Source: Variovorax sp. WS11
GTDB taxonomy: Bacteria > Pseudomonadota > Gammaproteobacteria > Burkholderiales > Burkholderiaceae_C
Length of the DNA stretch: 64,000 bases
Assembly (NCBI RefSeq): GCF_010499245.1
Contig: NZ_JAAGOW010000001.1
Location: 3,534,001-3,598,000, forward strand
Reading direction: 5' to 3'
Shown here: positions 1 through 64,000 of the stretch, one piece after another
Position numbering within the stretch: position 1 is the first letter of the stretch
Layout: every line of letters begins with the position of its first letter
Made by a program: the position numbers and the translations under genes
Notes under the pieces: model-generated
What the model saw: the letters and a program-made list of their open reading frames with translations, nothing else
Database searches by the model: none
Told to the model about the DNA's origin: nothing

Positions 1-617
1 GCCACGCGGCCGCCGTCGATCGCGGGGCAGCCGCGCACGTACAGGCCCTTGGTCTTCGCCGGCACCAGGAAGAGCGAGATGCCGGACTCGTCGTCGTCCG
101 CGCCGCCGGTGCGGGCCGAGACCACGAACAGGTCCGCCTGCTCGCCCTGCGGCACCACGGCCTTGGCGCCATTGAGCAGCCAGCCGTCGCCGCTGCGCTC
201 GGCGCGGGTCTGCACATGCGCGAGTTCGTAGTGCGTGCCGGGCTCGTCGTGCGCCAGCGCCGCGACGGTGCTGCCCGCGATGATGCCGGCCAGCTGTTCC
301 TTCTGCGCCTCGCTGCCCGCGGCGGCAATGGCTTCGCCGGCCATCACCGCGCCCAGCACCGGCTCGACCACCAGGCCGCGGCCCAGCGCCTCGAAGACCA
401 CGGCCACGTCGAAGCCGCCGCCGCCGAAGCCGCCATCCTCTTCGCGGAACAGCGCGCCGATCACGCCCAGCTCGGCGAACTGCTCCCAGATCTTGGTGCT
501 GAAGCCGTGCTCCGACTTCGCGATGCGGTCGCGCGCCTCGAAGGCGTACTGCTCGGCGATGAAGCGGTTGAGGCTGTCGGCGAGCATGCGCCGGTCTTCG
601 GTGTGTTCGAAGTTCAT
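1..617 (-). CDS. acyl-CoA dehydrogenase, small-subunit type (PimD-like), 3' end outside window
   Basis: N-terminal 205 residues of an acyl-CoA dehydrogenase; the C-terminal FAD/helical part lies beyond the left edge. Translation opens MNFEHTEDRRMLADSL. It has the helical N-terminal domain, a glycine-rich loop (EEDGGFGGGGFD) and the mid-domain HDEPGTHYE stretch followed by the GWLLNGAK strand, as in the family. The ATG at 617 has a GAGGG ribosome site and follows the upstream dehydrogenase stop by 10 bases, so it is last in the four-gene operon. Paired large and small dehydrogenases of this kind (pimC/pimD of Rhodopseudomonas) oxidise dicarboxyl-CoA substrates. The family is clear from sequence; the substrate is inferred from context. 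Confidence 0.85.
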   Translation of the reverse strand, partial: MNFEHTEDRRMLADSLNRFIAEQYAFEARDRIAKSEHGFSTKIWEQFAELGVIGALFREEDGGFGGGGFDVAVVFEALGRGLVVEPVLGAVMAGEAIAAAGSEAQKEQLAGIIAGSTVAALAHDEPGTHYELAHVQTRAERSGDGWLLNGAKAVVPQGEQADLFVVSARTGGADDDESGISLFLVPAKTKGLYVRGCPAIDGGRV

Positions 618-627
618 GGTCTTGCCC

Positions 628-1836
628 TCACAGTCCGAGGATCATCTTGGAGATGATGTTTTTTTGGATTTCGTTGGAGCCGCCGAAGATCGACAGCTTG
701 CGGTTGTTGAAGTACTTGGCCGCGGCGGGCGCTGCCTCGGCCGGGCCGATCGGCACGCCGCTGAAGCCGTCCTCCAGCGCCGCTTCGACGTAGGGACGCG
801 CATACGGGCCCATTGCGCGCCGGATCAGCGAAGAGATTTCCTGCCGGATCTCGGTCCCGCGGATCTTGAGCATCGAGCTCTCGGCTCCCGGCACGCCGCC
901 GCCCGCCACCGCCGCGATCACGCGCAGGTTGGTGGTCTTCATGTTCTCCAGGTCGATCTCGACGCGCGCCATGCGCGCCGCAAACGCCGGGTCTTCCGAA
1001 AGCGGCTTGCCGTTCTTCGTCTGCTTCGCCGCGATGGCCTTGAGCTGCTCCATCGCCGCCACCGAGAAGCCCACGCCCGCGATGTTGGTGCGCTCGTAGG
1101 TCAGCAAATACTTGGCGCAGGTCCAGCCCTTGTCCTCCTCGCCCACCAGGTTCTCGGCCGGCACGCGCACGTCGGAGAAGAAGACTTCGTTGACCTCGTG
1201 GTCGCCGTCCAGCGTGATGATCGGCCGCACCACGACGCCCGGCGAGGTCATGTCGATCAGCAGGAAGCTGATGCCCTCCTGCTTCTTCGCTTCGCGGTTG
1301 GTCCGCACCAGGCAGAAGATCATGTTGGCGTGCTGGCCCAGCGTGGTCCAGGTCTTCTGGCCGTTGACGATGTAGTGCGGGCCCTCTGCATCGACGCCGC
1401 GCACGGCCGAGGTCTTGACCGAGGCGAGGTCCGAGCCCGCGCCCGGTTCCGAGTAGCCCTGGCACCACCAGTCCGAGCCGTCGAGGATGCGCGGCAGCCA
1501 GCGGCGCTTCTGCTCCTCGTTGCCGTACTTGATCATCACCGGCCCCAGCATGTTCACACCGAAGGGCACGATGCGCGGCGCATGGGCCAGCGCACATTCG
1601 TTCTCGAAGATGAACTTTTCGACCGCGGTCCAGCCCGGGCCGCCGTACTGCTCGGGCCAATGGTTCGCGAGCCAGCCGCGCGCGTTGAGGATGGCGTGCC
1701 ATTCCTCCATGTCGGCCTTGGCGAGGTGCTTGCCGGTGGCCACCTTGTCGGAGAGGCGCTTCGGCAGCTTGTCGGCGAGGAAGCTGCGCACCTCGTCGCG
1801 GAAGGCTTGTTCTTCGGGAGTGAAGTTGAGGTCCAT
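628..1836 (-). CDS. acyl-CoA dehydrogenase, large-subunit type (PimC-like)
   Basis: 402-residue flavoprotein expected to introduce the 2,3 double bond into an acyl-CoA and pass electrons to ETF. It starts MDLNFTPEEQAFRDEVRSF and carries the acyl-CoA dehydrogenase signature WCQGYSEPGAGSDLAS at residues 124-139, then NGQKTWTTLGQHA. The C-terminal FAD-binding stretch contains IFGGSNEIQKN. Overall similarity is to the large subunit of pimeloyl-CoA dehydrogenase, as I remember that family. ATG at 1836 is preferred over an in-frame upstream ATG at 1896 because homologues begin MDLNF and because upstream initiation would overlap the thiolase gene. It lies 11 bases after the thiolase stop, in the same operon. 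Confidence 0.9.
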   Translation of the reverse strand: MDLNFTPEEQAFRDEVRSFLADKLPKRLSDKVATGKHLAKADMEEWHAILNARGWLANHWPEQYGGPGWTAVEKFIFENECALAHAPRIVPFGVNMLGPVMIKYGNEEQKRRWLPRILDGSDWWCQGYSEPGAGSDLASVKTSAVRGVDAEGPHYIVNGQKTWTTLGQHANMIFCLVRTNREAKKQEGISFLLIDMTSPGVVVRPIITLDGDHEVNEVFFSDVRVPAENLVGEEDKGWTCAKYLLTYERTNIAGVGFSVAAMEQLKAIAAKQTKNGKPLSEDPAFAARMARVEIDLENMKTTNLRVIAAVAGGGVPGAESSMLKIRGTEIRQEISSLIRRAMGPYARPYVEAALEDGFSGVPIGPAEAAPAAAKYFNNRKLSIFGGSNEIQKNIISKMILGL

Positions 1837-1847
1837 CGCCGGTCTCC

Positions 1848-3038
1848 TCAGAAGATTTCGAACAGGCCGGCGGCGCCCATGCCCCCTGCAATGCACATGG
1901 TGACCACGGCGTACTTCGCGCCGCGCCGCTTACCCTCGATCAGCACGTGGCCCGCGAGCCGCGCACCCGTCATGCCGAAGGGGTGGCCGATGGAGATCGC
2001 GCCGCCGTCGACATTGAGCCGCTCGGACGGAATGCCGAGCTTCTCCTGGCAGTAGATGGACTGCGAGGCAAAGGCCTCGTTGAGTTCCCAGAGGTCGATA
2101 TCGTCGACCTTCAGGCCGTTGCGCGCCAGCAGTTTCGGCACCGCGAACACCGGGCCGATGCCCATCTCGTCGGGCTCGCAGCCGGCCAGCGCCAGGCCGC
2201 GAAAGGCGCCCAGGGGCTTGAGGTTGGCGCGCTCCGCGTCCTTGGCTTCCATCAGCACGCAGGCCGAGGCACCGTCGGAAAGTTGCGAGGCATTGCCGGC
2301 GGTGACGAACTTGCCGGCGCCCATCACGGGCTCGAGCTTGGCCAGCGCCTCGTAGGTGGTGCCGCGGCGGTTGCAGGTGTCGACGTCGATCGTCGCTTCC
2401 TTGTGGCTGACCTGCTTGGTCTCCTTGTCGGTCACGGCCATGGTGGTGGTGCAGGCCACGATCTCTTCCTTGTAGCGGCCGGCGAGTTGCGCCTCCTCGG
2501 TCTTGCGCTGGCTCTCGGCCGAGAAGCGGTCCTGCGCCTCGCGGCTGATGTTGTAGCGCTTGGCCACGATGTCGGCGGTCTCGATCATCGACAGGTAGAG
2601 CGCGGGCTTGTGCTCGACGATCCACGGGTCCATGCCGGAGTCACCGCTGTCGGTGGCGCTGCGGCTGCGGATTTGCGAGATGCTCTCCACGCCGCCCGCG
2701 ATCATGACTGGCGCACCCTCGACCACGATGCGGCCCGCCGCGATCGCGATGGCCTGCAGGCCCGAGGCGCAGAAGCGGTTGACCGTGGTGCCCGCGATGC
2801 TGATCGGCAGGCCGGCGCGCACGATAGTCTGGCGCGCCACGTTGCGGCCGGTGGTGCCCTCGGGGTAGCCGCAGCCGAGGATGGCGTCCTCGATCTGCGC
2901 CGGGTCCAGCCCCGAGCGCTCCACCGCGGCGCGCACCGCGAAGGCGGCCAGCGTGGGGCCGGGCGTGATGTTGAATTCGCCGCGGTGCGCCTTGGTGAGC
3001 GGGGTGCGGGCGGTGGAAACGATGACGGCTTCGCGCAT
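1848..3038 (-). CDS. acetyl-CoA C-acyltransferase (thiolase)
   Basis: 396-residue thiolase that cleaves a 3-ketoacyl-CoA with CoA to release acetyl-CoA. Catalytic residues are visible: nucleophile Cys90 in NRFCASGLQ, His352 in the ISIGHPFG motif, and Cys382 in TMCIAGGMG. Length and spacing match BktB/FadA-type enzymes. The ATG at 3038 is preceded by GGAGAC; the longer open frame upstream is non-coding overlap with the next gene. It sits between the hydratase/dehydrogenase (upstream, 23-base gap) and the acyl-CoA dehydrogenase pair, giving a full beta-oxidation cycle except for a CoA ligase. Confidence 0.93.
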
Positions 3039-3061
3039 GATGAATGTCTCCTGATCGGGGC

Positions 3062-5185
3062 TTACTCGGGTTGATTGAGGCTCGAGAAATCGGCGCTGCG
3101 TTCCACCAGCTCGGCCAGCAGCGGCGAGGGCTTCCAGAACAGCGGGTCTTCCTTGGCGAACTCGCGGATGTCGGCCAGCACCTTCGGCAGGCCCACCGTG
3201 TCGGCGTACTTCATCGGCCCGCCGCGGTGGCGCGGGAAGCCGTAGCCGTAGAGGAAGGTCACGTCCACGTCCAGCGGGCGCAGCGCGATGCGCTGGTGCA
3301 CGACGTTGGCGCCCTCGTTGATCATCGCGGCCATGTAGCGGCGCATGATCTCCTCGTCGCTGAAGCTGCGCGGCGCGATGCCGGCGCGCAGGCGCTCGGC
3401 GTCGATGATGGCCTCCACCTCCGGGTCCGGCGTGCCGGTGCGTGCGCCCTCGGGGTACAGGTAGTAGCCGCGGCCGGTCTTCTGGCCGAACCAGCCGCGC
3501 TCGCAGATGCGGTCGGCGATCTGCACGTAGCGCGCCTTCGGGTCGCGGGTGGCGGCCTTGCGTTTGCGCGTGGCCCAGCCGATGTCGCCGCCGGCCAGGT
3601 CGGACACCTGGAACGGGCCCATCGGGTAGCCGAAGTCGCGCACCGCCTTGTCGATCTGGTAGGGCGAGGCGCCGTCTTCCATCATGTGGTCGGCCGCCTG
3701 GCGGTACACCGCGAGGATGCGGTTGCCGATGAAGCCGTCGCACACGCCGGCGCGCACCGGCGTCTTCTTCAGCTTCTTCGCCAGCTCGAAGCCGGTGGCA
3801 ACGACGTCGGCGCTGACCTTCGCCGGCACCACGATCTCCAGCAGCTTCATGATGTTGGCCGGCGAGAAGAAGTGCAGGCCCAGCACGTCGCCGGGGCGCG
3901 AGATGCTGGCCGCGATCTCGTCGATGTCGAGGTAGGAGGTGTTGGTGGCGAGCACCGCGCCGGGCTTGCACACGCGGTCGAGCTCGGCGAAGACGGCCTT
4001 CTTGACTGCCATGTCCTCGAACACGGCCTCCACCACCAGGTCGGCCTTCGCGAGCGCGTCGTAGGCGGTCGAGCCCGAGAAGCGCGCCATCACCGCCGTC
4101 TTGGCCTCGGCCGTCATGCGGCCCTTCTGGATCAGGCCGTCGTAGACCTTCTCGACGTGGGCGCGGCCGCGCGCGAGGCTGGGCTCGTCGCGCTCGATCA
4201 TGGTCACCGGCAGGCCGGCATCGAGCATCGCGACCGCGATGCCCGCGCCCATGGTGCCGCCGCCGACGATGCCGCAGGATTCAATGGCGCGCGGCTTCGC
4301 GGCCTTGGTCTCGGGGGCTTTGAGCACTTCACGCTCGGCGAAGAAGGCATGGATCAGGCCGGCGCGCTGCGGGCTGTCGATGCACTGCAGGAAGAGCTTG
4401 CGCTCCAGCGCCATGCCCTCGTCGAAGGGCAGCGAGAGCGCAGCCTCGGTGGCTTCGACGATCTTCATCGGCGAGAACAGGCCGCGGCTCTTCTTCGCGG
4501 TGTCGGCGTGGCCAGCTTCCAGTGCCGCGCGCTGGGCGTCCTTGTCGGCGAGCGCGGCGCTCGCGTCACGCGTGCGGCGCACCGGCGCCTTGCCCGCGGC
4601 CAGCTCCTTCGCATAGGCCAGCCCTTCGGCCAGCGCATCGGCGCCTTCGCCCAGGCGATCGACCAGGCCCAGGGCCAGCGCTTCCTTGGCGCCGGAATGG
4701 CGGCCGCTCAGCATCAGGTCCAGCGCGGCCTTCACGCCGATCAGGCGCGGCGCGCGCTGGGTGCCGCCGGAGCCGGGGATCAGGCCCAGCTGCACCTCGG
4801 GCAAGCCCAGCTTGGCGGAAGGCACGGCCAGGCGGTAGTGCGCCGACAGCGCAATTTCCAGTCCGCCGCCGAGCGCGGCGCCGTGGATCGCGGCGACCAC
4901 CGGCTTGCTGCAGTTCTCGATGCGGGCGCAGACCTCGGGCAGCGAAGGCTGTTGCGGCGGCTTGCCGAATTCGCGGATGTCGGCACCGGCGATGAAGTTG
5001 CGTCCGGCGCCGACGATCAGCACCGCGGCTGCGGCACCGTCGGCCTCCGCCGCGTCGATGGCGGCCACCAGGCCCCGGCGCACGTCCACGCCGAGCGCGT
5101 TGACGGGCGGGTTGTCGATGGTCACGACCAGCACATCGGCCTGGCGCTGGAAGGTGACGAGTTCGGGGGAGGCGTTCGTGGCCAT
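3062..5185 (-). CDS. enoyl-CoA hydratase/3-hydroxyacyl-CoA dehydrogenase (FadB/PimF-like)
   Basis: 707-residue bifunctional enzyme. The N-terminal crotonase domain (about 10-200) has the oxyanion segment [13 protein letters not shown] with Glu110 and the second catalytic Glu130 (GLPEVQLG). After a linker comes the NAD-binding Rossmann fold (GGGTMG at 308-313) and the C-terminal 3-hydroxyacyl-CoA dehydrogenase domain with [10 protein letters not shown]. It hydrates enoyl-CoA and oxidises the resulting alcohol. The start at ATG 5185 gives [12 protein letters not shown]; it is the first gene of the minus-strand operon and faces the LysR gene. No acyl-CoA ligase is encoded nearby. Confidence 0.93.
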
Positions 5186-5268
5186 GCTGGGTGTCTCCTG
5201 GGGGGCGAACCTGCGCCGGTTCGCTGGGGCTTGGGGGGAACCTCGCATTCTTGGACAGCCACGTCGCT

Positions 5269-5315
5269 TTGACAATTGCATGGCTGGTTGACAGACTGTC
5301 AAAGAATTTTTGACA
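5269..5315. promoter_or_regulatory. divergent promoter with perfect palindrome, probable LysR operator
   Basis: The 146-bp gap between the beta-oxidation operon and lysR contains the perfect 15-bp palindrome TTGACAGACTGTCAA at 5288-5302. Further TTGACA hexamers lie at 5269-5274 and 5310-5315. The hexamers inside the palindrome can act as -35 elements in both directions. The position, 30 bases before the lysR start, fits an autoregulatory LysR site. Binding is inferred. Confidence 0.55.
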
Positions 5316-5331
5316 CAATGCGCCGATCTCC

Positions 5332-6279
5332 ATGGACTTGCAATCCCTCACCCTGTTGGTCGAGATCCTCGATGCCGGCAACCTGAGCGAGGCCGCGCGC
5401 CGGCTCAAGATGAGCCGCGCCAACGTGAGCTACCACCTCAACCAGCTCGAGCGCTCGGTCGGCGCCCAGCTGGTGCGCCGCACAACGCGCCGCGCCGAGG
5501 CCACCGAGATCGGGCAGCGGCTCTACCAGCATGGCCTTGCCATCCAGAACGAGCTGCAGGCCGCGCGCGAGTCGGCCACGGCGCTGGGCGAGGGGCTGGT
5601 GGGCCGGGTGCGGCTCAGCGTGCCCAGCGGCTACGGGCAATTGGTGATGTCGGACTGGCTGATCGACTTCAAGCGCCTCTACCCCGGCATCGTGCTCGAC
5701 GTGCTGTTCGAGAACCGCATCGAGGACCTGCTGCGCGACGAGGTCGACATCGCCATCCGCGTGATCCCCGAGCCGCCGCAGAACCTGGTGGCCCGCGCGC
5801 TGGGGCCGGTGCGCTACGTGGCCTGCGCCTCGCGCGCCTACGCGCAGGAGCACGGGCTGCCCACGCAGCTCGATCAGCTCAGCGGTGCGCCGGTGGTCAC
5901 CGCCGCGGTGATCGGCAAGCAGCTGCGCATCTCGGCCTACCAGGGCGAGGAGCGGCGCGAGGTGGTGCTGGAGCCCACGCTGATCTCCGAGAACTTCCTG
6001 TTCCTGCGCCAGGCCGTCCTGGCCGGCCTGGGCATCGGGCTGGTGCCCGACTACGTGGTGCAGGAGGATGTGCGCCGCGGCGAGGTGCTGACCACGCTGG
6101 ACGACTGGCGCCTGAGCATCTTCGGCACGCAGATGTTCATGCTCTACATGCCCAACCGGCAGCACACGCGGGCGACCCGGACCTTCATCGAGTTCATCCT
6201 GGAGCGGGCGCGGGCGGGTTCGACGGGCGGACCCGGTGCGGTGCAAACACCTGCGGCAGCCCGGTCTCTGCCGAGTTAG
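5332..6279 (+). CDS. LysR-family transcriptional regulator of the beta-oxidation operon
   Basis: 315-residue LysR regulator. The N-terminal winged HTH (about residues 1-60, with LSEAARRLKMSRANVSYHLNQ as recognition region) is followed by a LysR substrate domain (about 90-290). It is transcribed divergently from the fatty-acid operon and its start lies 30 bases downstream of a perfect palindrome. Such arrangements usually mean it controls the neighbouring operon in response to a pathway intermediate. The effector cannot be read from sequence; an acyl-CoA or dicarboxylate is a guess. Confidence 0.9.
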   Translation: MDLQSLTLLVEILDAGNLSEAARRLKMSRANVSYHLNQLERSVGAQLVRRTTRRAEATEIGQRLYQHGLAIQNELQAARESATALGEGLVGRVRLSVPSGYGQLVMSDWLIDFKRLYPGIVLDVLFENRIEDLLRDEVDIAIRVIPEPPQNLVARALGPVRYVACASRAYAQEHGLPTQLDQLSGAPVVTAAVIGKQLRISAYQGEERREVVLEPTLISENFLFLRQAVLAGLGIGLVPDYVVQEDVRRGEVLTTLDDWRLSIFGTQMFMLYMPNRQHTRATRTFIEFILERARAGSTGGPGAVQTPAAARSLPS

Positions 6280-6311
6280 CGCGGAATTGAGGCCTTGCTG
6301 GCGTCTTTTGA

Positions 6312-6346
6312 CTAACTTTTCCGTATTTCAAGTACGCGAAAGTTAG
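6312..6346. repeat. 35-bp imperfect palindrome, upstream copy (putative hipA operator 1)
   Basis: Left arm CTAACTTTTCCGTA (6312-6325) and right arm TACGCGAAAGTTAG (6333-6346) pair at 12 of 14 positions around a 7-base spacer. A second copy with the same arms and spacer is centred 62 bp downstream, immediately before the hipA-like start. The local AT-richness contrasts with the flanking genes. Confidence 0.7.
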
Positions 6347-6373
6347 AAAATTTGCATATCCCAGCCTGAAATG

Positions 6374-6408
6374 CCAACTTTCCCGTATCTGAAACACGGA
6401 AAAGTTAG
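6374..6408. repeat. 35-bp imperfect palindrome, downstream copy (putative hipA operator 2)
   Basis: Left arm CCAACTTTCCCGTA (6374-6387) and right arm CACGGAAAAGTTAG (6395-6408) pair at 11 of 14 positions around a 7-base spacer. It ends two bases before the GTG start at 6411 and overlaps the only candidate ribosome site (GGAAAAG). A bound repressor here would block transcription and possibly translation. It shares its consensus with the copy at 6312-6346. Confidence 0.7.
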
Positions 6409-6410
6409 AC

Positions 6411-8303
6411 GTGCCCCTCCACCTCGTCGGCGAGACCATCGACAAGACGCGCAGCCACTACCAGGCCGAGACGGGCAAGCTCGTCCAGCTCATGCGAGGC
6501 ATCTATGCCGACGCGGGCGACGACGTCGATCAAACCGTCCTCGCGCACGCCGTGCGTATCGCGCGCTACCTGTACCCGAAGGCCTATTTGTCCGGCGCGA
6601 GCGCCATCCTGCTCGGCCCCACCCGCGACGGCCGCCTCTACCTGTCCGGCCAGCGGGTTCAGCGCACCCGCATCCGCGCCCTGGAAATCATCCAGAACAA
6701 GGCGCCGGCGAACCCTTCGGTCGCTAGCGCCTCGATCGCCGACAGTCTCGGCGAGTTCAGCGTTCAAGTCTCTGCCGTGCGGCAGCGCTTCCTCGAGGCT
6801 TTCCGTCGGCGCAGCGAGCACGCGATGTCCATCGACGCGGCCATGCGCGAGGCGCTTTCGGCGCGGCTCATCGAGGAGTACGGCGATGCCAAGGGGGCCA
6901 GCGACGCCGTCTGGGCGCTTGCGCGCGAGAACGAGTGGTATCGCGAAGCCGAGGCGGCACAGAAGTTCCTGTTGCGTCGCCCCACGGCCGTGGCCGTCCG
7001 GAACGAGGCTGCCTTCGATCTTCTCGTGGCCTGGCACGGACTGCCCATCGGCACGCTCGCGCACGATGGTTTCGAATGGCGCTGGTCGGCGACCCAGGAG
7101 GGCGCGCGGCTGCCGCCCGTCGTGCGGCAAACCGTGCCGGGAAAACTGCCGCCCTTCATCGTCTCCCTGCTGCCCGAGGGCTGGCTCGAGTCGGTTCTGA
7201 AGGGCCGCCGCGACGAACGCGCCCTGCTGCGTTCAGGCAAGCGCTACATGTCGAACATCACCGTCGCCGCGACGGTGGACGAGTTGTCGACCTTGCCCGC
7301 GGACATCCTGACCCACAAGCTCGCTGCCTTCACCCGCGACGGGCTCTTCACGGGCGCCTACGCCGGTCCCGGCAGGAGCGCCGTCGAGCGGGACTTCGAG
7401 CACCGGCTGGCCGCGCTCTTCGCGAACGCCGAGACGCCGCGCCTCTCCGGCGTGCAGATCAAGGCCCCCATGCATCTGGACGCGGACGGAAAGCTGGTGC
7501 CCAGCGTGACGCTGCCCTTCACGCACATCCTCAAGCCCGCGGGAAAGGGCGCCTTCGAAGCATTGCCGCTCATCGAGTGGATCGGCCTGGCGCTCGCGCG
7601 CGCCTGCGGGCTTCCCGCACCGGAGACCGCGCTGGTTCGCATGCCGGACGGCATGTCTGCGGCCCTCCTCGTCGAGCGCTTCGACATCCGCGACCAGCCG
7701 GGCGATACGCGTTGGCTGGCCATGGAGGACATGTGCTCGGTGCTGGATCTCGAGCCCGAGGCAAAGTACACCGGGATCCTCGAACGCGTCGCACGGGCCG
7801 TTCGCGTCTTGTCCACGGCCCCCGAGGAAGACCTGCTGCTGCTGCTTCGCCGCGTCCTGTTCGCCTGGCTCATCGGCGACGGCGACATGCACCTGAAGAA
7901 CCTGGCGCTTCTCAAGAGCGCACGCGGCGGCGAGACGGCGTTCAGCGCAGTTCGCCTCGCGCCCGTCTACGACGCGCTGACCACGCGTGCCTTTCCCGGT
8001 CTGGAGCATGACCGCATGGCGCTGAAGCTCAACGGCAAGGACGAGCGGCTGCGGCGAGCGGACTTCGTGGCACTCGGCAGCATCGCAGGGCTGCGGGCAA
8101 CGGATGCGCAGACCGCCATCGACGATGTGCTGCAGCGTCTGCGGCAGGGACTCGACGCGCTGAGCATTCCGCCGGCCCTCGCGCTGAAGGGCCGATGCGC
8201 AGGCCATCGTCGCGAGGACGCTGGATCTCTGCCGGGGGCGCGTTGCGGCCTTCGAGTAGTCTTGCGCAACTTCAAGAAAATCAGCGGCATCCTCAAGACC
8301 TGA
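6411..8303 (+). CDS. HipA-family kinase with N-terminal AbiEi-like antitoxin/DNA-binding domain
   Basis: 630-residue open frame. Residues 1-185 resemble the AbiEi antitoxin fold: LMRGIYADAG followed by a helical stretch and KAYLSGASAILL. From about 200 a full HipA serine/threonine kinase follows: N-terminal subdomain to LLPEGW (254-258), glycine loop LSGVQIK (345-351), THILKP (371-376), VERFD (422-426), catalytic DGDMHLKN with Asp492 and Asn497, and metal-binding YD at 520-521. No hipB lies next to it. The GTG start follows GGAAAAG, and an in-frame stop at 6390 excludes an earlier start. The last 35 residues look frameshifted: removing one G near 8190 gives a HipA-like tail ending at a TAG at 8257-8259. 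HipA kinases typically phosphorylate aminoacyl-tRNA synthetases; this target is not shown here. Confidence 0.8.
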   Translation: MPLHLVGETIDKTRSHYQAETGKLVQLMRGIYADAGDDVDQTVLAHAVRIARYLYPKAYLSGASAILLGPTRDGRLYLSGQRVQRTRIRALEIIQNKAPANPSVASASIADSLGEFSVQVSAVRQRFLEAFRRRSEHAMSIDAAMREALSARLIEEYGDAKGASDAVWALARENEWYREAEAAQKFLLRRPTAVAVRNEAAFDLLVAWHGLPIGTLAHDGFEWRWSATQEGARLPPVVRQTVPGKLPPFIVSLLPEGWLESVLKGRRDERALLRSGKRYMSNITVAATVDELSTLPADILTHKLAAFTRDGLFTGAYAGPGRSAVERDFEHRLAALFANAETPRLSGVQIKAPMHLDADGKLVPSVTLPFTHILKPAGKGAFEALPLIEWIGLALARACGLPAPETALVRMPDGMSAALLVERFDIRDQPGDTRWLAMEDMCSVLDLEPEAKYTGILERVARAVRVLSTAPEEDLLLLLRRVLFAWLIGDGDMHLKNLALLKSARGGETAFSAVRLAPVYDALTTRAFPGLEHDRMALKLNGKDERLRRADFVALGSIAGLRATDAQTAIDDVLQRLRQGLDALSIPPALALKGRCAGHRREDAGSLPGARCGLRVVLRNFKKISGILKT

Positions 8304-8321
8304 CACCTACCGGACCTGCCC

Positions 8322-9056
8322 ATGCCCATAGACCCAGCCATCGTCAAAGCCTTCACGCCCACGGGCGTCCTGCGCGCATCCATCAATCTCGGCAATCCCA
8401 TCCTGGCGAAGCGGAGTGCCGGAACCGGCGAGCCCGAGGGGGTGTCGATCGACCTGGCGCGCGCCTTCGCCGCGCAGCTGGGCGTTCCGCTCGAACTGGT
8501 GGTGTTCGACACCGCCGGGAAGTCCGTCGAGGCCGTGACCGCCGAGCAGGCCGACATCGGCTTCTTTGCCGTGGACCCGCTGCGCGGACAGGGCATCCGC
8601 TTCACGGCACCTTATGTGCTGATCGAGGGTGCCTACCTCGTCAGGGAAGGCTCGCCGATCGCCTCGAACGACGAGGTCGACCGGGCCGGCGTGCGCGTCA
8701 TGGTCGGGAAGGGCAGTGCCTACGACCTGTACCTCACGCGCGAGTTGAAGGCGGCCGGCATCGAACGCGCGCCGACCTCGCCCGCCGTTGTCGACAGTTT
8801 TCTCTCCGAAAACGCCGACGTCGCTGCCGGCGTGAAGCAGCAGCTCGAATCCGATGCGGCGCGCCTGGGCGGGCTGCGCCTGCTGCCCGGCCGCTTCATG
8901 GAGATCCGGCAGGCGATGGGGGTGCCGATCAGCCGAGGAGAGCCGGCCGCAGCTGCCCTGTCGGCCTTCGTCGAGTCCATGAAGTCCAGCGGCTTCGTGA
9001 GTGCCGCGTTGCAGCGCCACGGGATCAAGGGCGCGATCGTCGCGCTGGCGGCCTAG
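8322..9056 (+). CDS. solute-binding protein family 3 domain protein without signal peptide
   Basis: 244 residues forming a type-3 amino-acid-binding fold. It opens with the domain itself (FTPTGVLRASINLGNP near residues 10-25), continues with GVSIDLARAFAAQLGV and the hinge segment IGFFAVDPLRGQGIRFTAPYV, and ends at the second lobe. No hydrophobic leader or lipobox precedes the domain, so the product is predicted to be cytoplasmic. There is no permease or ATPase partner nearby, so it is unlikely to be a normal ABC receptor; ligand sensing or an enzyme-like role is possible. The ATG at 8322 follows the hipA-like frame by 18 bases. Confidence 0.75.
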   Translation: MPIDPAIVKAFTPTGVLRASINLGNPILAKRSAGTGEPEGVSIDLARAFAAQLGVPLELVVFDTAGKSVEAVTAEQADIGFFAVDPLRGQGIRFTAPYVLIEGAYLVREGSPIASNDEVDRAGVRVMVGKGSAYDLYLTRELKAAGIERAPTSPAVVDSFLSENADVAAGVKQQLESDAARLGGLRLLPGRFMEIRQAMGVPISRGEPAAAALSAFVESMKSSGFVSAALQRHGIKGAIVALAA

Positions 9057-9122
9057 GGTTCGGCCGGGCGTACCCACGCAGGCGCACGGCATGTCCTGGC
9101 CACGCCCCGCCCGGCCTGCCTC

Positions 9123-10565
9123 TCACACCTTCACGTCGCGCGCCGGCGGCGGCATCACATCCTCCGGGATCGGGCTGCGATAGGGCGCCCCACCCCGCTT
9201 GGCGCGCAGCTCGCGCTCCGCCTCGCACAGCACCTCGGGCCGCCCGGCGAGCGCGACGCCGGTGGCCGCGAGGCACTTGGCGGCCAGCAGCATCCCCTTG
9301 TGGGCCAGCGAGGTCTTGCCCTGCGAGACCATCTGCCACGAGTGGAAGGCCGTGCCCCACGCAAAGCAGGCCGTGAGGCACTGGGTGGTCGGCGCGGCCC
9401 AGCTCACGTCGCCCATGTCGGTGGAGCCGGTCACCGGCCGCGCGGCCTCGGGTCGGTAGGGCTGGATGCCGGTGGCGATGGGCTGCGGGTCGCGCAGCGC
9501 CGCCGCGAAATGCTTGGCGCTGCTGGCGAGCTCCTCGGCCGAGAGCGTGGACTGCATCTTCGCAGCGAAGCTGCGCTCCTCCTCGCTGACCTCCAGCGCG
9601 CCCACGGCCTCCATCTGCTCGGCCATCACCCGGTCGAGCGCGTCGTTGTGCAGCACGTTGGACACGGCCTTATCGAACACCATCTCGACCGTGGTGCCGG
9701 TCATCATCGCCGCGCCACGCGCCACCTGCTCGACGCGCGCGAACAGTGCCAGCGCTTCGTCGATGCGGGAGGCCCGCACCGTGTAGAGCACTTCGGCAAA
9801 CGCCGGGATCACATTGGTCGACGGCCCGCCCGAGTCGATGTAGGCGAAGTGCACGCGCGCCTGATCGGGCATGTGCTCGCGCAGGTAGTTGACGCCGACG
9901 TTCATCAGCTCGGCCGCGTCGAGCGCGCTGCGCCCCAGGTGAGGCGCCAGCGCCGCATGCGCCGACTTGCCGTGGAAGCGGAAGTGGGCCTGCACGTTGG
10001 CCAGCGTGGCGTTCATGAACACCGAGTTGGCCACGGACGGGTGCCAGGACAGCGCGGCATCGAGGTCGTCGAACAGCCCGGCGCGTGCCATGAAGGTCTT
10101 GCCGGCCGCGGCCTCCTCGGCCGGGCAGCCGTAGAAGCGGACGGTGCCGGGCAGCTCATGGCGCCGCAGGTGGTCGCGCGCAACCACCGCGGCCAGGTGC
10201 GCCGCCGTGCCCAGCAGGTGGTGGCCGCAGCCGTGGCCCTGGTTGAACGCGCGCTCCGGATCGGGCCGGCACTCCAGCGCGCCGCTGGCCTGGTTCAGTC
10301 CCGCGAGCGCGTCGTACTCGCCGAGGAAGCCGATCATCGGGCCGCCGCTGCCGGCCTCGGCGACGAAGGCCGTGGGCATCCCGGCCACGCCGCGCGTGAC
10401 GCGGAAGCCCTCGGCCTCCAGCGCCGCGGCATGCAGCTCGGCCGATTCGAACTCGCGGTAGCGCATCTCGGCCAGGCCCCAGATGCGGTCGGCGATCTCG
10501 ATGTAGGGGCGGCGGCGCGCCTCGACGGCGGCGGCGATTTCGGCGACGGCGGATGCGGGCTTCAC
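9123..10565 (-). CDS. M20-family amidohydrolase (AbgB-like)
   Basis: 480-residue zinc amidohydrolase of the M20D peptidase family, closest in style to p-aminobenzoyl-glutamate hydrolase subunit B. Metal-binding residues are visible in HGCGHH (111-116), the CPAEEAAAGKT segment with the catalytic Glu pair, and SWHPSVAN. The dimerisation lid domain begins near VQAHFRFHGKSAHAA. It starts at GTG 10565 and overlaps the upstream Bug receptor stop by four bases (GTGA), so the two are translationally coupled. Together they suggest uptake and hydrolysis of an N-acyl or amide compound. The substrate is not known. Confidence 0.85.
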   Translation of the reverse strand: MKPASAVAEIAAAVEARRRPYIEIADRIWGLAEMRYREFESAELHAAALEAEGFRVTRGVAGMPTAFVAEAGSGGPMIGFLGEYDALAGLNQASGALECRPDPERAFNQGHGCGHHLLGTAAHLAAVVARDHLRRHELPGTVRFYGCPAEEAAAGKTFMARAGLFDDLDAALSWHPSVANSVFMNATLANVQAHFRFHGKSAHAALAPHLGRSALDAAELMNVGVNYLREHMPDQARVHFAYIDSGGPSTNVIPAFAEVLYTVRASRIDEALALFARVEQVARGAAMMTGTTVEMVFDKAVSNVLHNDALDRVMAEQMEAVGALEVSEEERSFAAKMQSTLSAEELASSAKHFAAALRDPQPIATGIQPYRPEAARPVTGSTDMGDVSWAAPTTQCLTACFAWGTAFHSWQMVSQGKTSLAHKGMLLAAKCLAATGVALAGRPEVLCEAERELRAKRGGAPYRSPIPEDVMPPPARDVKV

Positions 10566-11548
10566 TTCTGCGTCTCCAGGTTGGCGGTTGCGACGAACTT
10601 GCGGTAGCGCGCGTCTTCCTCGCGCATCAGCCTGGGCAGGTCCTCGTCCTCGATCATCGGCAGGCCGCCCAGGTCGTTGAAGGTCTGGCGCAGTCGGGCG
10701 TCCTTCAGGGTTTCCTTCAGCGCCGCCTTGAGCTTTGCCATCACAGACTCGGGCACCCCCTTCGGCGCCATCAGCGCGAACCAGCCGGTCAGGTCGTAGC
10801 CCTTGAGTTCCGGGTGCTCGGCCAGCGCCGGCACGTTCGGATAGATCGGCGCCCGCGTGCCGCTGGTCACCGCGATCGGCACCACCACGCCCGCGTCGAT
10901 CAGCGGCTTGGCCGGCCCGGTGCCCATGTAGCCGAACTCGACCGCGCCGCCGGCCAGGTCGTTGCCCAGCGCCGGCACGCCGCGGTAGGGCACGTGGGTG
11001 ACCTGGGTGCCGGTGCGCTCGCGCACCAGCTCGCCGGCGAAGTGGAACATCGAGCCGTTGCCCGAGCTGCCGTAGTTGTACTTGCCGGGGTTCTTGCGCA
11101 GCAGCTGAATGAACTGGTCGGTGGTCTTGACGCCGGACTGGCGTGACGCCAGCAGCATGCCGCCCTGGTGGTTGACCACGCCGATCGGCGCGAAGTCCTT
11201 GAGGCCGTCGTAGGGCTGCTTCGGGTTCATCACCTTGGTCGCGATCAGCTCGCCGTTGCCGCCCATGAGCAGCGTGTAGCCGTCCGGCTTCGCGGTGACC
11301 ACCTTCAGCGCGCCCATCGCGCCGCCGGCGCCGGCGAAGTTCTCGACCACCACGCGGGCCTTCAGCACGCGGCCGAACACCTCGGCGAAGGGCCGCGCCA
11401 CGCTGTCGGTCGAGCCGCCGGCGGAGTAGCCGACGACCAGCGTGATCGGGCGCGAGGGGTAATCGTCCTGGGCGGCGGCCAGGGTCGCGGCGGCGCCCGC
11501 GAGCAGGGCCGCGAGGAGGCGCGGGAGTCGGGATCGGCGATGGGCCAT
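10562..11548 (-). CDS. Bug-family tripartite tricarboxylate transporter receptor
   Basis: 328-residue periplasmic solute receptor. The signal peptide (roughly 1-26, SRLPRLLAALLAGAAATLAAAQ) is followed by the Bug hallmark YPSRPITLVVGYSAGGSTD and the second ligand loop VVENFAGAGG. Further conserved parts are GKYNYGSSGNGSMFH and VPYRGVPALGNDLAGG. Bug proteins bind carboxylates or amides and feed TctAB permeases, but no tctA/tctB is encoded here, as is usual for orphan Bug genes. It is first in a two-gene operon with the M20 amidohydrolase and faces a LysR gene that probably controls it. Confidence 0.88.
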   Translation of the reverse strand: MAHRRSRLPRLLAALLAGAAATLAAAQDDYPSRPITLVVGYSAGGSTDSVARPFAEVFGRVLKARVVVENFAGAGGAMGALKVVTAKPDGYTLLMGGNGELIATKVMNPKQPYDGLKDFAPIGVVNHQGGMLLASRQSGVKTTDQFIQLLRKNPGKYNYGSSGNGSMFHFAGELVRERTGTQVTHVPYRGVPALGNDLAGGAVEFGYMGTGPAKPLIDAGVVVPIAVTSGTRAPIYPNVPALAEHPELKGYDLTGWFALMAPKGVPESVMAKLKAALKETLKDARLRQTFNDLGGLPMIEDEDLPRLMREEDARYRKFVATANLETQK

Positions 11549-11691
11549 GGTCGGGCGGCAGGGTGGGGTGGATCTGGCTCGATCCTAGGATTTGCCGACC
11601 GCGCGCAATAGCCCTGTCACGGTGTTGCTGTTGAGCGCCGGTTGCCGGGTCCGACAATGGCGGCCATGCTCCTCGTTTCACCGGGACTCGC

Positions 11692-12681
11692 ATGAAGATC
11701 CATCAGCTCAAGGCCCTCTGCGCCATCGGCGACCACGGCAGCATCCGCGCCGCGTCGCGTGCCGCCGGCCTGTCGCCGGCCGCGGTGACCAAGGCGGTGC
11801 GCGAACTCGAGGAAGACCTCGGCACGCTGCTCATCACGCGCGAGGCCAAGGGCGTGACCTTCACCGAAGCCGGCCGCGCGCTGCTGGTGCACGCGAGGCT
11901 GGTGGTGGGCCAGCTGGCGCGTGCCGAGGAAGAGATGGCGCAGCTGTCGGGCCGCGGGCGGGCGCCGCTGCGCATCGGCGTGAACTCGTGGATCGCGCTG
12001 ACCTGCCTGGGCGATGTGGTCAAGCTGTTCCAGCAGCGCATGCCGACGGTGCGCCTGGAGCTGATGGAAAGCGTGCAGACGGTCTCGATCCCGAAGCTGC
12101 GCGACGGCACGCTGGACTTCTGCATCGGCCGCGCCGGCCCGGCGTCCACCCATGAGGACATGGCGCATGTTCCGCTGTTCCGCACCAGCTCGGCGGTGGT
12201 GGGGCGCGAGGGCCATCCGCTCGCCCAGGCCCGGTCGCTGGCCGATCTGCGCGATGCGCAATGGCTGCTGAACTCGACGCCCGGCGATGACGCGGAAGAC
12301 CTGCAGGACGACCCGTTCGCCCGCTATCTGCGCGAGGGCGCGCCGACCATCCACGTCGCCCATTCGACGGTGATCGTCATCAGCCTGCTGCGCAGCACCG
12401 ACATGCTGACGCTGATGCCCTGGCCCCTGGTGGAGGCGGTCGCCGTCCGCGAGCAGCTGTGCGTGCTGCCGCTGACCGAGCGCATGAACGAAGCGACCGT
12501 GAGCCTGATCTCGCGCCGCGGCGACCCGATGAGCGCGGCCGCCCGATGCTTCATCGAATGCTTCAGGGCAGTGGTTTACCGCGCGCTCGGCTCCGACGAT
12601 CCGGCGAGCCGGCGGCTCTTCCATTCGCTCGACGGGCTGGCGCTCGGCGACAGCGCCTCGAGCGAGCTGGCGCGCGCGTAG
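11692..12681 (+). CDS. LysR-family transcriptional regulator
   Basis: 329-residue LysR protein with the winged HTH at residues 1-60 (ASRAAGLSPAAVTKAVRELEEDL) and a substrate-binding domain from about 90 (LRIGVNSWIALTCLGDVV). It diverges from the Bug receptor/amidohydrolase operon across a 143-bp gap, so it is the likely regulator of that operon. I could not pick out a convincing operator in the gap, only the weak dyad TTGCCGGGTCCGACAA. Its closest relatives are probably TsaR/CbsB-type regulators, but this is only a general impression. Confidence 0.88.
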   Translation: MKIHQLKALCAIGDHGSIRAASRAAGLSPAAVTKAVRELEEDLGTLLITREAKGVTFTEAGRALLVHARLVVGQLARAEEEMAQLSGRGRAPLRIGVNSWIALTCLGDVVKLFQQRMPTVRLELMESVQTVSIPKLRDGTLDFCIGRAGPASTHEDMAHVPLFRTSSAVVGREGHPLAQARSLADLRDAQWLLNSTPGDDAEDLQDDPFARYLREGAPTIHVAHSTVIVISLLRSTDMLTLMPWPLVEAVAVREQLCVLPLTERMNEATVSLISRRGDPMSAAARCFIECFRAVVYRALGSDDPASRRLFHSLDGLALGDSASSELARA

Positions 12682-12704
12682 GCCGGTATGACTCCCTGCC
12701 CCTC

Positions 12705-12757
12705 CAAGATGTACAGACCGGAGACATAGGTGACGCATGTGCGAGGACATGGGTGAC
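12705..12757. mobile_element. possible insertion-sequence end remnant with direct repeats
   Basis: Two near-identical direct repeats, GACATAGGTGAC (12723-12734) and GACATGGGTGAC (12746-12757), sit 23 bp apart just after TGTACAGACCG. The layout resembles what I remember of the sub-terminal repeats of IS481-like elements. No transposase reading frame is present, so at most an end fragment remains. The call rests on memory of such ends. Confidence 0.35.
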
Positions 12758-12787
12758 AGCTCGGCATCGGTGCCCGGGTATCGGTCG

Positions 12788-13285
12788 TCAGAACACGCCC
12801 AGCGCCAGCCCCGCCGCGAGCGCGGCGCCGAGCTCGCGGCATTGCGCGAGATCGTCCGCGCCGATCTGCTTGGGCCGCGCGATCGCCTCGGGCGTCTGCG
12901 CATGGGTGCAGACGATCAACGCAGGCGCGATGGCGTTCAGGCGCCAGCCGGTGGCGATGCGTTCGAGCTGCCGCGCGGCATTCTGGCCGTCGCTGCCGGC
13001 GCAGATCAGCGTGGCGTAGGGCCGGCCGTTCACGCGATCGAGTGCGGCGTAGTAGCAGCGGTCGAAGAAGTCCTTCATCAGCCCGGCCATCGCGGCGAGG
13101 TTCTCGGGCGTGGCGAACACGTAGCCGTCCGCGCCCAGCACATCCTCGGGCTGCGCGTCCGGCGCGCGCAGAAGACGCACCTGCACGCCGGGTTCGCCGC
13201 GTGCGCCCTCGGCCGCGGCCTGCGCCATCTGCGCGGTGCCGCCGGTCATCGTGTGATAGACCACGAGCAGCGTCTTGGGATTCAT
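12788..13285 (-). CDS. flavodoxin/NAD(P)H-dependent FMN reductase family protein
   Basis: 165-residue single-domain flavoprotein. The FMN phosphate loop is YHTMTGGTAQMAQ (about residues 10-22). The central segment GADGYVFATPENLAAMAGLMKDFFDRCYY is typical of the NADPH-dependent FMN reductase/WrbA-like group. The ATG at 13285 (MNPKTLLVV) is preferred over one four codons earlier because the first beta strand begins directly there. It stands alone between a LysR gene and the lipase and probably acts as a cytoplasmic flavin reductase; the electron acceptor is unknown. Confidence 0.8.
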   Translation of the reverse strand: MNPKTLLVVYHTMTGGTAQMAQAAAEGARGEPGVQVRLLRAPDAQPEDVLGADGYVFATPENLAAMAGLMKDFFDRCYYAALDRVNGRPYATLICAGSDGQNAARQLERIATGWRLNAIAPALIVCTHAQTPEAIARPKQIGADDLAQCRELGAALAAGLALGVF

Positions 13286-13317
13286 GCCGCCCAGCATAGC
13301 GGCACGATCCCGGGCGC

Positions 13318-14313
13318 TCAGTCGTCCTTGTCCTTGCCCCTGGGCCGGTCGGTGAGGAAGTCGAGCGTGGCCTGCCAGGTCTGCGGCGAATTCAGGATGC
13401 CGAGGTGGCCGGTGCGCAGGATGGCGTCGTAGGCGCCTTGCCCCGTGAGCACGAGCTCGCGCGCGCCGCGCAGGCTGGCGCTCTTCGAGAAGTCATTCGG
13501 CTTGCCGAAGGAGTCGACGGCAGGCACCGGTGCGATCACGCCGTCTTGAACCGGGAAGTAGACGAAGCTGGCGTCGCCGTTGCGGATGACCAGCACGCGC
13601 GTGGGCCCGTCGTTCTCGCGGCCGCCGTGGCGGCCGTTCAGCAGGCGCAGGAAGGGCGTGTCGGGCGAGCCCAGCTCCTGGCACACCTCGCTGGACGGCG
13701 TGAAGCCGCCCGCCGCCGGCGCCTGGAAGTAGTTCGCGGGGTCCGGGGAGCAATTGATGATGCCGTGGTTGGGGCCGTCGATGGCCACCAGGCGACGCAC
13801 CACGTCATGCGCCTCGTCCTGCCGCATCCATTCGCGCGCCAGCGTCACGCCCAGGCTGTGGGCGACGATGTCCACGCGCTTCGCGCCCGTGAAGTCCATC
13901 ACCGCACGCACGAAGCGGCGCAGGTCGGGCACGTTGGCCGCGTTGGTGTGGGCGATGCTCGAGCGGCGCGTCTGGTCGGCGGCCAGGTCGCACTGGTCGC
14001 CCTGGTAGCCCAGGCCCCAGAGCTCGCTGGTGGAATAGCCGTTGTCCGCGAGGAACTGCGCCAGCGCCTGGATGCGCCCGAAGGGGCTGCACGCGGTGGC
14101 AAATGGCGTGTCGTTGTTGCCGTGGATGAGGATGACCGGCGTTCGCGTCACCGCGCCGGCGGCACCGAAGCCGATGAGCGGCCTGGCGAGCGAGGTGTCC
14201 TCGATCGAAGGGAAGCCGGGCGGCAGCGTGTTGCCCACGGTGCCTGCCGCCTGCACGGCGGCAGCGGCGGCAAGGGTTGCCAGGGCGGCGGCATGGCGAA
14301 TCCACGTTTTCAT
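13318..14313 (-). CDS. secreted alpha/beta-hydrolase, lipase or polyester depolymerase type
   Basis: 331 residues. Signal peptide 1-23 (MKTWIRHAAALATLAAAAA then VQAA) indicates export. The mature part has an oxyanion motif VILIHGNND (60-68), nucleophile Ser153 in AHSLG, and a probable catalytic His303 in RTGHLGIL. The segment SELWGLGYQGDQCD and the AHTNAANVPDLRRFV stretch resemble class-2 lipases and the PhaZ7-like polyhydroxybutyrate depolymerases. Six cysteines in the mature part may form disulfides. The C-terminus is charged (RGKDKDD). It is probably an extracellular esterase; whether the substrate is a lipid or a polyester cannot be decided from sequence. Confidence 0.78.
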   Translation of the reverse strand: MKTWIRHAAALATLAAAAAVQAAGTVGNTLPPGFPSIEDTSLARPLIGFGAAGAVTRTPVILIHGNNDTPFATACSPFGRIQALAQFLADNGYSTSELWGLGYQGDQCDLAADQTRRSSIAHTNAANVPDLRRFVRAVMDFTGAKRVDIVAHSLGVTLAREWMRQDEAHDVVRRLVAIDGPNHGIINCSPDPANYFQAPAAGGFTPSSEVCQELGSPDTPFLRLLNGRHGGRENDGPTRVLVIRNGDASFVYFPVQDGVIAPVPAVDSFGKPNDFSKSASLRGARELVLTGQGAYDAILRTGHLGILNSPQTWQATLDFLTDRPRGKDKDD

Positions 14314-14344
14314 CGGCGGTCTCCTTCCTCTGCGGCGCGGATGA

Positions 14345-14560
14345 TGCCGGCGAAAGGCGGCGCTGGCAAGGCTGGCCGTGCGCCTCAAGCTCGACGTTCT
14401 GTCGCCCGTAGGCTACAAAATTGATGTCGGACCCGGTTATCGGGTCTACTACTCGCAAAGAGGAACAAGGCTCCTGCTTCTTCTCGTCGGCGGCGACAAG
14501 TCCACACAACAGAAGGACATCGCCAGAGCCATTCACCTTGCGCGCAATTTCGTGGAGTAG
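14345..14560 (+). pseudogene. truncated HigB/RelE-family toxin remnant
   Basis: The frame ends with KIDVGPGYRVYYSQRG, then GGDKSTQQKDIARAIHLARN. This is the C-terminal half of a phage Gp49-like HigB toxin and aligns closely with the intact toxin at 32053-32340 (KIDFGPGYRVYY, GGDKSTQQRDI). The N-terminal half is missing or unrecognisable; the frame is closed by a TGA at 14342, and the only start nearby is GTG 14378 (60 residues). The gene directly precedes the antitoxin remnant, the normal toxin-first order. It is probably inactive because the N-terminal strands and helices are absent. Confidence 0.65.
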
Positions 14561-14562
14561 CT

Positions 14563-14790
14563 ATGCCAAGAGTCGCCAAGAGTTCGTCCAGAACGAAGAC
14601 CTCGTCCTACGACGTGGCCGAACATCTCACGCAAGATGCTGTCGCCGAGCGCATGGGCACGACCAAGAGCGCCATCTCTCGCCTCGAATCGGCTGGTAAG
14701 CATGCCCCCTCACTTGCCACGTTGAAGCGCTACGCGCAAGCCGTTGGCTGCGAGCTTCAAGTCAAGCTGGTGCCTCAGAAAGGCGTGTGA
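14563..14790 (+). CDS. chimeric XRE-type antitoxin remnant
   Basis: 75 residues, beginning two bases after the toxin remnant. Residues 1-22 (SSSRTKTSSYDVAEHL) match the N-terminus of the addiction-module antidote at 31724-32041 (KSAAKVKTVPYDVAEQL). From residue 23 the sequence switches in frame to a different XRE helix-turn-helix family: TQDAVAERMGTTKSAISRLE, then LATLKRYAQAVGCELQVKL. It therefore looks like a recombination product of two antitoxin families, about 30 residues shorter than the intact homologue. The HTH itself is complete, so DNA binding is still possible. Confidence 0.6.
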   Translation: MPRVAKSSSRTKTSSYDVAEHLTQDAVAERMGTTKSAISRLESAGKHAPSLATLKRYAQAVGCELQVKLVPQKGV

Positions 14791-14821
14791 CTTGCCTGGG
14801 CCGCCAGACGCCAAGACCTCT

Positions 14822-15439
14822 ATGCGATTCGAAGGCACATTGAAGACCTGGAACGACGAACGAGGCTTCGGGTTCCTCGAGCCCGCGCAGGGCGGCGAAG
14901 ACATCTTCGTTCACGTCAAGGCATTTCGAGCGCGAGCTGGGCGTCCGCAGGTCGGACAGCTCATGTCCTTCGAGGTGGAACTCGGACCTCAAGGCAAGAA
15001 GCGCGCGAGGAACGTTGAACCGGTCAAGGCGACGCGCACTTCGTCGCCACGACACCAGGAATCCTCAGCGCAGCGGGGTACGGCCACGCTGTTCGCGATC
15101 CCTCTGTTCTTGGTCTTGTACGTCGTCGTCAGCGTTCTCTGGAAACCACCCCTCGTCATCGCCGTTGCCTACGCGGGAGTGAGCCTCATCACGTTCTTCG
15201 CCTACGCACTGGACAAGTCGGCTGCCCGACAGAACGCACGGCGCACGCAGGAAAGTACGCTTCATTTCCTTGCTTTGGCGGGTGGCTGGCCAGGGGCGTT
15301 GCTCGCTCAGCAGCTCCTGCGACACAAGTCCACGAAGGCAGAGTTCAGGTCAGTCTTCTGGGGCACAGTCGTGGTGAACGCCGCTGCGTTTGCCATACTC
15401 TCCTCGCCGATCGGCCGGTCCATATGGGCGCAGCACTGA
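14822..15439 (+). CDS. cold-shock domain/DUF1294 membrane protein
   Basis: 205 residues. The N-terminal cold-shock domain (1-66) has the RNP-like motifs ERGFGFLEP and DIFVHVKAF. A basic linker (about 67-90) leads to three or four membrane segments (near 95-115, 115-135, 150-165 and 182-198) forming DUF1294, with the conserved ALDKSAARQNARRT loop. The fusion of an RNA-binding domain to DUF1294 is a known family of unknown function. The start at ATG 14822 is chosen because the cold-shock domain begins there; the upstream extension overlaps the antitoxin remnant. No operon partner is visible. Confidence 0.85.
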   Translation: MRFEGTLKTWNDERGFGFLEPAQGGEDIFVHVKAFRARAGRPQVGQLMSFEVELGPQGKKRARNVEPVKATRTSSPRHQESSAQRGTATLFAIPLFLVLYVVVSVLWKPPLVIAVAYAGVSLITFFAYALDKSAARQNARRTQESTLHFLALAGGWPGALLAQQLLRHKSTKAEFRSVFWGTVVVNAAAFAILSSPIGRSIWAQH

Positions 15440-15526
15440 CGCCGGCGCGATCATTGGCGATGAGGTATGTCGAGAACGCCTTCATCATCAGGCGAAAGAA
15501 GTGACGCCTAACCCGCGAACCGATAC

Positions 15527-15919
15527 CTATCGTCCAGCCGCGACATGGGCGGCCGTGTCGAGCGTCCCGATCCAGCGGCTGATCTTGCCGTCCTTGAACG
15601 TGAAGACGTGCACCCACTCGCTTTCGAAGACCTTGCCGCTGGGCCGCGGCCGGGTCTGCTCCCAGCCAAGAACGGTGACGTGGTCAGGCCCTTCGAGGAA
15701 TTCGCGCGGCTCGAACTTCTGGATGTCGTCCGACTCGGCCACCTTGCCGAACCACGCTTGCACCTGTTGCTTGCCGGTGTAACGGCCTGCATAGGGGATG
15801 CCTGCGCTGGCCAGGAAACGCCAGTCGACGTCGTCCGTCAGCAATGCCAGGATGCCCTCGATATCGCCGCGCCCGAAGGCGGCGTAGGCCTGTTGTACGA
15901 CTTGGGTCGGTGTGCTCAT
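15527..15919 (-). CDS. NTF2-like/SnoaL-type nuclear transport factor 2 family protein
   Basis: 130 residues forming a single cone-shaped NTF2-like domain: VVQQAYAAFGRGDIEGILALL, then DVDWRFLASAGIPYAGRYTGKQ and a C-terminal strand HVFTFKDGKISRWIG. The ATG at 15919 has a GGAGGAC ribosome site; the longer upstream frame starts without one. Members act as small-molecule isomerases, hydrolases or binding proteins. No catalytic residues can be assigned. It lies convergent to the DUF1294 gene and 232 bp from the divergent P450 gene. Confidence 0.85.
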   Translation of the reverse strand: MSTPTQVVQQAYAAFGRGDIEGILALLTDDVDWRFLASAGIPYAGRYTGKQQVQAWFGKVAESDDIQKFEPREFLEGPDHVTVLGWEQTRPRPSGKVFESEWVHVFTFKDGKISRWIGTLDTAAHVAAGR

Positions 15920-16151
15920 GACAGTCCTCCATGGGAGTGGGATTTCAAAGTCCATGCCTGCGGTTGAACGGCTTCAATGTGCCCTCGACACCGCAGGAGC
16001 GAACCCCGTATACGCCGGGCCTGTGGCTTCGGATTCAGCCGCCTGAGGCGGCGAGATTCTTCCGGATTGCCGCCCGGGAGGCGGCGGCGTACGATGCACG
16101 ACGCTTTGGGGTCCACAACATCGCCGTCGCGCCAAGCCGAGGAGAAAAGGG
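15920..16151. other. intergenic region between NTF2-like gene and P450
   Basis: 232 bp without a gene. It holds a GC hairpin (GCCGCC-TGA-GGCGGC at 16038-16052) and a purine-rich ribosome site (GAGGAGAAAAGG) before the P450 start. It must contain promoters for both divergent genes, but I see no convincing hexamer pair. Confidence 0.4.
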
Positions 16152-17612
16152 ATGAGTTCTGTCTCCGAGCGCCCGACCACCAAAGCGCAGCGGCCCACCT
16201 CGATCGACGAGCTGCCGGGCCCGAGACAGTGGCCCGTGGCGGGCAATCTTCTGCAAATGAAGGTCCCTCGGCTGCACCTTCAGCTCGAGGGCTGGGCCAA
16301 GACCTACGGCGACATCTACCGCCTCAAGATGGCGAAGCAGGACGTGGTCGTCATCACCAAGGCAGAGGACATCGCGGCCGTCTTGCGAGCCCGTCCCGAG
16401 ACCTGGAGCCGGCCCGCCAATTTCGCCGCCATCGCGCGGGAATCCGCCGCGTACGGCGTGTTCGCCGCCGAGGGTGACGAGTGGCGCCGCCAACGCCGCA
16501 TGGTCATGACGGGCTTCGACCCCGAGCACTTGCGCAACTACATGCCATCCCTCGTTCGCGTGACCAAGCGCCTGCGCAATCGGTGGATAGCCGCCGCGCA
16601 CGCGTCCACAGTCATGAACCTGCAGGCCGAACTGATGCGGTATTCGGTGGACGCGGCATCCGGCATCTCCTTCGGCATCGACATCAACACCATCGAAGAC
16701 GAAAGAAGCGACCTGCACGAGCACCTGAAGCACATGTTCCCGATGCTGTTTCGCCGGATGAACCTGCCGTTTCCGTACTGGCGCTACTTCCGTCTGCCAT
16801 CGGACATTGCCTACGACAGGCACATCGCCGCGATCCATCGGGTCATCAAGGACATCGTCGAGCAGGCGCGTGAGCGCCTGCGGCAGGACCCGGCGAGACG
16901 GGAGCAGCCCACCGACCTGCTCGAAGCCATGCTCGCCGCGCGGGACGCCGACGGCAGCGCGCTGAGTGAAGCCGACATCACCGGCAATGTCTTCACCATG
17001 CTCAGTGCTTCGGAAGACACCACCGCCAACACGCTCGCCTGGACCATCTATCTTCTTCACCAGCACCCGGCGGTATGGCGCCGTCTTGTCGACGAAGCTC
17101 GCGCCATCCTGAAAGAGGAGCCTGTCGCACAGTCCGTCGAGCAGCTCAGATCGCTTCGGTATGCCGAAGCCTGCGCCAGCGAAGCGATGCGCCTTCGGCC
17201 CGTCGCGCCGCTCTTGATCCTCGATGCCATCGAAGACACGGCGATCCAGGAAGTTCGCATTCCGAAGAAAACACGGCTGTTCCTCGCGATGCGACCTGCC
17301 GCTGTCGACGAGTCCGTCGTCGAAGCCGCGAGCGAGTTCCGGCCCGAGCGATGGCTCGCGGACAACGCCGGCTCGGTTCACTCGCCCAAGCGCGTATCGA
17401 TGCCGTTCGGCGCTGGCCCGAGACTCTGCCCGGGGCGGTATCTGGCCATGCTCGAGATCAACCTGGTCCTGAGCATGCTCGCGCGCGATTTCCAGCTGCT
17501 CGACGTGTCGACGCCGGACGGCACACCGCCCGAGGAGATCCTGGAGTTCACGATGCACCCGGTCGGCTTGCGCATGCGGCTGACGACGGGCGCCCGAGCA
17601 AAGCCCGGCTAG
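16152..17612 (+). CDS. cytochrome P450
   Basis: 486-residue P450 monooxygenase, soluble (no N-terminal membrane anchor). Signature parts: oxygen-binding I-helix ASEDTT at 286-291 (Ser in place of the usual second Gly), ExxR (Glu344-Arg347, EAMR), and the haem loop FGAGPRLCPGR with Cys426 as thiolate ligand. The ATG at 16152 follows GGAGAAAAGG at close spacing. No ferredoxin or reductase gene is adjacent, so redox partners must come from elsewhere. The overall shape (ILDAIEDTAIQ, RPERWL) is more like the CYP4/CYP102-type long-chain class than the camphor type, but the substrate is unknown. Confidence 0.92.
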   Translation: MSSVSERPTTKAQRPTSIDELPGPRQWPVAGNLLQMKVPRLHLQLEGWAKTYGDIYRLKMAKQDVVVITKAEDIAAVLRARPETWSRPANFAAIARESAAYGVFAAEGDEWRRQRRMVMTGFDPEHLRNYMPSLVRVTKRLRNRWIAAAHASTVMNLQAELMRYSVDAASGISFGIDINTIEDERSDLHEHLKHMFPMLFRRMNLPFPYWRYFRLPSDIAYDRHIAAIHRVIKDIVEQARERLRQDPARREQPTDLLEAMLAARDADGSALSEADITGNVFTMLSASEDTTANTLAWTIYLLHQHPAVWRRLVDEARAILKEEPVAQSVEQLRSLRYAEACASEAMRLRPVAPLLILDAIEDTAIQEVRIPKKTRLFLAMRPAAVDESVVEAASEFRPERWLADNAGSVHSPKRVSMPFGAGPRLCPGRYLAMLEINLVLSMLARDFQLLDVSTPDGTPPEEILEFTMHPVGLRMRLTTGARAKPG

Positions 17613-17623
17613 GACAAGGATCC

Positions 17624-17639
17624 GCCGGCGAGCGCCGGC
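17624..17639. terminator. GC hairpin between convergent genes
   Basis: GCCGGC (17624-17629), loop GAGC, GCCGGC (17634-17639). It lies in the 31-bp gap between the convergent P450 and Lrp genes. There is no T-run on either side, so termination by this stem alone is uncertain. Confidence 0.35.
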
Positions 17640-17643
17640 AGCC

Positions 17644-18117
17644 TCATTCCGGCAATGGCAGCGAACTCGTGCACTTGAACTCGTCCAGGCAAACGCTGGA
17701 CCGCACGCCGTCCACGCCAGGCAAGCGCATCAGCTTGTCGATCAGAAAGCGCGACAGCGCCTTCAGGTCGCGGGCGATGACCTTCATCACGAAGTCGTAG
17801 TCGCCGGTGATGGAGTAGCACTCCAGCACCTCCGGCATGTCGATCACGACGTCGGTGAACTTCGACAGGTCGCGAATGTGCCCTTTCTCCATCGCGACGA
17901 GGATGAAGGCCACCACGTGCAGGTCGAGGCGCGCGGGGTCCAGGCGCGTCTCATAGCGTGCGATGAAGCCGGCTTCCTCCAGCCGCCGGTGGCGCCGATG
18001 GCATTGCGCCGGCGACAGGCCGACGGCCGCGGCCAGCTCCAGGTTGGACGCGCGCCCATGCTCCTGCAGGAACGCCAGCATCTTGCGGTCGGTACGGTCG
18101 AGTTCGATGTCGTGCAA
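17644..18117 (-). CDS. Lrp/AsnC-family transcriptional regulator
   Basis: 157 residues. The N-terminal HTH (about 1-60: DRKMLAFLQEHGRASNLELAAAVGLS, recognition helix CHRRHRRLEEAGFI) is followed by the RAM ligand domain (about 70-150, with ITGDYDFVMKVIARDL). The start is a TTG at 18117 preceded by AGGAG six bases upstream; a stop at 18136-18138 leaves no ATG or GTG choice. It diverges from the ABC transporter operon and the amino-acid dehydrogenase gene, so it probably senses an amino acid and controls them. Confidence 0.9.
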   Translation of the reverse strand: MHDIELDRTDRKMLAFLQEHGRASNLELAAAVGLSPAQCHRRHRRLEEAGFIARYETRLDPARLDLHVVAFILVAMEKGHIRDLSKFTDVVIDMPEVLECYSITGDYDFVMKVIARDLKALSRFLIDKLMRLPGVDGVRSSVCLDEFKCTSSLPLPE

Positions 18118-18205
18118 GTTCGTCTCCTGTTCGGGTCACATGGAGAAATTATGTTGCTTGCCTGAGGGTTCCTCCTCATGCGGGATGAAAGCAGATTTTT
18201 TGTGC

Positions 18206-18221
18206 AGAAGTTCACACTTCT
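18206..18221. promoter_or_regulatory. perfect dyad in the lrp/ABC-transporter intergenic region
   Basis: AGAAGTTCACACTTCT: six-base arms around a four-base spacer, a perfect inverted repeat roughly midway in the 201-bp divergent gap. Size and position fit an Lrp/AsnC-type operator. The surrounding run of Ts and As is more AT-rich than the genes. Confidence 0.45.
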
Positions 18222-18318
18222 CCACCTGGAAAGCGGCTCGGCGATGGGGATCAAACAGGTTTCCCGCCGGAGTGGCTTTCTCAATTGAACCACGCCGACT
18301 ATTTCTCACAAGGACTTC

Positions 18319-19296
18319 ATGGTGCAACATTCTTTCCTGCGTTCCTCCCTGGCCCTCATTGCTGCCGCAGCCGCGACGGCCATCGCCGCGCCCGCCCTCG
18401 CCGCCGAGAAGTCGGTGGCGGTCACGGCGATCGTCGAACACAAGGCGCTCGATGCCGTGCGTGACGGCGTCAAGGACGAACTGAAGTCCGCCGGCTTCGA
18501 AGCCGGCAAGAACCTGAAATTCCAGTACCAGTCCGCACAGGGCAACAACGGCACCGCGGCGCAGATCGCCCGCAAGTACGTGGGCGAGCGGCCGGACGTG
18601 ATCGTCGCCATCGCCACGCCGTCGGCGCAGGCCGTGGTCGCCGCGAGCAAGGACATCCCGGTCGTCTACAGCGCCGTGACCGACCCGGTCGCCGCCAAGC
18701 TGGTCAAGACCTGGGAGGCCTCGGGCACCAACGTCACCGGCGTGTCCGATCTCTCGCCGCTGGACAAGCACCTCGAGCTCATCAAGCGGGTGCTCCCCAA
18801 CGCGAAGCGCGTCGGCGTGATCTACAGCCCGGGCGAAGCGAATTCGGTGGCGATCGTCGACGCGCTGAAGAAGGCCGTGCCGGCCGCCGGCATGACGCTG
18901 GTGGAGGGCGCCGCCGCGCGCACCGTCGACGTGGCCAGTGCCGCGCAGAGCCTGGTCGGCAAGGTCGACGTGATCTATGCGCCCACCGACAACAACGTGA
19001 TGTCGGCCTTCGAGGGCATCGTCAAGGTGGCCCAGCAGGCGAAGATCCCGGTGGTCGCGGCGGACACCGACGCGGTCAAGCGCGGTGCCGTGGCGGCGCT
19101 GGGCCTGAACTACTACGACATCGGCCAGCAGACCGGCAAGATCGTCGTGCGCATCCTCCAGGGCCAGGCGCCCGGCACCATCGCTTCGCAGACCAGCAAG
19201 ACCTTCGAGCTGCACGTCAATCCGGGTGCCGCGCTGAAGCAGGGCGTGACGCTGTCGGACGAGCTGCTCAAGTCGGCCCAGGTGGTGGTCAAGTAA
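18319..19296 (+). CDS. ABC transporter substrate-binding protein (TrpX-like, COG2984)
   Basis: 325 residues with a signal peptide (1-28, ending APALAAEK) and a periplasmic-binding-protein type 1 fold: VAVTAIVEHKALDAVRDGVKDEL, PDVIVAIATPSAQAVV, RVGVIYSPGEANS and DVIYAPTDNNVMS. The family (ABC_sub_bind) is found with permease/ATPase pairs like the two genes directly downstream. The known streptococcal member TrpX is linked to tryptophan uptake. Together with the Lrp regulator and the amino-acid dehydrogenase, this suggests uptake of a hydrophobic or aromatic amino acid or its keto form; the ligand is inferred only. Confidence 0.88.
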   Translation: MVQHSFLRSSLALIAAAAATAIAAPALAAEKSVAVTAIVEHKALDAVRDGVKDELKSAGFEAGKNLKFQYQSAQGNNGTAAQIARKYVGERPDVIVAIATPSAQAVVAASKDIPVVYSAVTDPVAAKLVKTWEASGTNVTGVSDLSPLDKHLELIKRVLPNAKRVGVIYSPGEANSVAIVDALKKAVPAAGMTLVEGAAARTVDVASAAQSLVGKVDVIYAPTDNNVMSAFEGIVKVAQQAKIPVVAADTDAVKRGAVAALGLNYYDIGQQTGKIVVRILQGQAPGTIASQTSKTFELHVNPGAALKQGVTLSDELLKSAQVVVK

Positions 19297-19311
19297 GCGG
19301 GCGCATCGGAC

Positions 19312-20241
19312 ATGTCGCTCATTGCTTCCCTGGGTGCCATCGAGATCGGCCTGATATTCGGGCTGGTCGCGCTGGGCGTGTACCTCTCGTTCCGCATCAT
19401 CAATTTTCCCGACCTGACGGTGGACGGCAGCTTCCCGCTCGGCGGCGCCGTGGCTGCGGCGCTGATCGTCGCGGGCTGGAACCCGTTTGCCGCGACGGCG
19501 GCGGCGATTCTTGCCGGCGCCATGTCGGGCTACCTCACCGCCTGGCTCAACGTGCGGCTGCGCATCATGCAACTGCTCGCGAGCATCCTGGTGATGATCG
19601 CGCTGTACTCGGTCAACCTGCGCATCATGGGCAAGCCCAACGTGGCGCTGATCGACGACCCCACGGTGTTCAGCCTGCTCCAGTTCGGCAGCCTGCCCGA
19701 CTACTGGCTCAAGCCCCTGGTGCTGCTGGCGATCGTGGCCGCCGTCAAGGTGCTGATCGACCTGTTCTTCGCCTCGGAGACGGGCCTCGCGATGCGCGCC
19801 ACCGGCGGCAACCCGCGCATGGCACGGGCGCAGGGCATCTCGACCGACCGGCTCACGGTGTGGGGCCTGGCGCTGTCCAACGGGCTGGTCGCGCTGGCCG
19901 GCGCGCTCTTCGTGCAGTCGCAGGGCGGGGCGGACATCTCCATGGGCATCGGCACCATCGTCGTCGGCCTGGCCGCGGTGATCATCGGCGAGACCATCCT
20001 GCCGGCCCGCAGCCTGGTCGTCACGACGCTGGCCTGCGTGCTCGGCGCGGTGCTCTACCGCTTCTTCATCGCGCTGGCGCTCAACAGCGACTTCATCGGC
20101 CTGCAGGCCCAGGACCTGAACCTGGTGACTGCAGTGCTGGTCGCCTTCGCGCTGCTCGTGCCCGCCTACAAGCGCAAGCTGGCCGGCCTGTGGCCCGGCG
20201 TGCGCACCAACCCGTCAGTCGCCGTCAAGGAGGCCAAGTAA
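19312..20241 (+). CDS. ABC transporter permease (TrpY-like, COG4120)
   Basis: 309 residues with eight or nine predicted membrane helices in the BPD_transp_2 fold. The first helix is IEIGLIFGLVALGVYLSFRI; others include LLASILVMIALYSVNLRIM and GTIVVGLAAVIIGETI. The conserved cytoplasmic loop FFASETGLAMRATGGNPRMARAQG contacts the ATPase in this transporter class. It follows the binding protein by 15 bases and its TAA overlaps the ATG of the ATPase gene. Confidence 0.9.
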   Translation: MSLIASLGAIEIGLIFGLVALGVYLSFRIINFPDLTVDGSFPLGGAVAAALIVAGWNPFAATAAAILAGAMSGYLTAWLNVRLRIMQLLASILVMIALYSVNLRIMGKPNVALIDDPTVFSLLQFGSLPDYWLKPLVLLAIVAAVKVLIDLFFASETGLAMRATGGNPRMARAQGISTDRLTVWGLALSNGLVALAGALFVQSQGGADISMGIGTIVVGLAAVIIGETILPARSLVVTTLACVLGAVLYRFFIALALNSDFIGLQAQDLNLVTAVLVAFALLVPAYKRKLAGLWPGVRTNPSVAVKEAK

Positions 20242-21035
20242 TGCTGCGCGCCAAAGGCCTGGAAATCACCTTCAACCCCGGCACGCCGATCGAGAACCGC
20301 GTGCTGCGCGGGCTGGACCTGAGCATCCCCACGGGGCAGTTCGTCACCGTCATCGGCTCCAACGGGGCCGGCAAGTCGACCTTCCTCAATGCGATCAGCG
20401 GGGACCTGATGGTCGACCGCGGCAGCATCCACATCGACGAGAGCGAGGTCACCCGCCGCTCGGCCTGGCAGCGCTCCGACCTGGTCGCACGCGTCTTCCA
20501 GGACCCGATGGCCGGCACCTGCGAAGCGCTGACGATCGAGGAGAACATGGCGCTGGCGTGGAAGCGCGGCGCGCGCCGCGGCTTCGGCTTTTCGCTGACG
20601 CGCAAGCTGCGCGAGCTTTTCCGCGAGAAGCTCAGCATCCTCGAGCTCGGGCTCGAGAACCGCCTGGCCGACCGCATGGGTCTGCTCTCGGGCGGACAGC
20701 GCCAGGCCGTGAGCCTGCTGATGGCATCGCTGCAGCCGTCGCGCATCCTGCTGCTCGACGAGCACACCGCGGCGCTCGATCCGAAGACCGCCGCCTTCGT
20801 GCTCGAACTCACCGCGAAGATCGTCGAGGCCGGCAAGCTGACGGCCATGATGGTCACGCACAGCATGCGCCAGGCGCTCGACTACGGCACGCGCACGGTG
20901 ATGCTGCACGAAGGCCGCGTGATCCTCGACGTCGAGGGCTCCGAGCGCGCCCGCATGGACGTGCCCGACCTGCTGCACATGTTCGAGAAGACCCGCGGCG
21001 AGAAGCTCGACGACGACAAGCTGCTGCTCGCCTGA
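20241..21035 (+). CDS. ABC transporter ATP-binding protein (TrpZ-like, COG1101)
   Basis: 264 residues. Walker A GSNGAGKST at 39-47, Q-loop near VARVFQDPM, signature LSGGQRQ at 149-155, and Walker B LLLDEHTAALD at 170-180 are all intact. The start overlaps the permease stop by one base (TAATG) with an AAGGAGG ribosome site inside the permease end, so translation is coupled. It completes a three-gene importer with the upstream binding protein and permease. Confidence 0.92.
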   Translation: MLRAKGLEITFNPGTPIENRVLRGLDLSIPTGQFVTVIGSNGAGKSTFLNAISGDLMVDRGSIHIDESEVTRRSAWQRSDLVARVFQDPMAGTCEALTIEENMALAWKRGARRGFGFSLTRKLRELFREKLSILELGLENRLADRMGLLSGGQRQAVSLLMASLQPSRILLLDEHTAALDPKTAAFVLELTAKIVEAGKLTAMMVTHSMRQALDYGTRTVMLHEGRVILDVEGSERARMDVPDLLHMFEKTRGEKLDDDKLLLA

Positions 21036-21078
21036 ACGCACCGAAACCAAAGAATCCACCGAATCCTGAAAGACCGAG

Positions 21079-22305
21079 ATGAAAGAACTGCTGACCCGTT
21101 TCGAGAACAAGGCGCCCGAGATCGTCTTCGAATGGCACGACGCCGAGACGCCCGCCAAGGGCTGGGTCGTCATCAATTCCCTGCGCGGCGGCGCTGCCGG
21201 CGGCGGCACGCGCATGCGCCCGGGCCTGGACCGGCGCGAGGTCGAGTCGCTGGCCAAGACGATGGAGGTCAAGTTCAGCGTGTCCGGTCCCGCCATCGGC
21301 GGCGCCAAGTCGGGCATCGACTTCGACCCGGCCGATCCGCGCAAGAACGACGTGCTCAAGCGCTGGTACAAGGCCGTGACGCCGCTGCTCAAGACCTACT
21401 ACGGCACCGGCGGCGACCTGAACGTCGACGAGGTGCACGAGGTGATCCCGATCACCGAGAGCTATGGCCTCTGGCATCCGCAGGAGGGCGTGGTCAACGG
21501 CCACTTCGTGCCGAGCGACAGCGAGCGCATCCAGAAGGTCGGCCAGCTGCGCATGGGCGTGGCCAAAGTGGTGGAGGACCCGCGCTACACGCCCGAGCCG
21601 GCACGCAAGGTCCTGGTGGCCGACCTGATCACGGGCTGGGGCGTGGCCGAATCGGTGTTGCACTTCTTTCGGCTCTACGGTGGCCAGGTGGCAGGCAAGC
21701 GCGTCATCGTGCAGGGCTGGGGCAACGTCGGCTCGACCGCGGCCTACTACCTCGCGCAGGCCGGCGCGCGCGTGGTCGGCATCATCGACCGCGAAGGTGG
21801 GCTGCTCGACCCCGAGGGCTTCAGCTTCGAGCAGATCCGCACGCTGTTCCTCGAGAAGAAGGGCAACCAGCTCGCCGCCAAGGGCATGCTGACCTTCGAG
21901 GAGATCGATCGCCGGGTGTGGAGCGTCGGGGCCGACATCTTCCTGCCTTGCGCCGGGTCGCGCCTGGTGACGCAGCACCAGGTCGAGCAGCTGATCGAAG
22001 GCGGACTGGAAGTCGTGTCCAGCGGTGCCAACGTGCCCTTTGCCGATCGCGAGATCTTCTACGGCCCGATCTACGAGCACGCCGATTCGCGTGTCGCGGT
22101 GATTCCCGACTTCATCGCCAATTGCGGCATGGCGCGCGCGTTCGCGTTCCTGATGCAGGGCGATGTCGAGATTTCGGACGAAGCGATCTTCGGCGACGTC
22201 TCGGCCACCGTGGCCGCGGCGCTGGAGCGCTGCCATGCGCGCTCCAGCGAACGCACCGGCATCGCCCGCACCGCGTTCGAGAACGCGTTGACGCAGATCG
22301 GCTGA
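21079..22305 (+). CDS. Glu/Leu/Phe/Val dehydrogenase
   Basis: 408 residues. The N-terminal substrate domain has GGGTRMRPG and the catalytic-lysine region PAIGGAKSGID (Lys77). The C-terminal NAD(P)-binding Rossmann fold has QGWGNVGSTAAYYLAQAGARVVGIID. It oxidatively deaminates an amino acid to its 2-keto acid. It follows the ABC ATPase by 43 bases and is probably co-transcribed, so the unit would import and deaminate one amino acid under Lrp-type control. A long YGTGGDLNVDEVHEV segment is unusual for classic glutamate dehydrogenases, so the substrate stays open. Confidence 0.88.
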   Translation: MKELLTRFENKAPEIVFEWHDAETPAKGWVVINSLRGGAAGGGTRMRPGLDRREVESLAKTMEVKFSVSGPAIGGAKSGIDFDPADPRKNDVLKRWYKAVTPLLKTYYGTGGDLNVDEVHEVIPITESYGLWHPQEGVVNGHFVPSDSERIQKVGQLRMGVAKVVEDPRYTPEPARKVLVADLITGWGVAESVLHFFRLYGGQVAGKRVIVQGWGNVGSTAAYYLAQAGARVVGIIDREGGLLDPEGFSFEQIRTLFLEKKGNQLAAKGMLTFEEIDRRVWSVGADIFLPCAGSRLVTQHQVEQLIEGGLEVVSSGANVPFADREIFYGPIYEHADSRVAVIPDFIANCGMARAFAFLMQGDVEISDEAIFGDVSATVAAALERCHARSSERTGIARTAFENALTQIG

Positions 22306-22354
22306 GGCGCGCGAGCGTCCGTGGCCGCGCGGCTTGTCGGCGCCGGATGCGCCT

Positions 22355-25300
22355 TCACCCGGCCACGACGCTCGCGCCGCGCCACTGCGCCTTGATCTCC
22401 GCGAGGCGCTGCGCGATCCGCTGTCCCGCGGCCTCCAGCGACAGCTTCGCCTGTGCGTCCTTCTTGCCGCGGCGAGCGATCTCTCCCGCCCATGTCGGGT
22501 CCTCGTAGACGCGCCGCATGAGCCGCGCCGCATGCTCGATCGAGGGCTCGGCCCATTCCGAGTCGGCGTCGTAGGGCGGGATCGCCCGCCCCAGCTTCAC
22601 GCGCTTGCAAGGGACGAGCAGGCTGTTGTTCCCGTCCATGAAGTCCAGGTTGCCCGAGAACTCCGTCGCGATCACGGGCTTGCCCATCAGCATCGCTTCC
22701 GCCAGGGTGAGGCCGAGGCCCTCGCTGCGATGGAGCGACACATAAGCATCGCAGGCATCCATCAGCGACAGCACCTCGTCCGGGCTGTACACCGCGTCGA
22801 TGACCTTGATGTTGGCGCCGGCGGCAGCCTCGCGCAGCGCCTGCATCTGTGCCGGGTGCCGGTCGCCGAAGGAGGTCTTGAGGACCAGCTGGACGTCTTC
22901 GTTCGCGCGGAAGGCCTGCTTGAAGGCGCGGATCAGTCCCAGCGGGTTCTTCCTTTCCATCACGCTCATCATGTGGAAGGTGAAGAGAAAGCTGAACTTG
23001 CCGCGCTCGATGCCGAAGTATTCGCGGTCGCGGCGGCTGTAGCGGCCGAGCTCGACGCCGGGGAACAGCGTTCGCACCGGAATGGACAGGCGCTCGCGCA
23101 GGCCCTTGGCCACGAACTCGGTCGCGGTCCACACCTCGTCGATGCGCGTGGCCGGGGCCAGCCAGGCCTCGGGAATGGAGTCGAACTCCCAGTACCAGTA
23201 GGCGATGCGGTAGCTGCCGCGCCGCGGGCGCTCGGCGAGGTCGGCCCGGCGGTAGATGTCGCGGAAGTAGGGCTCCGGCTGCGTGTGGAGGACGGTGATG
23301 TCGTGCTCCTCGAGGCCGTCGAACTGCAGACGATGCGGGTCGTCCTTCGGGTCCGTGCGCAGGTCCCGCAACGAGGTCTCCACCCCCACCCGTCGAAGGC
23401 CCTCGGCCACCGCCTCCACCGACACCCGCAGGCCCGAGGGATAGCAGAAATGCCCGATCACGTTCGCACCCGGCGTGACCAGCGCGGTGGCAACGGCGGC
23501 CTTGTCCAGCGTGCTGCACCAGGCGCGGACCTCGGGCGCCTGCAGGGACTCGTCCGACTGCAGCCATTCGATCAACGCGAGGGCCTGGTCCCTGTCGTGG
23601 AGCGCTGCGGGGTGCCGGCTGCGCCAATGCTCCCGGGCGTGGTAGGCCAGGCGCAGCTGGCTCGCGGGCGCCAGCGCCAGGGGCCAGCGGGCGGGATCGG
23701 TCCAGTCGCCCTTGGCGCGGTAGGTCGCGGCGAACCAGGCCGCGAAGGCCTGGCGTCCGAAGACGGTCAGGGCGTCGGGGTACAGCCGCTGCCACGTTGG
23801 CGCGAAGCGATAGGCGCTCATCAGTTCCTGCGCGGGGTTCTCCGCCGCTTGCCAGAACAGCCACCACACTTCCTCCAGCCGCAAGCGGGTTTCGCGGCGG
23901 CCGTGCTGCATGAACCATCGGAACAGGTCATGCCGGCCCGCGGGCGTCAGGCCATGCGGCATCTGCGCGCGGACGTCTTCGCGGAACAGGAAGAGCTGGC
24001 GCGCGGCGGCGGCGATGTCTTCCGAGAACAGCAGCCGGACGGCCTCGGCAAAGCCCTCCGGCAGGCCGAAGCGCACGCGCCCTTCGTCCATCAGCCAGCG
24101 GGCGAAGCCGCCTTCGGCACCGCCGGACAGCGCATCGGGAAACCGCAAGCGCAGGTCCGCCCGTGTGCGCAGGAGATCGAGGCACCAGCGCGCGGCGGAC
24201 CACTTGTCGTGCACGCGGTGCGCCGCCTGCGGCGCCCAGAGCACCGATTCGCGCGGCAGGCCGGCGGCTTCGAGGCAGGCGCCGTCGTCGCAAAGATCCA
24301 GCTCGGCCGCAAGCAAGGGGAACGAACCCTGTTCCTCGATGTGGCCTTGCAGCACCTGGCGCGCACCGCGCGCGCCGTCGATCCTCAGCGCCGGAATCGC
24401 GAGACTGCCGTCCAGCTCGGGATGAAGGTATGGGTCCTCGTCGATGCCCAACGCGCGGATGTCGTCGGCCATGCGGCGCATGTCCTCGGCCGGATTGGTG
24501 TTGCCCCGTGTCGCGCCCTCGTGATGGATCAGCGGGGCGTGCGCCGCGTAGGCGATCCGCAAGCCCGCCCGCCAGATGCGCAGGCACAGGGCGACGTCGC
24601 TCATCGCGATGAGGTAGGACTCGTCGAAGCCCCCGACGCGCTCGAAGGCGTCGCGGCGCACCATCTGGCAAGCGCCCATGATCGCCAGCCAGTTGCGCGG
24701 ATGGTCCGGCGAGCCGTAGACGCCCCAGGGCTGCCCGCCGCCGCTGCGGTACATGAGCGCGCAGAGATGCGGGCCGATGCCGACGCCCGCGTGCTGGAGT
24801 TCCAGCGACGGGAAGACCAGCTTCGCGCCCACCACGCCGACGCCCGGGCGCTGCGCAAAGCGCACCATCTCCCGCAGCCAGTCGCGCGCGACGACCTCGA
24901 TGTCGTTGTTGAGGAACAGCAGCAGCTCGCCGCGCGCGCACGAGGCGCCGTAGTTGCAGGCCGCCGAGTAGTTGAACGGCTTCTCGAAGCGCACGATGCG
25001 CACTTCGGCAAAGGCCGCCAGCTCGCCGTAGTAGGCCAGCGTCTCCGCTTCGACGGAGCCGGTGTCGACGATGACGATTTCCTTGCGGGCGTAGTCGGTG
25101 CCCGTGAGCAGGCCGTCGATGCACATCCGCAGGAGCTGCGACTTGTCCCGGGTGGGGATCACGATCGACACGAGCGGCATGTGCTCGAGCGGCCACATCG
25201 CGCGCTGGGTTCCATCCGCCTGCGTCTCGGCGACCGCTTCGAAGCCGTGCCGGCGCCAGTATTTCGCGATGGTGACGCGATGGTCGGCGGCCGCCTGCGT

Positions 25301-27154
25301 CGAGGCCGCGGGGCGGTCGCAATGGTTGTCCGGCCCGCGGTGGCACAGGACCTTCGGCACGCGGTGGATCTGCTTGGCCAGATCGCTGACCCGCAGGTGG
25401 AGGTCCCATTCGATGGCCGCGCCCGCGGCCGGGTCGATGCCGCCCGCGGCCAGCACGAGCTCGCGCCGCAGCAGCGTCAGGCGGCCGAAGTAGTTGAAGG
25501 CGTAGAGGAGGTCGGGCGACCAGCCCGGCTTGAAGAAGGGCGCCGTGCGGGCGTGCGCGCCGTCCTGCAGGTCTTCGTCGCTGTAGAGGATGTCCGCGTC
25601 GGGCAGGCGGTCCAGCACGGCGGCCAGCTCGTTGAGCGCGTGCGGCGCCAGCAGGTCGCCGCCGTCGACGACGGCGACGAAGCGCCCCCGCGCGGCTTCC
25701 AGCCCGGCCTGCAGGCAGGAGGCCCGGCCATGGTCGCACGCGTGGGCGATCGTGATGCGCGGGTCCGTCCGCGCCCATCGATCGATGCGCGCGACCCGTT
25801 CGCCATGCAGCGTCCGGGACCGGCACAGCACGATCTCCCAGGCGCCGTGCGGCTGGCGCTGGATCGACCCCAGCGTTCGCGACAGGGTCTCCTCGGTCGC
25901 GTGGATCAGGAAGCTCACCAGAGGCCGATCGCTCGCCGGCAGTTCCACCGCGTCGGAGCGGGTCTCGCTGTCGCTGATCCAGCGCGCATAGGGGCTGCAG
26001 GGCGCGGGCAGGGCCGAAGTCGCCAGGCTCGCGGGGGCCGGCTGGAGGACGCGGGCTCGGCCGCTCGCGGCACTTCTCTCGCGAAGGAAGCGCAGGCGCT
26101 GCGGCAGGCGCGTGGGCGTCAGCAGCCACCAGGCCGCCTTCAACGCGCGTCGCGCATGCCGGCGCGGGGCGGCAGGCAGCAGGGCCGCGGCCCTGCGCAA
26201 TGGCGCGGTCGCGCGCCAGGAGGTGGAGCCCAGCACGGCCCGAACCTGGTGATCCGCCGCCGCCGCGCGTTGCCGGGCATCGAGCAGCATGCCGTCCCTG
26301 GTTCGGATCGCCCCGCGCAGCTCGCCCGCCAGCGCACGCGCCCGGCGGTCCGCCTCCCGCGCCTGCTGCTCCGAGCCGGCGCGCCGGTCTTCCGCCGTTT
26401 CGGCAGCTTGGCGTGCCTGGGCCAGCTGCGCGTCGACGCCCCCCTGCGCAGCTTGCGCACGCACGAGCGCCGCGGGCACGAAGTCGTCGAAGACGCACGG
26501 CGGGTACTCGAAGGCCTTGGCCAGCTCGGCATGCTCCTGGGCGACGTAGTAGCGGTTGAGGCCGTCGGCATAGCAATGCGTGTAGCCCGCTTCGCGCAGC
26601 ACGGGCTCCCAGGCCGCGTGGCTCTCGATGCGCGAGAGCGGGCGCGTCGCCTCGACGACGACGACCCAGGGCCGATGGCGCTGCCAGTCGTTCCCGGCGA
26701 GCACGGCCTGCTCGAATCCCTCGACATCGACCTTCAGGAAATGCACCGGCTGGCCGGCCGGCACCTGATCCCGCCAGAGGGCCTGCAGGGTCGTGAGCTC
26801 GACCTCTTCCTCTTGCACCGTCCATCCCGCCGCCCGGTGGTCCTCGGCGATCTCCGCGACGGCTGTCGACAGCCCCGTGTCCTCGACGAAGCGCATGCGG
26901 ACGCGGCCGCAGTGGTCGCCGACGGCCACCCGAAGGTTGACGTCGAGCGGCCGCCGCTCGACGAGCTGCGCGTGGTAGTGCGCATTGGGCTCGACGTTGA
27001 TGCCGCGCCAGCCGCGCTGGCTGAAGGCCAGCGTCACCGAATCCAGTTCGGGCGACCAGGCGCCGACGTCGATGAAGAAGCCGTCGCGAACGTGGCCCAG
27101 CGCGCGCCAGAGCATCACGTCTTCGAAATTCTGGGCGTAGGAGACAAAGGGCAT
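22355..27154 (-). CDS. multidomain FkbM methyltransferase/glycosyltransferase fusion
   Basis: 1599 residues. Order: FkbM-type SAM methyltransferase (5-205, DVGAWSPE from 29); coiled coil (235-300) ending in the linker motif GSTSWRATAPLRR; a GT-A family 2 glycosyltransferase (411-605, metal motif DED at 527-529); a second GT2 (660-885, FLNNDIEV with Asp751, GGFDE); an alpha-helical region with repeated FPDAL/YPDAL units (1005 and 1125); and a C-terminal GT-B family 4 domain (1232-1590, EX7E motif Glu1478-Glu1486). No signal peptide or membrane helix is seen. Such fusions build and cap surface glycans or glycosylate surface proteins. It stands alone, without polymerase or flippase. The acceptor is unknown. 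Confidence 0.88.
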   Translation of the reverse strand: MPFVSYAQNFEDVMLWRALGHVRDGFFIDVGAWSPELDSVTLAFSQRGWRGINVEPNAHYHAQLVERRPLDVNLRVAVGDHCGRVRMRFVEDTGLSTAVAEIAEDHRAAGWTVQEEEVELTTLQALWRDQVPAGQPVHFLKVDVEGFEQAVLAGNDWQRHRPWVVVVEATRPLSRIESHAAWEPVLREAGYTHCYADGLNRYYVAQEHAELAKAFEYPPCVFDDFVPAALVRAQAAQGGVDAQLAQARQAAETAEDRRAGSEQQAREADRRARALAGELRGAIRTRDGMLLDARQRAAAADHQVRAVLGSTSWRATAPLRRAAALLPAAPRRHARRALKAAWWLLTPTRLPQRLRFLRERSAASGRARVLQPAPASLATSALPAPCSPYARWISDSETRSDAVELPASDRPLVSFLIHATEETLSRTLGSIQRQPHGAWEIVLCRSRTLHGERVARIDRWARTDPRITIAHACDHGRASCLQAGLEAARGRFVAVVDGGDLLAPHALNELAAVLDRLPDADILYSDEDLQDGAHARTAPFFKPGWSPDLLYAFNYFGRLTLLRRELVLAAGGIDPAAGAAIEWDLHLRVSDLAKQIHRVPKVLCHRGPDNHCDRPAASTQAAADHRVTIAKYWRRHGFEAVAETQADGTQRAMWPLEHMPLVSIVIPTRDKSQLLRMCIDGLLTGTDYARKEIVIVDTGSVEAETLAYYGELAAFAEVRIVRFEKPFNYSAACNYGASCARGELLLFLNNDIEVVARDWLREMVRFAQRPGVGVVGAKLVFPSLELQHAGVGIGPHLCALMYRSGGGQPWGVYGSPDHPRNWLAIMGACQMVRRDAFERVGGFDESYLIAMSDVALCLRIWRAGLRIAYAAHAPLIHHEGATRGNTNPAEDMRRMADDIRALGIDEDPYLHPELDGSLAIPALRIDGARGARQVLQGHIEEQGSFPLLAAELDLCDDGACLEAAGLPRESVLWAPQAAHRVHDKWSAARWCLDLLRTRADLRLRFPDALSGGAEGGFARWLMDEGRVRFGLPEGFAEAVRLLFSEDIAAAARQLFLFREDVRAQMPHGLTPAGRHDLFRWFMQHGRRETRLRLEEVWWLFWQAAENPAQELMSAYRFAPTWQRLYPDALTVFGRQAFAAWFAATYRAKGDWTDPARWPLALAPASQLRLAYHAREHWRSRHPAALHDRDQALALIEWLQSDESLQAPEVRAWCSTLDKAAVATALVTPGANVIGHFCYPSGLRVSVEAVAEGLRRVGVETSLRDLRTDPKDDPHRLQFDGLEEHDITVLHTQPEPYFRDIYRRADLAERPRRGSYRIAYWYWEFDSIPEAWLAPATRIDEVWTATEFVAKGLRERLSIPVRTLFPGVELGRYSRRDREYFGIERGKFSFLFTFHMMSVMERKNPLGLIRAFKQAFRANEDVQLVLKTSFGDRHPAQMQALREAAAGANIKVIDAVYSPDEVLSLMDACDAYVSLHRSEGLGLTLAEAMLMGKPVIATEFSGNLDFMDGNNSLLVPCKRVKLGRAIPPYDADSEWAEPSIEHAARLMRRVYEDPTWAGEIARRGKKDAQAKLSLEAAGQRIAQRLAEIKAQWRGASVVAG

Positions 27155-27226
27155 GAGGGAGAGGGGTGAACGAGGGGGCCCGGCGCTTCGATGGCGGCGC
27201 CGGGCAGGACGGGCCTGGCGCCGGCG

Positions 27227-28210
27227 CTAGCGCGCGATGCCGATCGTCGCGGTCCCGGTGTAGCCGGCCGACACGCTGCCGCTCATGGCGGGCGTCATCG
27301 CGGCGAGCTGTGCCGCGGTGTTGTCGCTGAACACGTTGTCGGTCGTCAGCGAGACGTTGGCGAAGTTGTTCACGCTCGAGGTGTAGCCGGTGGCGTAGGG
27401 GTAGACCGCGCTGCACGCGGCGCTGGGCAGCGCCAGCTGCGAGGTCAGCACCGCGTTGCGGCCGGTGGTGGCCGCGGCCTGGCTCGCGAACACCTCGAAG
27501 TGGATGTGCGGCCAGCGGCCCGAATAGCAGCCGGGGAAGATGGTGGTGAAGGTGACCTGGCCGTTGGCGTCGGTCACCTGCACGCCGCGCAGGTAGCTTT
27601 CGGCCGCGGCCGTGTACAGCGAGTAGTTGCCGTCGCGGTCGCAGTGCCACAGGTAGATCGCATAGCCCGACAGCGGCGCGCAGCTCGAATTGGTGTTGAC
27701 CAGCGTGAGCGTCAGCGTGGTCAGCACGCCCTGCGCCTGCGTCGTCGAGCTGATGAAGCTGCTGCGGATGTCGCTGCGCACGATGCCGCTGGCGGTGAGC
27801 ACGTCGGAGGTCGCGCCGGACGACGTGTTGGTGCCGTCGGCCGGGTAGGGGCCCGCGGTCTCGCCGGCCACGGCGGTGCAGCTGCTGCTCGATGTGCTGG
27901 TGGTCGTCGTCGTGCTCGTGGAGCCGCTCGAGCTGGAGGTGCTGGCCGTGGTCGCGGCGGCGGTGGTGCTTGCGGCGGTGGTGGTCGCCGCGCTGGTCAG
28001 GCTGCCGCCGCCCGAGCCCCCGCCGCCGCAGCCGGCCAGGGTGAGCGCCGAGCCGGCCGCCGAGGCGCCCAGCCAGGCCAGCGCCTTGCGGCGCTGAAGC
28101 AGTTGCGCGGCGATCAGGGGAAGGTCGTCGGCCAGGTGGTGGCCGTGCGCCGGTTCGCGGAGTGCGCTGTTGTGGTGTTCGCGCTTGGGGGGGAAGTCGT
28201 GGACTGACAC
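27227..28210 (-). CDS. Tat-type lipoprotein intradiol ring-cleavage dioxygenase
   Basis: 327 residues. The leader has a twin arginine (Arg40-Arg41 in QRRKALAWLG) and a lipobox LAGC with Cys61, so the folded enzyme is probably exported by Tat and lipid-anchored. A Gly run and a Ser/Thr-rich tether (about 62-110) come next. The catalytic beta-sandwich has the Fe(III) ligands Tyr196 (RDGNYSLY), Tyr229 (FPGCYSG), His235 and His237 (WPHIHF). It starts at GTG 28210 with GGAG upstream. Intradiol enzymes cleave catechols between the hydroxyls; exported ones are a recognised but little-studied group. The substrate is unknown, and it is not part of the tph cluster 7 kb away. Confidence 0.85.
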   Translation of the reverse strand: MSVHDFPPKREHHNSALREPAHGHHLADDLPLIAAQLLQRRKALAWLGASAAGSALTLAGCGGGGSGGGSLTSAATTTAASTTAAATTASTSSSSGSTSTTTTTSTSSSSCTAVAGETAGPYPADGTNTSSGATSDVLTASGIVRSDIRSSFISSTTQAQGVLTTLTLTLVNTNSSCAPLSGYAIYLWHCDRDGNYSLYTAAAESYLRGVQVTDANGQVTFTTIFPGCYSGRWPHIHFEVFASQAAATTGRNAVLTSQLALPSAACSAVYPYATGYTSSVNNFANVSLTTDNVFSDNTAAQLAAMTPAMSGSVSAGYTGTATIGIAR

Positions 28211-28318
28211 TGTGGCTCCGTTTGTGAGGTGGAGCCCCGAGCTTCGAGCCGCGATGTTGCCGACGGATTTCGCCGCTTTGCGGCTTTGTTGCGACGTGGG
28301 CGGCCAGGGCCTGGCTGG

Positions 28319-29068
28319 TCAGCCGCGCGTGACGGCGGGCACGAACATGTAGCCCTCGTTGCGCACTGTGCGGATCAGGTCCGCGCGCGCTTCGCCGAAG
28401 CTGAGCTTGCGCCGCAGGCGGCTGACCTGGACATCGATCGCCCGGTCGTAGGAGTCGCTGTCGGTGCCGAGCGCGTAGTCCATCAGCTGCTCGCGCTGCA
28501 GCACTCGCCGCGGATGCTGGGTGAAGGCGCGCAGCAGGCGGAACTCGCCGTCCGACAGGCCGACGACCGCGTTCGCCGGGTCGTACAGCACCCGCTCGGT
28601 CAGGTCGATGCGCCAGCCGGCGAAGTGCAGCGTGTCGCTGGCCTCGCCGGCAGGGGCGGGGGCGACAGCAGGCGCGGGCGGTGCGGTGGCCGGCGGCGCC
28701 GAAGCGCGGCGCAGCACGGTGCGGATGCGCGCCAGCAGCTCCCGCGGATTGCAGGGCTTGGCCAGGTAGTCCTCGGCGCCGATCTCCAGGCCCACGATGC
28801 GGTCGATGTCGGTGCCCACCGCCGACAGCATGATGACCGGTGGCCCGCCGATCCTCTGCAGTTCCCGCAGGGCGGAGAGGCCGTCCTCGCCCGGCATCAT
28901 CACGTCGAGCACGATCAGCGCGTAGGTGTTCTGCGCCAGCTTGCTGCGCATCTCGGGGACGTCCCCGGCGGTGTCGACCTGGTAGCCGTGTTTTTCCAGG
29001 AAGGAGGACACCAGGCCGCGGATGCCGGCGTCATCGTCGACGATGAGGATGCGGGTGCTGAGATTCAC
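28319..29068 (-). CDS. OmpR-family response regulator
   Basis: 249 residues. The receiver domain (1-120) has the acidic pocket Asp11-13, phospho-acceptor Asp55 (LDVMMPGEDG) and the LAKP lysine loop. A Pro/Ala-rich linker (about 124-142) joins the winged-helix DNA-binding domain (about 150-245, QLMDYALGTDSDSYDRAIDVQVSRLRRKL). It starts at GTG 29068, since no ATG lies upstream before non-coding sequence. It is transcribed away from the histidine kinase gene rather than with it, which is atypical for OmpR pairs. Confidence 0.9.
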   Translation of the reverse strand: MNLSTRILIVDDDAGIRGLVSSFLEKHGYQVDTAGDVPEMRSKLAQNTYALIVLDVMMPGEDGLSALRELQRIGGPPVIMLSAVGTDIDRIVGLEIGAEDYLAKPCNPRELLARIRTVLRRASAPPATAPPAPAVAPAPAGEASDTLHFAGWRIDLTERVLYDPANAVVGLSDGEFRLLRAFTQHPRRVLQREQLMDYALGTDSDSYDRAIDVQVSRLRRKLSFGEARADLIRTVRNEGYMFVPAVTRG

Positions 29069-29233
29069 GGTCGGGCAGGGTGGAGGACAGCCGCTATTGT
29101 CGGTGCTCGCGCGGGGGCGCCCGACCGGCCGTTGCAATGAAGCGCAACACGTTGAAATTTCCGGGCAAGGCGGCGCGCCCACACTGCGAGGCCCATGCGT
29201 GACATCCCCCTGCGTCCATGCCAGCATCGGCGC

Positions 29234-31489
29234 ATGAACATGACAGGTGCAGGCGCCGCTCGCCGCTGGTCCGGTCCCCCGCTCGCCCTTCAGATCATGG
29301 GGCTGCTGCTGGGCGGGCTGGTGATCGCGCAACTCGTGACGCTGGGATTGACGATGCTGCTGCCGCCGGAGCCGCAGCGTCAATGGGAGCTCCATGACAT
29401 CGCCCGCGTGCTGGCCGGGAACGGCCCGGAGGTGCGCGGCACGCGAAGCCTGCAGCGCGAGCTGCAGGCCGGCCCGCCGGAGCCCACCGGTCCCGGCTGG
29501 CTGACCTCCGAACGCTCCCGCCACGAGCTGGCGCAGCTGCTGGGGCGCAGCGAATCCGAGGTGCGGCTCTACTTCTACACGCCGCTGCCCTTTGCCGGTA
29601 CTGCGCGTGCGTCGCCGCGCGCGCAGGGCGACCTGCCCGAAGCGCCGGCGCCCCGGCGCGAGTTCGCGCAGGCGCTGGGCGACTTTCGCGGGGGCTTCAT
29701 GCTGGCGGACTTCCAGGTCGCCCAGGCGGGCCGGGGGCCTGGTGGGTCGGGCGGCCGGGCGGTGGCGGCTTCGGTCGGGGGCGGGGGCATGTCGCCTTTC
29801 GGCGGCCGTTCGGCGGACCGGGGAGGTGGCGGTGCGCCGATGCCGGTACCACCGCCGCGCCTTCGCGCGCGGCAGGCGATGGGGCTCGCAGGCCGGGCCG
29901 ACGGATGCGGCACGGGCGGGGCTGCACCTGCAACGACACCCGCGCCCGCGCCTGGGTCTGGGTCTGCACCCGCACCTGGATCCGCGCCGGCGCCTGGGTC
30001 CGGGCCTGCACCTGCACCCGGGTTCGCGGCGGACGCGCCAGCGGGGGCACGAGCGCCAGATGCGCCGGTCGCAGGGGCCGCTCCCCAGGGCGTTCCCGCG
30101 CCGGGCCCGGCACCGGGGGGCACTGCGCCCTCCGTGGGCGCGCCGCCGCCATCTCCGGGTGGCGACCGGGCTGCTGCCCCGCCATCCGGCGAGCGGCCCA
30201 CGATGTCGCCGCCGCCGGGACCTGCGCCTTCAGGGCTGGGCAGCGTGTCGCCGCGGGCGCCTGCCGTCCTGCCTCCGACACCGCCAGCGCCGCGCGCGGC
30301 CCGGTCCGTGGCTGCCAACACGCCGGAACCGGCAGTTCGCGAGAGCGCGACGCCGGCCGCGCCCGCCGCGACCGTTCCTCCTGCCGCCGTTGCTCCGCCC
30401 GCGCCATCGACCCCTGCCGCCCTGCCGCGCGTCCCGGCGGTGCGGCCCGTCGAGCGGCCCTTGGCCGAGGAGAAGGGCATGGCCGTCACCCCGCCGCCGC
30501 GCGGCCTGTTCGGGCTGGCGCCGGCACCCTTCGTCGAGGGCGACTTCATCGCCGCGATGTGGGTCGGCGACGGCAACTGGGCCACGGTTCAGCCCGTGCC
30601 CGAGCCCTTCCCGAACGCCTGGCAGCGCCGCGTGCTGCTGTGGTTCCTGATCGCCGCGGCCGTGGTCGTGCCCGCGGGCTGGCTGTTCTCGCGCCGGCTG
30701 GTGAGGCCGATCGCCGGCTTCGCGCGCGCGGCCGAGCGCCTCGGCCGCGAGCCGGCAGCGCCGGTGCTCGCGCTGCGGGGCCCGGCGGAGATCGGCCGTG
30801 CGGCGCAGGCCTTCAACCTCATGCAGAGCCGGCTGAGCAGCTTCGTCGCCGACCGCACCGCGATGATCGGCGCCATCAGCCACGACCTGCGCACGCCGCT
30901 CACGCGCATGCGCTTCCGCATCGAGGACGTGCCCGACGACGTGCGCGCCGGCATGCTGCAGGACGTGGAGGAGATGGAGCGGATGATCAGCTCGGTGCTG
31001 GCCTTCACCCGCGATGCCTCGGAGCCGGGGTCGCGCGAGCGCCTGGACCTCTCCACCCTGCTCAAGGACGTGGTCGACGACGCGACCTTCGTCGGCAAGA
31101 ACGTGCGCCTGGAGCGCAGCGAGGAAGCCGCGGTCGATGTCGATGCGATCGGCGTGCGCCGGCTGCTCGACAACCTGATCGAGAACGCGGTGAAGTATGG
31201 CGAGCAGGCGCGCGTGCGGCTCTTCGTCGACGAGCAGAACGCGGTGGCCGGGTCAGCGACAGCGGCCCCGGACTGCCGGAGGTCGAGCTGGAAGCGGGTC
31301 TTCGAGCCCCTTCTGCGCGCGCGCCGCTGCGCGGGGCCTCGGGCGCAGGGCAGCGGACTGGGCCTGGCGGTGTGCCGCTCGATCGCGCGCGCGCATGGGG
31401 GGGGCGAGGTGCAGCTCAAGCGCGGGCAGCGCGGGGCTGGTGGCGCAGGTGCGGCTTCCTCTGGCCTACACCTGAGGGGCTGTGAATAA
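29234..31489 (+). CDS. sensor histidine kinase with Pro/Ala-rich periplasmic insert; frameshifted at 3' end
   Basis: 751-residue open frame. TM1 (about 20-40), a periplasmic region holding a roughly 200-residue Pro/Ala/Gly tract (about 205-410, PAPGSGSAPAPGSAPAPGS repeats), TM2 (about 466-486), HAMP, and HisKA with His550 (ISHDLRTPLTRMR). The N-box LLDNLIENAVKYG is intact. Afterwards the conserved G1 box (VSDSGPGLPEVELE) is in another frame, the F/G2 part (GSGLGLAVCRSIARAHGG) is back in the first, and the natural ending (GLVAQVRLPLAYT, stop at 31473-31475) is in the third. At least three indels within about 180 bases are implied. As read, the kinase lacks G1 and would be inactive. Partner of the divergent response regulator. 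Confidence 0.75.
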   Translation: MNMTGAGAARRWSGPPLALQIMGLLLGGLVIAQLVTLGLTMLLPPEPQRQWELHDIARVLAGNGPEVRGTRSLQRELQAGPPEPTGPGWLTSERSRHELAQLLGRSESEVRLYFYTPLPFAGTARASPRAQGDLPEAPAPRREFAQALGDFRGGFMLADFQVAQAGRGPGGSGGRAVAASVGGGGMSPFGGRSADRGGGGAPMPVPPPRLRARQAMGLAGRADGCGTGGAAPATTPAPAPGSGSAPAPGSAPAPGSGPAPAPGFAADAPAGARAPDAPVAGAAPQGVPAPGPAPGGTAPSVGAPPPSPGGDRAAAPPSGERPTMSPPPGPAPSGLGSVSPRAPAVLPPTPPAPRAARSVAANTPEPAVRESATPAAPAATVPPAAVAPPAPSTPAALPRVPAVRPVERPLAEEKGMAVTPPPRGLFGLAPAPFVEGDFIAAMWVGDGNWATVQPVPEPFPNAWQRRVLLWFLIAAAVVVPAGWLFSRRLVRPIAGFARAAERLGREPAAPVLALRGPAEIGRAAQAFNLMQSRLSSFVADRTAMIGAISHDLRTPLTRMRFRIEDVPDDVRAGMLQDVEEMERMISSVLAFTRDASEPGSRERLDLSTLLKDVVDDATFVGKNVRLERSEEAAVDVDAIGVRRLLDNLIENAVKYGEQARVRLFVDEQNAVAGSATAAPDCRRSSWKRVFEPLLRARRCAGPRAQGSGLGLAVCRSIARAHGGGEVQLKRGQRGAGGAGAASSGLHLRGCE

Positions 31490-31635
31490 ATCCGCCACGC
31501 CCGCTCATCCCGCCCAGGCGACCCCACCCTGCCGTTGCAAATGCTCGCCATAGCCCGAGCTACGGCTGCGCTTTGCGCCTTGATTGAGTCCCCTGGACGG
31601 TCTGCTCGGGCGCGCCGGATTTCATTCACAGCCTC
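31474..31635. repeat. fold-back (MITE-like) repeat element
   Basis: The ends are inverted: GGCTGTGAATAAATCCGCC begins at 31478, and the reverse complement of the right end reads GGCTGTGAATGAAATCCGGC. The similarity continues imperfectly along both arms (about 75 bases each) to the centre near 31555, where GCCATAGC faces GCTACGGC. No coding capacity. It abuts the natural stop of the histidine kinase gene and lies next to the HigBA module. I recall similar repeats between genes in related bacteria, but no second copy is in this window. Confidence 0.55.
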
Positions 31636-31723
31636 TGACTTCAGTGAGCAGGCCGGCGGGTTGGCGCAGATGGTCAGTGTGTTCAAGCTTGGGCGTGGTG
31701 AGGCTTGCTGACCTGGCGCGGCC
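31636..31723. other. spacer between repeat element and antitoxin gene
   Basis: 88 bp with no gene or clear signal seen. Together with the repeat element it forms the roughly 230-bp gap between the histidine kinase and the convergent antitoxin gene. Confidence 0.4.
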
Positions 31724-32041
31724 TCACGCCGCTTCCGCGTGCAGCCGCATTCCCAATGCCCGAGCGACCTTGAGGAAGGTGGCAAAGCTTGGGTTGCCGT
31801 TTTCGCCCAAGGCCTTGTAGAGGCTTTCGCGGCTCAGGCCAGTGTCGCGTGCCACCTGGGACATGCCTTTGGCACGGGCGATGTCGCCCAATGCGCGCGC
31901 GATGCCCGCCGCGTCATCTGGCGCCTCGGCGAGCCAGGCGTCGAGGTAGGCGGCCATCTCCTCGGGCGTGCGCAACTGCTCGGCCACATCGTATGGGACG
32001 GTCTTGACCTTCGCGGCGGACTTGGCGGGTGTTCTGGCCAT
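31724..32041 (-). CDS. addiction-module antidote protein (HigA-like antitoxin)
   Basis: 105 residues. The N-terminus (KVKTVPYDVAEQLRTPEEMAAYLDAWL) is the family signature and probably wraps the toxin. The C-terminal HTH (MSQVARDTGLSRESLYKALG then NPSFATFLKVARALGM) binds DNA. It lies 11 bases after the toxin gene in the toxin-first order typical of HigBA. The antitoxin should neutralise the nuclease-like toxin and repress the operon through the palindrome upstream. It is full length, unlike the chimeric relative at 14563-14790. Confidence 0.88.
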   Translation of the reverse strand: MARTPAKSAAKVKTVPYDVAEQLRTPEEMAAYLDAWLAEAPDDAAGIARALGDIARAKGMSQVARDTGLSRESLYKALGENGNPSFATFLKVARALGMRLHAEAA

Positions 32042-32052
32042 GCGGCTTGCTC

Positions 32053-32340
32053 CTAAAGATTCCTGGCAAGCGCGATGGCTGCCTCGATGTCACGTTGCTG
32101 GGTCGATTTGTCGCCACCGGCGAGAAGAATGATCAACTCGCCATCTCTCTCGGTGTAGTAGACACGGTATCCGGGACCGAAATCGATCTTCAACTCGGAC
32201 ACGCCGCCGCTCAGGTAGCGACACTGGCCTGGGTTGCCGTGTGCCAATCGATCCACTCGCACTTGGATCCGAGCGCGGCCTGCGCGGTCCTTGAGAGTGT
32301 TGATCCATTGAAGATAAATCTCGGTGACATGTATGCGCAT
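32053..32340 (-). CDS. RelE/HigB-family toxin (phage Gp49-like)
   Basis: 95 residues: TEIYLQWINTLKDRAGRARIQVRVDRL, then GVSELKIDFGPGYRVYYTERD and GGDKSTQQRDI. This is the compact RelE/ParE fold of ribosome-dependent mRNA interferases. ATG 32340 is chosen because family members start there and because the 18-bp palindrome lies just upstream; the longer frame would run through that palindrome. It forms an operon with the antitoxin directly downstream. Confidence 0.87.
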   Translation of the reverse strand: MRIHVTEIYLQWINTLKDRAGRARIQVRVDRLAHGNPGQCRYLSGGVSELKIDFGPGYRVYYTERDGELIILLAGGDKSTQQRDIEAAIALARNL

Positions 32341-32346
32341 GGGTAG

Positions 32347-32364
32347 TGTATCCCATGGGATACA
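32347..32364. promoter_or_regulatory. 18-bp perfect palindrome, operator of the HigBA module
   Basis: TGTATCCCATGGGATACA is its own reverse complement and ends six bases before the toxin start. Size, perfection and placement fit binding of the HTH antitoxin dimer for autoregulation. pyrC begins about 110 bp away on the other strand. Confidence 0.65.
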
Positions 32365-32477
32365 AATATTGACGGGAAGGCGGGGCATCGTAAGTGCGCC
32401 GCACGGCCTTTCTGAGCAGGCGGCAACAATTGTTCAGACTCGCTGTCTTCTCGGACCCCAATGGGACAATGCACGCC

Positions 32478-33518
32478 ATGACCAGCCCCGCCCAGACCCT
32501 CACCCTCATCCGCCCCGACGACTGGCACCTGCATGTGCGCGACGGCGCGGCCCTGCAAGCGGTGGTGCCGCATTCGGCCCGCCAGTTCGGCCGCGCGTTG
32601 ATCATGCCCAACCTGCGCCCCCCGGTGACCACCGCCGAGCAGGCCAAGGCCTACCGCGGCCGCATCCGCGCCGCCGTGCCGGAGGGCCTGGACTTCGAGC
32701 CGGTGATGTCGCTGTACCTGACCGACAAGCTGCCGCCGGAGGAGATCGGGCGAGCGGCCGCGGCGGGCGTATGCGCCCTCAAGCTGTACCCCGCGGGCGC
32801 CACCACCAACAGCGATGCCGGCGTCACCGACATCCGCAAGACCTACCCGACGCTCGAAGCCATGCAGAAGCACGGCCTGCTGCTGCTGGTGCATGGCGAG
32901 GTGACCGACCCCTCGGTCGACCTGTTCGACCGCGAGGCCATCTTCATCGAGCGCGTGATGATCCCGCTGCGCCGGGACTTCCCCGAGCTGAAGATCGTGT
33001 TCGAGCACCTGACGACGAAGGAGGGCGCCCACTACGTGCGCGATGCGGACCGCTTCACCGCCGCCACGATCACCGCGCACCACCTGCTCTACAACCGCAA
33101 CGCGATCTTCACCGGCGGCATCCGGCCGCACTATTACTGCCTGCCGGTGCTCAAGCGCGAGACCCATCGCGTGGCCCTGGTCGAGGCTGCCACCAGCGGC
33201 AGCTCGCGCTTTTTCCTCGGCACCGACAGCGCGCCGCACCCCGCGCACCTCAAGGAACATGCGCTGGGTTGCGCCGGCTGCTACACCGCGCTCACGGCGC
33301 TGGAGCTCTATGCCGAGGCCTTCGACAACGCCGGCGCGCTGGACAAGCTCGAAGGCTTCGCCAGCTTTCACGGCCCCGACTTCTATGGCCTGCCGCGCAA
33401 CAGCGACACCGTGACTTTGCAGCGCGAGAGCTGGACCGTGCCGGAGACCGTGCCTTTTGGCGAGGCGACGCTCAAGCCGCTGCGCGGCGGCGAGACCGTC
33501 GCGTGGAGGCTGCTGTGA
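32478..33518 (+). CDS. pyrC: dihydroorotase
   Basis: 346 residues; converts carbamoyl-aspartate to dihydroorotate in pyrimidine synthesis. Class II dihydroorotase features: metal ligands His17 and His19 (WHLHVRDG), carboxylated Lys102 in [14 protein letters not shown], further His ligands in LVHGEV and FEHLTT, and catalytic Asp in LGTDSAPHP. Length matches E. coli PyrC (348). ATG 32478 is chosen because the barrel starts right after [13 protein letters not shown]; an ATG nine bases upstream is possible. Its TGA overlaps the GTG of the NYN-domain gene, so the two are coupled. Confidence 0.95.
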
Positions 33519-34246
33519 GCACCGCCGGCCGCCGCGTGATGCTGCTGATCGACGCCGACAACGTCTCGGCCGACGTCATCGAGCAGGCCGTGCAGCGCAC
33601 GCTCGCCGACCAGGGCGCCATCCACGTGCGCCGCGCCTACTGCAACGCCGAGACCGCGCTCAAGCAGCAGGCGCTCTTCAAGCGGCTCTCGGTGCGGCCG
33701 ATGGTCAACCTGGCCTCCGGCAAGAACTCCACCGACATCGCGCTGGCGGTCGACGCGATGGACTTGGTGGTGGCCGAGCGCCCCGAGCTGGTGGTGCTGG
33801 TGTCCTCCGATTCCGACTTTGCGCCGCTGGTGATTCGCCTGCGCGAGAAGGGCTGCCGCGTCTGCGGCATCGGCCAGCAGGGCAAGACGGGCGATGAGAC
33901 CGTTGGGGTCTACGACAGCTTCATCGATCTGCAGCACCAGTCCGCGGCGCGGCCCGCTGCCGCCAAGCGTCCCGCGCGCGCGCCGCGGCGCACCAAGGCG
34001 CAAGCGCCTGCGCCGGCCCCCGTGGTGCTGCCCGAGGATGTGCTGCGCATCCTCGATGCGGTGCCCGAGCTCGCCGGCGGCGCGAAGCTCGAGCTCAACC
34101 AGGCGGCCGAGCGCCTGCGCGGCGCCAAGCTGCTGGGCAAGAGCGCGAGCTCGCCCAAGCTGTTCAAGAAATTTCCCGAGCTGTTCCTGCTGACGCCGGA
34201 GAAGACGCCGAACAAGGTGCAGTACGTCGGACCCGCCGCGTCGTGA
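33515..34246 (+). CDS. NYN-domain (LabA-like) putative RNase with C-terminal OST-HTH/LOTUS domain
   Basis: 243 residues. The N-terminal PIN-like NYN domain (5-130) has the acidic active-site cluster Asp13/Asp15 (LIDADN), Asp74 ([13 protein letters not shown]) and Asp99/Asp101 (SSDSDFAPL). A basic Pro/Ala linker (about 135-165) leads to an OST-HTH/LOTUS-like domain (about 168-238, [21 protein letters not shown] to FPELFLL). LOTUS domains bind RNA or partner proteins, so this is probably an RNA-processing nuclease. GTG start with GGAGG, overlapping pyrC by four bases; the end overlaps the DUF3025 gene the same way. Confidence 0.85.
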
Positions 34247-35007
34247 ACCTGCCCGCGGGCTTCGACCCGGCACGGCCCTGGCTGGCGCCCTATGCGCCGC
34301 GGGCCGCGGCGATGACGGCGCCGCTGGCACGAGGCGCCGGCGTGGCCGCCGTGCTGTCGGGCCAGGGCGCGGACGTCGGACTGCCGGCCGGGCCCCTGCG
34401 CTTTGTGCAGGCCGATGCCGCGCCGCCCGGCGAAGCCTATGAGGCCTTCATCTTCCGCACCGCGCAGGTGCCCACGCGCGACAACCTGCATGACCTTTTC
34501 AACGGCCTGGCGTGGCTGCATTTCCCGCGCGCCAAGCGGCGCCTCAACGAATTGCAGGCGGCCGAGATCGCGCGTGCCGGCATCGGTGCCACGCGCGGGC
34601 CCCTGCGCGATGCGCTGACCCTCTTCGACGAGAACGGAGCGGTGCTCGATGCGCCGGCTGCGTTGTGGGCGGCGCTGCTGGCGCGCGATTGGCCGCGCCT
34701 CTTCATGCGCGAACGCGCGCTGTGGCGCGAGGCCCGCTTGCTGGTCTTCGGCCATGCGCTGCTCGAAAAGCTCGTTTCGCCGCGCAAGGCGCTCACGGCG
34801 CATGTGCTGTGGGCACCGGGCGCGGTCCGCTCGATCGCGATCGACGATGCGGCGATCGCGGCCGCGCTGGAACCCGATCACCTGGCCGGCAAGCCCTTGG
34901 CGCCGCTGCCCGTGCTGGGCGTGCCGGGCTGGTGGCCCGCCAACGAGGCGCCGGAGTTCTACGACGACCCGGCGGTCTTCAGGCCGGCACGGCCTCCGCA
35001 GCACTGA
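34243..35007 (+). CDS. DUF3025 family protein
   Basis: 254 residues of the DUF3025 family, function unknown. Conserved features include FRTAQVPTRDNLHDLFNGLAWL near residues 70-95, FPRAKRRLNELQ, and a C-terminal LPVLGVPGWWPANEAPEFYDD. No signal peptide or membrane helix. It starts at GTG 34243 overlapping the NYN gene stop (GTGA) and ends with a 29-bp convergent overlap with tphA1. Third gene of the pyrC operon. Confidence 0.85.
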   Translation: MNLPAGFDPARPWLAPYAPRAAAMTAPLARGAGVAAVLSGQGADVGLPAGPLRFVQADAAPPGEAYEAFIFRTAQVPTRDNLHDLFNGLAWLHFPRAKRRLNELQAAEIARAGIGATRGPLRDALTLFDENGAVLDAPAALWAALLARDWPRLFMRERALWREARLLVFGHALLEKLVSPRKALTAHVLWAPGAVRSIAIDDAAIAAALEPDHLAGKPLAPLPVLGVPGWWPANEAPEFYDDPAVFRPARPPQH

Positions 35008-36013
35008 GCGCCGGCCCATCGACGAACACATCGGCATGGAAGTCGGCGGCGTCCAGCCCGAGCTTCTGCAGCGCCAGCTCGCGCACCGCGTGCACCATGC
35101 CGGGCGAGCCGCAGCAGTAGAGCTCGTGCCCCGCGAGTTCGGGGCAGTGGGCCTGCAAGGCCTGGTCCACGCGGCCCGCGAAGGCGTCCTCGGCGTCGCC
35201 GCCTTCTTCGCTCAAGGCCGCGAGGAACCGGAAAGACCCCGGCCATTGCCGCTGCCACTTCGCCACTGCCGATCGCAGGTAGATGCCTTCCGCGCGGCGC
35301 GCGCCCCAGATCAGCGTGATCGGCCGCTCGATGCGGCGCTTCGCCATGTCGTCGAGGATGGACTTGATGGGTGCGAAGCCGGTGCCGCCGGCCACGAAGA
35401 CGATGGGCCGCGGCGAGGCGGCGTCCAGCGTCACGGCGCCGAAGGGCAGTTCGACATCGAGCAGGTCTCCCTGTTGCAGCGCCGGCACGCGGGCGCTGAA
35501 GGCGCCCCCTTGCACATGGCGGATGTGCAGGGTCAGCGCGTCGCTCTCGTGCGGCGCATTGGCCATCGAATAGCAGCGCGTGCTGCCGTCGCCCACCGCG
35601 AGCTGCAGGTACTGCCCCGCGTGGAACTTCGCGCGCTGGCCCGCCGGCAGCCGCAACTGAAGCACGGACACATCGGGCGCAGCCAGCTGATTGCGAAAGA
35701 CCTTGGCCGTGAAGCGCTTGCGCGCGCCGGGGTCGATGCGATGCCAGGACACCGGCTGGATCTGCAGATCGCTCGCCGGCGTGCACATGCAGTAGAGCAC
35801 CTGCTCCGGCGTGCAGCTCTCGTTGCGGATCGAGGCGCCCTCGAGGCCGGCGACCTCGCCCTGCGCAATGCCGCCGGCGCAGTTTCCGCACACGCCCTTG
35901 CGGCAGGAGTAGGGCAGCTCGATGCCGGCGCGCAGGGCGGCGTCGAGCACGCTCTGGTTCTCCGCGCAGTCGAAGGCGATGTCACTGCCGGCGATGGCGA
36001 CGCGATGGCTCAT
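34979..36013 (-). CDS. tphA1: terephthalate 1,2-dioxygenase reductase component
   Basis: 344 residues. An N-terminal plant-type [2Fe-2S] domain (Cys37, Cys42, Cys45, Cys74 in [12 protein letters not shown] and VLYCMC) is followed by an FAD domain ([13 protein letters not shown]) and an NAD domain ([17 protein letters not shown]). It passes electrons from NAD(P)H to the TphA2A3 oxygenase. The protein closely follows what I remember of Comamonas TphA1, including RKRFTAKV and [11 protein letters not shown]. Its ATG overlaps the tphB stop by four bases; last gene of the operon. Confidence 0.9.
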
Positions 36014-36990
36014 GGTGTGGTGTCTCCCGGACCCAGGCCCGACAAGAGGTGAATGGTGCGCAGCACTGCGCCCGGGTCCGCGATGCCGCGCCCCGCAATG
36101 TCCATCGCGCTGCCATGGCCCACGCTGGACAGCAGCACCTCGGCGCCGATGGAGAGCGCGCTGGCGGCGTGCGGCGCCAGCAGCTTGATGGGGATATGCC
36201 CCTGGTCATGCAGCATCGCGACGTAGAGCTCGTGTCGGCGCTGCGCCAGCAGCACGTCGGCGCCCTGTGGGCCGTCGACACGAAGGCCTTCGGCGCGCAA
36301 CGCGCGAACGGCCGGCTCGACACAGGCCTCGTCCTCGGGCCCGAACAGCCCGTCCTCGGAGGCGTGCGGATTGATGCCGAACACGCCGATCGACGGGTCC
36401 GGCACCCCCAGCAATGCACAGGCCCGCACACCGGCGCGCACCGCGGCGGCGATCAGTTCGGGCTGCAGCCGGCCCAGGGCCTGGCGCACGCTCTCGTGCA
36501 GCGTCGCATGCACGATGCGCAGGCCACCGCCGACCAGCATCAGGAACACGCTGTCCTCCGCCTGGCCGCAGACGCGCGCCACCAGCGAGGGGTAGCCGCT
36601 GAAGGCGATGCCGGCTTGGCGGATCGCGGTCTCGTGATGAGGGCAGGCCACCACGGCATCGAATTCGCCGCGCTGGCACGCCTCGATCGCCGCGCTCGCC
36701 GACGCCACCGCCGAAGCGCCGGCCGCGGCCTCGATGCGGCCCGGCTGCGCAGCGTGGGCCGGCAACTGGCCAGCATCGACCAGACCCAGCGCCGGCAGCA
36801 TCGCTGCGAGGCCCAGCTGCGCCGCCGCGCGCTCGAGCACGCTGCGTGGCCCGAAGAGGGTGATGCGCTCGCGCGCATCGGCCGGCAGCGCCGCCAGCGC
36901 CTTCAGTGCAATCTCGGGCCCGATGCCGTTAGGATCGCCCGCGGCGAGCGCGAGACGGCGGGCCCGTGTCGTCGTTGTCGCAGTGTTCAC
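36010..36990 (-). CDS. tphB: cis-diol dehydrogenase of terephthalate pathway (PdxA family)
   Basis: 326 residues of the PdxA family of metal-dependent NAD dehydrogenases/decarboxylases: [18 protein letters not shown] at the N-terminus, [27 protein letters not shown] and [13 protein letters not shown]. PdxA proper acts in vitamin B6 synthesis, but this copy sits between tphA3 and tphA1. There it should oxidise 1,2-dihydroxy-3,5-cyclohexadiene-1,4-dicarboxylate to protocatechuate with loss of CO2. It starts at GTG 36990, overlapping the tphA3 stop (GTGA). Confidence 0.88.
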
Positions 36991-37451
36991 AGCGGCAGGG
37001 CCAGCAGCGTGTCGGTCACCGTGCTGTCGCACACGGCCACGCGCGACTGCAGTTTCAGCTGCCCGTCTTGCTGGACGAAGTGGTCCTGGTACACGCCGGT
37101 GGCGAAGACTTCCGTCTGGCCGGTGGCCATGATGCGCGCCACGATGAAGGGCGTGCGCGCCTCGGCGCCGTCGGCGCTGGCTTGCTCGAGCAAGGGAATG
37201 CCCAGCAGATGCCGATAGCGCTGCCGCTCGTAGATGTTCGCTTCGCGCAGGGCCGCGATGCGGTCTTGCAGCATCGCGCGCGAGTCGGCATAGACGATGC
37301 CGGCGGCCAGGCCCTCCCGCTCGTTCTCCACATGCGTGATGCGGTAGTGGCAGTCTTCGGTGAAGTAGTCCGGCCACTGCTCCAGCGCATCGCTGTCGAT
37401 GGTGTGGGCGTAGGCCGCGTTGAAGGCGCACAGCGCCAGCAGGTCGATCAT
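36987..37451 (-). CDS. tphA3: terephthalate 1,2-dioxygenase small (beta) subunit
   Basis: 154 residues, the same length as Comamonas TphA3 as I recall it. NTF2-like ring-hydroxylating dioxygenase beta subunit: [48 protein letters not shown], ending [15 protein letters not shown]. It is structural, packing with TphA2 in an alpha3beta3 oxygenase. The ATG at 37451 has a GAGAGA ribosome site. It lies 28 bases after tphA2 and overlaps tphB. Confidence 0.92.
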
Positions 37452-37479
37452 CGTGTGTCTCTCTCGTCGTCGCGCCTGC

Positions 37480-38721
37480 TCAGGCGCCCATGTGATGGCG
37501 GTAGGCTTTCCAGAAGCCGCGCACCGAAGCCTCGGTGGCGCGGCCTTCGCTCGACTCGGCGCCGTCGCCGCCCATCTCGACCACCGCCTCATGGTCGTGC
37601 GCGCCGGCAATTCCGCGCTGCACGAAGCCGCCCACCGCGCCGTCCTCCATCGAGATGAAGCCGGCGGGCCCGATCAGGTTCGACTGCTTCAGGCGTACGC
37701 GGCGCTCTTCGGCCGTGTCGTCGGCATAGCCCAGGTAGGTCCAATTGAGCTCGGTGCGCGCCACGCCCTTGGGCAGCACCTGGCGCACGGCCAGGCAGTT
37801 CTGGATCTGCTGCAGCACGAACCCGGGGAAGACCGAGAGGATCTGCAGCGTCACGCCGTCCTCGTATTCCTTGAAGCCGGCGAGCAGGCTCGGGTCCTTC
37901 AGGCGATAGCGGTCGTTGTCGGAGCGCAGCGCCTGTTCCTTGTACGAGGCGTCTTTCTCCGCGGCCGGATCGATCATCGAGTAGCTCACATGGTGGCCGC
38001 CGCTCTCGTCGACGATCACGCCGCCCTTCTGCGACAGGCGGTTGAGCTCGAAGGTGGTGAAGAACAGGTGCAGCAGGCTCGCGTGGTAGCTGTCCTTCAC
38101 GTTCTCCACGTAGAGCTTCCAGTTGTTGGGCAGCGCCTGCGTGAAGCGGCCGATGACCTCCACCGGCTTGTGCAGCACGCGCTCGATGCGCGCGCATATC
38201 TCCTCGCCCAGGTAGTCCTCGATGCCGGGCACGTCCTCGCTGAAGCTGCCGAAGACCAGTCCGCAGAAGGTGGCGATGCGCAGCTTGCGCGGGCCATGGG
38301 CCTCCTTGCAGAAATCCGGCGGCATGCCGCCCTGGCCCTTGACGCCTTTCTCGAAGGCCACGCCGGTCAGGTCGCCCTGGCGGTTGTAGCTCCAGGCGTG
38401 GTAGACGCACTGGAAGTTCTCGGCGCGGCCCGATTTCTCCAGCGCGATCAGCGCGCCGCGGTGGGCGCAGCGGTTCTCGAAGGCGTAGATCTCGCCGTCT
38501 TCGTCACGTACCACCACCACCGGCGTCTCGCCGGCGAAGGTGGTGCGGTAGCTGCCGGCATCGGGCAGCTCGGCTTCGAGGCACAGGTAGTTCCAGACCT
38601 CGCCGCGGAAGATGCGGGCCTGCTCGTCGGCCGCGGTCTGCGCGTCGCTGTAGAGCGCGAAGGGGATGCGCGTGAGGCCGGGGCCGGCCCAGTGGATCGG
38701 TTGGGATGCGATGTCGTTCAT
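37480..38721 (-). CDS. tphA2: terephthalate 1,2-dioxygenase large (alpha) subunit
   Basis: 413 residues, equal to Comamonas TphA2. Rieske centre Cys85-His87 (NRCAHRGAL) and Cys105-His108 (QCVYHAWSY). Mononuclear iron site with His213 and His218 ([12 protein letters not shown]) and bridging Asp210. It adds O2 to terephthalate to give the cis-dihydrodiol. The sequence follows the known enzyme nearly throughout ([52 protein letters not shown]). ATG 38721 chosen to match. It lies 11 bases downstream of tphC. Confidence 0.94.
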
Positions 38722-38732
38722 GTTTCGTGATG

Positions 38733-39701
38733 TCAATCGAGGCTGACCTTGGCGCTCTTGATGACCTTGTTCCATTTCGCGGACTCGGCCTGCAGGAACT
38801 TGCCGGTGCGGGCGGCGTCCCAGCCGCGCGGCTCGGCGCCCTGTTCGGCGAACTTCTGCTTCACGTCAGGCAATGCCAGCGCATCGGCGATCGCCTTCTG
38901 CGTGGAGGCGACCTTGTCCGCGGGCGTGCCGGGCGGCGCCACGACAGCGAACCAGGTCACGGCGTTCATGGCGGGCAGCTTCTGCTCGGCGAAGGTGGGC
39001 ACCTCGGGCAGGGCATGCGAGCGCTGCTCGTCGGCCACGCCCAGGATGCGCAGCTTGCCGGCCTGGTGGAAGGGAAGCGAAGAGCTCAGGTTGTCGAAGA
39101 ACACGTCGATCTGGCCGCCCACCAGGTCCACCAGCGCGGGCGCCGTGCCCTTGTAGGGGATGTGGACCATCTCCACGCCGGTCAGCTGCATGAACAGGCT
39201 GGCCGTCAGGTGCGAGGTGGTGCCGTTGCCCTGCGAGCCGTAGCTGAGCTTGCCGGGGTTGGCCTTGGCGTAGGCGATGAACTCCTGCACGTTCTTCACC
39301 GGCAGCTTGGGGCTGACCACCAGCACGTTGGGCACCGTCGCGAGCACCGTGACGGGCACCCATTTCGCGGGATCGAAGGAGAGCTTCTTGTAGAGATGCT
39401 GGTTGATCGCGATCGGCGCCGGCGGCGAGACCAGCAGGGTGTTGCCGTCGGGCTCCGAGCGGAACACCAGCTCGGCGCCGATGTTGCCGCCCGCGCCGGT
39501 GCGGTTGTCGATCAGCACGCCGCCGGGGTACTGCGCGCGCAGCTTCTCGGCCACCACGCGCGGCAGGATGTCGGCGGTGCCGCCGGCCGGGAAGGGCACG
39601 ACGAGCTTCAGCGCTTGCGGGCTCTGCGCCGAGGCGGGGCCGAGCAGGCAGGCGCCGGCCAGGCAGGCGGCGCAGAGGCGCCGCGCGAAGGAATTCAGCA
39701 T
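38733..39701 (-). CDS. tphC: terephthalate-binding Bug-family receptor
   Basis: 322 residues. Signal peptide (1-25, [21 protein letters not shown]) and Bug receptor domain: [70 protein letters not shown]. In Comamonas, TphC captures terephthalate for a TctAB-type permease encoded elsewhere; none is encoded here. First gene of the minus-strand tph operon, facing tphR across an 86-bp gap. Ligand assigned by position, since Bug sequences alone do not reveal it. Confidence 0.9.
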
Positions 39702-39779
39702 GGGTGTCTTGTCTCCGTGGCAGACGTTCATCGGGGTAGGGGGAAGTGTCCGCCCCGGGGGCATGGCGAACAAGCTAGA

Positions 39780-39796
39780 TTTGCGCTATGCGCAAA
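39780..39796. promoter_or_regulatory. palindrome over the tphR start, probable TphR operator
   Basis: TTTGCGCTATGCGCAAA: perfect seven-base arms around TAT. It includes the tphR start codon at 39788. IclR regulators bind such dyads near their own promoters, so binding here would affect both tphR and the divergent tphC operon. Inferred from position only. Confidence 0.5.
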
Positions 39797-40588
39797 AACG
39801 AAGCCGCTCCCCAGGTAAGCGTGGACCAGCCCGACAAGAATTTCGTCGCCTCGCTGCAGAAGGGCCTGGAGGTGCTGACCTGCTTCGGGCGCCAGCACAG
39901 CCGGCTCACCGTGTCGGAGGTGGCGCGGCTCACCGGCTGCTCGCCGGCCTCGGCGCGGCGCTCGCTGCTGACCCTGCAGGCGCTGGGCTACCTCGACAGC
40001 GACGGCAAGCGCTTCTGGATGCTGCCGAAGGCGCTCTTGGTGGCGCATGCCTACCTGGCCTCGCGGGCCACGCCTTCGCTGGCGCAGCCGCTGCTGGACG
40101 CGCTGTCGGAGCGCACCCGCGAGTCGGCCTCGCTGGGCAAGCTCTTGGGCGACGACGCGATCATCATCGCCCGCTCCACCGCGCGGCGCAGCCTCAGCAC
40201 GGGGCTGGGCATCGGCTCGCGCCTGCCGGCGTATTGCTCGGCGTTGGGGCGCGTGCTGCTCGCGAGCCTGCCGCCGGCGGAGGCCGAACGGCGCGTGCGC
40301 GCGATGCCGCGGCAGCCGCTCACCGCGCGCACCGTGTACGAGCTGAAGCCGGTGCTGGCCCTGCTCGCACGCTGCCGCGAGGAGGGCTACGCCGGCAACG
40401 ACGGCGAGCTCGAGCTGGGCGTGCGCTCCATGGCCGTGCCGGTGCACGACCGCACGGGCGCGATGGTGGCCGCGATGAGCATCGCGGTGCGCGCCGAGCG
40501 CATGAGCTTCGTCGAATTCCGGGACGCTTTTCTCCCGGCGCTGCGCAAGGCCAGCGCTACGCTGGCGGGCCGGCTTTATCCCGAGTGA
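39788..40588 (+). CDS. tphR: IclR-family regulator of terephthalate operon
   Basis: 266 residues. The IclR winged HTH (about 22-85, LTVSEVARLTGCSPASARRSLLTLQALGYL) precedes the effector domain (about 95-265, SALGRVLLASL, GYAGNDGELELGVRSMAVPV). In Comamonas, TphR is an IclR-type activator responding to terephthalate. Here it is likewise divergent from tphC and overlaps the palindrome at its own start. The ligand is inferred from synteny. Confidence 0.9.
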   Translation: MRKNEAAPQVSVDQPDKNFVASLQKGLEVLTCFGRQHSRLTVSEVARLTGCSPASARRSLLTLQALGYLDSDGKRFWMLPKALLVAHAYLASRATPSLAQPLLDALSERTRESASLGKLLGDDAIIIARSTARRSLSTGLGIGSRLPAYCSALGRVLLASLPPAEAERRVRAMPRQPLTARTVYELKPVLALLARCREEGYAGNDGELELGVRSMAVPVHDRTGAMVAAMSIAVRAERMSFVEFRDAFLPALRKASATLAGRLYPE

Positions 40589-40763
40589 GCGTAGTGGCGT
40601 GTTCCGGACGTGCGAACTTTTGCTCCTATGATCGATCCGAGGCCTGGCGCCGCAGGGCAGAACCACCACAACGATCCGCCGTGCCGCGCTTGAAAACCCC
40701 CTCGCCGGGCCTCATTTGCTCGCCACGGCGAGTGCTTCGCCTGAACCCCACGGAGAAATCAGC

Positions 40764-41639
40764 TTGAAACGCATCCTTCTGTTTGTCCTGACCAACGTGA
40801 TGGTGGTCGCGGTGCTGGGCGTCGTTGCCAGTCTGCTCGGCGTCAACCGCTACCTCACCGCCAACGGGCTCAACCTGACGGCCCTGCTGGGCTTTGCGCT
40901 GGTGATGGGCTTCGGCGGCGCGATCATCTCGCTGCTCATCAGCAAGCCCATGGCCAAGTGGACGGCCGGCGTGCGCATCATCAACGAGCCGCAGTCGCCC
41001 GACGAGGCCTGGATCGTGCAGACCGTGCGCAAGTTCGCCGACAAGGCCGGCATCGGCATGCCCGAGGTCGGCATCTTCGAGGGCGACCCCAATGCCTTCG
41101 CCACCGGCGCCTTCAAGAACTCGTCGCTGGTGGCCGTGTCTACCGGCCTGCTCGCCAACATGACGCGCGAGGAGGTCGAGGCCGTGATCGGCCACGAGGT
41201 GGCGCACGTGGCCAACGGCGACATGGTGACGATGACGCTGATCCAGGGCGTGATGAACACCTTCGTGGTTTTCCTCTCGCGCGTGATCGGCTATGCGGTC
41301 GACGGCTTCCTGCGCCGGGGAAGCGACAACAACGCGGGCCCCGGCATCGGCTACATGATCACCACCGTGGTGCTCGACATCGTGCTGGGCTTCGCGGCCG
41401 CGATCGTGGTGGCCTGGTTCTCGCGCCAGCGCGAGTTCCGCGCCGACGCCGGCGCGGCCCAGCTGATGGGCCGCAAGCAGCCGATGGTGAACGCGCTCGC
41501 CCGCCTGGGCGGCCTGACGCCCGGCGAGCTGCCGAAGGCGGTGGAAGCGATGGGCATCACGGGCAGCATCGGCAAGTTGTTTGCCACGCACCCGCCGATC
41601 GAGGAGCGCATCGCGGCGCTGCAGAACGCCCAGGGCTGA
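40764..41639 (+). CDS. htpX: membrane zinc metalloprotease HtpX
   Basis: 291 residues, M48 protease for quality control of membrane proteins. Two N-terminal helices (4-26 and 36-58), the zinc motif HEVAH (144-148) followed by VANGD, two further helices (about 158-175 and 193-217), and the third ligand in [11 protein letters not shown]. It starts at TTG 40764 with GGAGAAATCAGC upstream; the translated start [11 protein letters not shown] matches the family, while the ATG 48 bases upstream adds a non-conserved stretch. A strong terminator follows. Confidence 0.93.
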
Positions 41640-41657
41640 TTGCCGACGCGCATGAAG

Positions 41658-41687
41658 AAAAAGGGGCCGGTCTACCGGCCCCTTTTT
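41658..41687 (+). terminator. rho-independent terminator after htpX
   Basis: AAAAAGGGGCCGGT and ACCGGCCCCTTTTT form a perfect 14-bp stem with a two-base loop (CT). The T-run lies on the plus strand and the complementary A-run makes it potentially bidirectional, also serving the convergent methyltransferase gene. Confidence 0.9.
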
Positions 41688-41755
41688 CGTTGGGTCGAGG
41701 CCCGTCAGCGAGTTGGCGTTGGTGAGCGGATAGCCCCCTTGCGCCGGGCCCTTCG

Positions 41756-42568
41756 CTATCCCGCCGCCACGATCACATGCGCCTGAATCTTGCCGGCCAC
41801 CGGGCCTTCGCCATGGCGGCTGGCGATTGCCTCCGTCGCGCGGTCCGTCGCGAGTTGAAGCAAGCCGGCGTCGCGCGCCTCGATTTCGTTGCGTAGCGGC
41901 GTCCCCTGGCAGTAGGCGGTGGCGGCGTCGCGTGCCGAGGGCGCGCGACTCACCTTTTCGCTCGTCTCGATCTCGATGTCGACGAATCCTGCGCGGCTCA
42001 ATTCCTCGCGGATCCGTGCGATGTCGTGATAGCCGTGCGGCGTGCGGGCGAGGAATCGCGGAGGGTCGTGCGGAAACACCGCGGCGACGGCGTTGGTGAC
42101 CTCGTCGGCAAAGGCGTTCTCTTCGATGCGGTCCCAAACATTGAAGACAAATCGCCCGCCTGGCCTCAGCACGCGACGCGCCTCGGCGTAGCCGGCGATC
42201 CGGTTGGGGAAAAACATCGCGCCGAACTGGCAGCAAACGACGTCGAACGAGGCATCTTCGAACGGCAGGTCGATCGCATCCGCTTGCCGCCATTCGATAC
42301 GGCTATCGGGCCTCTGCCGGGTGGCGGCATAGTCGAGCATGGGTTGGTTGAGGTCCGTCACCACGTAGGATGCGTCGGCTCTGAGCCTTGGCGCAAGCGC
42401 CCGCGTGACCACGCCGCTGCCGGCCGCCGTTTCAAGCACCGAGCCGGGCGAGGAAGCAGCGGCAAGCGCCGCCAGGTCGCCGGCATAGGCCTCGAAGATC
42501 AGGGGGACCATCAGCATGTCGTAGAACTTCGGGATCGAGCCCGCGAAGACCTTGTCGCTCTCGGCCAT
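41756..42568 (-). CDS. class I SAM-dependent methyltransferase
   Basis: 270 residues of the Methyltransf_11 type. Motif I is VLETAAGSGVVTRALAPRL (about 44-62). The acidic residue after strand 2 is in VTDLNQPML. Motif III is DAIDLPFEDASFDVVCCQFGAMFF, followed by RRVLRPGGRFVFNVWD. It uses S-adenosylmethionine, and the substrate is not predictable. It resembles the methyltransferase at 46452-47264 in general plan. ATG 42568 has GGAGATC upstream. Confidence 0.87.
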   Translation of the reverse strand: MAESDKVFAGSIPKFYDMLMVPLIFEAYAGDLAALAAASSPGSVLETAAGSGVVTRALAPRLRADASYVVTDLNQPMLDYAATRQRPDSRIEWRQADAIDLPFEDASFDVVCCQFGAMFFPNRIAGYAEARRVLRPGGRFVFNVWDRIEENAFADEVTNAVAAVFPHDPPRFLARTPHGYHDIARIREELSRAGFVDIEIETSEKVSRAPSARDAATAYCQGTPLRNEIEARDAGLLQLATDRATEAIASRHGEGPVAGKIQAHVIVAAG

Positions 42569-42736
42569 GAGATCTCCTTGAAAGCGCTGAACGGGCGCCC
42601 TTGACCCTCATTCCTGAGCGTGCCAAGTCTCTTCGATGAGGCCGCCGCCTGGTTGGGCATCGGTGACGATGCGCTATGGTGGCCGCGCATGCCACCCTCG
42701 TCAACGTCGCGCCAGGGGCATCGCGGCCTGATCAGC

Positions 42737-43063
42737 TTACTGCTCGTTCAGCTCGCCACGAAGGATGGCAGCAGTGTCTTGACGCTCGCCGAGCAGGCGA
42801 ACGACGTCGAGATGATCACCCGCTTCGAAGTAGAACCACTGCACCGGAAAGCCTGTGACGCGCCACGCGCGAAGTCGTGGTATGTCGCACAGCCTCCCAA
42901 GCCGCGGCGATCCCATGGCTGGCATGCGTTGGATCGCCTCCAGTGCATCCAGTGCCGCATCGAAGAAGCGCGCGCCAAGGGCACGATCGCCCGCCTGTAC
43001 GTAGTACTGGGCGGTTTCGACAAGATCTTGCTCCGCCAGCGGCCTGGGCTTCGCCCGCTTCAA
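42737..43063 (-). CDS. parE: ParE/RelE-family toxin
   Basis: 108 residues: RPLAEQDLVETAQYYVQAGDRALGARFFDAALDAL then GSPRLGRLCDIPRLRAWRV and FYFEAGDHLDVVRLLGERQD. This is the ParE-type fold, which usually poisons DNA gyrase. Its start overlaps the antitoxin stop by four bases (ATGA), the usual antitoxin-first ParDE arrangement. The ParE name follows the ParD-like partner; the gyrase target is from family knowledge only. Confidence 0.85.
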   Translation of the reverse strand: MKRAKPRPLAEQDLVETAQYYVQAGDRALGARFFDAALDALEAIQRMPAMGSPRLGRLCDIPRLRAWRVTGFPVQWFYFEAGDHLDVVRLLGERQDTAAILRGELNEQ

Positions 43064-43311
43064 CGCGAGCGTCCCAGCGCTCGTTCCTTCAGCTCAGCGG
43101 CGACCTTTGGAGTGACCAAGCGCCCTTTGCCCGACTCGAGCCCTTCCTGGATCAGCTCGCGCAGTTGCTTTCTCGCCTGTTCCTCCTGATCCTTGCGAAT
43201 CAGCTCCCGAAGGTACTCGCTCGTGTTCCCATAGGCGCCAGAGCGTACCCGCCGATCAACGTAGCTGCGCAAGGCCTCGGGCAGCGCAAAACTCATGGTG
43301 TTGGTGCTCAT
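43060..43311 (-). CDS. parD: ParD-family ribbon-helix-helix antitoxin
   Basis: 83 residues. The N-terminal ribbon-helix-helix is MSFALPEALRSYVDRRV, then GAYGNTSEYLRELIRKDQEE, the classic ParD signature. A charged C-terminal helix (about 45-80) should bind the toxin. First gene of the ParDE operon, with a TTGACA element and a dyad directly upstream suggesting autoregulation. Confidence 0.9.
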   Translation of the reverse strand: MSTNTMSFALPEALRSYVDRRVRSGAYGNTSEYLRELIRKDQEEQARKQLRELIQEGLESGKGRLVTPKVAAELKERALGRSR

Positions 43312-43328
43312 GGGGAAATCTTGATGCC

Positions 43329-43346
43329 ACTATCAATAGTTGTCAA
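43329..43346 (-). promoter_or_regulatory. parDE promoter -35 with embedded dyad
   Basis: On the minus strand a consensus TTGACA (43346-43341) is followed by the dyad ACTATTGATAGT (43340-43329), which would lie in the promoter spacer, with a weak -10 (CAAGAT) 17 bases on. A ParD dimer bound there would block RNA polymerase. The -35 overlaps the stop codon of the upstream FAD-dehydrogenase gene. Confidence 0.55.
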
Positions 43347-44986
43347 GAATCGTCGACGATTCCGCGCGCCACCGCCTCCGCGACCTTGATGCCGTCCACG
43401 CCCGCCGAGAGGATGCCGCCCGCGTAGCTCGCTCCTTCGCCCGCGGGATAGAGCCCGCGCACATTCAGGCTCTGGAGATCCTCGCCACGTGTGATCCTGA
43501 TCGGCGATGACGTGCGCGTCTCGACGCCGGTCAGCACCGCGTCGTGCAGGTCGAAGCCCTTGATCTTGCGTCCGAAGGCCGGGAAGGCCTCGCGCATGGC
43601 CTCGATGGCATAGGTGGGCAGGGCGGCATGCAGGTCGCCCGGCGTCACGCCCGGCTTGTACGAGGGCTCGACGCTGCCCAGCGCGCTCGAGGGCTTGCCG
43701 GCCACGAAGTCGCCGACCCGCTGGCCCGGTGCGCGGTAGTCGCCGCCGCCGAGCACGAAGGCGTTGGACTCCAGCGCGCGCTGCAGCGCGATGCCTGCCA
43801 GGGGCGATCCGATGCGGCCGTCCTCCCAGCCGGGGTAGTCGCGCGGATCGATGCCCACCACGATGCCCGCGTTTGCGTTGCGCTCGTTGCGCGAGTACTG
43901 GCTCATGCCGTTGGTGACCACGCGGCCGGGCTCGCTCGTCGCCGCGACCACCGTGCCGCCCGGGCACATGCAGAAGCTGTAGACCGAGCGGCCGTTGCTC
44001 GCGTGGTGCACCAGCTTGTAGTCGGCCGCGCCCAGCAGCGGATGGCCGGCATGCCGGCCCCAGCGCGCGCGGTCGATCAGGCCCTGCGGATGCTCGACGC
44101 GGAAGCCGATCGAGAAGGGCTTGGCCTCGATGTGTACCCCGCGCGCATGCAGCATCTCGAAGCTGTCGCGCGCGCTGTGGCCCAGCGCCATCACGACATG
44201 GTCGGTGCGCAGCTCGCTGCTGGTGCCGGTGCGCTGGTCGAGCACGGTGAGGCCGCGCAGATGCCCGTTCTCGATATGCACGTCGGTCACGCGCTGCTCG
44301 AAGCGGACCTCGCCGCCCAGGGCGACGATCTGCTCGCGGATGTTCTCCACCACCTTCACCAGCTTGAAGGTGCCGATGTGCGGGTGGGCGACGTAGAGGA
44401 TCTCCGGCGGCGCGCCGGCCTTGACGAGCTCCTCCATCACCTTGCGGCCGAGGAAGCGCGGATCCTTGATCTGGCTGTAGAGCTTGCCGTCGGAGAAGGT
44501 GCCGGCGCCGCCTTCGCCGAACTGCACGTTCGACTCGGGGTCGAGCACGCTCTTGCGCCACAGGCCCCAGGTGTCCTTGGTGCGCTGGCGCACGGTCTTG
44601 CCGCGCTCCAGCACGATGGGCTTGAAGCCCATCTGCGCCAGCATCAGCGCGCAGAAGATGCCGCAGGGGCCGAAGCCCACGACCACCGGGCGCTGGGATG
44701 TCTCGTCGGCGCGCACGGGCAGGCGGTAGGCCATGTCCGGCGCGGGCTGCACATGCGGGCGACCGGCATGCTTTGCCAGCACCGCGGCCTCGGCCTGCGC
44801 ATCGGCCAGCGCCACGTCGACGATGTACACCGTCAGCAGCTCGGCCTTGCGGGCATCGAAGCTGCGCTTGAAGACGGTGTGCGAAGCGATGTCGCCGGGC
44901 GCGATGCCCAGCGTGGACGCGACCAGCGCGGGCAGCGCATCGGGCGCATGGTCAAGGGGGAGCTTGAGTTCGGAGACGCGGATCAT
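43343..44986 (-). CDS. FAD-dependent dehydrogenase (COG2509)
   Basis: 547 residues of the uncharacterised COG2509 family. An N-terminal alpha/beta domain (1-90) precedes the dinucleotide fold VVVGFGPCGIFCALMLAQMG (101-120). Next come LERGKTVRQRTKDTW, NVQFGEGGAGTFSDGKL, the Cys-containing SFCMCPGGTVVAATSEPG, and the C-terminal FAD segment GLYPAGEGASYAGGILSAGVDG. It is expected to be a cytoplasmic flavoprotein; electron donor, acceptor and substrate are unknown. It shares direction with the cysteine synthase gene 117 bp upstream. Confidence 0.85.
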   Translation of the reverse strand: MIRVSELKLPLDHAPDALPALVASTLGIAPGDIASHTVFKRSFDARKAELLTVYIVDVALADAQAEAAVLAKHAGRPHVQPAPDMAYRLPVRADETSQRPVVVGFGPCGIFCALMLAQMGFKPIVLERGKTVRQRTKDTWGLWRKSVLDPESNVQFGEGGAGTFSDGKLYSQIKDPRFLGRKVMEELVKAGAPPEILYVAHPHIGTFKLVKVVENIREQIVALGGEVRFEQRVTDVHIENGHLRGLTVLDQRTGTSSELRTDHVVMALGHSARDSFEMLHARGVHIEAKPFSIGFRVEHPQGLIDRARWGRHAGHPLLGAADYKLVHHASNGRSVYSFCMCPGGTVVAATSEPGRVVTNGMSQYSRNERNANAGIVVGIDPRDYPGWEDGRIGSPLAGIALQRALESNAFVLGGGDYRAPGQRVGDFVAGKPSSALGSVEPSYKPGVTPGDLHAALPTYAIEAMREAFPAFGRKIKGFDLHDAVLTGVETRTSSPIRITRGEDLQSLNVRGLYPAGEGASYAGGILSAGVDGIKVAEAVARGIVDDS

Positions 44987-45103
44987 GGCGGGCGGCCCGT
45001 GGTGATCGGGCAGGTGGCGCTTGAGGGGCTGCGATTGTAAATTCCGCAGCTCAGGAGCGAGCCCTTGACCATGTCCATGCGCGATGACGCGCGGTGATCG
45101 TTG

Positions 45104-46024
45104 CTACGCCGGCAAGAACCCCTCCACCGACAGATACCGCTCCCCCGTGTCGTAGTTGAACCCCAGCACCACCGCATCGCGCGCCAGCTCCGGCAGCTTC
45201 TGCGCGATCGCGGTGAGTGTGGCGCCGGAGGAGATGCCCACGAGCATGCCTTCCTCGGCGGCGCAGCGCCGCGCCATCTCGCGTGCCGGCTCGGCGTCGA
45301 CCTGGATCACGCCGTCGAGCAGCTCCGTGTCGAGGTTCTTCGGAATGAAGCCGGCGCCGATGCCCTGGATCGGATGCGGCGAAGGCGTGCCGCCCGAGAT
45401 CACGGGCGAGGCCACCGGCTCCACCGCGAAGACCTTCAGCTTCGGCCACTTCTTCTTCAGCACCTGCGCGCAGCCCGTGATGTGGCCGCCGGTGCCCACG
45501 CCCGTGATCAGCGCATCGATGCCTTCGGGGAAATCCGCCGCGATCTCCTCGGCCGTGGTGCGCGCATGGACCTCGACGTTGGCGGGGTTTTCGAACTGCT
45601 GCGGCATCCAGGCGCCGGGCGTGCCGGCCACGATTTCCTCGGCGCGCGCGATCGAGCCTTTCATGCCCTTCTCGCGCGGCGTCAGGTCGAAGCTGGCGCC
45701 GTAGGCCAGCATCAGCCGCCGGCGCTCGACCGACATGCTGTCGGGCATTACCAGGACCAGCTTGTAGCCCTTGACCGCAGCGACCATCGCCAGGCCGATG
45801 CCGGTGTTGCCCGAGGTGGGCTCGACGATGGTCCCGCCGGGCTTCAGCGCACCGGTGCGCTCGGCGTCCTCGACCATCGCCAGCGCGATGCGGTCCTTGA
45901 TGGAGCCGCCGGGGTTGGCGCGCTCGCACTTGATCCACACCTCTTGCGTCGCATGGCCGAACAGGCGCTGGATGCGCACGTGCGGCGTGCCGCCGATGGT
46001 CTGCAGGATGTTCTGGACTTTCAT
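45104..46024 (-). CDS. cysM: O-acetylserine sulfhydrylase (cysteine synthase)
   Basis: 306 residues of the PLP fold-type II family; makes cysteine from O-acetylserine and sulfide. PLP lysine is Lys43 ([12 protein letters not shown]). Substrate loop is [15 protein letters not shown], the phosphate-binding loop [10 protein letters not shown], and [10 protein letters not shown] lies at the C-terminal part. Whether it is CysM or CysK cannot be settled by eye; the short N-terminus suggests CysM. ATG 46024 has AAGGAG upstream. It diverges from rnpB. Confidence 0.88.
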
Positions 46025-46099
46025 TCGATCTCCTTGGGATGGCCGGTCGGCAAAAGCGGCCATTCTGGGGGAGCCGGAGTGATCTGTCCCCGGGGCGAA

Positions 46100-46105
46100 G
46101 ATAAT
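46100..46105 (+). promoter_or_regulatory. -10 element of rnpB
   Basis: GATAAT lies seven bases before the predicted 5' end of the RNase P RNA at 46113. No good -35 hexamer is seen at the expected distance. Confidence 0.5.
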
Positions 46106-46112
46106 CACGCCC

Positions 46113-46439
46113 GTGAAGCGCGCCGGACCGCCGCTGGTGCAAGTCCCGAAAGGGCGCACTGGAGGAAAGTCCGGACTGCACAGGACAGCGCAGGAGCTAA
46201 CGGCTCTCCACCGCGAGGTGAGGATCAGAGCAACAGAGACGAGTCGGCCGGGGCAACCCGGCCGGGTGAAACGGGCAATCTCTGCGCGCAGCAACACCAA
46301 GTAGGCCAGCGTCGATGTGGTTCCGCAGAGCTGGCGGGTAGGTGGCACCGAGCCGTTCGGCGACGAACGGCCCAGAGTAATGGCGGTCACGTTGGGGGAA
46401 ACTCCAACGCACAGAATCCGGCTTACAGGCGCGCTTCAC
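46113..46439 (+). ncRNA. rnpB: RNase P RNA (M1 RNA, class A)
   Basis: About 327 nt. The 5' end GTGAAGCGCGCC pairs with the 3' end GGCGCGCTTCAC (helix P1). Universally conserved parts are in order: GGAGGAAAGTCCGGACT, GAGCAACAGAGAC, GGTGAAACGGGCAATCTC, CACCAAGTAGGCC and, near the end, ACAGAATCCGGCTTACA. This is the catalytic RNA that trims tRNA 5' leaders. A short pyrimidine-rich run (TTTTCTTG) follows the 3' end. It diverges from the cysteine synthase gene and converges on a methyltransferase gene. Confidence 0.96.
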
Positions 46440-46451
46440 ACTTTTCTTGCT

Positions 46452-47264
46452 TCATCGCTTCTGCGCGGTGATCAGCAGCGCCGGCATCGCGAAGGCGACC
46501 TTACCGCCGGCGTCGACGAAGGGCTTGAATGCTTCCTGCGCCTCGCGCCGCAGGCTTTCGAACTGGTCGTCGTCGAGCAGGCCGCCGAGCGTCCACACGC
46601 AGGCGCGCTCGGTCGACACCAGGGCATCGATCGAATCGAAGCGCACCGTGCCCTCGTGTTGCGCGACGCTTGCCTCGTCGATTCCCGCGTCGGCGCACAG
46701 CGCTTGCAGCGTGGCCGCGTCCCCCAGTACGAAGGGCGCACGGAAGGCATTGCCGACGCGCCGGCCGAACAGCCGGTCGAGCAGGGCGGCCAGCGCCGCA
46801 TAGCCCGGTGAGCGCTCGAGCGCATCGCACACCGCCACGGCCAGGCGACCACCGGGCCGCAGCACGCGCTGCATCTCGCGCAGCGCCGCCACGCGATCGT
46901 CGAAGAACATCAGGCCGAACTGGCTCACGACCGCGTCGAAGCTCGCGCCGGCGAAGGGCAGCGATTCGGCGCGGCCCTCGTTCCATTCGATTTCGGGATG
47001 CTTGCGCCGGGCTACCGCCAGCATCTCGGGATTGATGTCCAGCCCGAGCACCGCGCCGCCGGGCGAGACGCGCCCGGCCACCGCCACGGTCAGCGCGCCG
47101 GTGCCGCAGGCCACATCGAGCACGCGCTGGCGCGGCCCGATGTGCGCGGCCTCGCACAGCACCGGCCCCCAGTGTCGGAACAGCGCCGGGACGAATTGCG
47201 TCTCGTACACCTCGGCCGGCGAGCGCGGGGCGTCTTCGGTGGGCGGCGTGAAGATCTTGCTCAT
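46452..47264 (-). CDS. class I SAM-dependent methyltransferase
   Basis: 270 residues. Motif I VLDVACGTGALTVAVAGRV (about 48-66), acidic residue in GLDINPEML, then ESLPFAGASFDAVVSQFGLMFF and QRVLRPGGRLAVAV. It is similar in plan to UbiE/MenG-type and other small-molecule methyltransferases. ATG 47264 (MSKIFTPPTED) has AGGAACGCC upstream; the longer frame runs into the divergent AraC gene. Substrate unknown. The divergent AraC regulator may control it. Confidence 0.87.
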   Translation of the reverse strand: MSKIFTPPTEDAPRSPAEVYETQFVPALFRHWGPVLCEAAHIGPRQRVLDVACGTGALTVAVAGRVSPGGAVLGLDINPEMLAVARRKHPEIEWNEGRAESLPFAGASFDAVVSQFGLMFFDDRVAALREMQRVLRPGGRLAVAVCDALERSPGYAALAALLDRLFGRRVGNAFRAPFVLGDAATLQALCADAGIDEASVAQHEGTVRFDSIDALVSTERACVWTLGGLLDDDQFESLRREAQEAFKPFVDAGGKVAFAMPALLITAQKR

Positions 47265-47310
47265 GGCGTTCCTCTTCGGTGCAATCGCTGCGTGTAGCAT
47301 CCGCCAGGCC

Positions 47311-48339
47311 ATGAGCGCGAACCATGACCCGGCGTCCGGATCGCTTGCTGCGGCGTCCGGCTTCGACGTCCTGTCCGACGTTCTGCGCTGCGTGCGCCTC
47401 ACCGGCTCCATGCTGTTTCTCGTCGATGCGCGTGCGCCCTGGATGTCATGGGCGCCCAAGGCGGATGCGTTTCGCCGTGTCGCGTTGCCCGATTCGCAGC
47501 ACCTGGTCTCCTACCACGTGGTCACGCAAGGCGGCTGCTGGGCGGGGCTGCGCGATGCGGAGCCCGAGCGCTTCGAGGCCGGGGACGTGCTGGTCGTGCC
47601 CCACGGCGACGCCTACTTCCTCGCCGATTCGCCCGACACGCCCGCCGCCTACGGCCCCGAGGAAGCGGTGGATTTCTTCCGCAGCATGGCGGCCGGCGAA
47701 ATGCCCTCGGTCGTGAGCGAAGGCGGGGAGGGCGCCGAGCGGGCGCAGTTCATCTGCGGCTTCCTCGGCTGCGACCGCAGGCCCCTCAACCCGGTGCTCG
47801 ATGCGCTGCCGCCGATGATCCATCTGCGCAGCGCCATGCGGCCGGACGATCGCATGGGCCACCTGATCGAGTTCGCGCTGTGCGAGTTGCGCGAGCCCTC
47901 GTCCGGCGGCCGGGGCGTGCGGCTGCGCCTGGCCGAGTTGATGTTCGTCGAGGTGGTGCGGCGCTACCTCGAAACGGTAGGTGGCGCGTCAGCCGGCTGG
48001 CTGGCCGGGCTGCACGATCCGCTGGTCGCGCGCACGCTGGCGCTGCTGCACGCGTCGCCGGCCAGGCACTGGACGCTGGAGGCGCTCGCCGCGCAGGCCG
48101 GCAGCTCGCGCTCGGTGCTGGCCGAGCGCTTTGCGCATTTCGTCGGCCAGGCGCCGATGCAGTACCTCACGCAATGGCGCATGCAACTGGCAAGCCGCCT
48201 GCTCGCCGAGCCCGGTGCGAGGAAGGTCGCTGCGGTCGCGGAGGCCGTCGGCTACGAATCGGAGGCGGCCTTCAGCCGCGCGTTCAAGAAGTGCGTCGGC
48301 ATGGCGCCTTCCGCATGGCGCCTGCGTGGGGCGGGGTGA
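47311..48339 (+). CDS. AraC-family transcriptional regulator (cupin-type)
   Basis: 342 residues. The N-terminal cupin_6 sensor (about 15-200: FDVLSDVLRCVRLTGSMLFLVDARAPW, then FEAGDVLVVPHGDAYFLAD) is followed by two AraC HTH motifs (about 238-335: LEALAAQAGSSRSVLAERF, and AEAVGYESEAAFSRAFKKCVG). Members of this cupin_6 group often regulate a neighbouring enzyme gene. Here the methyltransferase starts 46 bp away on the other strand. Effector unknown. Confidence 0.88.
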   Translation: MSANHDPASGSLAAASGFDVLSDVLRCVRLTGSMLFLVDARAPWMSWAPKADAFRRVALPDSQHLVSYHVVTQGGCWAGLRDAEPERFEAGDVLVVPHGDAYFLADSPDTPAAYGPEEAVDFFRSMAAGEMPSVVSEGGEGAERAQFICGFLGCDRRPLNPVLDALPPMIHLRSAMRPDDRMGHLIEFALCELREPSSGGRGVRLRLAELMFVEVVRRYLETVGGASAGWLAGLHDPLVARTLALLHASPARHWTLEALAAQAGSSRSVLAERFAHFVGQAPMQYLTQWRMQLASRLLAEPGARKVAAVAEAVGYESEAAFSRAFKKCVGMAPSAWRLRGAG

Positions 48340-48349
48340 GGCAAGAAGT

Positions 48350-49057
48350 TCAGAAGCGCTCGTGCGGCAAGAGATAGCGCCATTGGCCCGCCAGCAGCCC
48401 CGACAGCGCCACACGGCCGATGCGCAGGCGCCGAATGCCCAGCAGCCTCAGGCCGGCGGCCTGGCATTGCTGCGCAATCTGCCCCGGCTGCAGGCCCTTG
48501 ACGGCGAAGCGCAGGCCGGTGTGCCCCTCGGCCTGCTGGCTCACGCTGACGCGCGCGGGCGCCCGGTCCAGCCGCGCCAGCGCCTCCGGCCCGACCGGGC
48601 CGGCCACGTCGACGATCAGCTCGTGCTCCAGCAGCGCCGCGTCCTCGTGCAGCTTGCGCTCGATGCGCCATTCCTGCGTGAAGACGACCAGGCCGCTGGC
48701 CGCCGTCTCCAGCGGCGACATGCAGCGCTGCGCCGCCACGTGGCGCGGCAGGAAGCGCAGCCCCGCGCGCTCGGGCGCGTGATGGTTCGCGGGCACCAGC
48801 AGGCGATGCGCCTGCTCGATCGCGGTGCCGGCCGGCTTGTGCAGCAGCAGCGTGACGGGCACCACGGGCTCGGGCCGCGCGCCTGCCTCGATCTCGACCT
48901 GCTGGTGCGGCTGCACGCGCGACTGCGGCAGCAGCGCCGGCTGACCATCGACGCGGACCGCGCCGTTCTCGATCAGCAGCTCGGCCTCGCGCCGCGAACA
49001 GCCGGCCAGCGCGGCGACGCGCTTGGCCAGGCGGATGCCTTCGTCGGATTCGTTCAT
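48350..49057 (-). CDS. S4-domain RNA pseudouridine synthase-like protein (RsuA/RluF family)
   Basis: 235 residues. N-terminal S4 RNA-binding domain (7-60, RLAKRVAALAGCSRREAELLIENGAV). The C-terminal catalytic fold has LLLHKPAGT near 70-78 and the usual nucleophile loop at 114-123. The family motif is RLDxxTxGL; here it reads SPLETAASGL, with Glu117 in place of the essential Asp. The downstream VVFTQEW and YLLPHERF parts are kept. Activity is therefore doubtful; it may bind RNA only. Its start overlaps the stop of the Nudix-MBL gene by four bases (ATGA). Confidence 0.8.
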   Translation of the reverse strand: MNESDEGIRLAKRVAALAGCSRREAELLIENGAVRVDGQPALLPQSRVQPHQQVEIEAGARPEPVVPVTLLLHKPAGTAIEQAHRLLVPANHHAPERAGLRFLPRHVAAQRCMSPLETAASGLVVFTQEWRIERKLHEDAALLEHELIVDVAGPVGPEALARLDRAPARVSVSQQAEGHTGLRFAVKGLQPGQIAQQCQAAGLRLLGIRRLRIGRVALSGLLAGQWRYLLPHERF

Positions 49058-50718
49058 TGCGGCGGGCGCTGTCGAATGCGCTCGATGTGCGCCGCGAGCG
49101 AGCGCGCGGCCACCGGCCACAGGCGCTGCGGCACGTCGTCGTAGGCGAGCGGCAGCCAGTCCTCGGGCGTGCCCTGCGGCAGGCGCTGCATCGCGGCGGC
49201 GATCTTGGCCTCGCGCTTCAGGCGGTGCGCCTTCAGGTGGGCAATGGCGGCGCGCGCCTCGCCCAGCACGTAGCCGTGCGCCGGCAGGATGAAGCGGATG
49301 CCGCCTTCGGCGCAGACGGCGTCGAGCCGGTCGAGCGAGTCGAGGTAGGCGTTCATGTTGCCGTCGGGCGGATCGACCACCGTGGTGCTGCCGTTGAGCA
49401 CATGGTCGCCGGAGAAGAGCAAGCCGTCTTCCTCCAGCACCAGGCACAGGTGATTGGCCGCATGGCCGGGCGTGTGCACCGCGCGCAGCGTGTGCGTCGT
49501 GCCCTGGCCGTCCTGCAGCAGCAGGCGCTCGCCGTCCTGCAGCACGCGCTCGGGCACGAAGTGGGAGTGCGGACGCGCGGTCGGCGCCGAGGCCAGGCCG
49601 AGGATGGGCGGCTTCGAGGCAGCCGGGCACATCGCCTGCAGCGGCGCCGCGCCCGGCGAATGGTCGGGGTGCGAATGGGTGCAGACGATCAGGCGGATGT
49701 CGCCGCCGGTGGCCTGGTACAGCCGCTCCAGGTGCGCGGCATCGTTGGGCCCCGGGTCGATCACGATGTAGCCCGTGGCCGCATCGCCCACGATGTAGCT
49801 GTTGGTGCCGGGGCCGGTCATGGCGCCGGGGTTGGGCGCCGTGAGGCGCCGCAGGTTCTTCAGCAGCGCCACCGGCGCCTCGGTCTGCCAGCCGAGCTCG
49901 TGCACGATCTGGCCGTCGGGGCAGACCAGGGTCAGCTCGCCGAAGGGCGACTCGTGCTCCATGTAGCGCGCTTCCTTGCCGCGCAGCAGGCCGGCGCGCG
50001 GGCAGCTGGTCCACAGCGGCCCTTCGCCGCCGTCGCGCTTGGCGCAGGCCTCGAGCACCGCGTCGACCGTCGCGTAGGCGGCCAGCCGCTCCAGGGTTCG
50101 CAGCGTCGGGAAGATCATGAAGAAGCCGCCGGCCTGGTGCCGCGCCAGCGCGTCGGCCGGCCGCACCCAGCAGGGCTCGAACTGCTCGGCCTCGTCGGCC
50201 GTGGGCGTCTGGCCCTCGGGCATGCGCGCGACCAGGAAGGGCACGTCGAAGCGCTTGGGCAGGTCGCGGTCGGTGATCCAGTGGGCGAGGGTGTAGACCT
50301 GGTCGGTCGCAAGAAGCAGGCCGCGTGCCGCGCACTGTTCCGCCAGCGCGACCGCGGAGGTGGTGCTGCGGTCCATGGCCGCGACCACAGAAGGGTCGAC
50401 CGGGCAGCCGTCCGGATGCCGGGCGAGCAGCACGCCGAGCTCCTCGAAGCATTCGCGCACCGCGGCGACCGATTGGGTGAGCTGCAGATCGCTCTGCGTG
50501 GGCCGGCGCGTTGCCACGGCCTGGGCCACGGCGTCCGCCTCCTCGATGCGCCCGCCCGGAAACACGTAGGCACCGGGTGCGAAGCTGGCGCTGGCGGAAC
50601 GCCGCGTCATCAGCACCTCGAGGCCTTCGGGCGTGTCGCGCAGGAGCAGCACGGTGGCGGCGGGCAGCACGGCGGCGGGCTCGCGCGGGGGATGGAGTTG
50701 TTGCGTGGGGCGGACCAT
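49054..50718 (-). CDS. Nudix-like/metallo-beta-lactamase fusion hydrolase
   Basis: 554 residues. The N-terminal Nudix-like domain (about 17-190) has GGRIEEAD (55-62) and, after a roughly 25-residue insertion, RECFEELGVL (88-97), so the Nudix box is split. The C-terminal metallo-beta-lactamase domain (about 290-500) has the metal motif HSHPDH (348-353), then HTPGHAANHLCL and FSGDHVLNGS, ending in an LACTB2-like winged helix. LACTB2 relatives are RNases or thioester hydrolases. The same fusion is recurrent in proteobacteria. Upstream partner of the pseudouridine-synthase-like gene. Confidence 0.85.
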   Translation of the reverse strand: MVRPTQQLHPPREPAAVLPAATVLLLRDTPEGLEVLMTRRSASASFAPGAYVFPGGRIEEADAVAQAVATRRPTQSDLQLTQSVAAVRECFEELGVLLARHPDGCPVDPSVVAAMDRSTTSAVALAEQCAARGLLLATDQVYTLAHWITDRDLPKRFDVPFLVARMPEGQTPTADEAEQFEPCWVRPADALARHQAGGFFMIFPTLRTLERLAAYATVDAVLEACAKRDGGEGPLWTSCPRAGLLRGKEARYMEHESPFGELTLVCPDGQIVHELGWQTEAPVALLKNLRRLTAPNPGAMTGPGTNSYIVGDAATGYIVIDPGPNDAAHLERLYQATGGDIRLIVCTHSHPDHSPGAAPLQAMCPAASKPPILGLASAPTARPHSHFVPERVLQDGERLLLQDGQGTTHTLRAVHTPGHAANHLCLVLEEDGLLFSGDHVLNGSTTVVDPPDGNMNAYLDSLDRLDAVCAEGGIRFILPAHGYVLGEARAAIAHLKAHRLKREAKIAAAMQRLPQGTPEDWLPLAYDDVPQRLWPVAARSLAAHIERIRQRPPQ

Positions 50719-50851
50719 GGGCCGTCATTATCGGGAGGCGGGCGACGGGCTGCACGATGGCATGGTTGCTGCTGCATAAGCTTCGATGCCATTGCGAATG
50801 AGGCGCGCGCCAAAATGCGCTTTCGCTCCCTCTCTGCTTTCAAGGACCGCC

Positions 50852-51844
50852 ATGCCCGCTTCTCTTTTCCGCCGCCCTTTCCTTGCCTTCGCCGGCCTCG
50901 CGCTGGCGGCGCCGCTGGCCTGGGGCCAGGCCGACTGGCCGCAGCAGCCCGTCACGCTGATCATGGGCTTCCCGGCCGGATCTGGCGTGGACGTGGTGGC
51001 CCGCACCATCCAGGAGCCGCTCTCGCAGAAGCTCGGCCAGCCGGTGGTGATCGACTACAAATCCGGCGCCGCCGGCAACATCGCCAGTGAATTCGTGGCG
51101 CGCGCCAAGCCGGACGGCTACACCCTGGCCTTCGGCACCGCCGCCACCCACGGCAGCAACGCCGCGCTCTACAAGAAACTGAGCTTCGACGTGGAGGCCG
51201 ACTTCGTGCCCGTGGCGCCGGTGCTGGACGTGTCGAACGTGCTCACCATCAACCCGGACGTGATCGACGTCAAGACGCTCAAGGAGTTCGTCGATCTGGT
51301 CAAGGCGAATCCCGGCAAGTACAACTACGCCTCCACCGGCAACGGCGCCGGCACGCACATGGCCTTTGCCGAGTTCAACTCGCGCCTGGGCCTGGACATG
51401 ATCCACGTGCCCTACAAGGGCGGGCCGGAGGCCATCACCTCGGTGGTGCGCGGCGAGACCTGCTGCATCATGAACCAGGTGCAGACCGTGCTGCCGCAGT
51501 ACAAGGCGGGCAAGGTGCGGCTGCTGGGCGTGACCACCGCCAAGCCGGTGGCGGCCGTCCGGGAGGTGCCGACCATCGCCTCCAGCGGCATCGCGGGCAC
51601 GCAGGGCTTCGACAGCTCGATCTGGTTCGGCGTGTTCGCCCCGAAGGGCACCGATGCGCGCATCGTCGAGAAGCTCAACACCGCCATCCGCGCGGTGCTG
51701 GAGCAGCCCGAGATTCGCGAGAAGTTCGAGGGGCAGGGCAATACGGTGCGCATCGAGACGCCGGCACAGTTCAAGCAGACGGTGCATGCCAACCGTGTGA
51801 AGTGGGCCGAGGTGGCGAAGGCGGCGAAGGTCAGCATCGACTGA
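50852..51844 (+). CDS. Bug-family tripartite tricarboxylate transporter receptor
   Basis: 330 residues with signal peptide (1-25, FLAFAGLALAAPLAWGQA) and the Bug fold: WPQQPVTLIMGFPAGSGVD, IDYKSGAAGNIASEFVARAKPDGYTL, GKYNYASTGNGAGTHMAF, HVPYKGGPEAITSVVRGE. A Cys-Cys pair (GETCCIMNQVQTVLPQYKAG) replaces the more usual aspartate-containing segment. ATG 50852 has AAGGA upstream. It is an orphan receptor without permease, and no enzyme gene is coupled to it, so the ligand cannot be guessed. Confidence 0.88.
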   Translation: MPASLFRRPFLAFAGLALAAPLAWGQADWPQQPVTLIMGFPAGSGVDVVARTIQEPLSQKLGQPVVIDYKSGAAGNIASEFVARAKPDGYTLAFGTAATHGSNAALYKKLSFDVEADFVPVAPVLDVSNVLTINPDVIDVKTLKEFVDLVKANPGKYNYASTGNGAGTHMAFAEFNSRLGLDMIHVPYKGGPEAITSVVRGETCCIMNQVQTVLPQYKAGKVRLLGVTTAKPVAAVREVPTIASSGIAGTQGFDSSIWFGVFAPKGTDARIVEKLNTAIRAVLEQPEIREKFEGQGNTVRIETPAQFKQTVHANRVKWAEVAKAAKVSID

Positions 51845-51892
51845 GCTCCATTCGACGGGTGCGCATCCTCCAAGGGAGCAATGCAGGCGACG

Positions 51893-53783
<1,891 letters not shown>

Positions 53784-53787
53784 AGCC

Positions 53788-54801
53788 ATGCCCGCCATGA
53801 CCATGATCCAGGCGCTGCGCTCGGCCATGGACCTGATGCTCGCGCGCGACGACAACGTCGTGATCTACGGCCAGGACGTGGGCTATTTCGGCGGCGTGTT
53901 CCGCGTCACCGAGGGCCTGCAGGCCAAGTACGGCCGCTCGCGCGTTTTCGATGCGCCGATCTCCGAAGGCGGCATCGTCGGCTCGGCCATCGGCATGGGC
54001 GCCTACGGCCTGCGCCCGGTGGTGGAGGTGCAGTTCGCCGACTACTTCTACCCGGCCTACGACCAGATCGTGTCGGAGGCGGCGCGCCTGCGTTACCGCT
54101 CGGCCGGCGACTTCTTCGCGCCCATCACCATCCGCATGCCCTGCGGCGGCGGCATCTACGGCGGCCAGACGCACAGCCAGAGCCCGGAGGTGCTGTTCAC
54201 TCATGTCTGCGGGCTGCGCACGGTGATGCCTTCGAACCCGCGCGATGCCAAGGGCCTGCTGATCGCCTCGATCGAGAACGACGACCCGGTCATCTTCCTG
54301 GAGCCCAAGCGCCTCTACAACGGCCCCTTCGACGGCCATCACGACCAGCCGCTGGTGCCCTGGTCCCAGCATCCGCTGGGCGAGGTGCCCGAGGGCTACT
54401 ACACGGTGCCGCTGGAGTCGGCCACGGTGTTCCGGCCCGGCAGCGCGCTCACGGCCATCACCTACGGCACGATGGTCTTCGTCTGCGAGGCGGCGGCGCG
54501 CGAGACCGGCATCGACGTCGAGATCATCGACCTGCGCAGCCTGTGGCCGCTGGACCTGCCCACGCTGGTCGCCTCGGTGAAGAAGACCGGCCGCTGCGCG
54601 ATCGTGCATGAGGCCACGCGCACCAGCGGCTTCGGCGCCGAGCTGACGGCGCTGGTGCAGGAGCACTGCTTCTACCACCTCGAGGCGCCGATCGAGCGCG
54701 TGGCGGGCTGGGACACGCCCTACCCGCATGCGCAGGAGTGGGCCTACTTCCCCGGCCCGGCGCGCGTCGGCGCCGCCTTCCGGCGCGTGATGGAGGACTG
54801 A
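53788..54801 (+). CDS. bkdA2: branched-chain 2-oxoacid dehydrogenase E1 beta subunit
   Basis: 337 residues. Transketolase pyrimidine-binding domain (about 1-180: ALRSAMDLMLARDDNVVIYGQDVGYFGGVF, DAPISEGGIVGSAIGMGAYGLRPVVEVQF) and C-terminal domain with IDLRSLWPLD and VHEATRTSGFGAEL. It forms the alpha2beta2 E1 with the gene upstream, and the E2 gene follows four bases after its stop. RBS is GAAG before ATG 53788. Completely colinear with Pseudomonas BkdA2. Confidence 0.92.
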   Translation: MPAMTMIQALRSAMDLMLARDDNVVIYGQDVGYFGGVFRVTEGLQAKYGRSRVFDAPISEGGIVGSAIGMGAYGLRPVVEVQFADYFYPAYDQIVSEAARLRYRSAGDFFAPITIRMPCGGGIYGGQTHSQSPEVLFTHVCGLRTVMPSNPRDAKGLLIASIENDDPVIFLEPKRLYNGPFDGHHDQPLVPWSQHPLGEVPEGYYTVPLESATVFRPGSALTAITYGTMVFVCEAAARETGIDVEIIDLRSLWPLDLPTLVASVKKTGRCAIVHEATRTSGFGAELTALVQEHCFYHLEAPIERVAGWDTPYPHAQEWAYFPGPARVGAAFRRVMED

Positions 54802-54805
54802 GCGA

Positions 54806-56116
54806 ATGGGCGAGCTTGCGATCAAGGTGCCGGACATCGGCGAGGGCATCGCCGAGGTGGAACTGGTCGCCTGGTGGGTCCAGCCGGGCGAGACGGTGGC
54901 AGAAGACCAGGTGCTGGCCGACGTGATGACCGACAAAGCCACCGTCGAGCTGCCCTCGCCGGTCGCCGGCAAGGTGCTCTCGCTGGGCGGTACGGTGGGG
55001 CAACTGATCGCCGTGGGTGCGGAGCTGATTCGCATCGAGGTGGAAGGGGGCGGCAACGTGGAGGTGCCTGGCACGCAGACGGCTGGGCCGACGCTCGCGC
55101 CTCCGCCTCCGCCTGCGCCTGCGCCTGCAGCCGTACCTGTGGCGGCACCGGCGCCAACACCGGCGCCAACACCGGCGCGCCCGCCCGCCGCTTCAGCCGT
55201 CAAGCCCGCGCCCGCCCAGCCGGGCGAGCGCCCCATCGCCTCGCCCGCCGTGCGTCGCCGCGCGTGGGAGCTCGGCATCGACCTGCGGCAGATACCCGCC
55301 AGCGGCACCGCCGGCCGCATCGTGCAGGCCGACCTCGACGCCTGGCAGGTCCGCCATCCCGGCGCACAGCGTGAGTCGCAGCAGCCCCCGGCGAGCGCAC
55401 CGCGCGGCGTCGAGCGCCACGACGAAGAGGCCGTGCCCATCACCGGCGTGCGCCGCCGCATCGCGCAGCGCATGCAGGAATCGGCGCGCCGCATCCCGCA
55501 TTTCACCTATGTCGAGGAAGTCGACGTCAGCGACGTGGAGCGCCTGCGCGTGCAGCTCAACGAACGGTGGGAGGGCGAGCGCCCGCACCTGACGCTGCTG
55601 CCCTTGCTGGTGCGTGCCCTGGTGCTGGCGGTGCAGCGCTATCCACAGGCCAACGCCCGCTTCGACGACGAGGCCGGCGTGCTCACGCGCCATGGCGCCG
55701 TGCACGTGGGCATCGCCACCCAGACCGAGGCGGGCCTCATGGTGCCGGTGCTGCGGCATGCCGAGGCGCTCGACCCGTGGTCCAGTGCGGCCGAGATCGC
55801 CCGCCTGGCCGCTGCCGCACGCGCCGGCCATGCCACGCGCGACGAGCTGAGCGGCTCGACCATCACCATCACCAGCCTGGGGGCCCTGGGCGGCATCGCC
55901 TCCACGCCGATCATCAACCTGCCCGAGGTGGCGATCGTGGGCGTCAACCGCATCGTGCTGCGGCCGGTCATGCGCGACGGCGCGATGCTGCCCCGCAGCA
56001 TGATGAACCTGTCCTGCTCCTTCGATCACCGCGTCATCGACGGCCAGTACGCGGCCGGGTTCGTGCAGGCGGTACGGGCCGTGCTCGAGTCCCCGGCTCT
56101 GCTGTTCGTCGAGTAA
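54806..56116 (+). CDS. bkdB: branched-chain 2-oxoacid dehydrogenase E2, dihydrolipoyl acyltransferase
   Basis: 436 residues. Lipoyl domain (1-78, lipoyl Lys44 in DVMTDKATVELPSP). A Pro/Ala linker (about 92-135) is coded in part by a 12-base tandem repeat near 55150-55180. Then come the peripheral subunit-binding domain (about 147-182, ASPAVRRRAWELGIDLRQI) and the catalytic domain (about 205-436), with His408 and Asp412 in SFDHRVIDG. It transfers the acyl group to CoA. No dihydrolipoamide dehydrogenase (E3) gene follows, so E3 must be shared from another complex. Confidence 0.92.
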   Translation: MGELAIKVPDIGEGIAEVELVAWWVQPGETVAEDQVLADVMTDKATVELPSPVAGKVLSLGGTVGQLIAVGAELIRIEVEGGGNVEVPGTQTAGPTLAPPPPPAPAPAAVPVAAPAPTPAPTPARPPAASAVKPAPAQPGERPIASPAVRRRAWELGIDLRQIPASGTAGRIVQADLDAWQVRHPGAQRESQQPPASAPRGVERHDEEAVPITGVRRRIAQRMQESARRIPHFTYVEEVDVSDVERLRVQLNERWEGERPHLTLLPLLVRALVLAVQRYPQANARFDDEAGVLTRHGAVHVGIATQTEAGLMVPVLRHAEALDPWSSAAEIARLAAAARAGHATRDELSGSTITITSLGALGGIASTPIINLPEVAIVGVNRIVLRPVMRDGAMLPRSMMNLSCSFDHRVIDGQYAAGFVQAVRAVLESPALLFVE

Positions 56117-56171
56117 CGCGAGGGTTTGCGAGCGTGTGACATCGCCGCAGCCCACTCCTAGAATCCGCCGC

Positions 56172-57572
56172 ATGGGGTCCACCAGAGCATGGTTGATGGG
56201 ACTGGTCCTCCTGGCTCATGCGGCAGCGGCGGCCAGCGCTGAAGCCGTGTCTCCAGCGGCGCCACCCCCCGCCCCCGCAACCCGCATCGTGGTCCTGATG
56301 CAGCTCGATGGCGCCATCGGCCCCGCCTCCGCCGACTATGTGCGCCGCGGTCTCGCCCTCGCTGCCCAGAAGGGCGCGCGCCTCGCCGTGCTGCAGCTCG
56401 ACACGCCCGGCGGCCTCGACGCCTCGATGCGCAGCATCGTCAAGGACATCCTCGCCTCCCCCGTGCCGGTCGCGACCTTCGTGGCGCCCAGCGGCGCGCG
56501 TGCCGCCAGCGCCGGCACCTACATCCTCTACGCCAGCCACATTGCGGCGATGGCGCCCGCCTCCAACCTGGGCGCCGCGACACCGGTCGCGATCGGCATG
56601 CCGACGCCGGGGCGGCCGGATGCGAAGCCCGATGACAAGAAGGAGAAGGGCACGGAATCCGCGCCCGATGCAATGACCGCCAAGCGCCTGTCCGACGCCT
56701 CGGCCTACATCCGCAGCCTCGCGCAGCTGCGCCATCGCAATGCCGAATGGGCCGAGCAGGCGGTGCGCGAGTCGGTCAGCCTGTCGGCGCAGGAGGCGTT
56801 GCAGAAGCGGGTGGTCAACATCGTGGCGCAGGACGTGGCCGACCTGCTGATGCAGGTCAACGGCCGCGACGTGGAGATGGACCGCGGCACCGTGCGCCTC
56901 GCCACGCAGCGCGCGCAGCTGCTGGTGTTCGAGGCCGACTGGCGCAGCCGCCTGCTGTCGGTGATCACCGAGCCCAGCCTGGCGCTGATCCTGCTGATGA
57001 TCGGCATCTACGGCCTGCTGTTCGAGTTCTCCAGCCCCGGCTTCGTGCTGCCCGGCGTGGTGGGGGCGATCTGCCTGACGCTCGCGCTCTTCGGCCTGCA
57101 GATGCTGCCCGTCAACTACGCGGGCCTGGCGCTGATCCTGTTGGGCGTGGCCTTCCTTGTCGCCGAGGCCTTCCTGCCCAGCTTCGGCGTGCTGGGGCTG
57201 GGCGGCATCGCCGCCTTCGCCTTCGGCGCCGTGCTGCTGATCGACAACGACGCGCCGGGCTTCGGCGTGCCGCTGTGGGTGGTCGCGCTGAGCAGTGCGG
57301 TCTCGGCGCTCTTCATCATCGTGGTCGCCGGCATGGCGGCCAAGGCGAGGCATCGCCCGGTAGTCAGCGGCGTCACGACCCTGGTGGGCACCACGGGCGA
57401 GCTGGTCGAGTTCGCCGACGGCGAGGGCTGGGCCCAGATCCAGGGCGACTACTGGCGCGTGACCGGCACGGGCGACCTGTATGCGGGCCGCCGCGTCCGT
57501 GTGAGCGGCGTGCAGGGCAGCGCCTTGCAGGTGGCGCCCGAGGGCCAGGAGGCGGCGGCCGCGAGGGCCTGA
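56172..57572 (+). CDS. NfeD-family membrane serine protease
   Basis: 466 residues. Signal peptide (1-24), then a ClpP-like protease domain (about 36-245) with [20 protein letters not shown] and the nucleophile Ser113 in AASAGTYI; the likely base is the lysine in MTAKRLSD. Next are four membrane helices (about 258-360) and a C-terminal OB-fold NfeD domain (about 395-455, [23 protein letters not shown]). In archaea and E. coli such proteases cut stomatin-like proteins, and a slipin gene follows directly. The ATG at 56172 begins the signal peptide. Confidence 0.9.
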
Positions 57573-57583
57573 GTCCACTGAAC

Positions 57584-58360
57584 ATGTTCTTCAATCTGAG
57601 CGTCGCACTCACCATCCTGGTCGTGGTGTTCGCGGTCCTGATCATTGCCGCCTCGCTGCGCATCCTGCGCGAGTACGAGCGCGGCGTGGTGTTCCAGCTC
57701 GGCCGCTTCTGGAAGGTCAAGGGCCCGGGGCTGGTGATCCTGATCCCCGGCATCCAGCAGATGGTGCGCGTGGGGCTGCGCGTGATGGTGCTGGACATCC
57801 CGAGCCAGGACGTGATCACGCGCGACAACGTTTCGGTGAAGGTGAACGCGGTGCTGTACTTCCGCGTGGTCGATGCCGAGAAGGCCATCATCCAGGTCGA
57901 GAAGTACTTCGAGGCCACCAGCCAGCTCGCGCAGACCACGCTGCGCGCAGTGCTCGGCAAGCACGAGCTCGACGACCTGCTGGCCGAGCGCGAGCGCCTC
58001 AACCTCGACATCCAGAAGACGCTGGAGTCGCAGACCGACGCCTGGGGCATCAAGGTGACCAATGTCGAGATCAAGCACGTGGACCTCAACGACAACATGG
58101 TGCGCGCGATCGCGCGCCAGGCCGAGGCCGAGCGCGAGCGCAGGGCCAAGGTGATCCATGCGGAGGGCGAGCTGCAGGCCTCGGTCAAGCTGGCGGAGGC
58201 GGCCGAGATCCTGGCGCGCGAGCCGCAGGCGCTGCAGCTGCGCTATCTGGAGACACTGACGGTGATTGCGGCGGACAAGAACTCGACCATCATCTTTCCG
58301 CTGCCGCTGGATATCGTGGGGCCGCTGTTGCAGTGGCTGCGGAAGAAGCCTGGGGAGTGA
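57584..58360 (+). CDS. SPFH/slipin (stomatin-like) membrane protein
   Basis: 258 residues. One N-terminal membrane helix (about 5-27), then the SPFH domain: [44 protein letters not shown], and a C-terminal coiled coil (about 180-215, [20 protein letters not shown]). Slipins organise membrane microdomains and are often encoded with NfeD, which lies 11 bases upstream. The pair probably functions together. ATG 57584 starts a typical slipin N-terminus. Confidence 0.92.
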
Positions 58361-58440
58361 TCGAGGGGCTCGGGCGCATCCACGGCCAGCAGCCCCTGCG
58401 CGTGGCAAGATGCCGCGTCCCCACCGCCCGGTCCCTTCGC

Positions 58441-59418
58441 ATGCTCATCAACTGCGTCGTCTACGAGAACGGCACCAAGCTGGCCGACATCCCCGTTTCC
58501 GATATCAGCGACTACGTCTCGCTGCCCGGCTGCTTCGTCTGGGTCGCGCTGCGCGACCCCACGCCCGCGGAACTCGCGGAGGTGCAGGAGGAGTTCGGGC
58601 TGCATCCGCTGGCAGTCGAGGATGCACAGCACGGCCACCAGCGGCCCAAGGTCGAGGAGTACGCGGACTCGCTGTTCGTGGTGATGCATCTGGTGGAATT
58701 GGGCCGGGGCGGGACGCCCGCTGAGCTCTCCCTGGGCGAAGTCGATGTCTTCGTCGGCCGCAACTACGTGGTCTCCGTGCGCAACCGCAGCGAGCACGGC
58801 TTCGTCGAGGTGCGCGAGCGTTGCGAGCGCGAGCCCGAGCTGCTGAAGAACGGGCCGGGTTTCGTGCTCTATGCGCTGATGGACGCGGTGGTCGACCGTT
58901 ACTTCCCCGTCATCGACGCCTTCGAGGTCGAGCTCGAGGCCATCGAGCAGCGCATCTTCACCAAGGGTTCGGCGCGCGAGAACATCAAGCAGCTCTATCA
59001 GCTCAAGCAGCGCCTCACGCTGCTCAAGCACGCCGTCGCACCGCTGCTCGAAGGCACCGGCAAGCTGCACGGCGGGCGCGTGCCGCAGATCTGCGCCGGC
59101 TCGCAGGACTACTTCCGCGACGTGGTCGACCACCTGGGCCGCATCCACAACACCATCGACTCGATGCGCGACACCATCGGCACCGCCATCAGCGTCAACC
59201 TCTCGATGGTCACGATCGAGGACAACGAGGTCACCAAGCGCTTCGCGGCCTGGGCGGCCATCTTCGCCGTGTGTACCGCCTTCGCCGGTATCTGGGGTAT
59301 GAACTTCGAGCACATGCCGGAGCTGAAGTGGCGCTACGGCTACTGGGCCGCGCTGGGCCTGATCGGGAGCTTCTGCGCCTTCCTGTACTACCGTTTCCGG
59401 CGCGCGGGCTGGGTTTAG
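58441..59418 (+). CDS. corA: CorA-family magnesium/cobalt transporter
   Basis: 325 residues. A cytoplasmic funnel domain (1-255) with VWVALRDPTPAELAEVQEEFGLH and HPLAVEDAQHGHQRPK, a long stalk helix (about 225-275), two membrane helices near the C-terminus, and the ion-selectivity motif GMN followed by FEHMPEL in the connecting loop. It ends with basic residues (RFRRAGWV). The pentamer imports Mg2+ or Co2+. No M-box or other leader element is seen in the 80 bp upstream. The 3' end overlaps the convergent GntR gene by four bases. Confidence 0.93.
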   Translation: MLINCVVYENGTKLADIPVSDISDYVSLPGCFVWVALRDPTPAELAEVQEEFGLHPLAVEDAQHGHQRPKVEEYADSLFVVMHLVELGRGGTPAELSLGEVDVFVGRNYVVSVRNRSEHGFVEVRERCEREPELLKNGPGFVLYALMDAVVDRYFPVIDAFEVELEAIEQRIFTKGSARENIKQLYQLKQRLTLLKHAVAPLLEGTGKLHGGRVPQICAGSQDYFRDVVDHLGRIHNTIDSMRDTIGTAISVNLSMVTIEDNEVTKRFAAWAAIFAVCTAFAGIWGMNFEHMPELKWRYGYWAALGLIGSFCAFLYYRFRRAGWV

Positions 59419-60173
59419 GCGAAGAGGCTGGCCAGGTCCGGCGCCTGCTGCGCGGCGCCGGCACCGGCGATCACGCGCTGCTCCAGCTCGTCGAGGTGCT
59501 CCAGGGCCACGGCCAGCGCGCGCGCGAGCGAGGCGCCCGAGAGCGCCTCGATGATCTGCTCGTGCTCCCGCGGCGCGCAGCTCGCGGCCTCTGCCGTGTC
59601 GTACAGCGCCTTGTAGAGCTCGGTGTTGGCGATCAGCCGCTGGAGATAGGACAGCAGCTCCTCGCTGCCCGTCATGCGCGCGAGCAGCAGGTGGAACTCG
59701 CCCGCCTGGCGGATCGCGTCTTCGCGCCGCCCTTCCTTGAAGGCCCGCTGCTCGGCCTGCACGTGCTTGCGCAGCGCCGCGCTTTGCTCGCGCGACAACT
59801 GGCCGAACAGCGTCGTGACCACCCCCGCCTCGACGATGCGGCGCGCGCGGTAGATGCCGCGCATGTCCTCGATCGAGGGGTTGGGCACGAAGGCGCCTCG
59901 GTTGTGCTCCAGCACCAGCCTCTTTTCCATGCCCAGCCGTGCCAGCACCTTGCGGATGGCGCCGCGCGTGCAGCCCAGCGCCTCGGCCAGGGCCCGTTCG
60001 CGCAGCGGCGTGCCGGGGCGCAGCTTGCCGCTCAGCAGGGCTTTCGAGACGGCTGCGTAGACGCGCTCGTCCACGCTGATGGAGTCGGCGGGTGCCTCGG
60101 CCGGCACGTCGCGTGCGGCGCGTGCGCTGGAGGCGGAAGATGCGGTGGACGTGCGGCTGCGGGCAGTGGGCAT
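59415..60173 (-). CDS. GntR/FadR-family transcriptional regulator
   Basis: 252 residues. A Ser/Ala-rich N-terminal tail (1-32) precedes the winged HTH (about 33-100, VYAAVSKALLSGKLRPGTPLRERALAEALGCTRGAIRKVLARL) and an all-helical FCD ligand domain (about 108-230, RARRIVEAGVVTTLF, AGEFHLLLARMTGSEEL, EHEQIIEAL). It diverges from the amidohydrolase-MFS operon across a 176-bp gap containing a TGGTTAACCA palindrome, so it probably represses that operon until a substrate is present. Confidence 0.9.
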   Translation of the reverse strand: MPTARSRTSTASSASSARAARDVPAEAPADSISVDERVYAAVSKALLSGKLRPGTPLRERALAEALGCTRGAIRKVLARLGMEKRLVLEHNRGAFVPNPSIEDMRGIYRARRIVEAGVVTTLFGQLSREQSAALRKHVQAEQRAFKEGRREDAIRQAGEFHLLLARMTGSEELLSYLQRLIANTELYKALYDTAEAASCAPREHEQIIEALSGASLARALAVALEHLDELEQRVIAGAGAAQQAPDLASLFA

Positions 60174-60272
60174 GAAAGAGCGGGGAAGGCGTGCCGGAAA
60201 TATTAACCGGCGCTATCCCGCCGCGCGGCTTTGGCCGGGATTGACGAAGCGATGGCCAATCTTTACCATGCG

Positions 60273-60286
60273 TTTGGTTAACCAAA
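60273..60286. promoter_or_regulatory. palindrome TTTGGTTAACCAAA, probable GntR operator
   Basis: Perfect 14-bp palindrome with the TGGT-ACCA half-sites common in FadR-type operators. It sits in the AT-rich part of the divergent gntR/amidohydrolase gap, 64 bases before the amidohydrolase start. A further half-site (GACCAA) lies at 60302-60307. Confidence 0.6.
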
Positions 60287-60349
60287 AATATAAGAATAGT
60301 TGACCAATCTCTTTGCCCAGTCTGTTTCTTCTTTCTCTTCGGATCCGCC

Positions 60350-61558
60350 ATGTCCCCAGCCCCGCTGCTGCTTCGCAATGTGCGCCCCCTGGGCGCTGCC
60401 GCCGTCGACCTGCTGGTGCAGGACGGCCGCATCGCCGCCCTCGGCCCCGCGCTCGAAGCCGCGGCGGGCTGCGTGGTGGAGGAGGGCGGCGGCGCCCTGC
60501 TGCTGCCCGGCCTGGTCGAGGGCCACACCCACCTGGACAAGACGCTGTGGGGCCTGGACTGGTATCGCAACGAGGTCGGCCCGCGCCTGGTCGACCGCAT
60601 CGACAACGAGCGCGCCTTCCGCCGGGCCAGCGGCCACGATGCGGCGGCGCAGTCGCTGGCGCTGGCCAAGGCCTTCCTGGCGCTGGGCACCACGCGCCTG
60701 CGCACCCATGTGGACATCGACACCGAGGCCGGCCTGCGCCATCTCGAAGGCGTGCTGCGCACCCGCGATGCGATGCAGCAAGTGCAGCAGATCCAGATCG
60801 TGGCCTTTCCGCAGTCGGGCCTGCTCGGCCGCCCCGGTACGGCCGAACTACTGGATGAGGCCCTGGCGCGGGGCGCCGACGTGCTGGGCGGCCTGGACCC
60901 GTGCGCGATCGATGGCGATCCGGTGCGTTCGCTGGACCTGCTCTTCGAGATCGCGCAGCGCCACGGCCGGCCGCTCGACATCCACCTGCACGAGCCCGGC
61001 GCGATGGGGGCCTTCTCGCTGGAACTCATCCTCGATCGCACGGCCGCGCTGGGCCTGCAGGGCCGGGTCGCGATCAGCCACGGCTTCTGCCTGGGCGATC
61101 TGCCCGAGCGCGAATGCGAGGCGCTGTTGGCGCGCATGGCGAAGCTGGGCGTGGCGCTGATCACCAGCGCGCCGGCCGCGCGCGCCGTGCCGCCGCTCCT
61201 GGCCTGCCGGCGCGCCGGCGTCACGGTGCTGGGCGGCAACGACGGCATCCGCGACACCTGGTCGCCCTACGGCAGCCCCGACATGCTGGAGCGCGCGATG
61301 CTGATCGGCCTGCGCTACAACCTGCGGCGCGACGACGAGCTCGCGGTCGCGCTCGACTGCGTGACCGAGGCGGGCGCGCGCGGCTGCGGCTTCGAGGCCT
61401 ACGGCCTGGCGCCCGGCTGCCGCGCCGACCTGGTGCTGGTCGAGGCGCAGACCGTCGCGCAGGCCGTGGTCGCGCGGCCGCCGCGGCGGCTGGTGGTGTC
61501 GGGCGGGCGCGTCGTGGCGCGCGAGGGTGCGTTGCTGCCCGGCGCAGTGGCGGCATGA
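60350..61558 (+). CDS. amidohydrolase, cytosine-deaminase-like
   Basis: 402 residues of the amidohydrolase superfamily, cytosine deaminase/atrazine-type branch. Metal ligands His59 and His61 (GHTHLDKT), LRTHVDID, IHLHEPG, ISHGFCL, and the catalytic GGNDGIRDTWSPYGSPDM with Asp. It should deaminate or hydrolyse a heterocyclic amine or amide. It is translated together with an MFS permease (ATGA overlap) and controlled, by inference, by the divergent GntR protein. The substrate might be a pyrimidine, hydantoin or creatinine-like ring; I cannot choose. Confidence 0.87.
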   Translation: MSPAPLLLRNVRPLGAAAVDLLVQDGRIAALGPALEAAAGCVVEEGGGALLLPGLVEGHTHLDKTLWGLDWYRNEVGPRLVDRIDNERAFRRASGHDAAAQSLALAKAFLALGTTRLRTHVDIDTEAGLRHLEGVLRTRDAMQQVQQIQIVAFPQSGLLGRPGTAELLDEALARGADVLGGLDPCAIDGDPVRSLDLLFEIAQRHGRPLDIHLHEPGAMGAFSLELILDRTAALGLQGRVAISHGFCLGDLPERECEALLARMAKLGVALITSAPAARAVPPLLACRRAGVTVLGGNDGIRDTWSPYGSPDMLERAMLIGLRYNLRRDDELAVALDCVTEAGARGCGFEAYGLAPGCRADLVLVEAQTVAQAVVARPPRRLVVSGGRVVAREGALLPGAVAA

Positions 61559-62859
61559 GACGCCGGGCCGCTCCCAAGTCGAATAGCACCGCAGCCGAAG
61601 GCGCCGGTGCTCTGATGATCGGCGCCTGCGCGCGCCAAGGTGCCGGCATCGGCTTCGCTCTGGTGATCGTGGCGGTCGCGCTCAATTTGCGCGCCTTCCT
61701 CACGGCCAGCAGTCCGCTGCTGGGCGAGATCCGCGCCGCCACCGGCCTCGATTTCCGCGACGCCGCGATGCTCACCGTGCTGCCGATGCTGGCCATGGGG
61801 CCGATGTCGCTGGCCGGCGTAGCGCTGGGCCGATGGTTCGGCGAGCGCGCCGCGCTGCTGCTGGGCCTGGCCGCGATTGCGCTGGCCTGCGCGAGCCGCG
61901 GTTTCTCGAGCGCGGCAGCGCTGCTCTTCGGCAGCGCCGCGCTCGCGGGCCTGGGCGTGGGGCTGGTGCAGGCGCTGATGCCCGCGATCATCAAGCGGGC
62001 CTACCCGGTAGGCATGGGCCTGGCCATGGGTTTTTACTCGGCCGCGCTCATGGGCGGCGGCGGGCTCGGCGCCCTGGGCGCGCCCTGGGTGGCGCGCTGG
62101 GCCGGCGACTGGCACGCGGGGCTGGCGATCTGGGCCTTGCCCGCGTTGGCGGCGCTGCTGGCCTGGCTGCTGGCCGGCCGTGCCGCCTCGGCGCCGGCGA
62201 GCGCCGGACGCATGGATGGCGGCTGGCTGCCGCAGTCCCTGCGCAGTCGGCGCGCCTGGCTGCTGGCCCTTTATTTCGGGCTTCTGAACGGCGGCTACAC
62301 CAGCCTGGTCGCCTGGCTGCCGCCGGCCTTTGCGCAGCGGGGCTGGAGCAACCAGGAGGCGGGCGCGTTGCTCGCGTTGATGACCGCGGCGCAGGTGCTG
62401 GCGGCCCTCGTGATGCCGGCGCTGGCGCGCGGCCGGCGCGACCTGCGTCCCTGGCTCGCGGTGCTGCTGCTGATGCAGATCGCCGGCTTCGGCGGCCTGT
62501 TCTGGGAACTGCCGGCGGCCGCGGGCGTGGTCGTGCTGCTGGGCTTCGGTCTCGGCGGCGGCTTCTCGCTGTGCATGGTGCTCGCGCTCGATCACCGGCC
62601 CGACCCGGCGGAGGCCGGCGCGCTGGCCGCCTTCATGCAGTGCTTCGGCTTCATGATCGCGGCACTGGCGCCTTTCGCCACCGGCTGGGTGCGCGCGATG
62701 AGCGGCGGCTTCGGCGCGGCCTGGGTGTACCTCGCGGTGGTGGCGTTGGCGCTGATTCCGATGACGGCCTGCTTCGCGCCTCGGCGCTATGGGCAGGCGA
62801 CGCGGGGGCTCTTTGCTCGCGGTACGTCTACGTGGATAGGCCCGGTGCCCTCATCCTAG
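61555..62859 (+). CDS. MFS transporter, CynX/NimT family
   Basis: 434 residues with about twelve membrane helices. The first begins GFALVIVAVALNLRAFLTASSPLL, the NLR signature of the CynX/NimT (cyanate permease) family. Also ALGRWFGERAALLLGLAAIAL, GVGLVQALMPAIIKRAYP and ALYFGLLNGGYTSLVAWLPP. It probably imports the amidohydrolase substrate or exports a product. ATG 61555 overlaps the amidohydrolase TGA. The 3' end overlaps the convergent hydrolase gene by nine bases. Confidence 0.88.
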   Translation: MRRRAAPKSNSTAAEGAGALMIGACARQGAGIGFALVIVAVALNLRAFLTASSPLLGEIRAATGLDFRDAAMLTVLPMLAMGPMSLAGVALGRWFGERAALLLGLAAIALACASRGFSSAAALLFGSAALAGLGVGLVQALMPAIIKRAYPVGMGLAMGFYSAALMGGGGLGALGAPWVARWAGDWHAGLAIWALPALAALLAWLLAGRAASAPASAGRMDGGWLPQSLRSRRAWLLALYFGLLNGGYTSLVAWLPPAFAQRGWSNQEAGALLALMTAAQVLAALVMPALARGRRDLRPWLAVLLLMQIAGFGGLFWELPAAAGVVVLLGFGLGGGFSLCMVLALDHRPDPAEAGALAAFMQCFGFMIAALAPFATGWVRAMSGGFGAAWVYLAVVALALIPMTACFAPRRYGQATRGLFARGTSTWIGPVPSS

Positions 62860-63669
62860 CCCGTTTCCGAGCAGCCCCAGAACTTCTCCGAACAGTGCAC
62901 TGCCCGGCGATGCAAAGGCTTCCAGCAGGCTGAAGTGATCCGCCCCGGGCTCGACGTGCAGCGCAGAGCGATTGCCCGCGGCACCCCACGCCGCGTGGAA
63001 CTCCCGGCTCTGCGCCACGAAGGCCGGCGTTTCCGCGCCACCCACCACGATCAGCGCCGGCGCCGCTTCGGCGCGCACGCGGTGCAGGGGCGAGCAGGCC
63101 TTCGCGCTGGCGGCGTCGAGTTGCAGCTTGTCGTTGAGCGTGGTCGCCACCAGCGGGGCCAGGTCGTAGATGCCGCTCAGCGCTGCCACACCTGCGATCG
63201 GCGTCGCGCCGGGCTGCTGCGCCAGCGCCAGCTCGACCGCGATGTGCGCACCCGCCGAATGGCCGGCGAGCACCAGCGCGCCGTCGCCGCCGGCCTGCGC
63301 GCGGATCGCCGGCACGCAGGCCCGTGCTGCCTCGACCAGGGCGGCCACCGAGACCTCCGGGCACAGCGGGTAGTTGACCAGCGCGACATGGACGCCGGCC
63401 CGCGCATAGGCGGGCGCGATGAAGCGGAAGCCCGACTTGTCCCGCGACTGCCAGTAGCCGGCGTGGAAATAGGCCAGCGTGCCGCGCGGCCTGCCGCGCG
63501 CCGGGAAGAAGTCGAAGGTCTGGCGCGCGTGCGGGCCGTAAGGCAGGTCGAGCACGCCGTCGACGGCAGCCGCGGCGGCGCGGCTGCGGGCCTCGTAGTC
63601 GGCGAGCAAGGCCGGGAAGCCGGGGCGCGCCTGCCCTTGCACGTACTGGTACTGGGGGTCGTCGTTCAT
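62851..63669 (-). CDS. alpha/beta hydrolase, arylformamidase/KynB-like
   Basis: 272 residues. Oxyanion segment YFHAGYWQSRDKS (HGGxW-like, with Ala for the first Gly), nucleophile in LAGHSAGAHIA (about 155), and catalytic His near the C-terminus in EPGADHFSLLEAF. The LVNYPLCPEVSVAALVEAARAC segment is typical of the group related to N-formylkynurenine formamidase and carbamate esterases. It may belong functionally with the adjacent amidohydrolase-MFS operon, though it is on the opposite strand. Substrate uncertain. Confidence 0.82.
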   Translation of the reverse strand: MNDDPQYQYVQGQARPGFPALLADYEARSRAAAAAVDGVLDLPYGPHARQTFDFFPARGRPRGTLAYFHAGYWQSRDKSGFRFIAPAYARAGVHVALVNYPLCPEVSVAALVEAARACVPAIRAQAGGDGALVLAGHSAGAHIAVELALAQQPGATPIAGVAALSGIYDLAPLVATTLNDKLQLDAASAKACSPLHRVRAEAAPALIVVGGAETPAFVAQSREFHAAWGAAGNRSALHVEPGADHFSLLEAFASPGSALFGEVLGLLGNGLG

Positions 63670-63815
63670 GCTCTCACTTTCGGCCGTTGGAGCCGTGGTT
63701 CATTCTTCCAGATGGCAGCGCCCGCGCGCGCCGGCGCAGGAGGCCCTCTCCTACATGGCCGCGCGCCGGTGCGCGCCCATACTTCGCAACCCCTTTTCTC
63801 GCGGAAGCCATTCGA
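63670..63815. other. intergenic region before the last gene
   Basis: 146 bp between the hydrolase start and the gene running off the right edge. It should hold divergent promoters. No clear palindrome was found; a GGAAG ribosome site stands eight bases before TTG 63816. Confidence 0.35.
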
Positions 63816-64000
63816 TTGAAAGTGAAAGCCTCACCCGGAGCCAGCAGCTGGATCGTCGCCGGAGTGCGGCACGAGCTGCTCACGCGCGCCCTGCCGGCGC
63901 TGCGGCACGACATGGCCGCGCCGCTGTCGGTGATCCGCATGAGCCTGCTGCTGCTCAAGCACCGTGCGGCCGCGGCGTCGGCCGACGAAGGCCTCTCGGA
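63816..64000 (+). CDS. possible histidine kinase, 5' part only
   Basis: 61 residues visible before the window ends. ASSWIVAGVRHELLTRALPAL is followed by LRHDMAAPLSVIRMSLLLLK, which resembles the HisKA phospho-acceptor H-box (HDMxxPLSVIRM) but with little before it. A TTG start at 63816 follows GGAAG; a GTG at 63822 is an alternative. A dimerisation/phosphotransfer protein without membrane anchor is possible. The call is tentative because most of the gene lies outside. Confidence 0.45.
   Translation, partial: MKVKASPGASSWIVAGVRHELLTRALPALRHDMAAPLSVIRMSLLLLKHRAAAASADEGLS

Follow-up and report, generated by a model that had tools for sequence, protein, structure and literature searches.

Kinases of the HipA type arrest growth and make bacteria tolerant to antibiotics. 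In the hipBA system HipA is sequestered on DNA by HipB (PMC10627512). HipH is encoded in a one-gene operon and has an N-terminal putative DNA-binding domain that was proposed to be a cis antitoxin; in the accessible text of the classifying paper the control of the one-gene members, HipH and HipL, is left open (PMC8262856). AbiEi and Rv2827c are autorepressors that act on inverted repeats at their own promoters (PMC7319586, PMC3985639), Rv2827c on two sets of repeats (PMC7319586).

The window analysed here is a stretch of 64,000 nucleotides from Variovorax sp. WS11. An open reading frame at 6411-8303 (+) with a GTG start encodes a protein of 630 amino acids, which a sequence-only reading had taken for a HipA kinase fused to an AbiEi-like antitoxin domain and perhaps carrying its own repressor or antitoxin in cis. 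Our analysis argues strongly that the gene encodes a self-repressing HipA-family Ser/Thr kinase with an AbiEi-like DNA-binding domain, which operates as a one-gene system. In this family a HipA kinase is joined to a predicted antitoxin fold known from an unrelated system of type IV. The strongest evidence is carried by operators upstream of the gene, i.e. outside the span 6411-8303 that had been singled out, although 6312-6408 had already been proposed as the fragment for a DNA-binding test. The concept is known from HipH, while the HipA-AbiEi fusion with a conserved double operator appears new as far as we searched: no description was found among the titles and opening lines of abstracts in the open-licence literature covered, the accessible parts of TASmania and Makarova 2009 held no such fusion, and the Hip classification of Gerdes 2021 (PMC8262856) does not mention AbiEi.

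Architecture of the fusion protein

The coding part of the locus comprises the following features.

6411..6980 (+): AbiEi-like N-terminal domain, residues 1-190 (AlphaFold2 pLDDT 93.9; AbiEi 6y8q, E 4.2e-6, Z 11.4)
7008..7430 (+): HipA N-subdomain-1 (HipS-like), residues ~200-340, boundaries approximate (from the alignment of model residues 200-591 with HipA 2-415; stretch of low pLDDT)
7434..7469 (+): Gly-rich loop TPRLSGVQIKAP, residues 342-353, with one Ser (346) and an invariant Arg344 (invariant residues, 45 sequences)
7443..8147 (+): HipA kinase core (HipA_C), residues 345-579 (Pfam E 7.9e-41; HipA Z 24.4 over 323 residues)
7884..7901 (+): catalytic motif DMHLKN, residues 492-497 (invariant, 45 sequences)
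7968..7973 (+): Mg-binding motif YD, residues 520-521 (invariant, 45 sequences)
8194..8259 (+), stop at 8257-8259: family-like C-terminal tail DAQAIVARTLDLCRGRVAAFE and stop, in a frame other than that of the ORF (translation compared with family C-termini)

Residues 1-190 are predicted to have an AbiEi fold. In a Foldseek search with the domain model the best two PDB matches were chains of S. agalactiae AbiEi with E-values of 4.2e-6 and 3.8e-4. They were the sole matches below 0.001, the third-best having an E-value of 0.53. The Foldseek TM-score to AbiEi was 0.48-0.52, with an rmsd of 6.4 Å at TM 0.48, and VIA-align yielded a Z-score of 11.4 for AbiEi 6y8q (rmsd 5.4 Å, 167 aligned residues, model residues 1-188) and of 7.3 for Rv2827c (1zel). 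The second subdomain alone also fitted nucleotidyltransferases, with Z 10.2 for MenT1 and 8.0 for ANT(2'') compared to 11.4 for AbiEi; AbiEi itself was reported to be similar to such enzymes (PMC7319586).

At the level of sequence the AbiEi signal was marginal. The PADLOC AbiEi profiles matched with E 0.017-0.018 inside residues 10-66, and Pfam AbiEi did not match the window protein. Comparison of the domain profile with one genuine AbiEi (from locus L023) by hhalign gave a probability of 0.6% at a family alignment Neff of 1.8, and at this Neff the values of 4.2% for a Fic fusion (L033) and 1.7% for HipH were likewise not significant. Because these comparisons with single sequences were not significant, the case for a relationship with AbiEi depends on the fold search together with the weak profile matches. 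Thus the AbiEi identity claimed for the first ~185 residues is clear by predicted fold and marginal by sequence. The motifs RGIY (29-32) and YLSGASA (59-65), which had been noticed first, are present in the ORF and largely conserved in the family.

In the model a recognition-type helix (12-20) and a wing (24-34) are followed by the AbiEi C-terminal fold. The DNA-reading part consists of the elements E3-6, H12-20, E24-28 and E31-34, i.e. one helix and a wing after the first strand. The winged HTH of AbiEi has three helices (PMC7319586); the first of these are missing in the domain model, which lacks a complete three-helix winged HTH. The structure check of residues 1-190 therefore bore out the AbiEi-like fold, while in place of a full winged HTH it returned a helix and a wing.

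The kinase part carried the marks of the HipA family, namely HipA_C with the Gly-rich loop, the ATP-binding lysine, DxHxKN and YD. K375, D492, H494, K496, N497, Y520 and D521 were invariant in 45 aligned sequences, and these residues and the Pfam match to HipA_C confirm that the kinase motifs seen from residue ~200 onwards are complete. The AlphaFold2 model of the full-length protein, calculated from 45 sequences, had a pLDDT of 76.7, which was lower over residues 200-350. Its residues 200-591 superposed on residues 2-415 of E. coli HipA (Z 24.4, 323 residues). Because this stretch covers HipA 2-415, the kinase part looks like a full HipA including N-subdomain-1, unlike HipT; Couple_hipA matches in the N-subdomain-1 region were weak and under the cut-off. 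In a register against HipT set by eye, Ser346 of the Gly-rich loop sits at the second HipT site and the invariant Arg344 at the first. With this single Ser and Arg344 in the loop, autophosphorylation may be controlled differently from that of HipT.

Judged from its translation, the tail of the window copy after residue ~591, about 40 codons, is off frame: the family-like end lies at 8259 in the other frame, compared to the ORF end at 8303. Either a mutation or a sequencing error fits. In the family 78 of 80 intact fusions have 610-615 amino acids, with atypical tails in the window copy (630) and in L044 (632).

Distribution of the family and its gene neighbourhood

Peptide patterns representing helix 12-20 and the wing were used to scan genome contigs for relatives. 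This gave 105 domain relatives, of which the best 80 were kept; with one viral contig, five plasmid loci and the window they made up 87 loci. As the loci were selected by these very segments, part of the conservation of the two segments comes from the search itself. The AbiEi-like domain and the kinase shared one ORF in 80 of the 87 loci, and truncated copies were present in L055 and in six Mesorhizobium loci. Kinship was often close, with 73 intact fusions reducing to 45 at 88% identity. A second viral contig (L116) carries only a fragment.

The named hosts were mostly alphaproteobacteria (Rhizobium, Mesorhizobium, Rhodobacterales) and betaproteobacteria, plus some metagenome-assembled genomes filed as gammaproteobacteria. 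Plasmid records with at least 80% of the protein numbered 81 of 72,556, many of them Pseudosulfitobacter plasmids. The distribution was patchy: among 61 genomes in the search of relatives a full-length match was obtained in the window's own genome alone, the others being matches to parts of the kinase, and within the genus the fusion was missing from all 36 other genomes that were searched. The domain profile (E 1e-4 per genome) hit 4 of 274 genomes of the class, where besides the own genome it detected another fusion (L032) and two Fic fusions. In the phylum it hit 4 of 398 genomes, namely the own one, two with additional fusions (L150 and L151) and one with a fragment. Among 50,697 phage records there was no full-length relative and one partial kinase match (33%). 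The two probable Fic fusions of a related domain hint that the AbiEi module is portable between toxin types.

In a tree of the kinases 19 fusions formed one clade (97/98) apart from 20 HipA-type rows. HipT was left out of this tree, and its HipA rows did not form a supported clade (50/0). Divergent fusions from Thalassospira and Shewanella joined the fusion clade (96/92), both flagged as long branches.

A separate HipB or another conserved partner was sought, mainly among same-strand neighbours, and was not found. Same-strand ORFs within 800 bp (340 ORFs, 49 loci) did not form any cluster shared by more than four loci; thus the gene has no conserved same-strand neighbour cluster and stands as a one-gene operon like HipH/YjjJ. 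A Pfam scan of the same-strand ORFs of 55-250 amino acids within 350 bp (143 ORFs, 48 loci) detected HTH_3, HTH_31, HTH_37 and MarR_2 in one ORF each. No hipB was adjacent among the annotated neighbours of the five plasmid loci, whose gene tables are incomplete, and E. coli HipB as a tblastn query, an insensitive test, had no match in the 87 loci (L021-L025, L035-L116). AbiEi and AbiEii queries taken from L023 matched L023 alone among the 87 loci, where a distant AbiEii could escape them; AbiEi and AbiEii of L023 are a separate pair of their own. The claim that no separate HTH antitoxin lies beside the ORF thus agrees with the neighbour scans and the HipB search, and a consistent pairing of homologues with HipB, which would have counted against the proposal, was seen neither in the five plasmid loci nor among the neighbouring ORFs nor by tblastn of the 87 loci.

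The upstream neighbour in the window, at 5332-6279 on the same strand, is a LysR-type regulator. Of the 61 genomes compared within the genus, 48 carry it. Since it is widespread in a genus whose 36 other searched genomes are without the fusion, we do not regard it as a partner.

Two palindromic operators at a putative promoter

The region upstream of the gene contains the following features.

6312..6346 (.): operator 1, imperfect palindrome of ~35 bp, CTAACTTTTCCGTATTTCAAGTACGCGAAAGTTAG (14/17 symmetric positions complementary; family-wide, upstream of the putative -35 box)
6352..6357 (+): putative -35 box TTGCAT, 22 nt before operator 2 (promoter inferred from sequence)
6374..6408 (.): operator 2, imperfect palindrome of ~35 bp, CCAACTTTCCCGTATCTGAAACACGGAAAAGTTAG (13/17 symmetric positions complementary)
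6375-6380: putative -10 box CAACTT, a weak match, in the left arm of operator 2

The two palindromes fill an AT-rich stretch in front of the gene with 39.6% G+C compared to 68.5% in the gene. The operator pair was present before 78 of 81 family genes, and both sites outscored all 1620 mononucleotide-shuffled upstream regions. The exceptions were L045 and L071 with one site each and L058 with masked bases. Spacing of the operators was 62-65 bp in 72 of 81 loci, near six turns of DNA, and operator 2 ended 1-6 nt before the start codon in 80 of 81. Among 50 representative loci 48 had both operators and 45 the spacing of 62-65 bp. Symmetric positions were complementary in 75.4% and 77.9% of cells for the two operators, with z 5.3 and 6.3 over column shuffles in which relatedness is not removed.

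As these loci had also served to build the scoring matrix, three fusion genes outside it were checked. All three had both sites, with 38.9 and 37.4 bits in L032, 17.7 and 9.6 in L150 and 36.9 and 16.1 in L151, while the best shuffle reached 0.7. In L150 and L151 the operators, in part weaker, were 55 bp apart; thus phasing on the same face of the DNA is not universal.

Of 48 loci 33 had a TTG exactly 22 nt before operator 2, and 42 had one at -26 to -19, compared to 14.5% in shuffled spacers. The commonest -35 hexamer was TTGACA (9/42). With TTG at -22 and a spacer of the usual length, the -10 box would fall in the left arm of operator 2. The arrangement suggests a sigma-70-like promoter flanked by the two operators. 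Inverted repeats that overlap the own promoter, a trait of AbiEi, are thereby seen at the sequence level. We rejected the view that the palindromes are mRNA hairpins or terminators because operator 1 is upstream of the putative promoter and has its sequence in common with operator 2.

Neither the Fic fusions nor the stand-alone relatives had the family-type operator upstream, and it was absent also from the divergent fusions of Thalassospira and Shewanella. Repeats of other sequence were noted in Shewanella (17/20), resembling an upstream terminator, and in L034 (14/18), above all its shuffles; L026 and L028 had one repeat each over the 95% level of their own shuffles, again of other sequence.

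How specific the operators are to the fusion gene bears on two other readings. The pattern with up to three mismatches matched the own 8.49-Mb genome in just these two places, with 0 matches in the control. Sites above 10 bits in the loci, 919,554 bases in all, numbered 172: 166 were at most 140 nt upstream of a fusion gene or a truncated copy, the other six elsewhere. Of these six, the two in L031 are the window pair fetched a second time, and L032 accounts for another two; the fifth lies in front of a remnant (L116), and the sixth (L023:122) has no explanation. The latter, a site of 47 bits on a Rhizobium plasmid 3.8 kb from the fusion gene, would suit a protein that mainly regulates other genes, with the kinase as sensor or output and autorepression as a side effect. 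We consider this very improbable, because the window's genome has no third site within three mismatches and L023:122 is the only one of the 172 sites not located at a fusion gene, be it whole, truncated or reduced to a remnant. In the truncated Mesorhizobium copies one operator was left near the broken start in five, and the sixth (L109) retains both.

Alternatively, the operators could serve another, trans-acting host regulator, the domain having lost DNA binding and acting merely as a cis inhibitor or a target-binding arm. The reduction of the DNA-reading part to one helix and a wing would agree with this. On the other hand, a third operator is missing from the own genome, the sites travel with the gene across classes and plasmids without a conserved same-strand neighbour, and the operator letters covary, if only suggestively, with domain residues. 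A trans-acting regulator is therefore unlikely. The part of the original proposal that the fusion carries its own repressor in cis gains support from the conserved double operator and from the lack of a third site in the own genome.

For the covariation scan we compared the operator positions with every residue that varies in the alignment of 45 sequences over 591 aa. Highest in the scan were the pairs of position 15 with residues 97 and 83 and of position 2 with residue 13, and kinase residue 230 with position 10 was level with them. Residues 9-23 took part in 4 of the top 25 pairs compared to 0.9 expected, residues 1-193 in 11 compared to 8.1. K83 went with C15 in 7/7 rows (C15 in 3/72 others) and E97 with C15 in 7/9; D or N at 13 went with C2 in 6/6 rows (4/73 others) and R17 with G1 in 12/12 (1/67 others). 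Other codings of the traits gave the same picture apart from three discordant rows for residue 17. Behind these associations stand 3-4 independent pairs for residue 83, 5 for residue 97, 4 for residue 13 and 1 for residue 17. In the independent pairs the operator changed the same way or stayed and never changed in the opposite way, with no sign test reaching 0.05. Because the associations were chosen after looking, the joint variation of domain residues 83, 97, 13 and 17 with operator positions 15, 2 and 1 is no more than suggestive.

Taken together, the sequence presents a fusion whose kinase motifs are intact, a pair of conserved operators, a -35 box in phase with them and no conserved partner among the genes scanned. 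With an autorepressor fold fused to the kinase, inverted repeats at the presumed promoter and no other candidate regulator, autorepression is the simplest reading. We infer that the AbiEi-like domain is the operator binder and that its binding means repression. The domain would bind each ~35-bp palindrome as a symmetric dimer; operator 2 would cover the -10 box and the start site, and operator 1 would lie just upstream of the -35 box. Bound protein would keep RNA polymerase off and hence the kinase level low, and the sparingly made kinase may be inactive while on DNA by analogy with HipA sequestered by HipB. The active kinase presumably slows growth like HipA and HipH, with release from DNA or autophosphorylation as the presumed switch. 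Inhibition of the kinase by the AbiEi-like domain, i.e. a cis antitoxin, is plausible. As the presumed operator is a conserved landmark, autoregulation is directly testable with one protein and a DNA fragment of 100 bp.

More tentatively, and with the balance somewhat against it, the polypeptide may represent a whole toxin-antitoxin system. The domain would then be both autorepressor and cis antitoxin, with four DNA-sequestered, inactive kinases on the two operators, half-sites read by helix 12-20 (outer CTAAC) and a basic strand ridge at 82-97 (inner CGTAT), and a related module fused to Fic enzymes. If true, the module would be a general cis regulator of protein-modifying toxins.

Comparison with known systems

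HipH (YjjJ of E. coli K-12, clade X of the Hip tree) resembles the self-repressing fusion proposed here in having a kinase homologous to HipA, a single gene and an N-terminal putative DNA-binding domain (PMC8262856). These likenesses, the lack of a partner among them, and the fact that YjjJ was the sole NCBIfam match (E 1.4e-6, kinase residues 384-524) raise the question whether the protein is an ordinary HipH/YjjJ member, i.e. a HipA kinase that is encoded by a single gene and bears an HTH at its N-terminus. Yet the match to NCBIfam YjjJ (NF007297) scored 27.4 bits compared to a cut-off of 401, and the fusion clade (97/98) excludes HipH, which was placed outside it on a very long and unsure branch of the kinase tree. 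Moreover, in HipH an extension of ~100 amino acids with an HTH replaces N-subdomain-1, as described in the classifying paper, whereas this family has an AbiEi fold of ~190 residues, N-subdomain-1 and the double operator. Membership in HipH/YjjJ was thus not supported by the NF007297 score, the tree and N-subdomain-1, and we regard it as highly unlikely. The N-terminus of HipH had no sequence similarity to the AbiEi-like domain in a comparison by sequence only, which proves little since the same method also missed the genuine AbiEi.

EzeT, a single-chain zeta-type toxin, likewise unites an antitoxin domain and a toxin kinase in one chain (PMC4826407). It differs in the families of both kinase and antitoxin, and the accessible text on EzeT mentions no operator (PMC4826407).

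AbiEi of S. agalactiae and Rv2827c of M. tuberculosis share with this family the predicted fold and inverted repeats at the promoter. As far as described in the accessible sources, they are separate antitoxin genes paired with a nucleotidyltransferase toxin, with a three-helix winged HTH and repeats of 23 bp. Here the domain is fused to a kinase, reduced to a helix and a wing, and, judged by the L023 queries, not paired with an AbiEii gene in the 87 loci.

HipA of hipBA has the same architecture of N-subdomain-1 and kinase core (Z 24.4) and the same kinase motifs. Its regulator is a separate protein, HipB, which also tethers it to DNA (PMC10627512); in this family no HipB was found. By sequence the closest solved structures were the kinases HipT of hipBST (E 1.7e-18), followed by E. 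coli HipA (E 1.3e-8). HipT is without N-subdomain-1, which is the separate protein HipS in hipBST (PMC8262856), whereas the fusions have N-subdomain-1 in the same chain and R-x-S in the Gly-rich loop instead of the S-x-S of HipT.

The fusion-gene locus in a relative

The 2.9-kb stretch at window positions 6215-9108, which holds the fusion gene and a solute-binding-protein gene, was replaced at the corresponding locus of a relative (G013, locus L147). The flanks of this stretch were 89-90% identical to the window in the relative, while about 1 kb stood in its place, carrying a gene that was judged by eye to be alpha/beta-hydrolase-like. Thus, the fusion-gene locus is a variable site.

At the 3' end of the window gene (8183-8303) approximately 40 C-terminal codons are off frame relative to the family. 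The tail of the 632-residue fusion of L044 was likewise atypical.

Truncated and remnant copies

Closely related truncated fusion genes of Mesorhizobium (L101, L102, L104, L105, L106 and L109) kept a strong putative operator of 50.3 bits. The second site was kept in L109 and was missing in the other five. On a viral contig (L116:1772-2350) we observed a remnant of the domain, in which its first ~40 residues give way to sequence of no relation to it; upstream of this remnant stands an operator-like site that scores weakly, at 10.6 bits.

Relatives of the N-terminal domain

In two loci the AbiEi-like N-terminal domain, in a related form, is joined to a Fic domain where the family has its kinase. 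The E values of the N-terminal domain profile are per genome, with 274 genomes searched.

L033:568-2034, minus strand, AbiEi-like/Fic fusion; N-terminal domain profile E 7.4e-6, Pfam Fic E 2.9e-11
L034:367-1875, minus strand, AbiEi-like/Fic fusion; N-terminal domain profile E 9.3e-5, Pfam Fic E 2.6e-12

Comparison of the L033 fusion with the tighter family alignment by hhalign yielded only 4%, and no family-type operator was found upstream of either Fic fusion.

Distant stand-alone relatives, annotated as hypothetical, were located on plasmids of Xanthomonas and Stenotrophomonas and on an IncU/IncX3 plasmid of E. coli.

L026:3977-4630, stand-alone relative, ~24% identity
L027:3977-4597, stand-alone relative, ~24% identity
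L028:3977-4630, stand-alone relative, ~24% identity

A Pfam search of the L026 and L027 proteins returned no matches, and the annotated neighbours of all three included neither a kinase nor a nucleotidyltransferase.

Surroundings of a Rhizobium plasmid copy

An extra strong putative operator of 47 bits was present at L023:122-156 (NZ_CP121654.1, about 233.6 kb) on a Rhizobium plasmid. It occupies intergenic DNA flanked by a hypothetical gene on one side and a SIR2-family gene on the other, and the fusion gene lies 3.8 kb away. The fusion gene of this plasmid is adjoined by a complete type IV system.

L023:926-3125, minus strand, AbiEi/AbiEii type IV system
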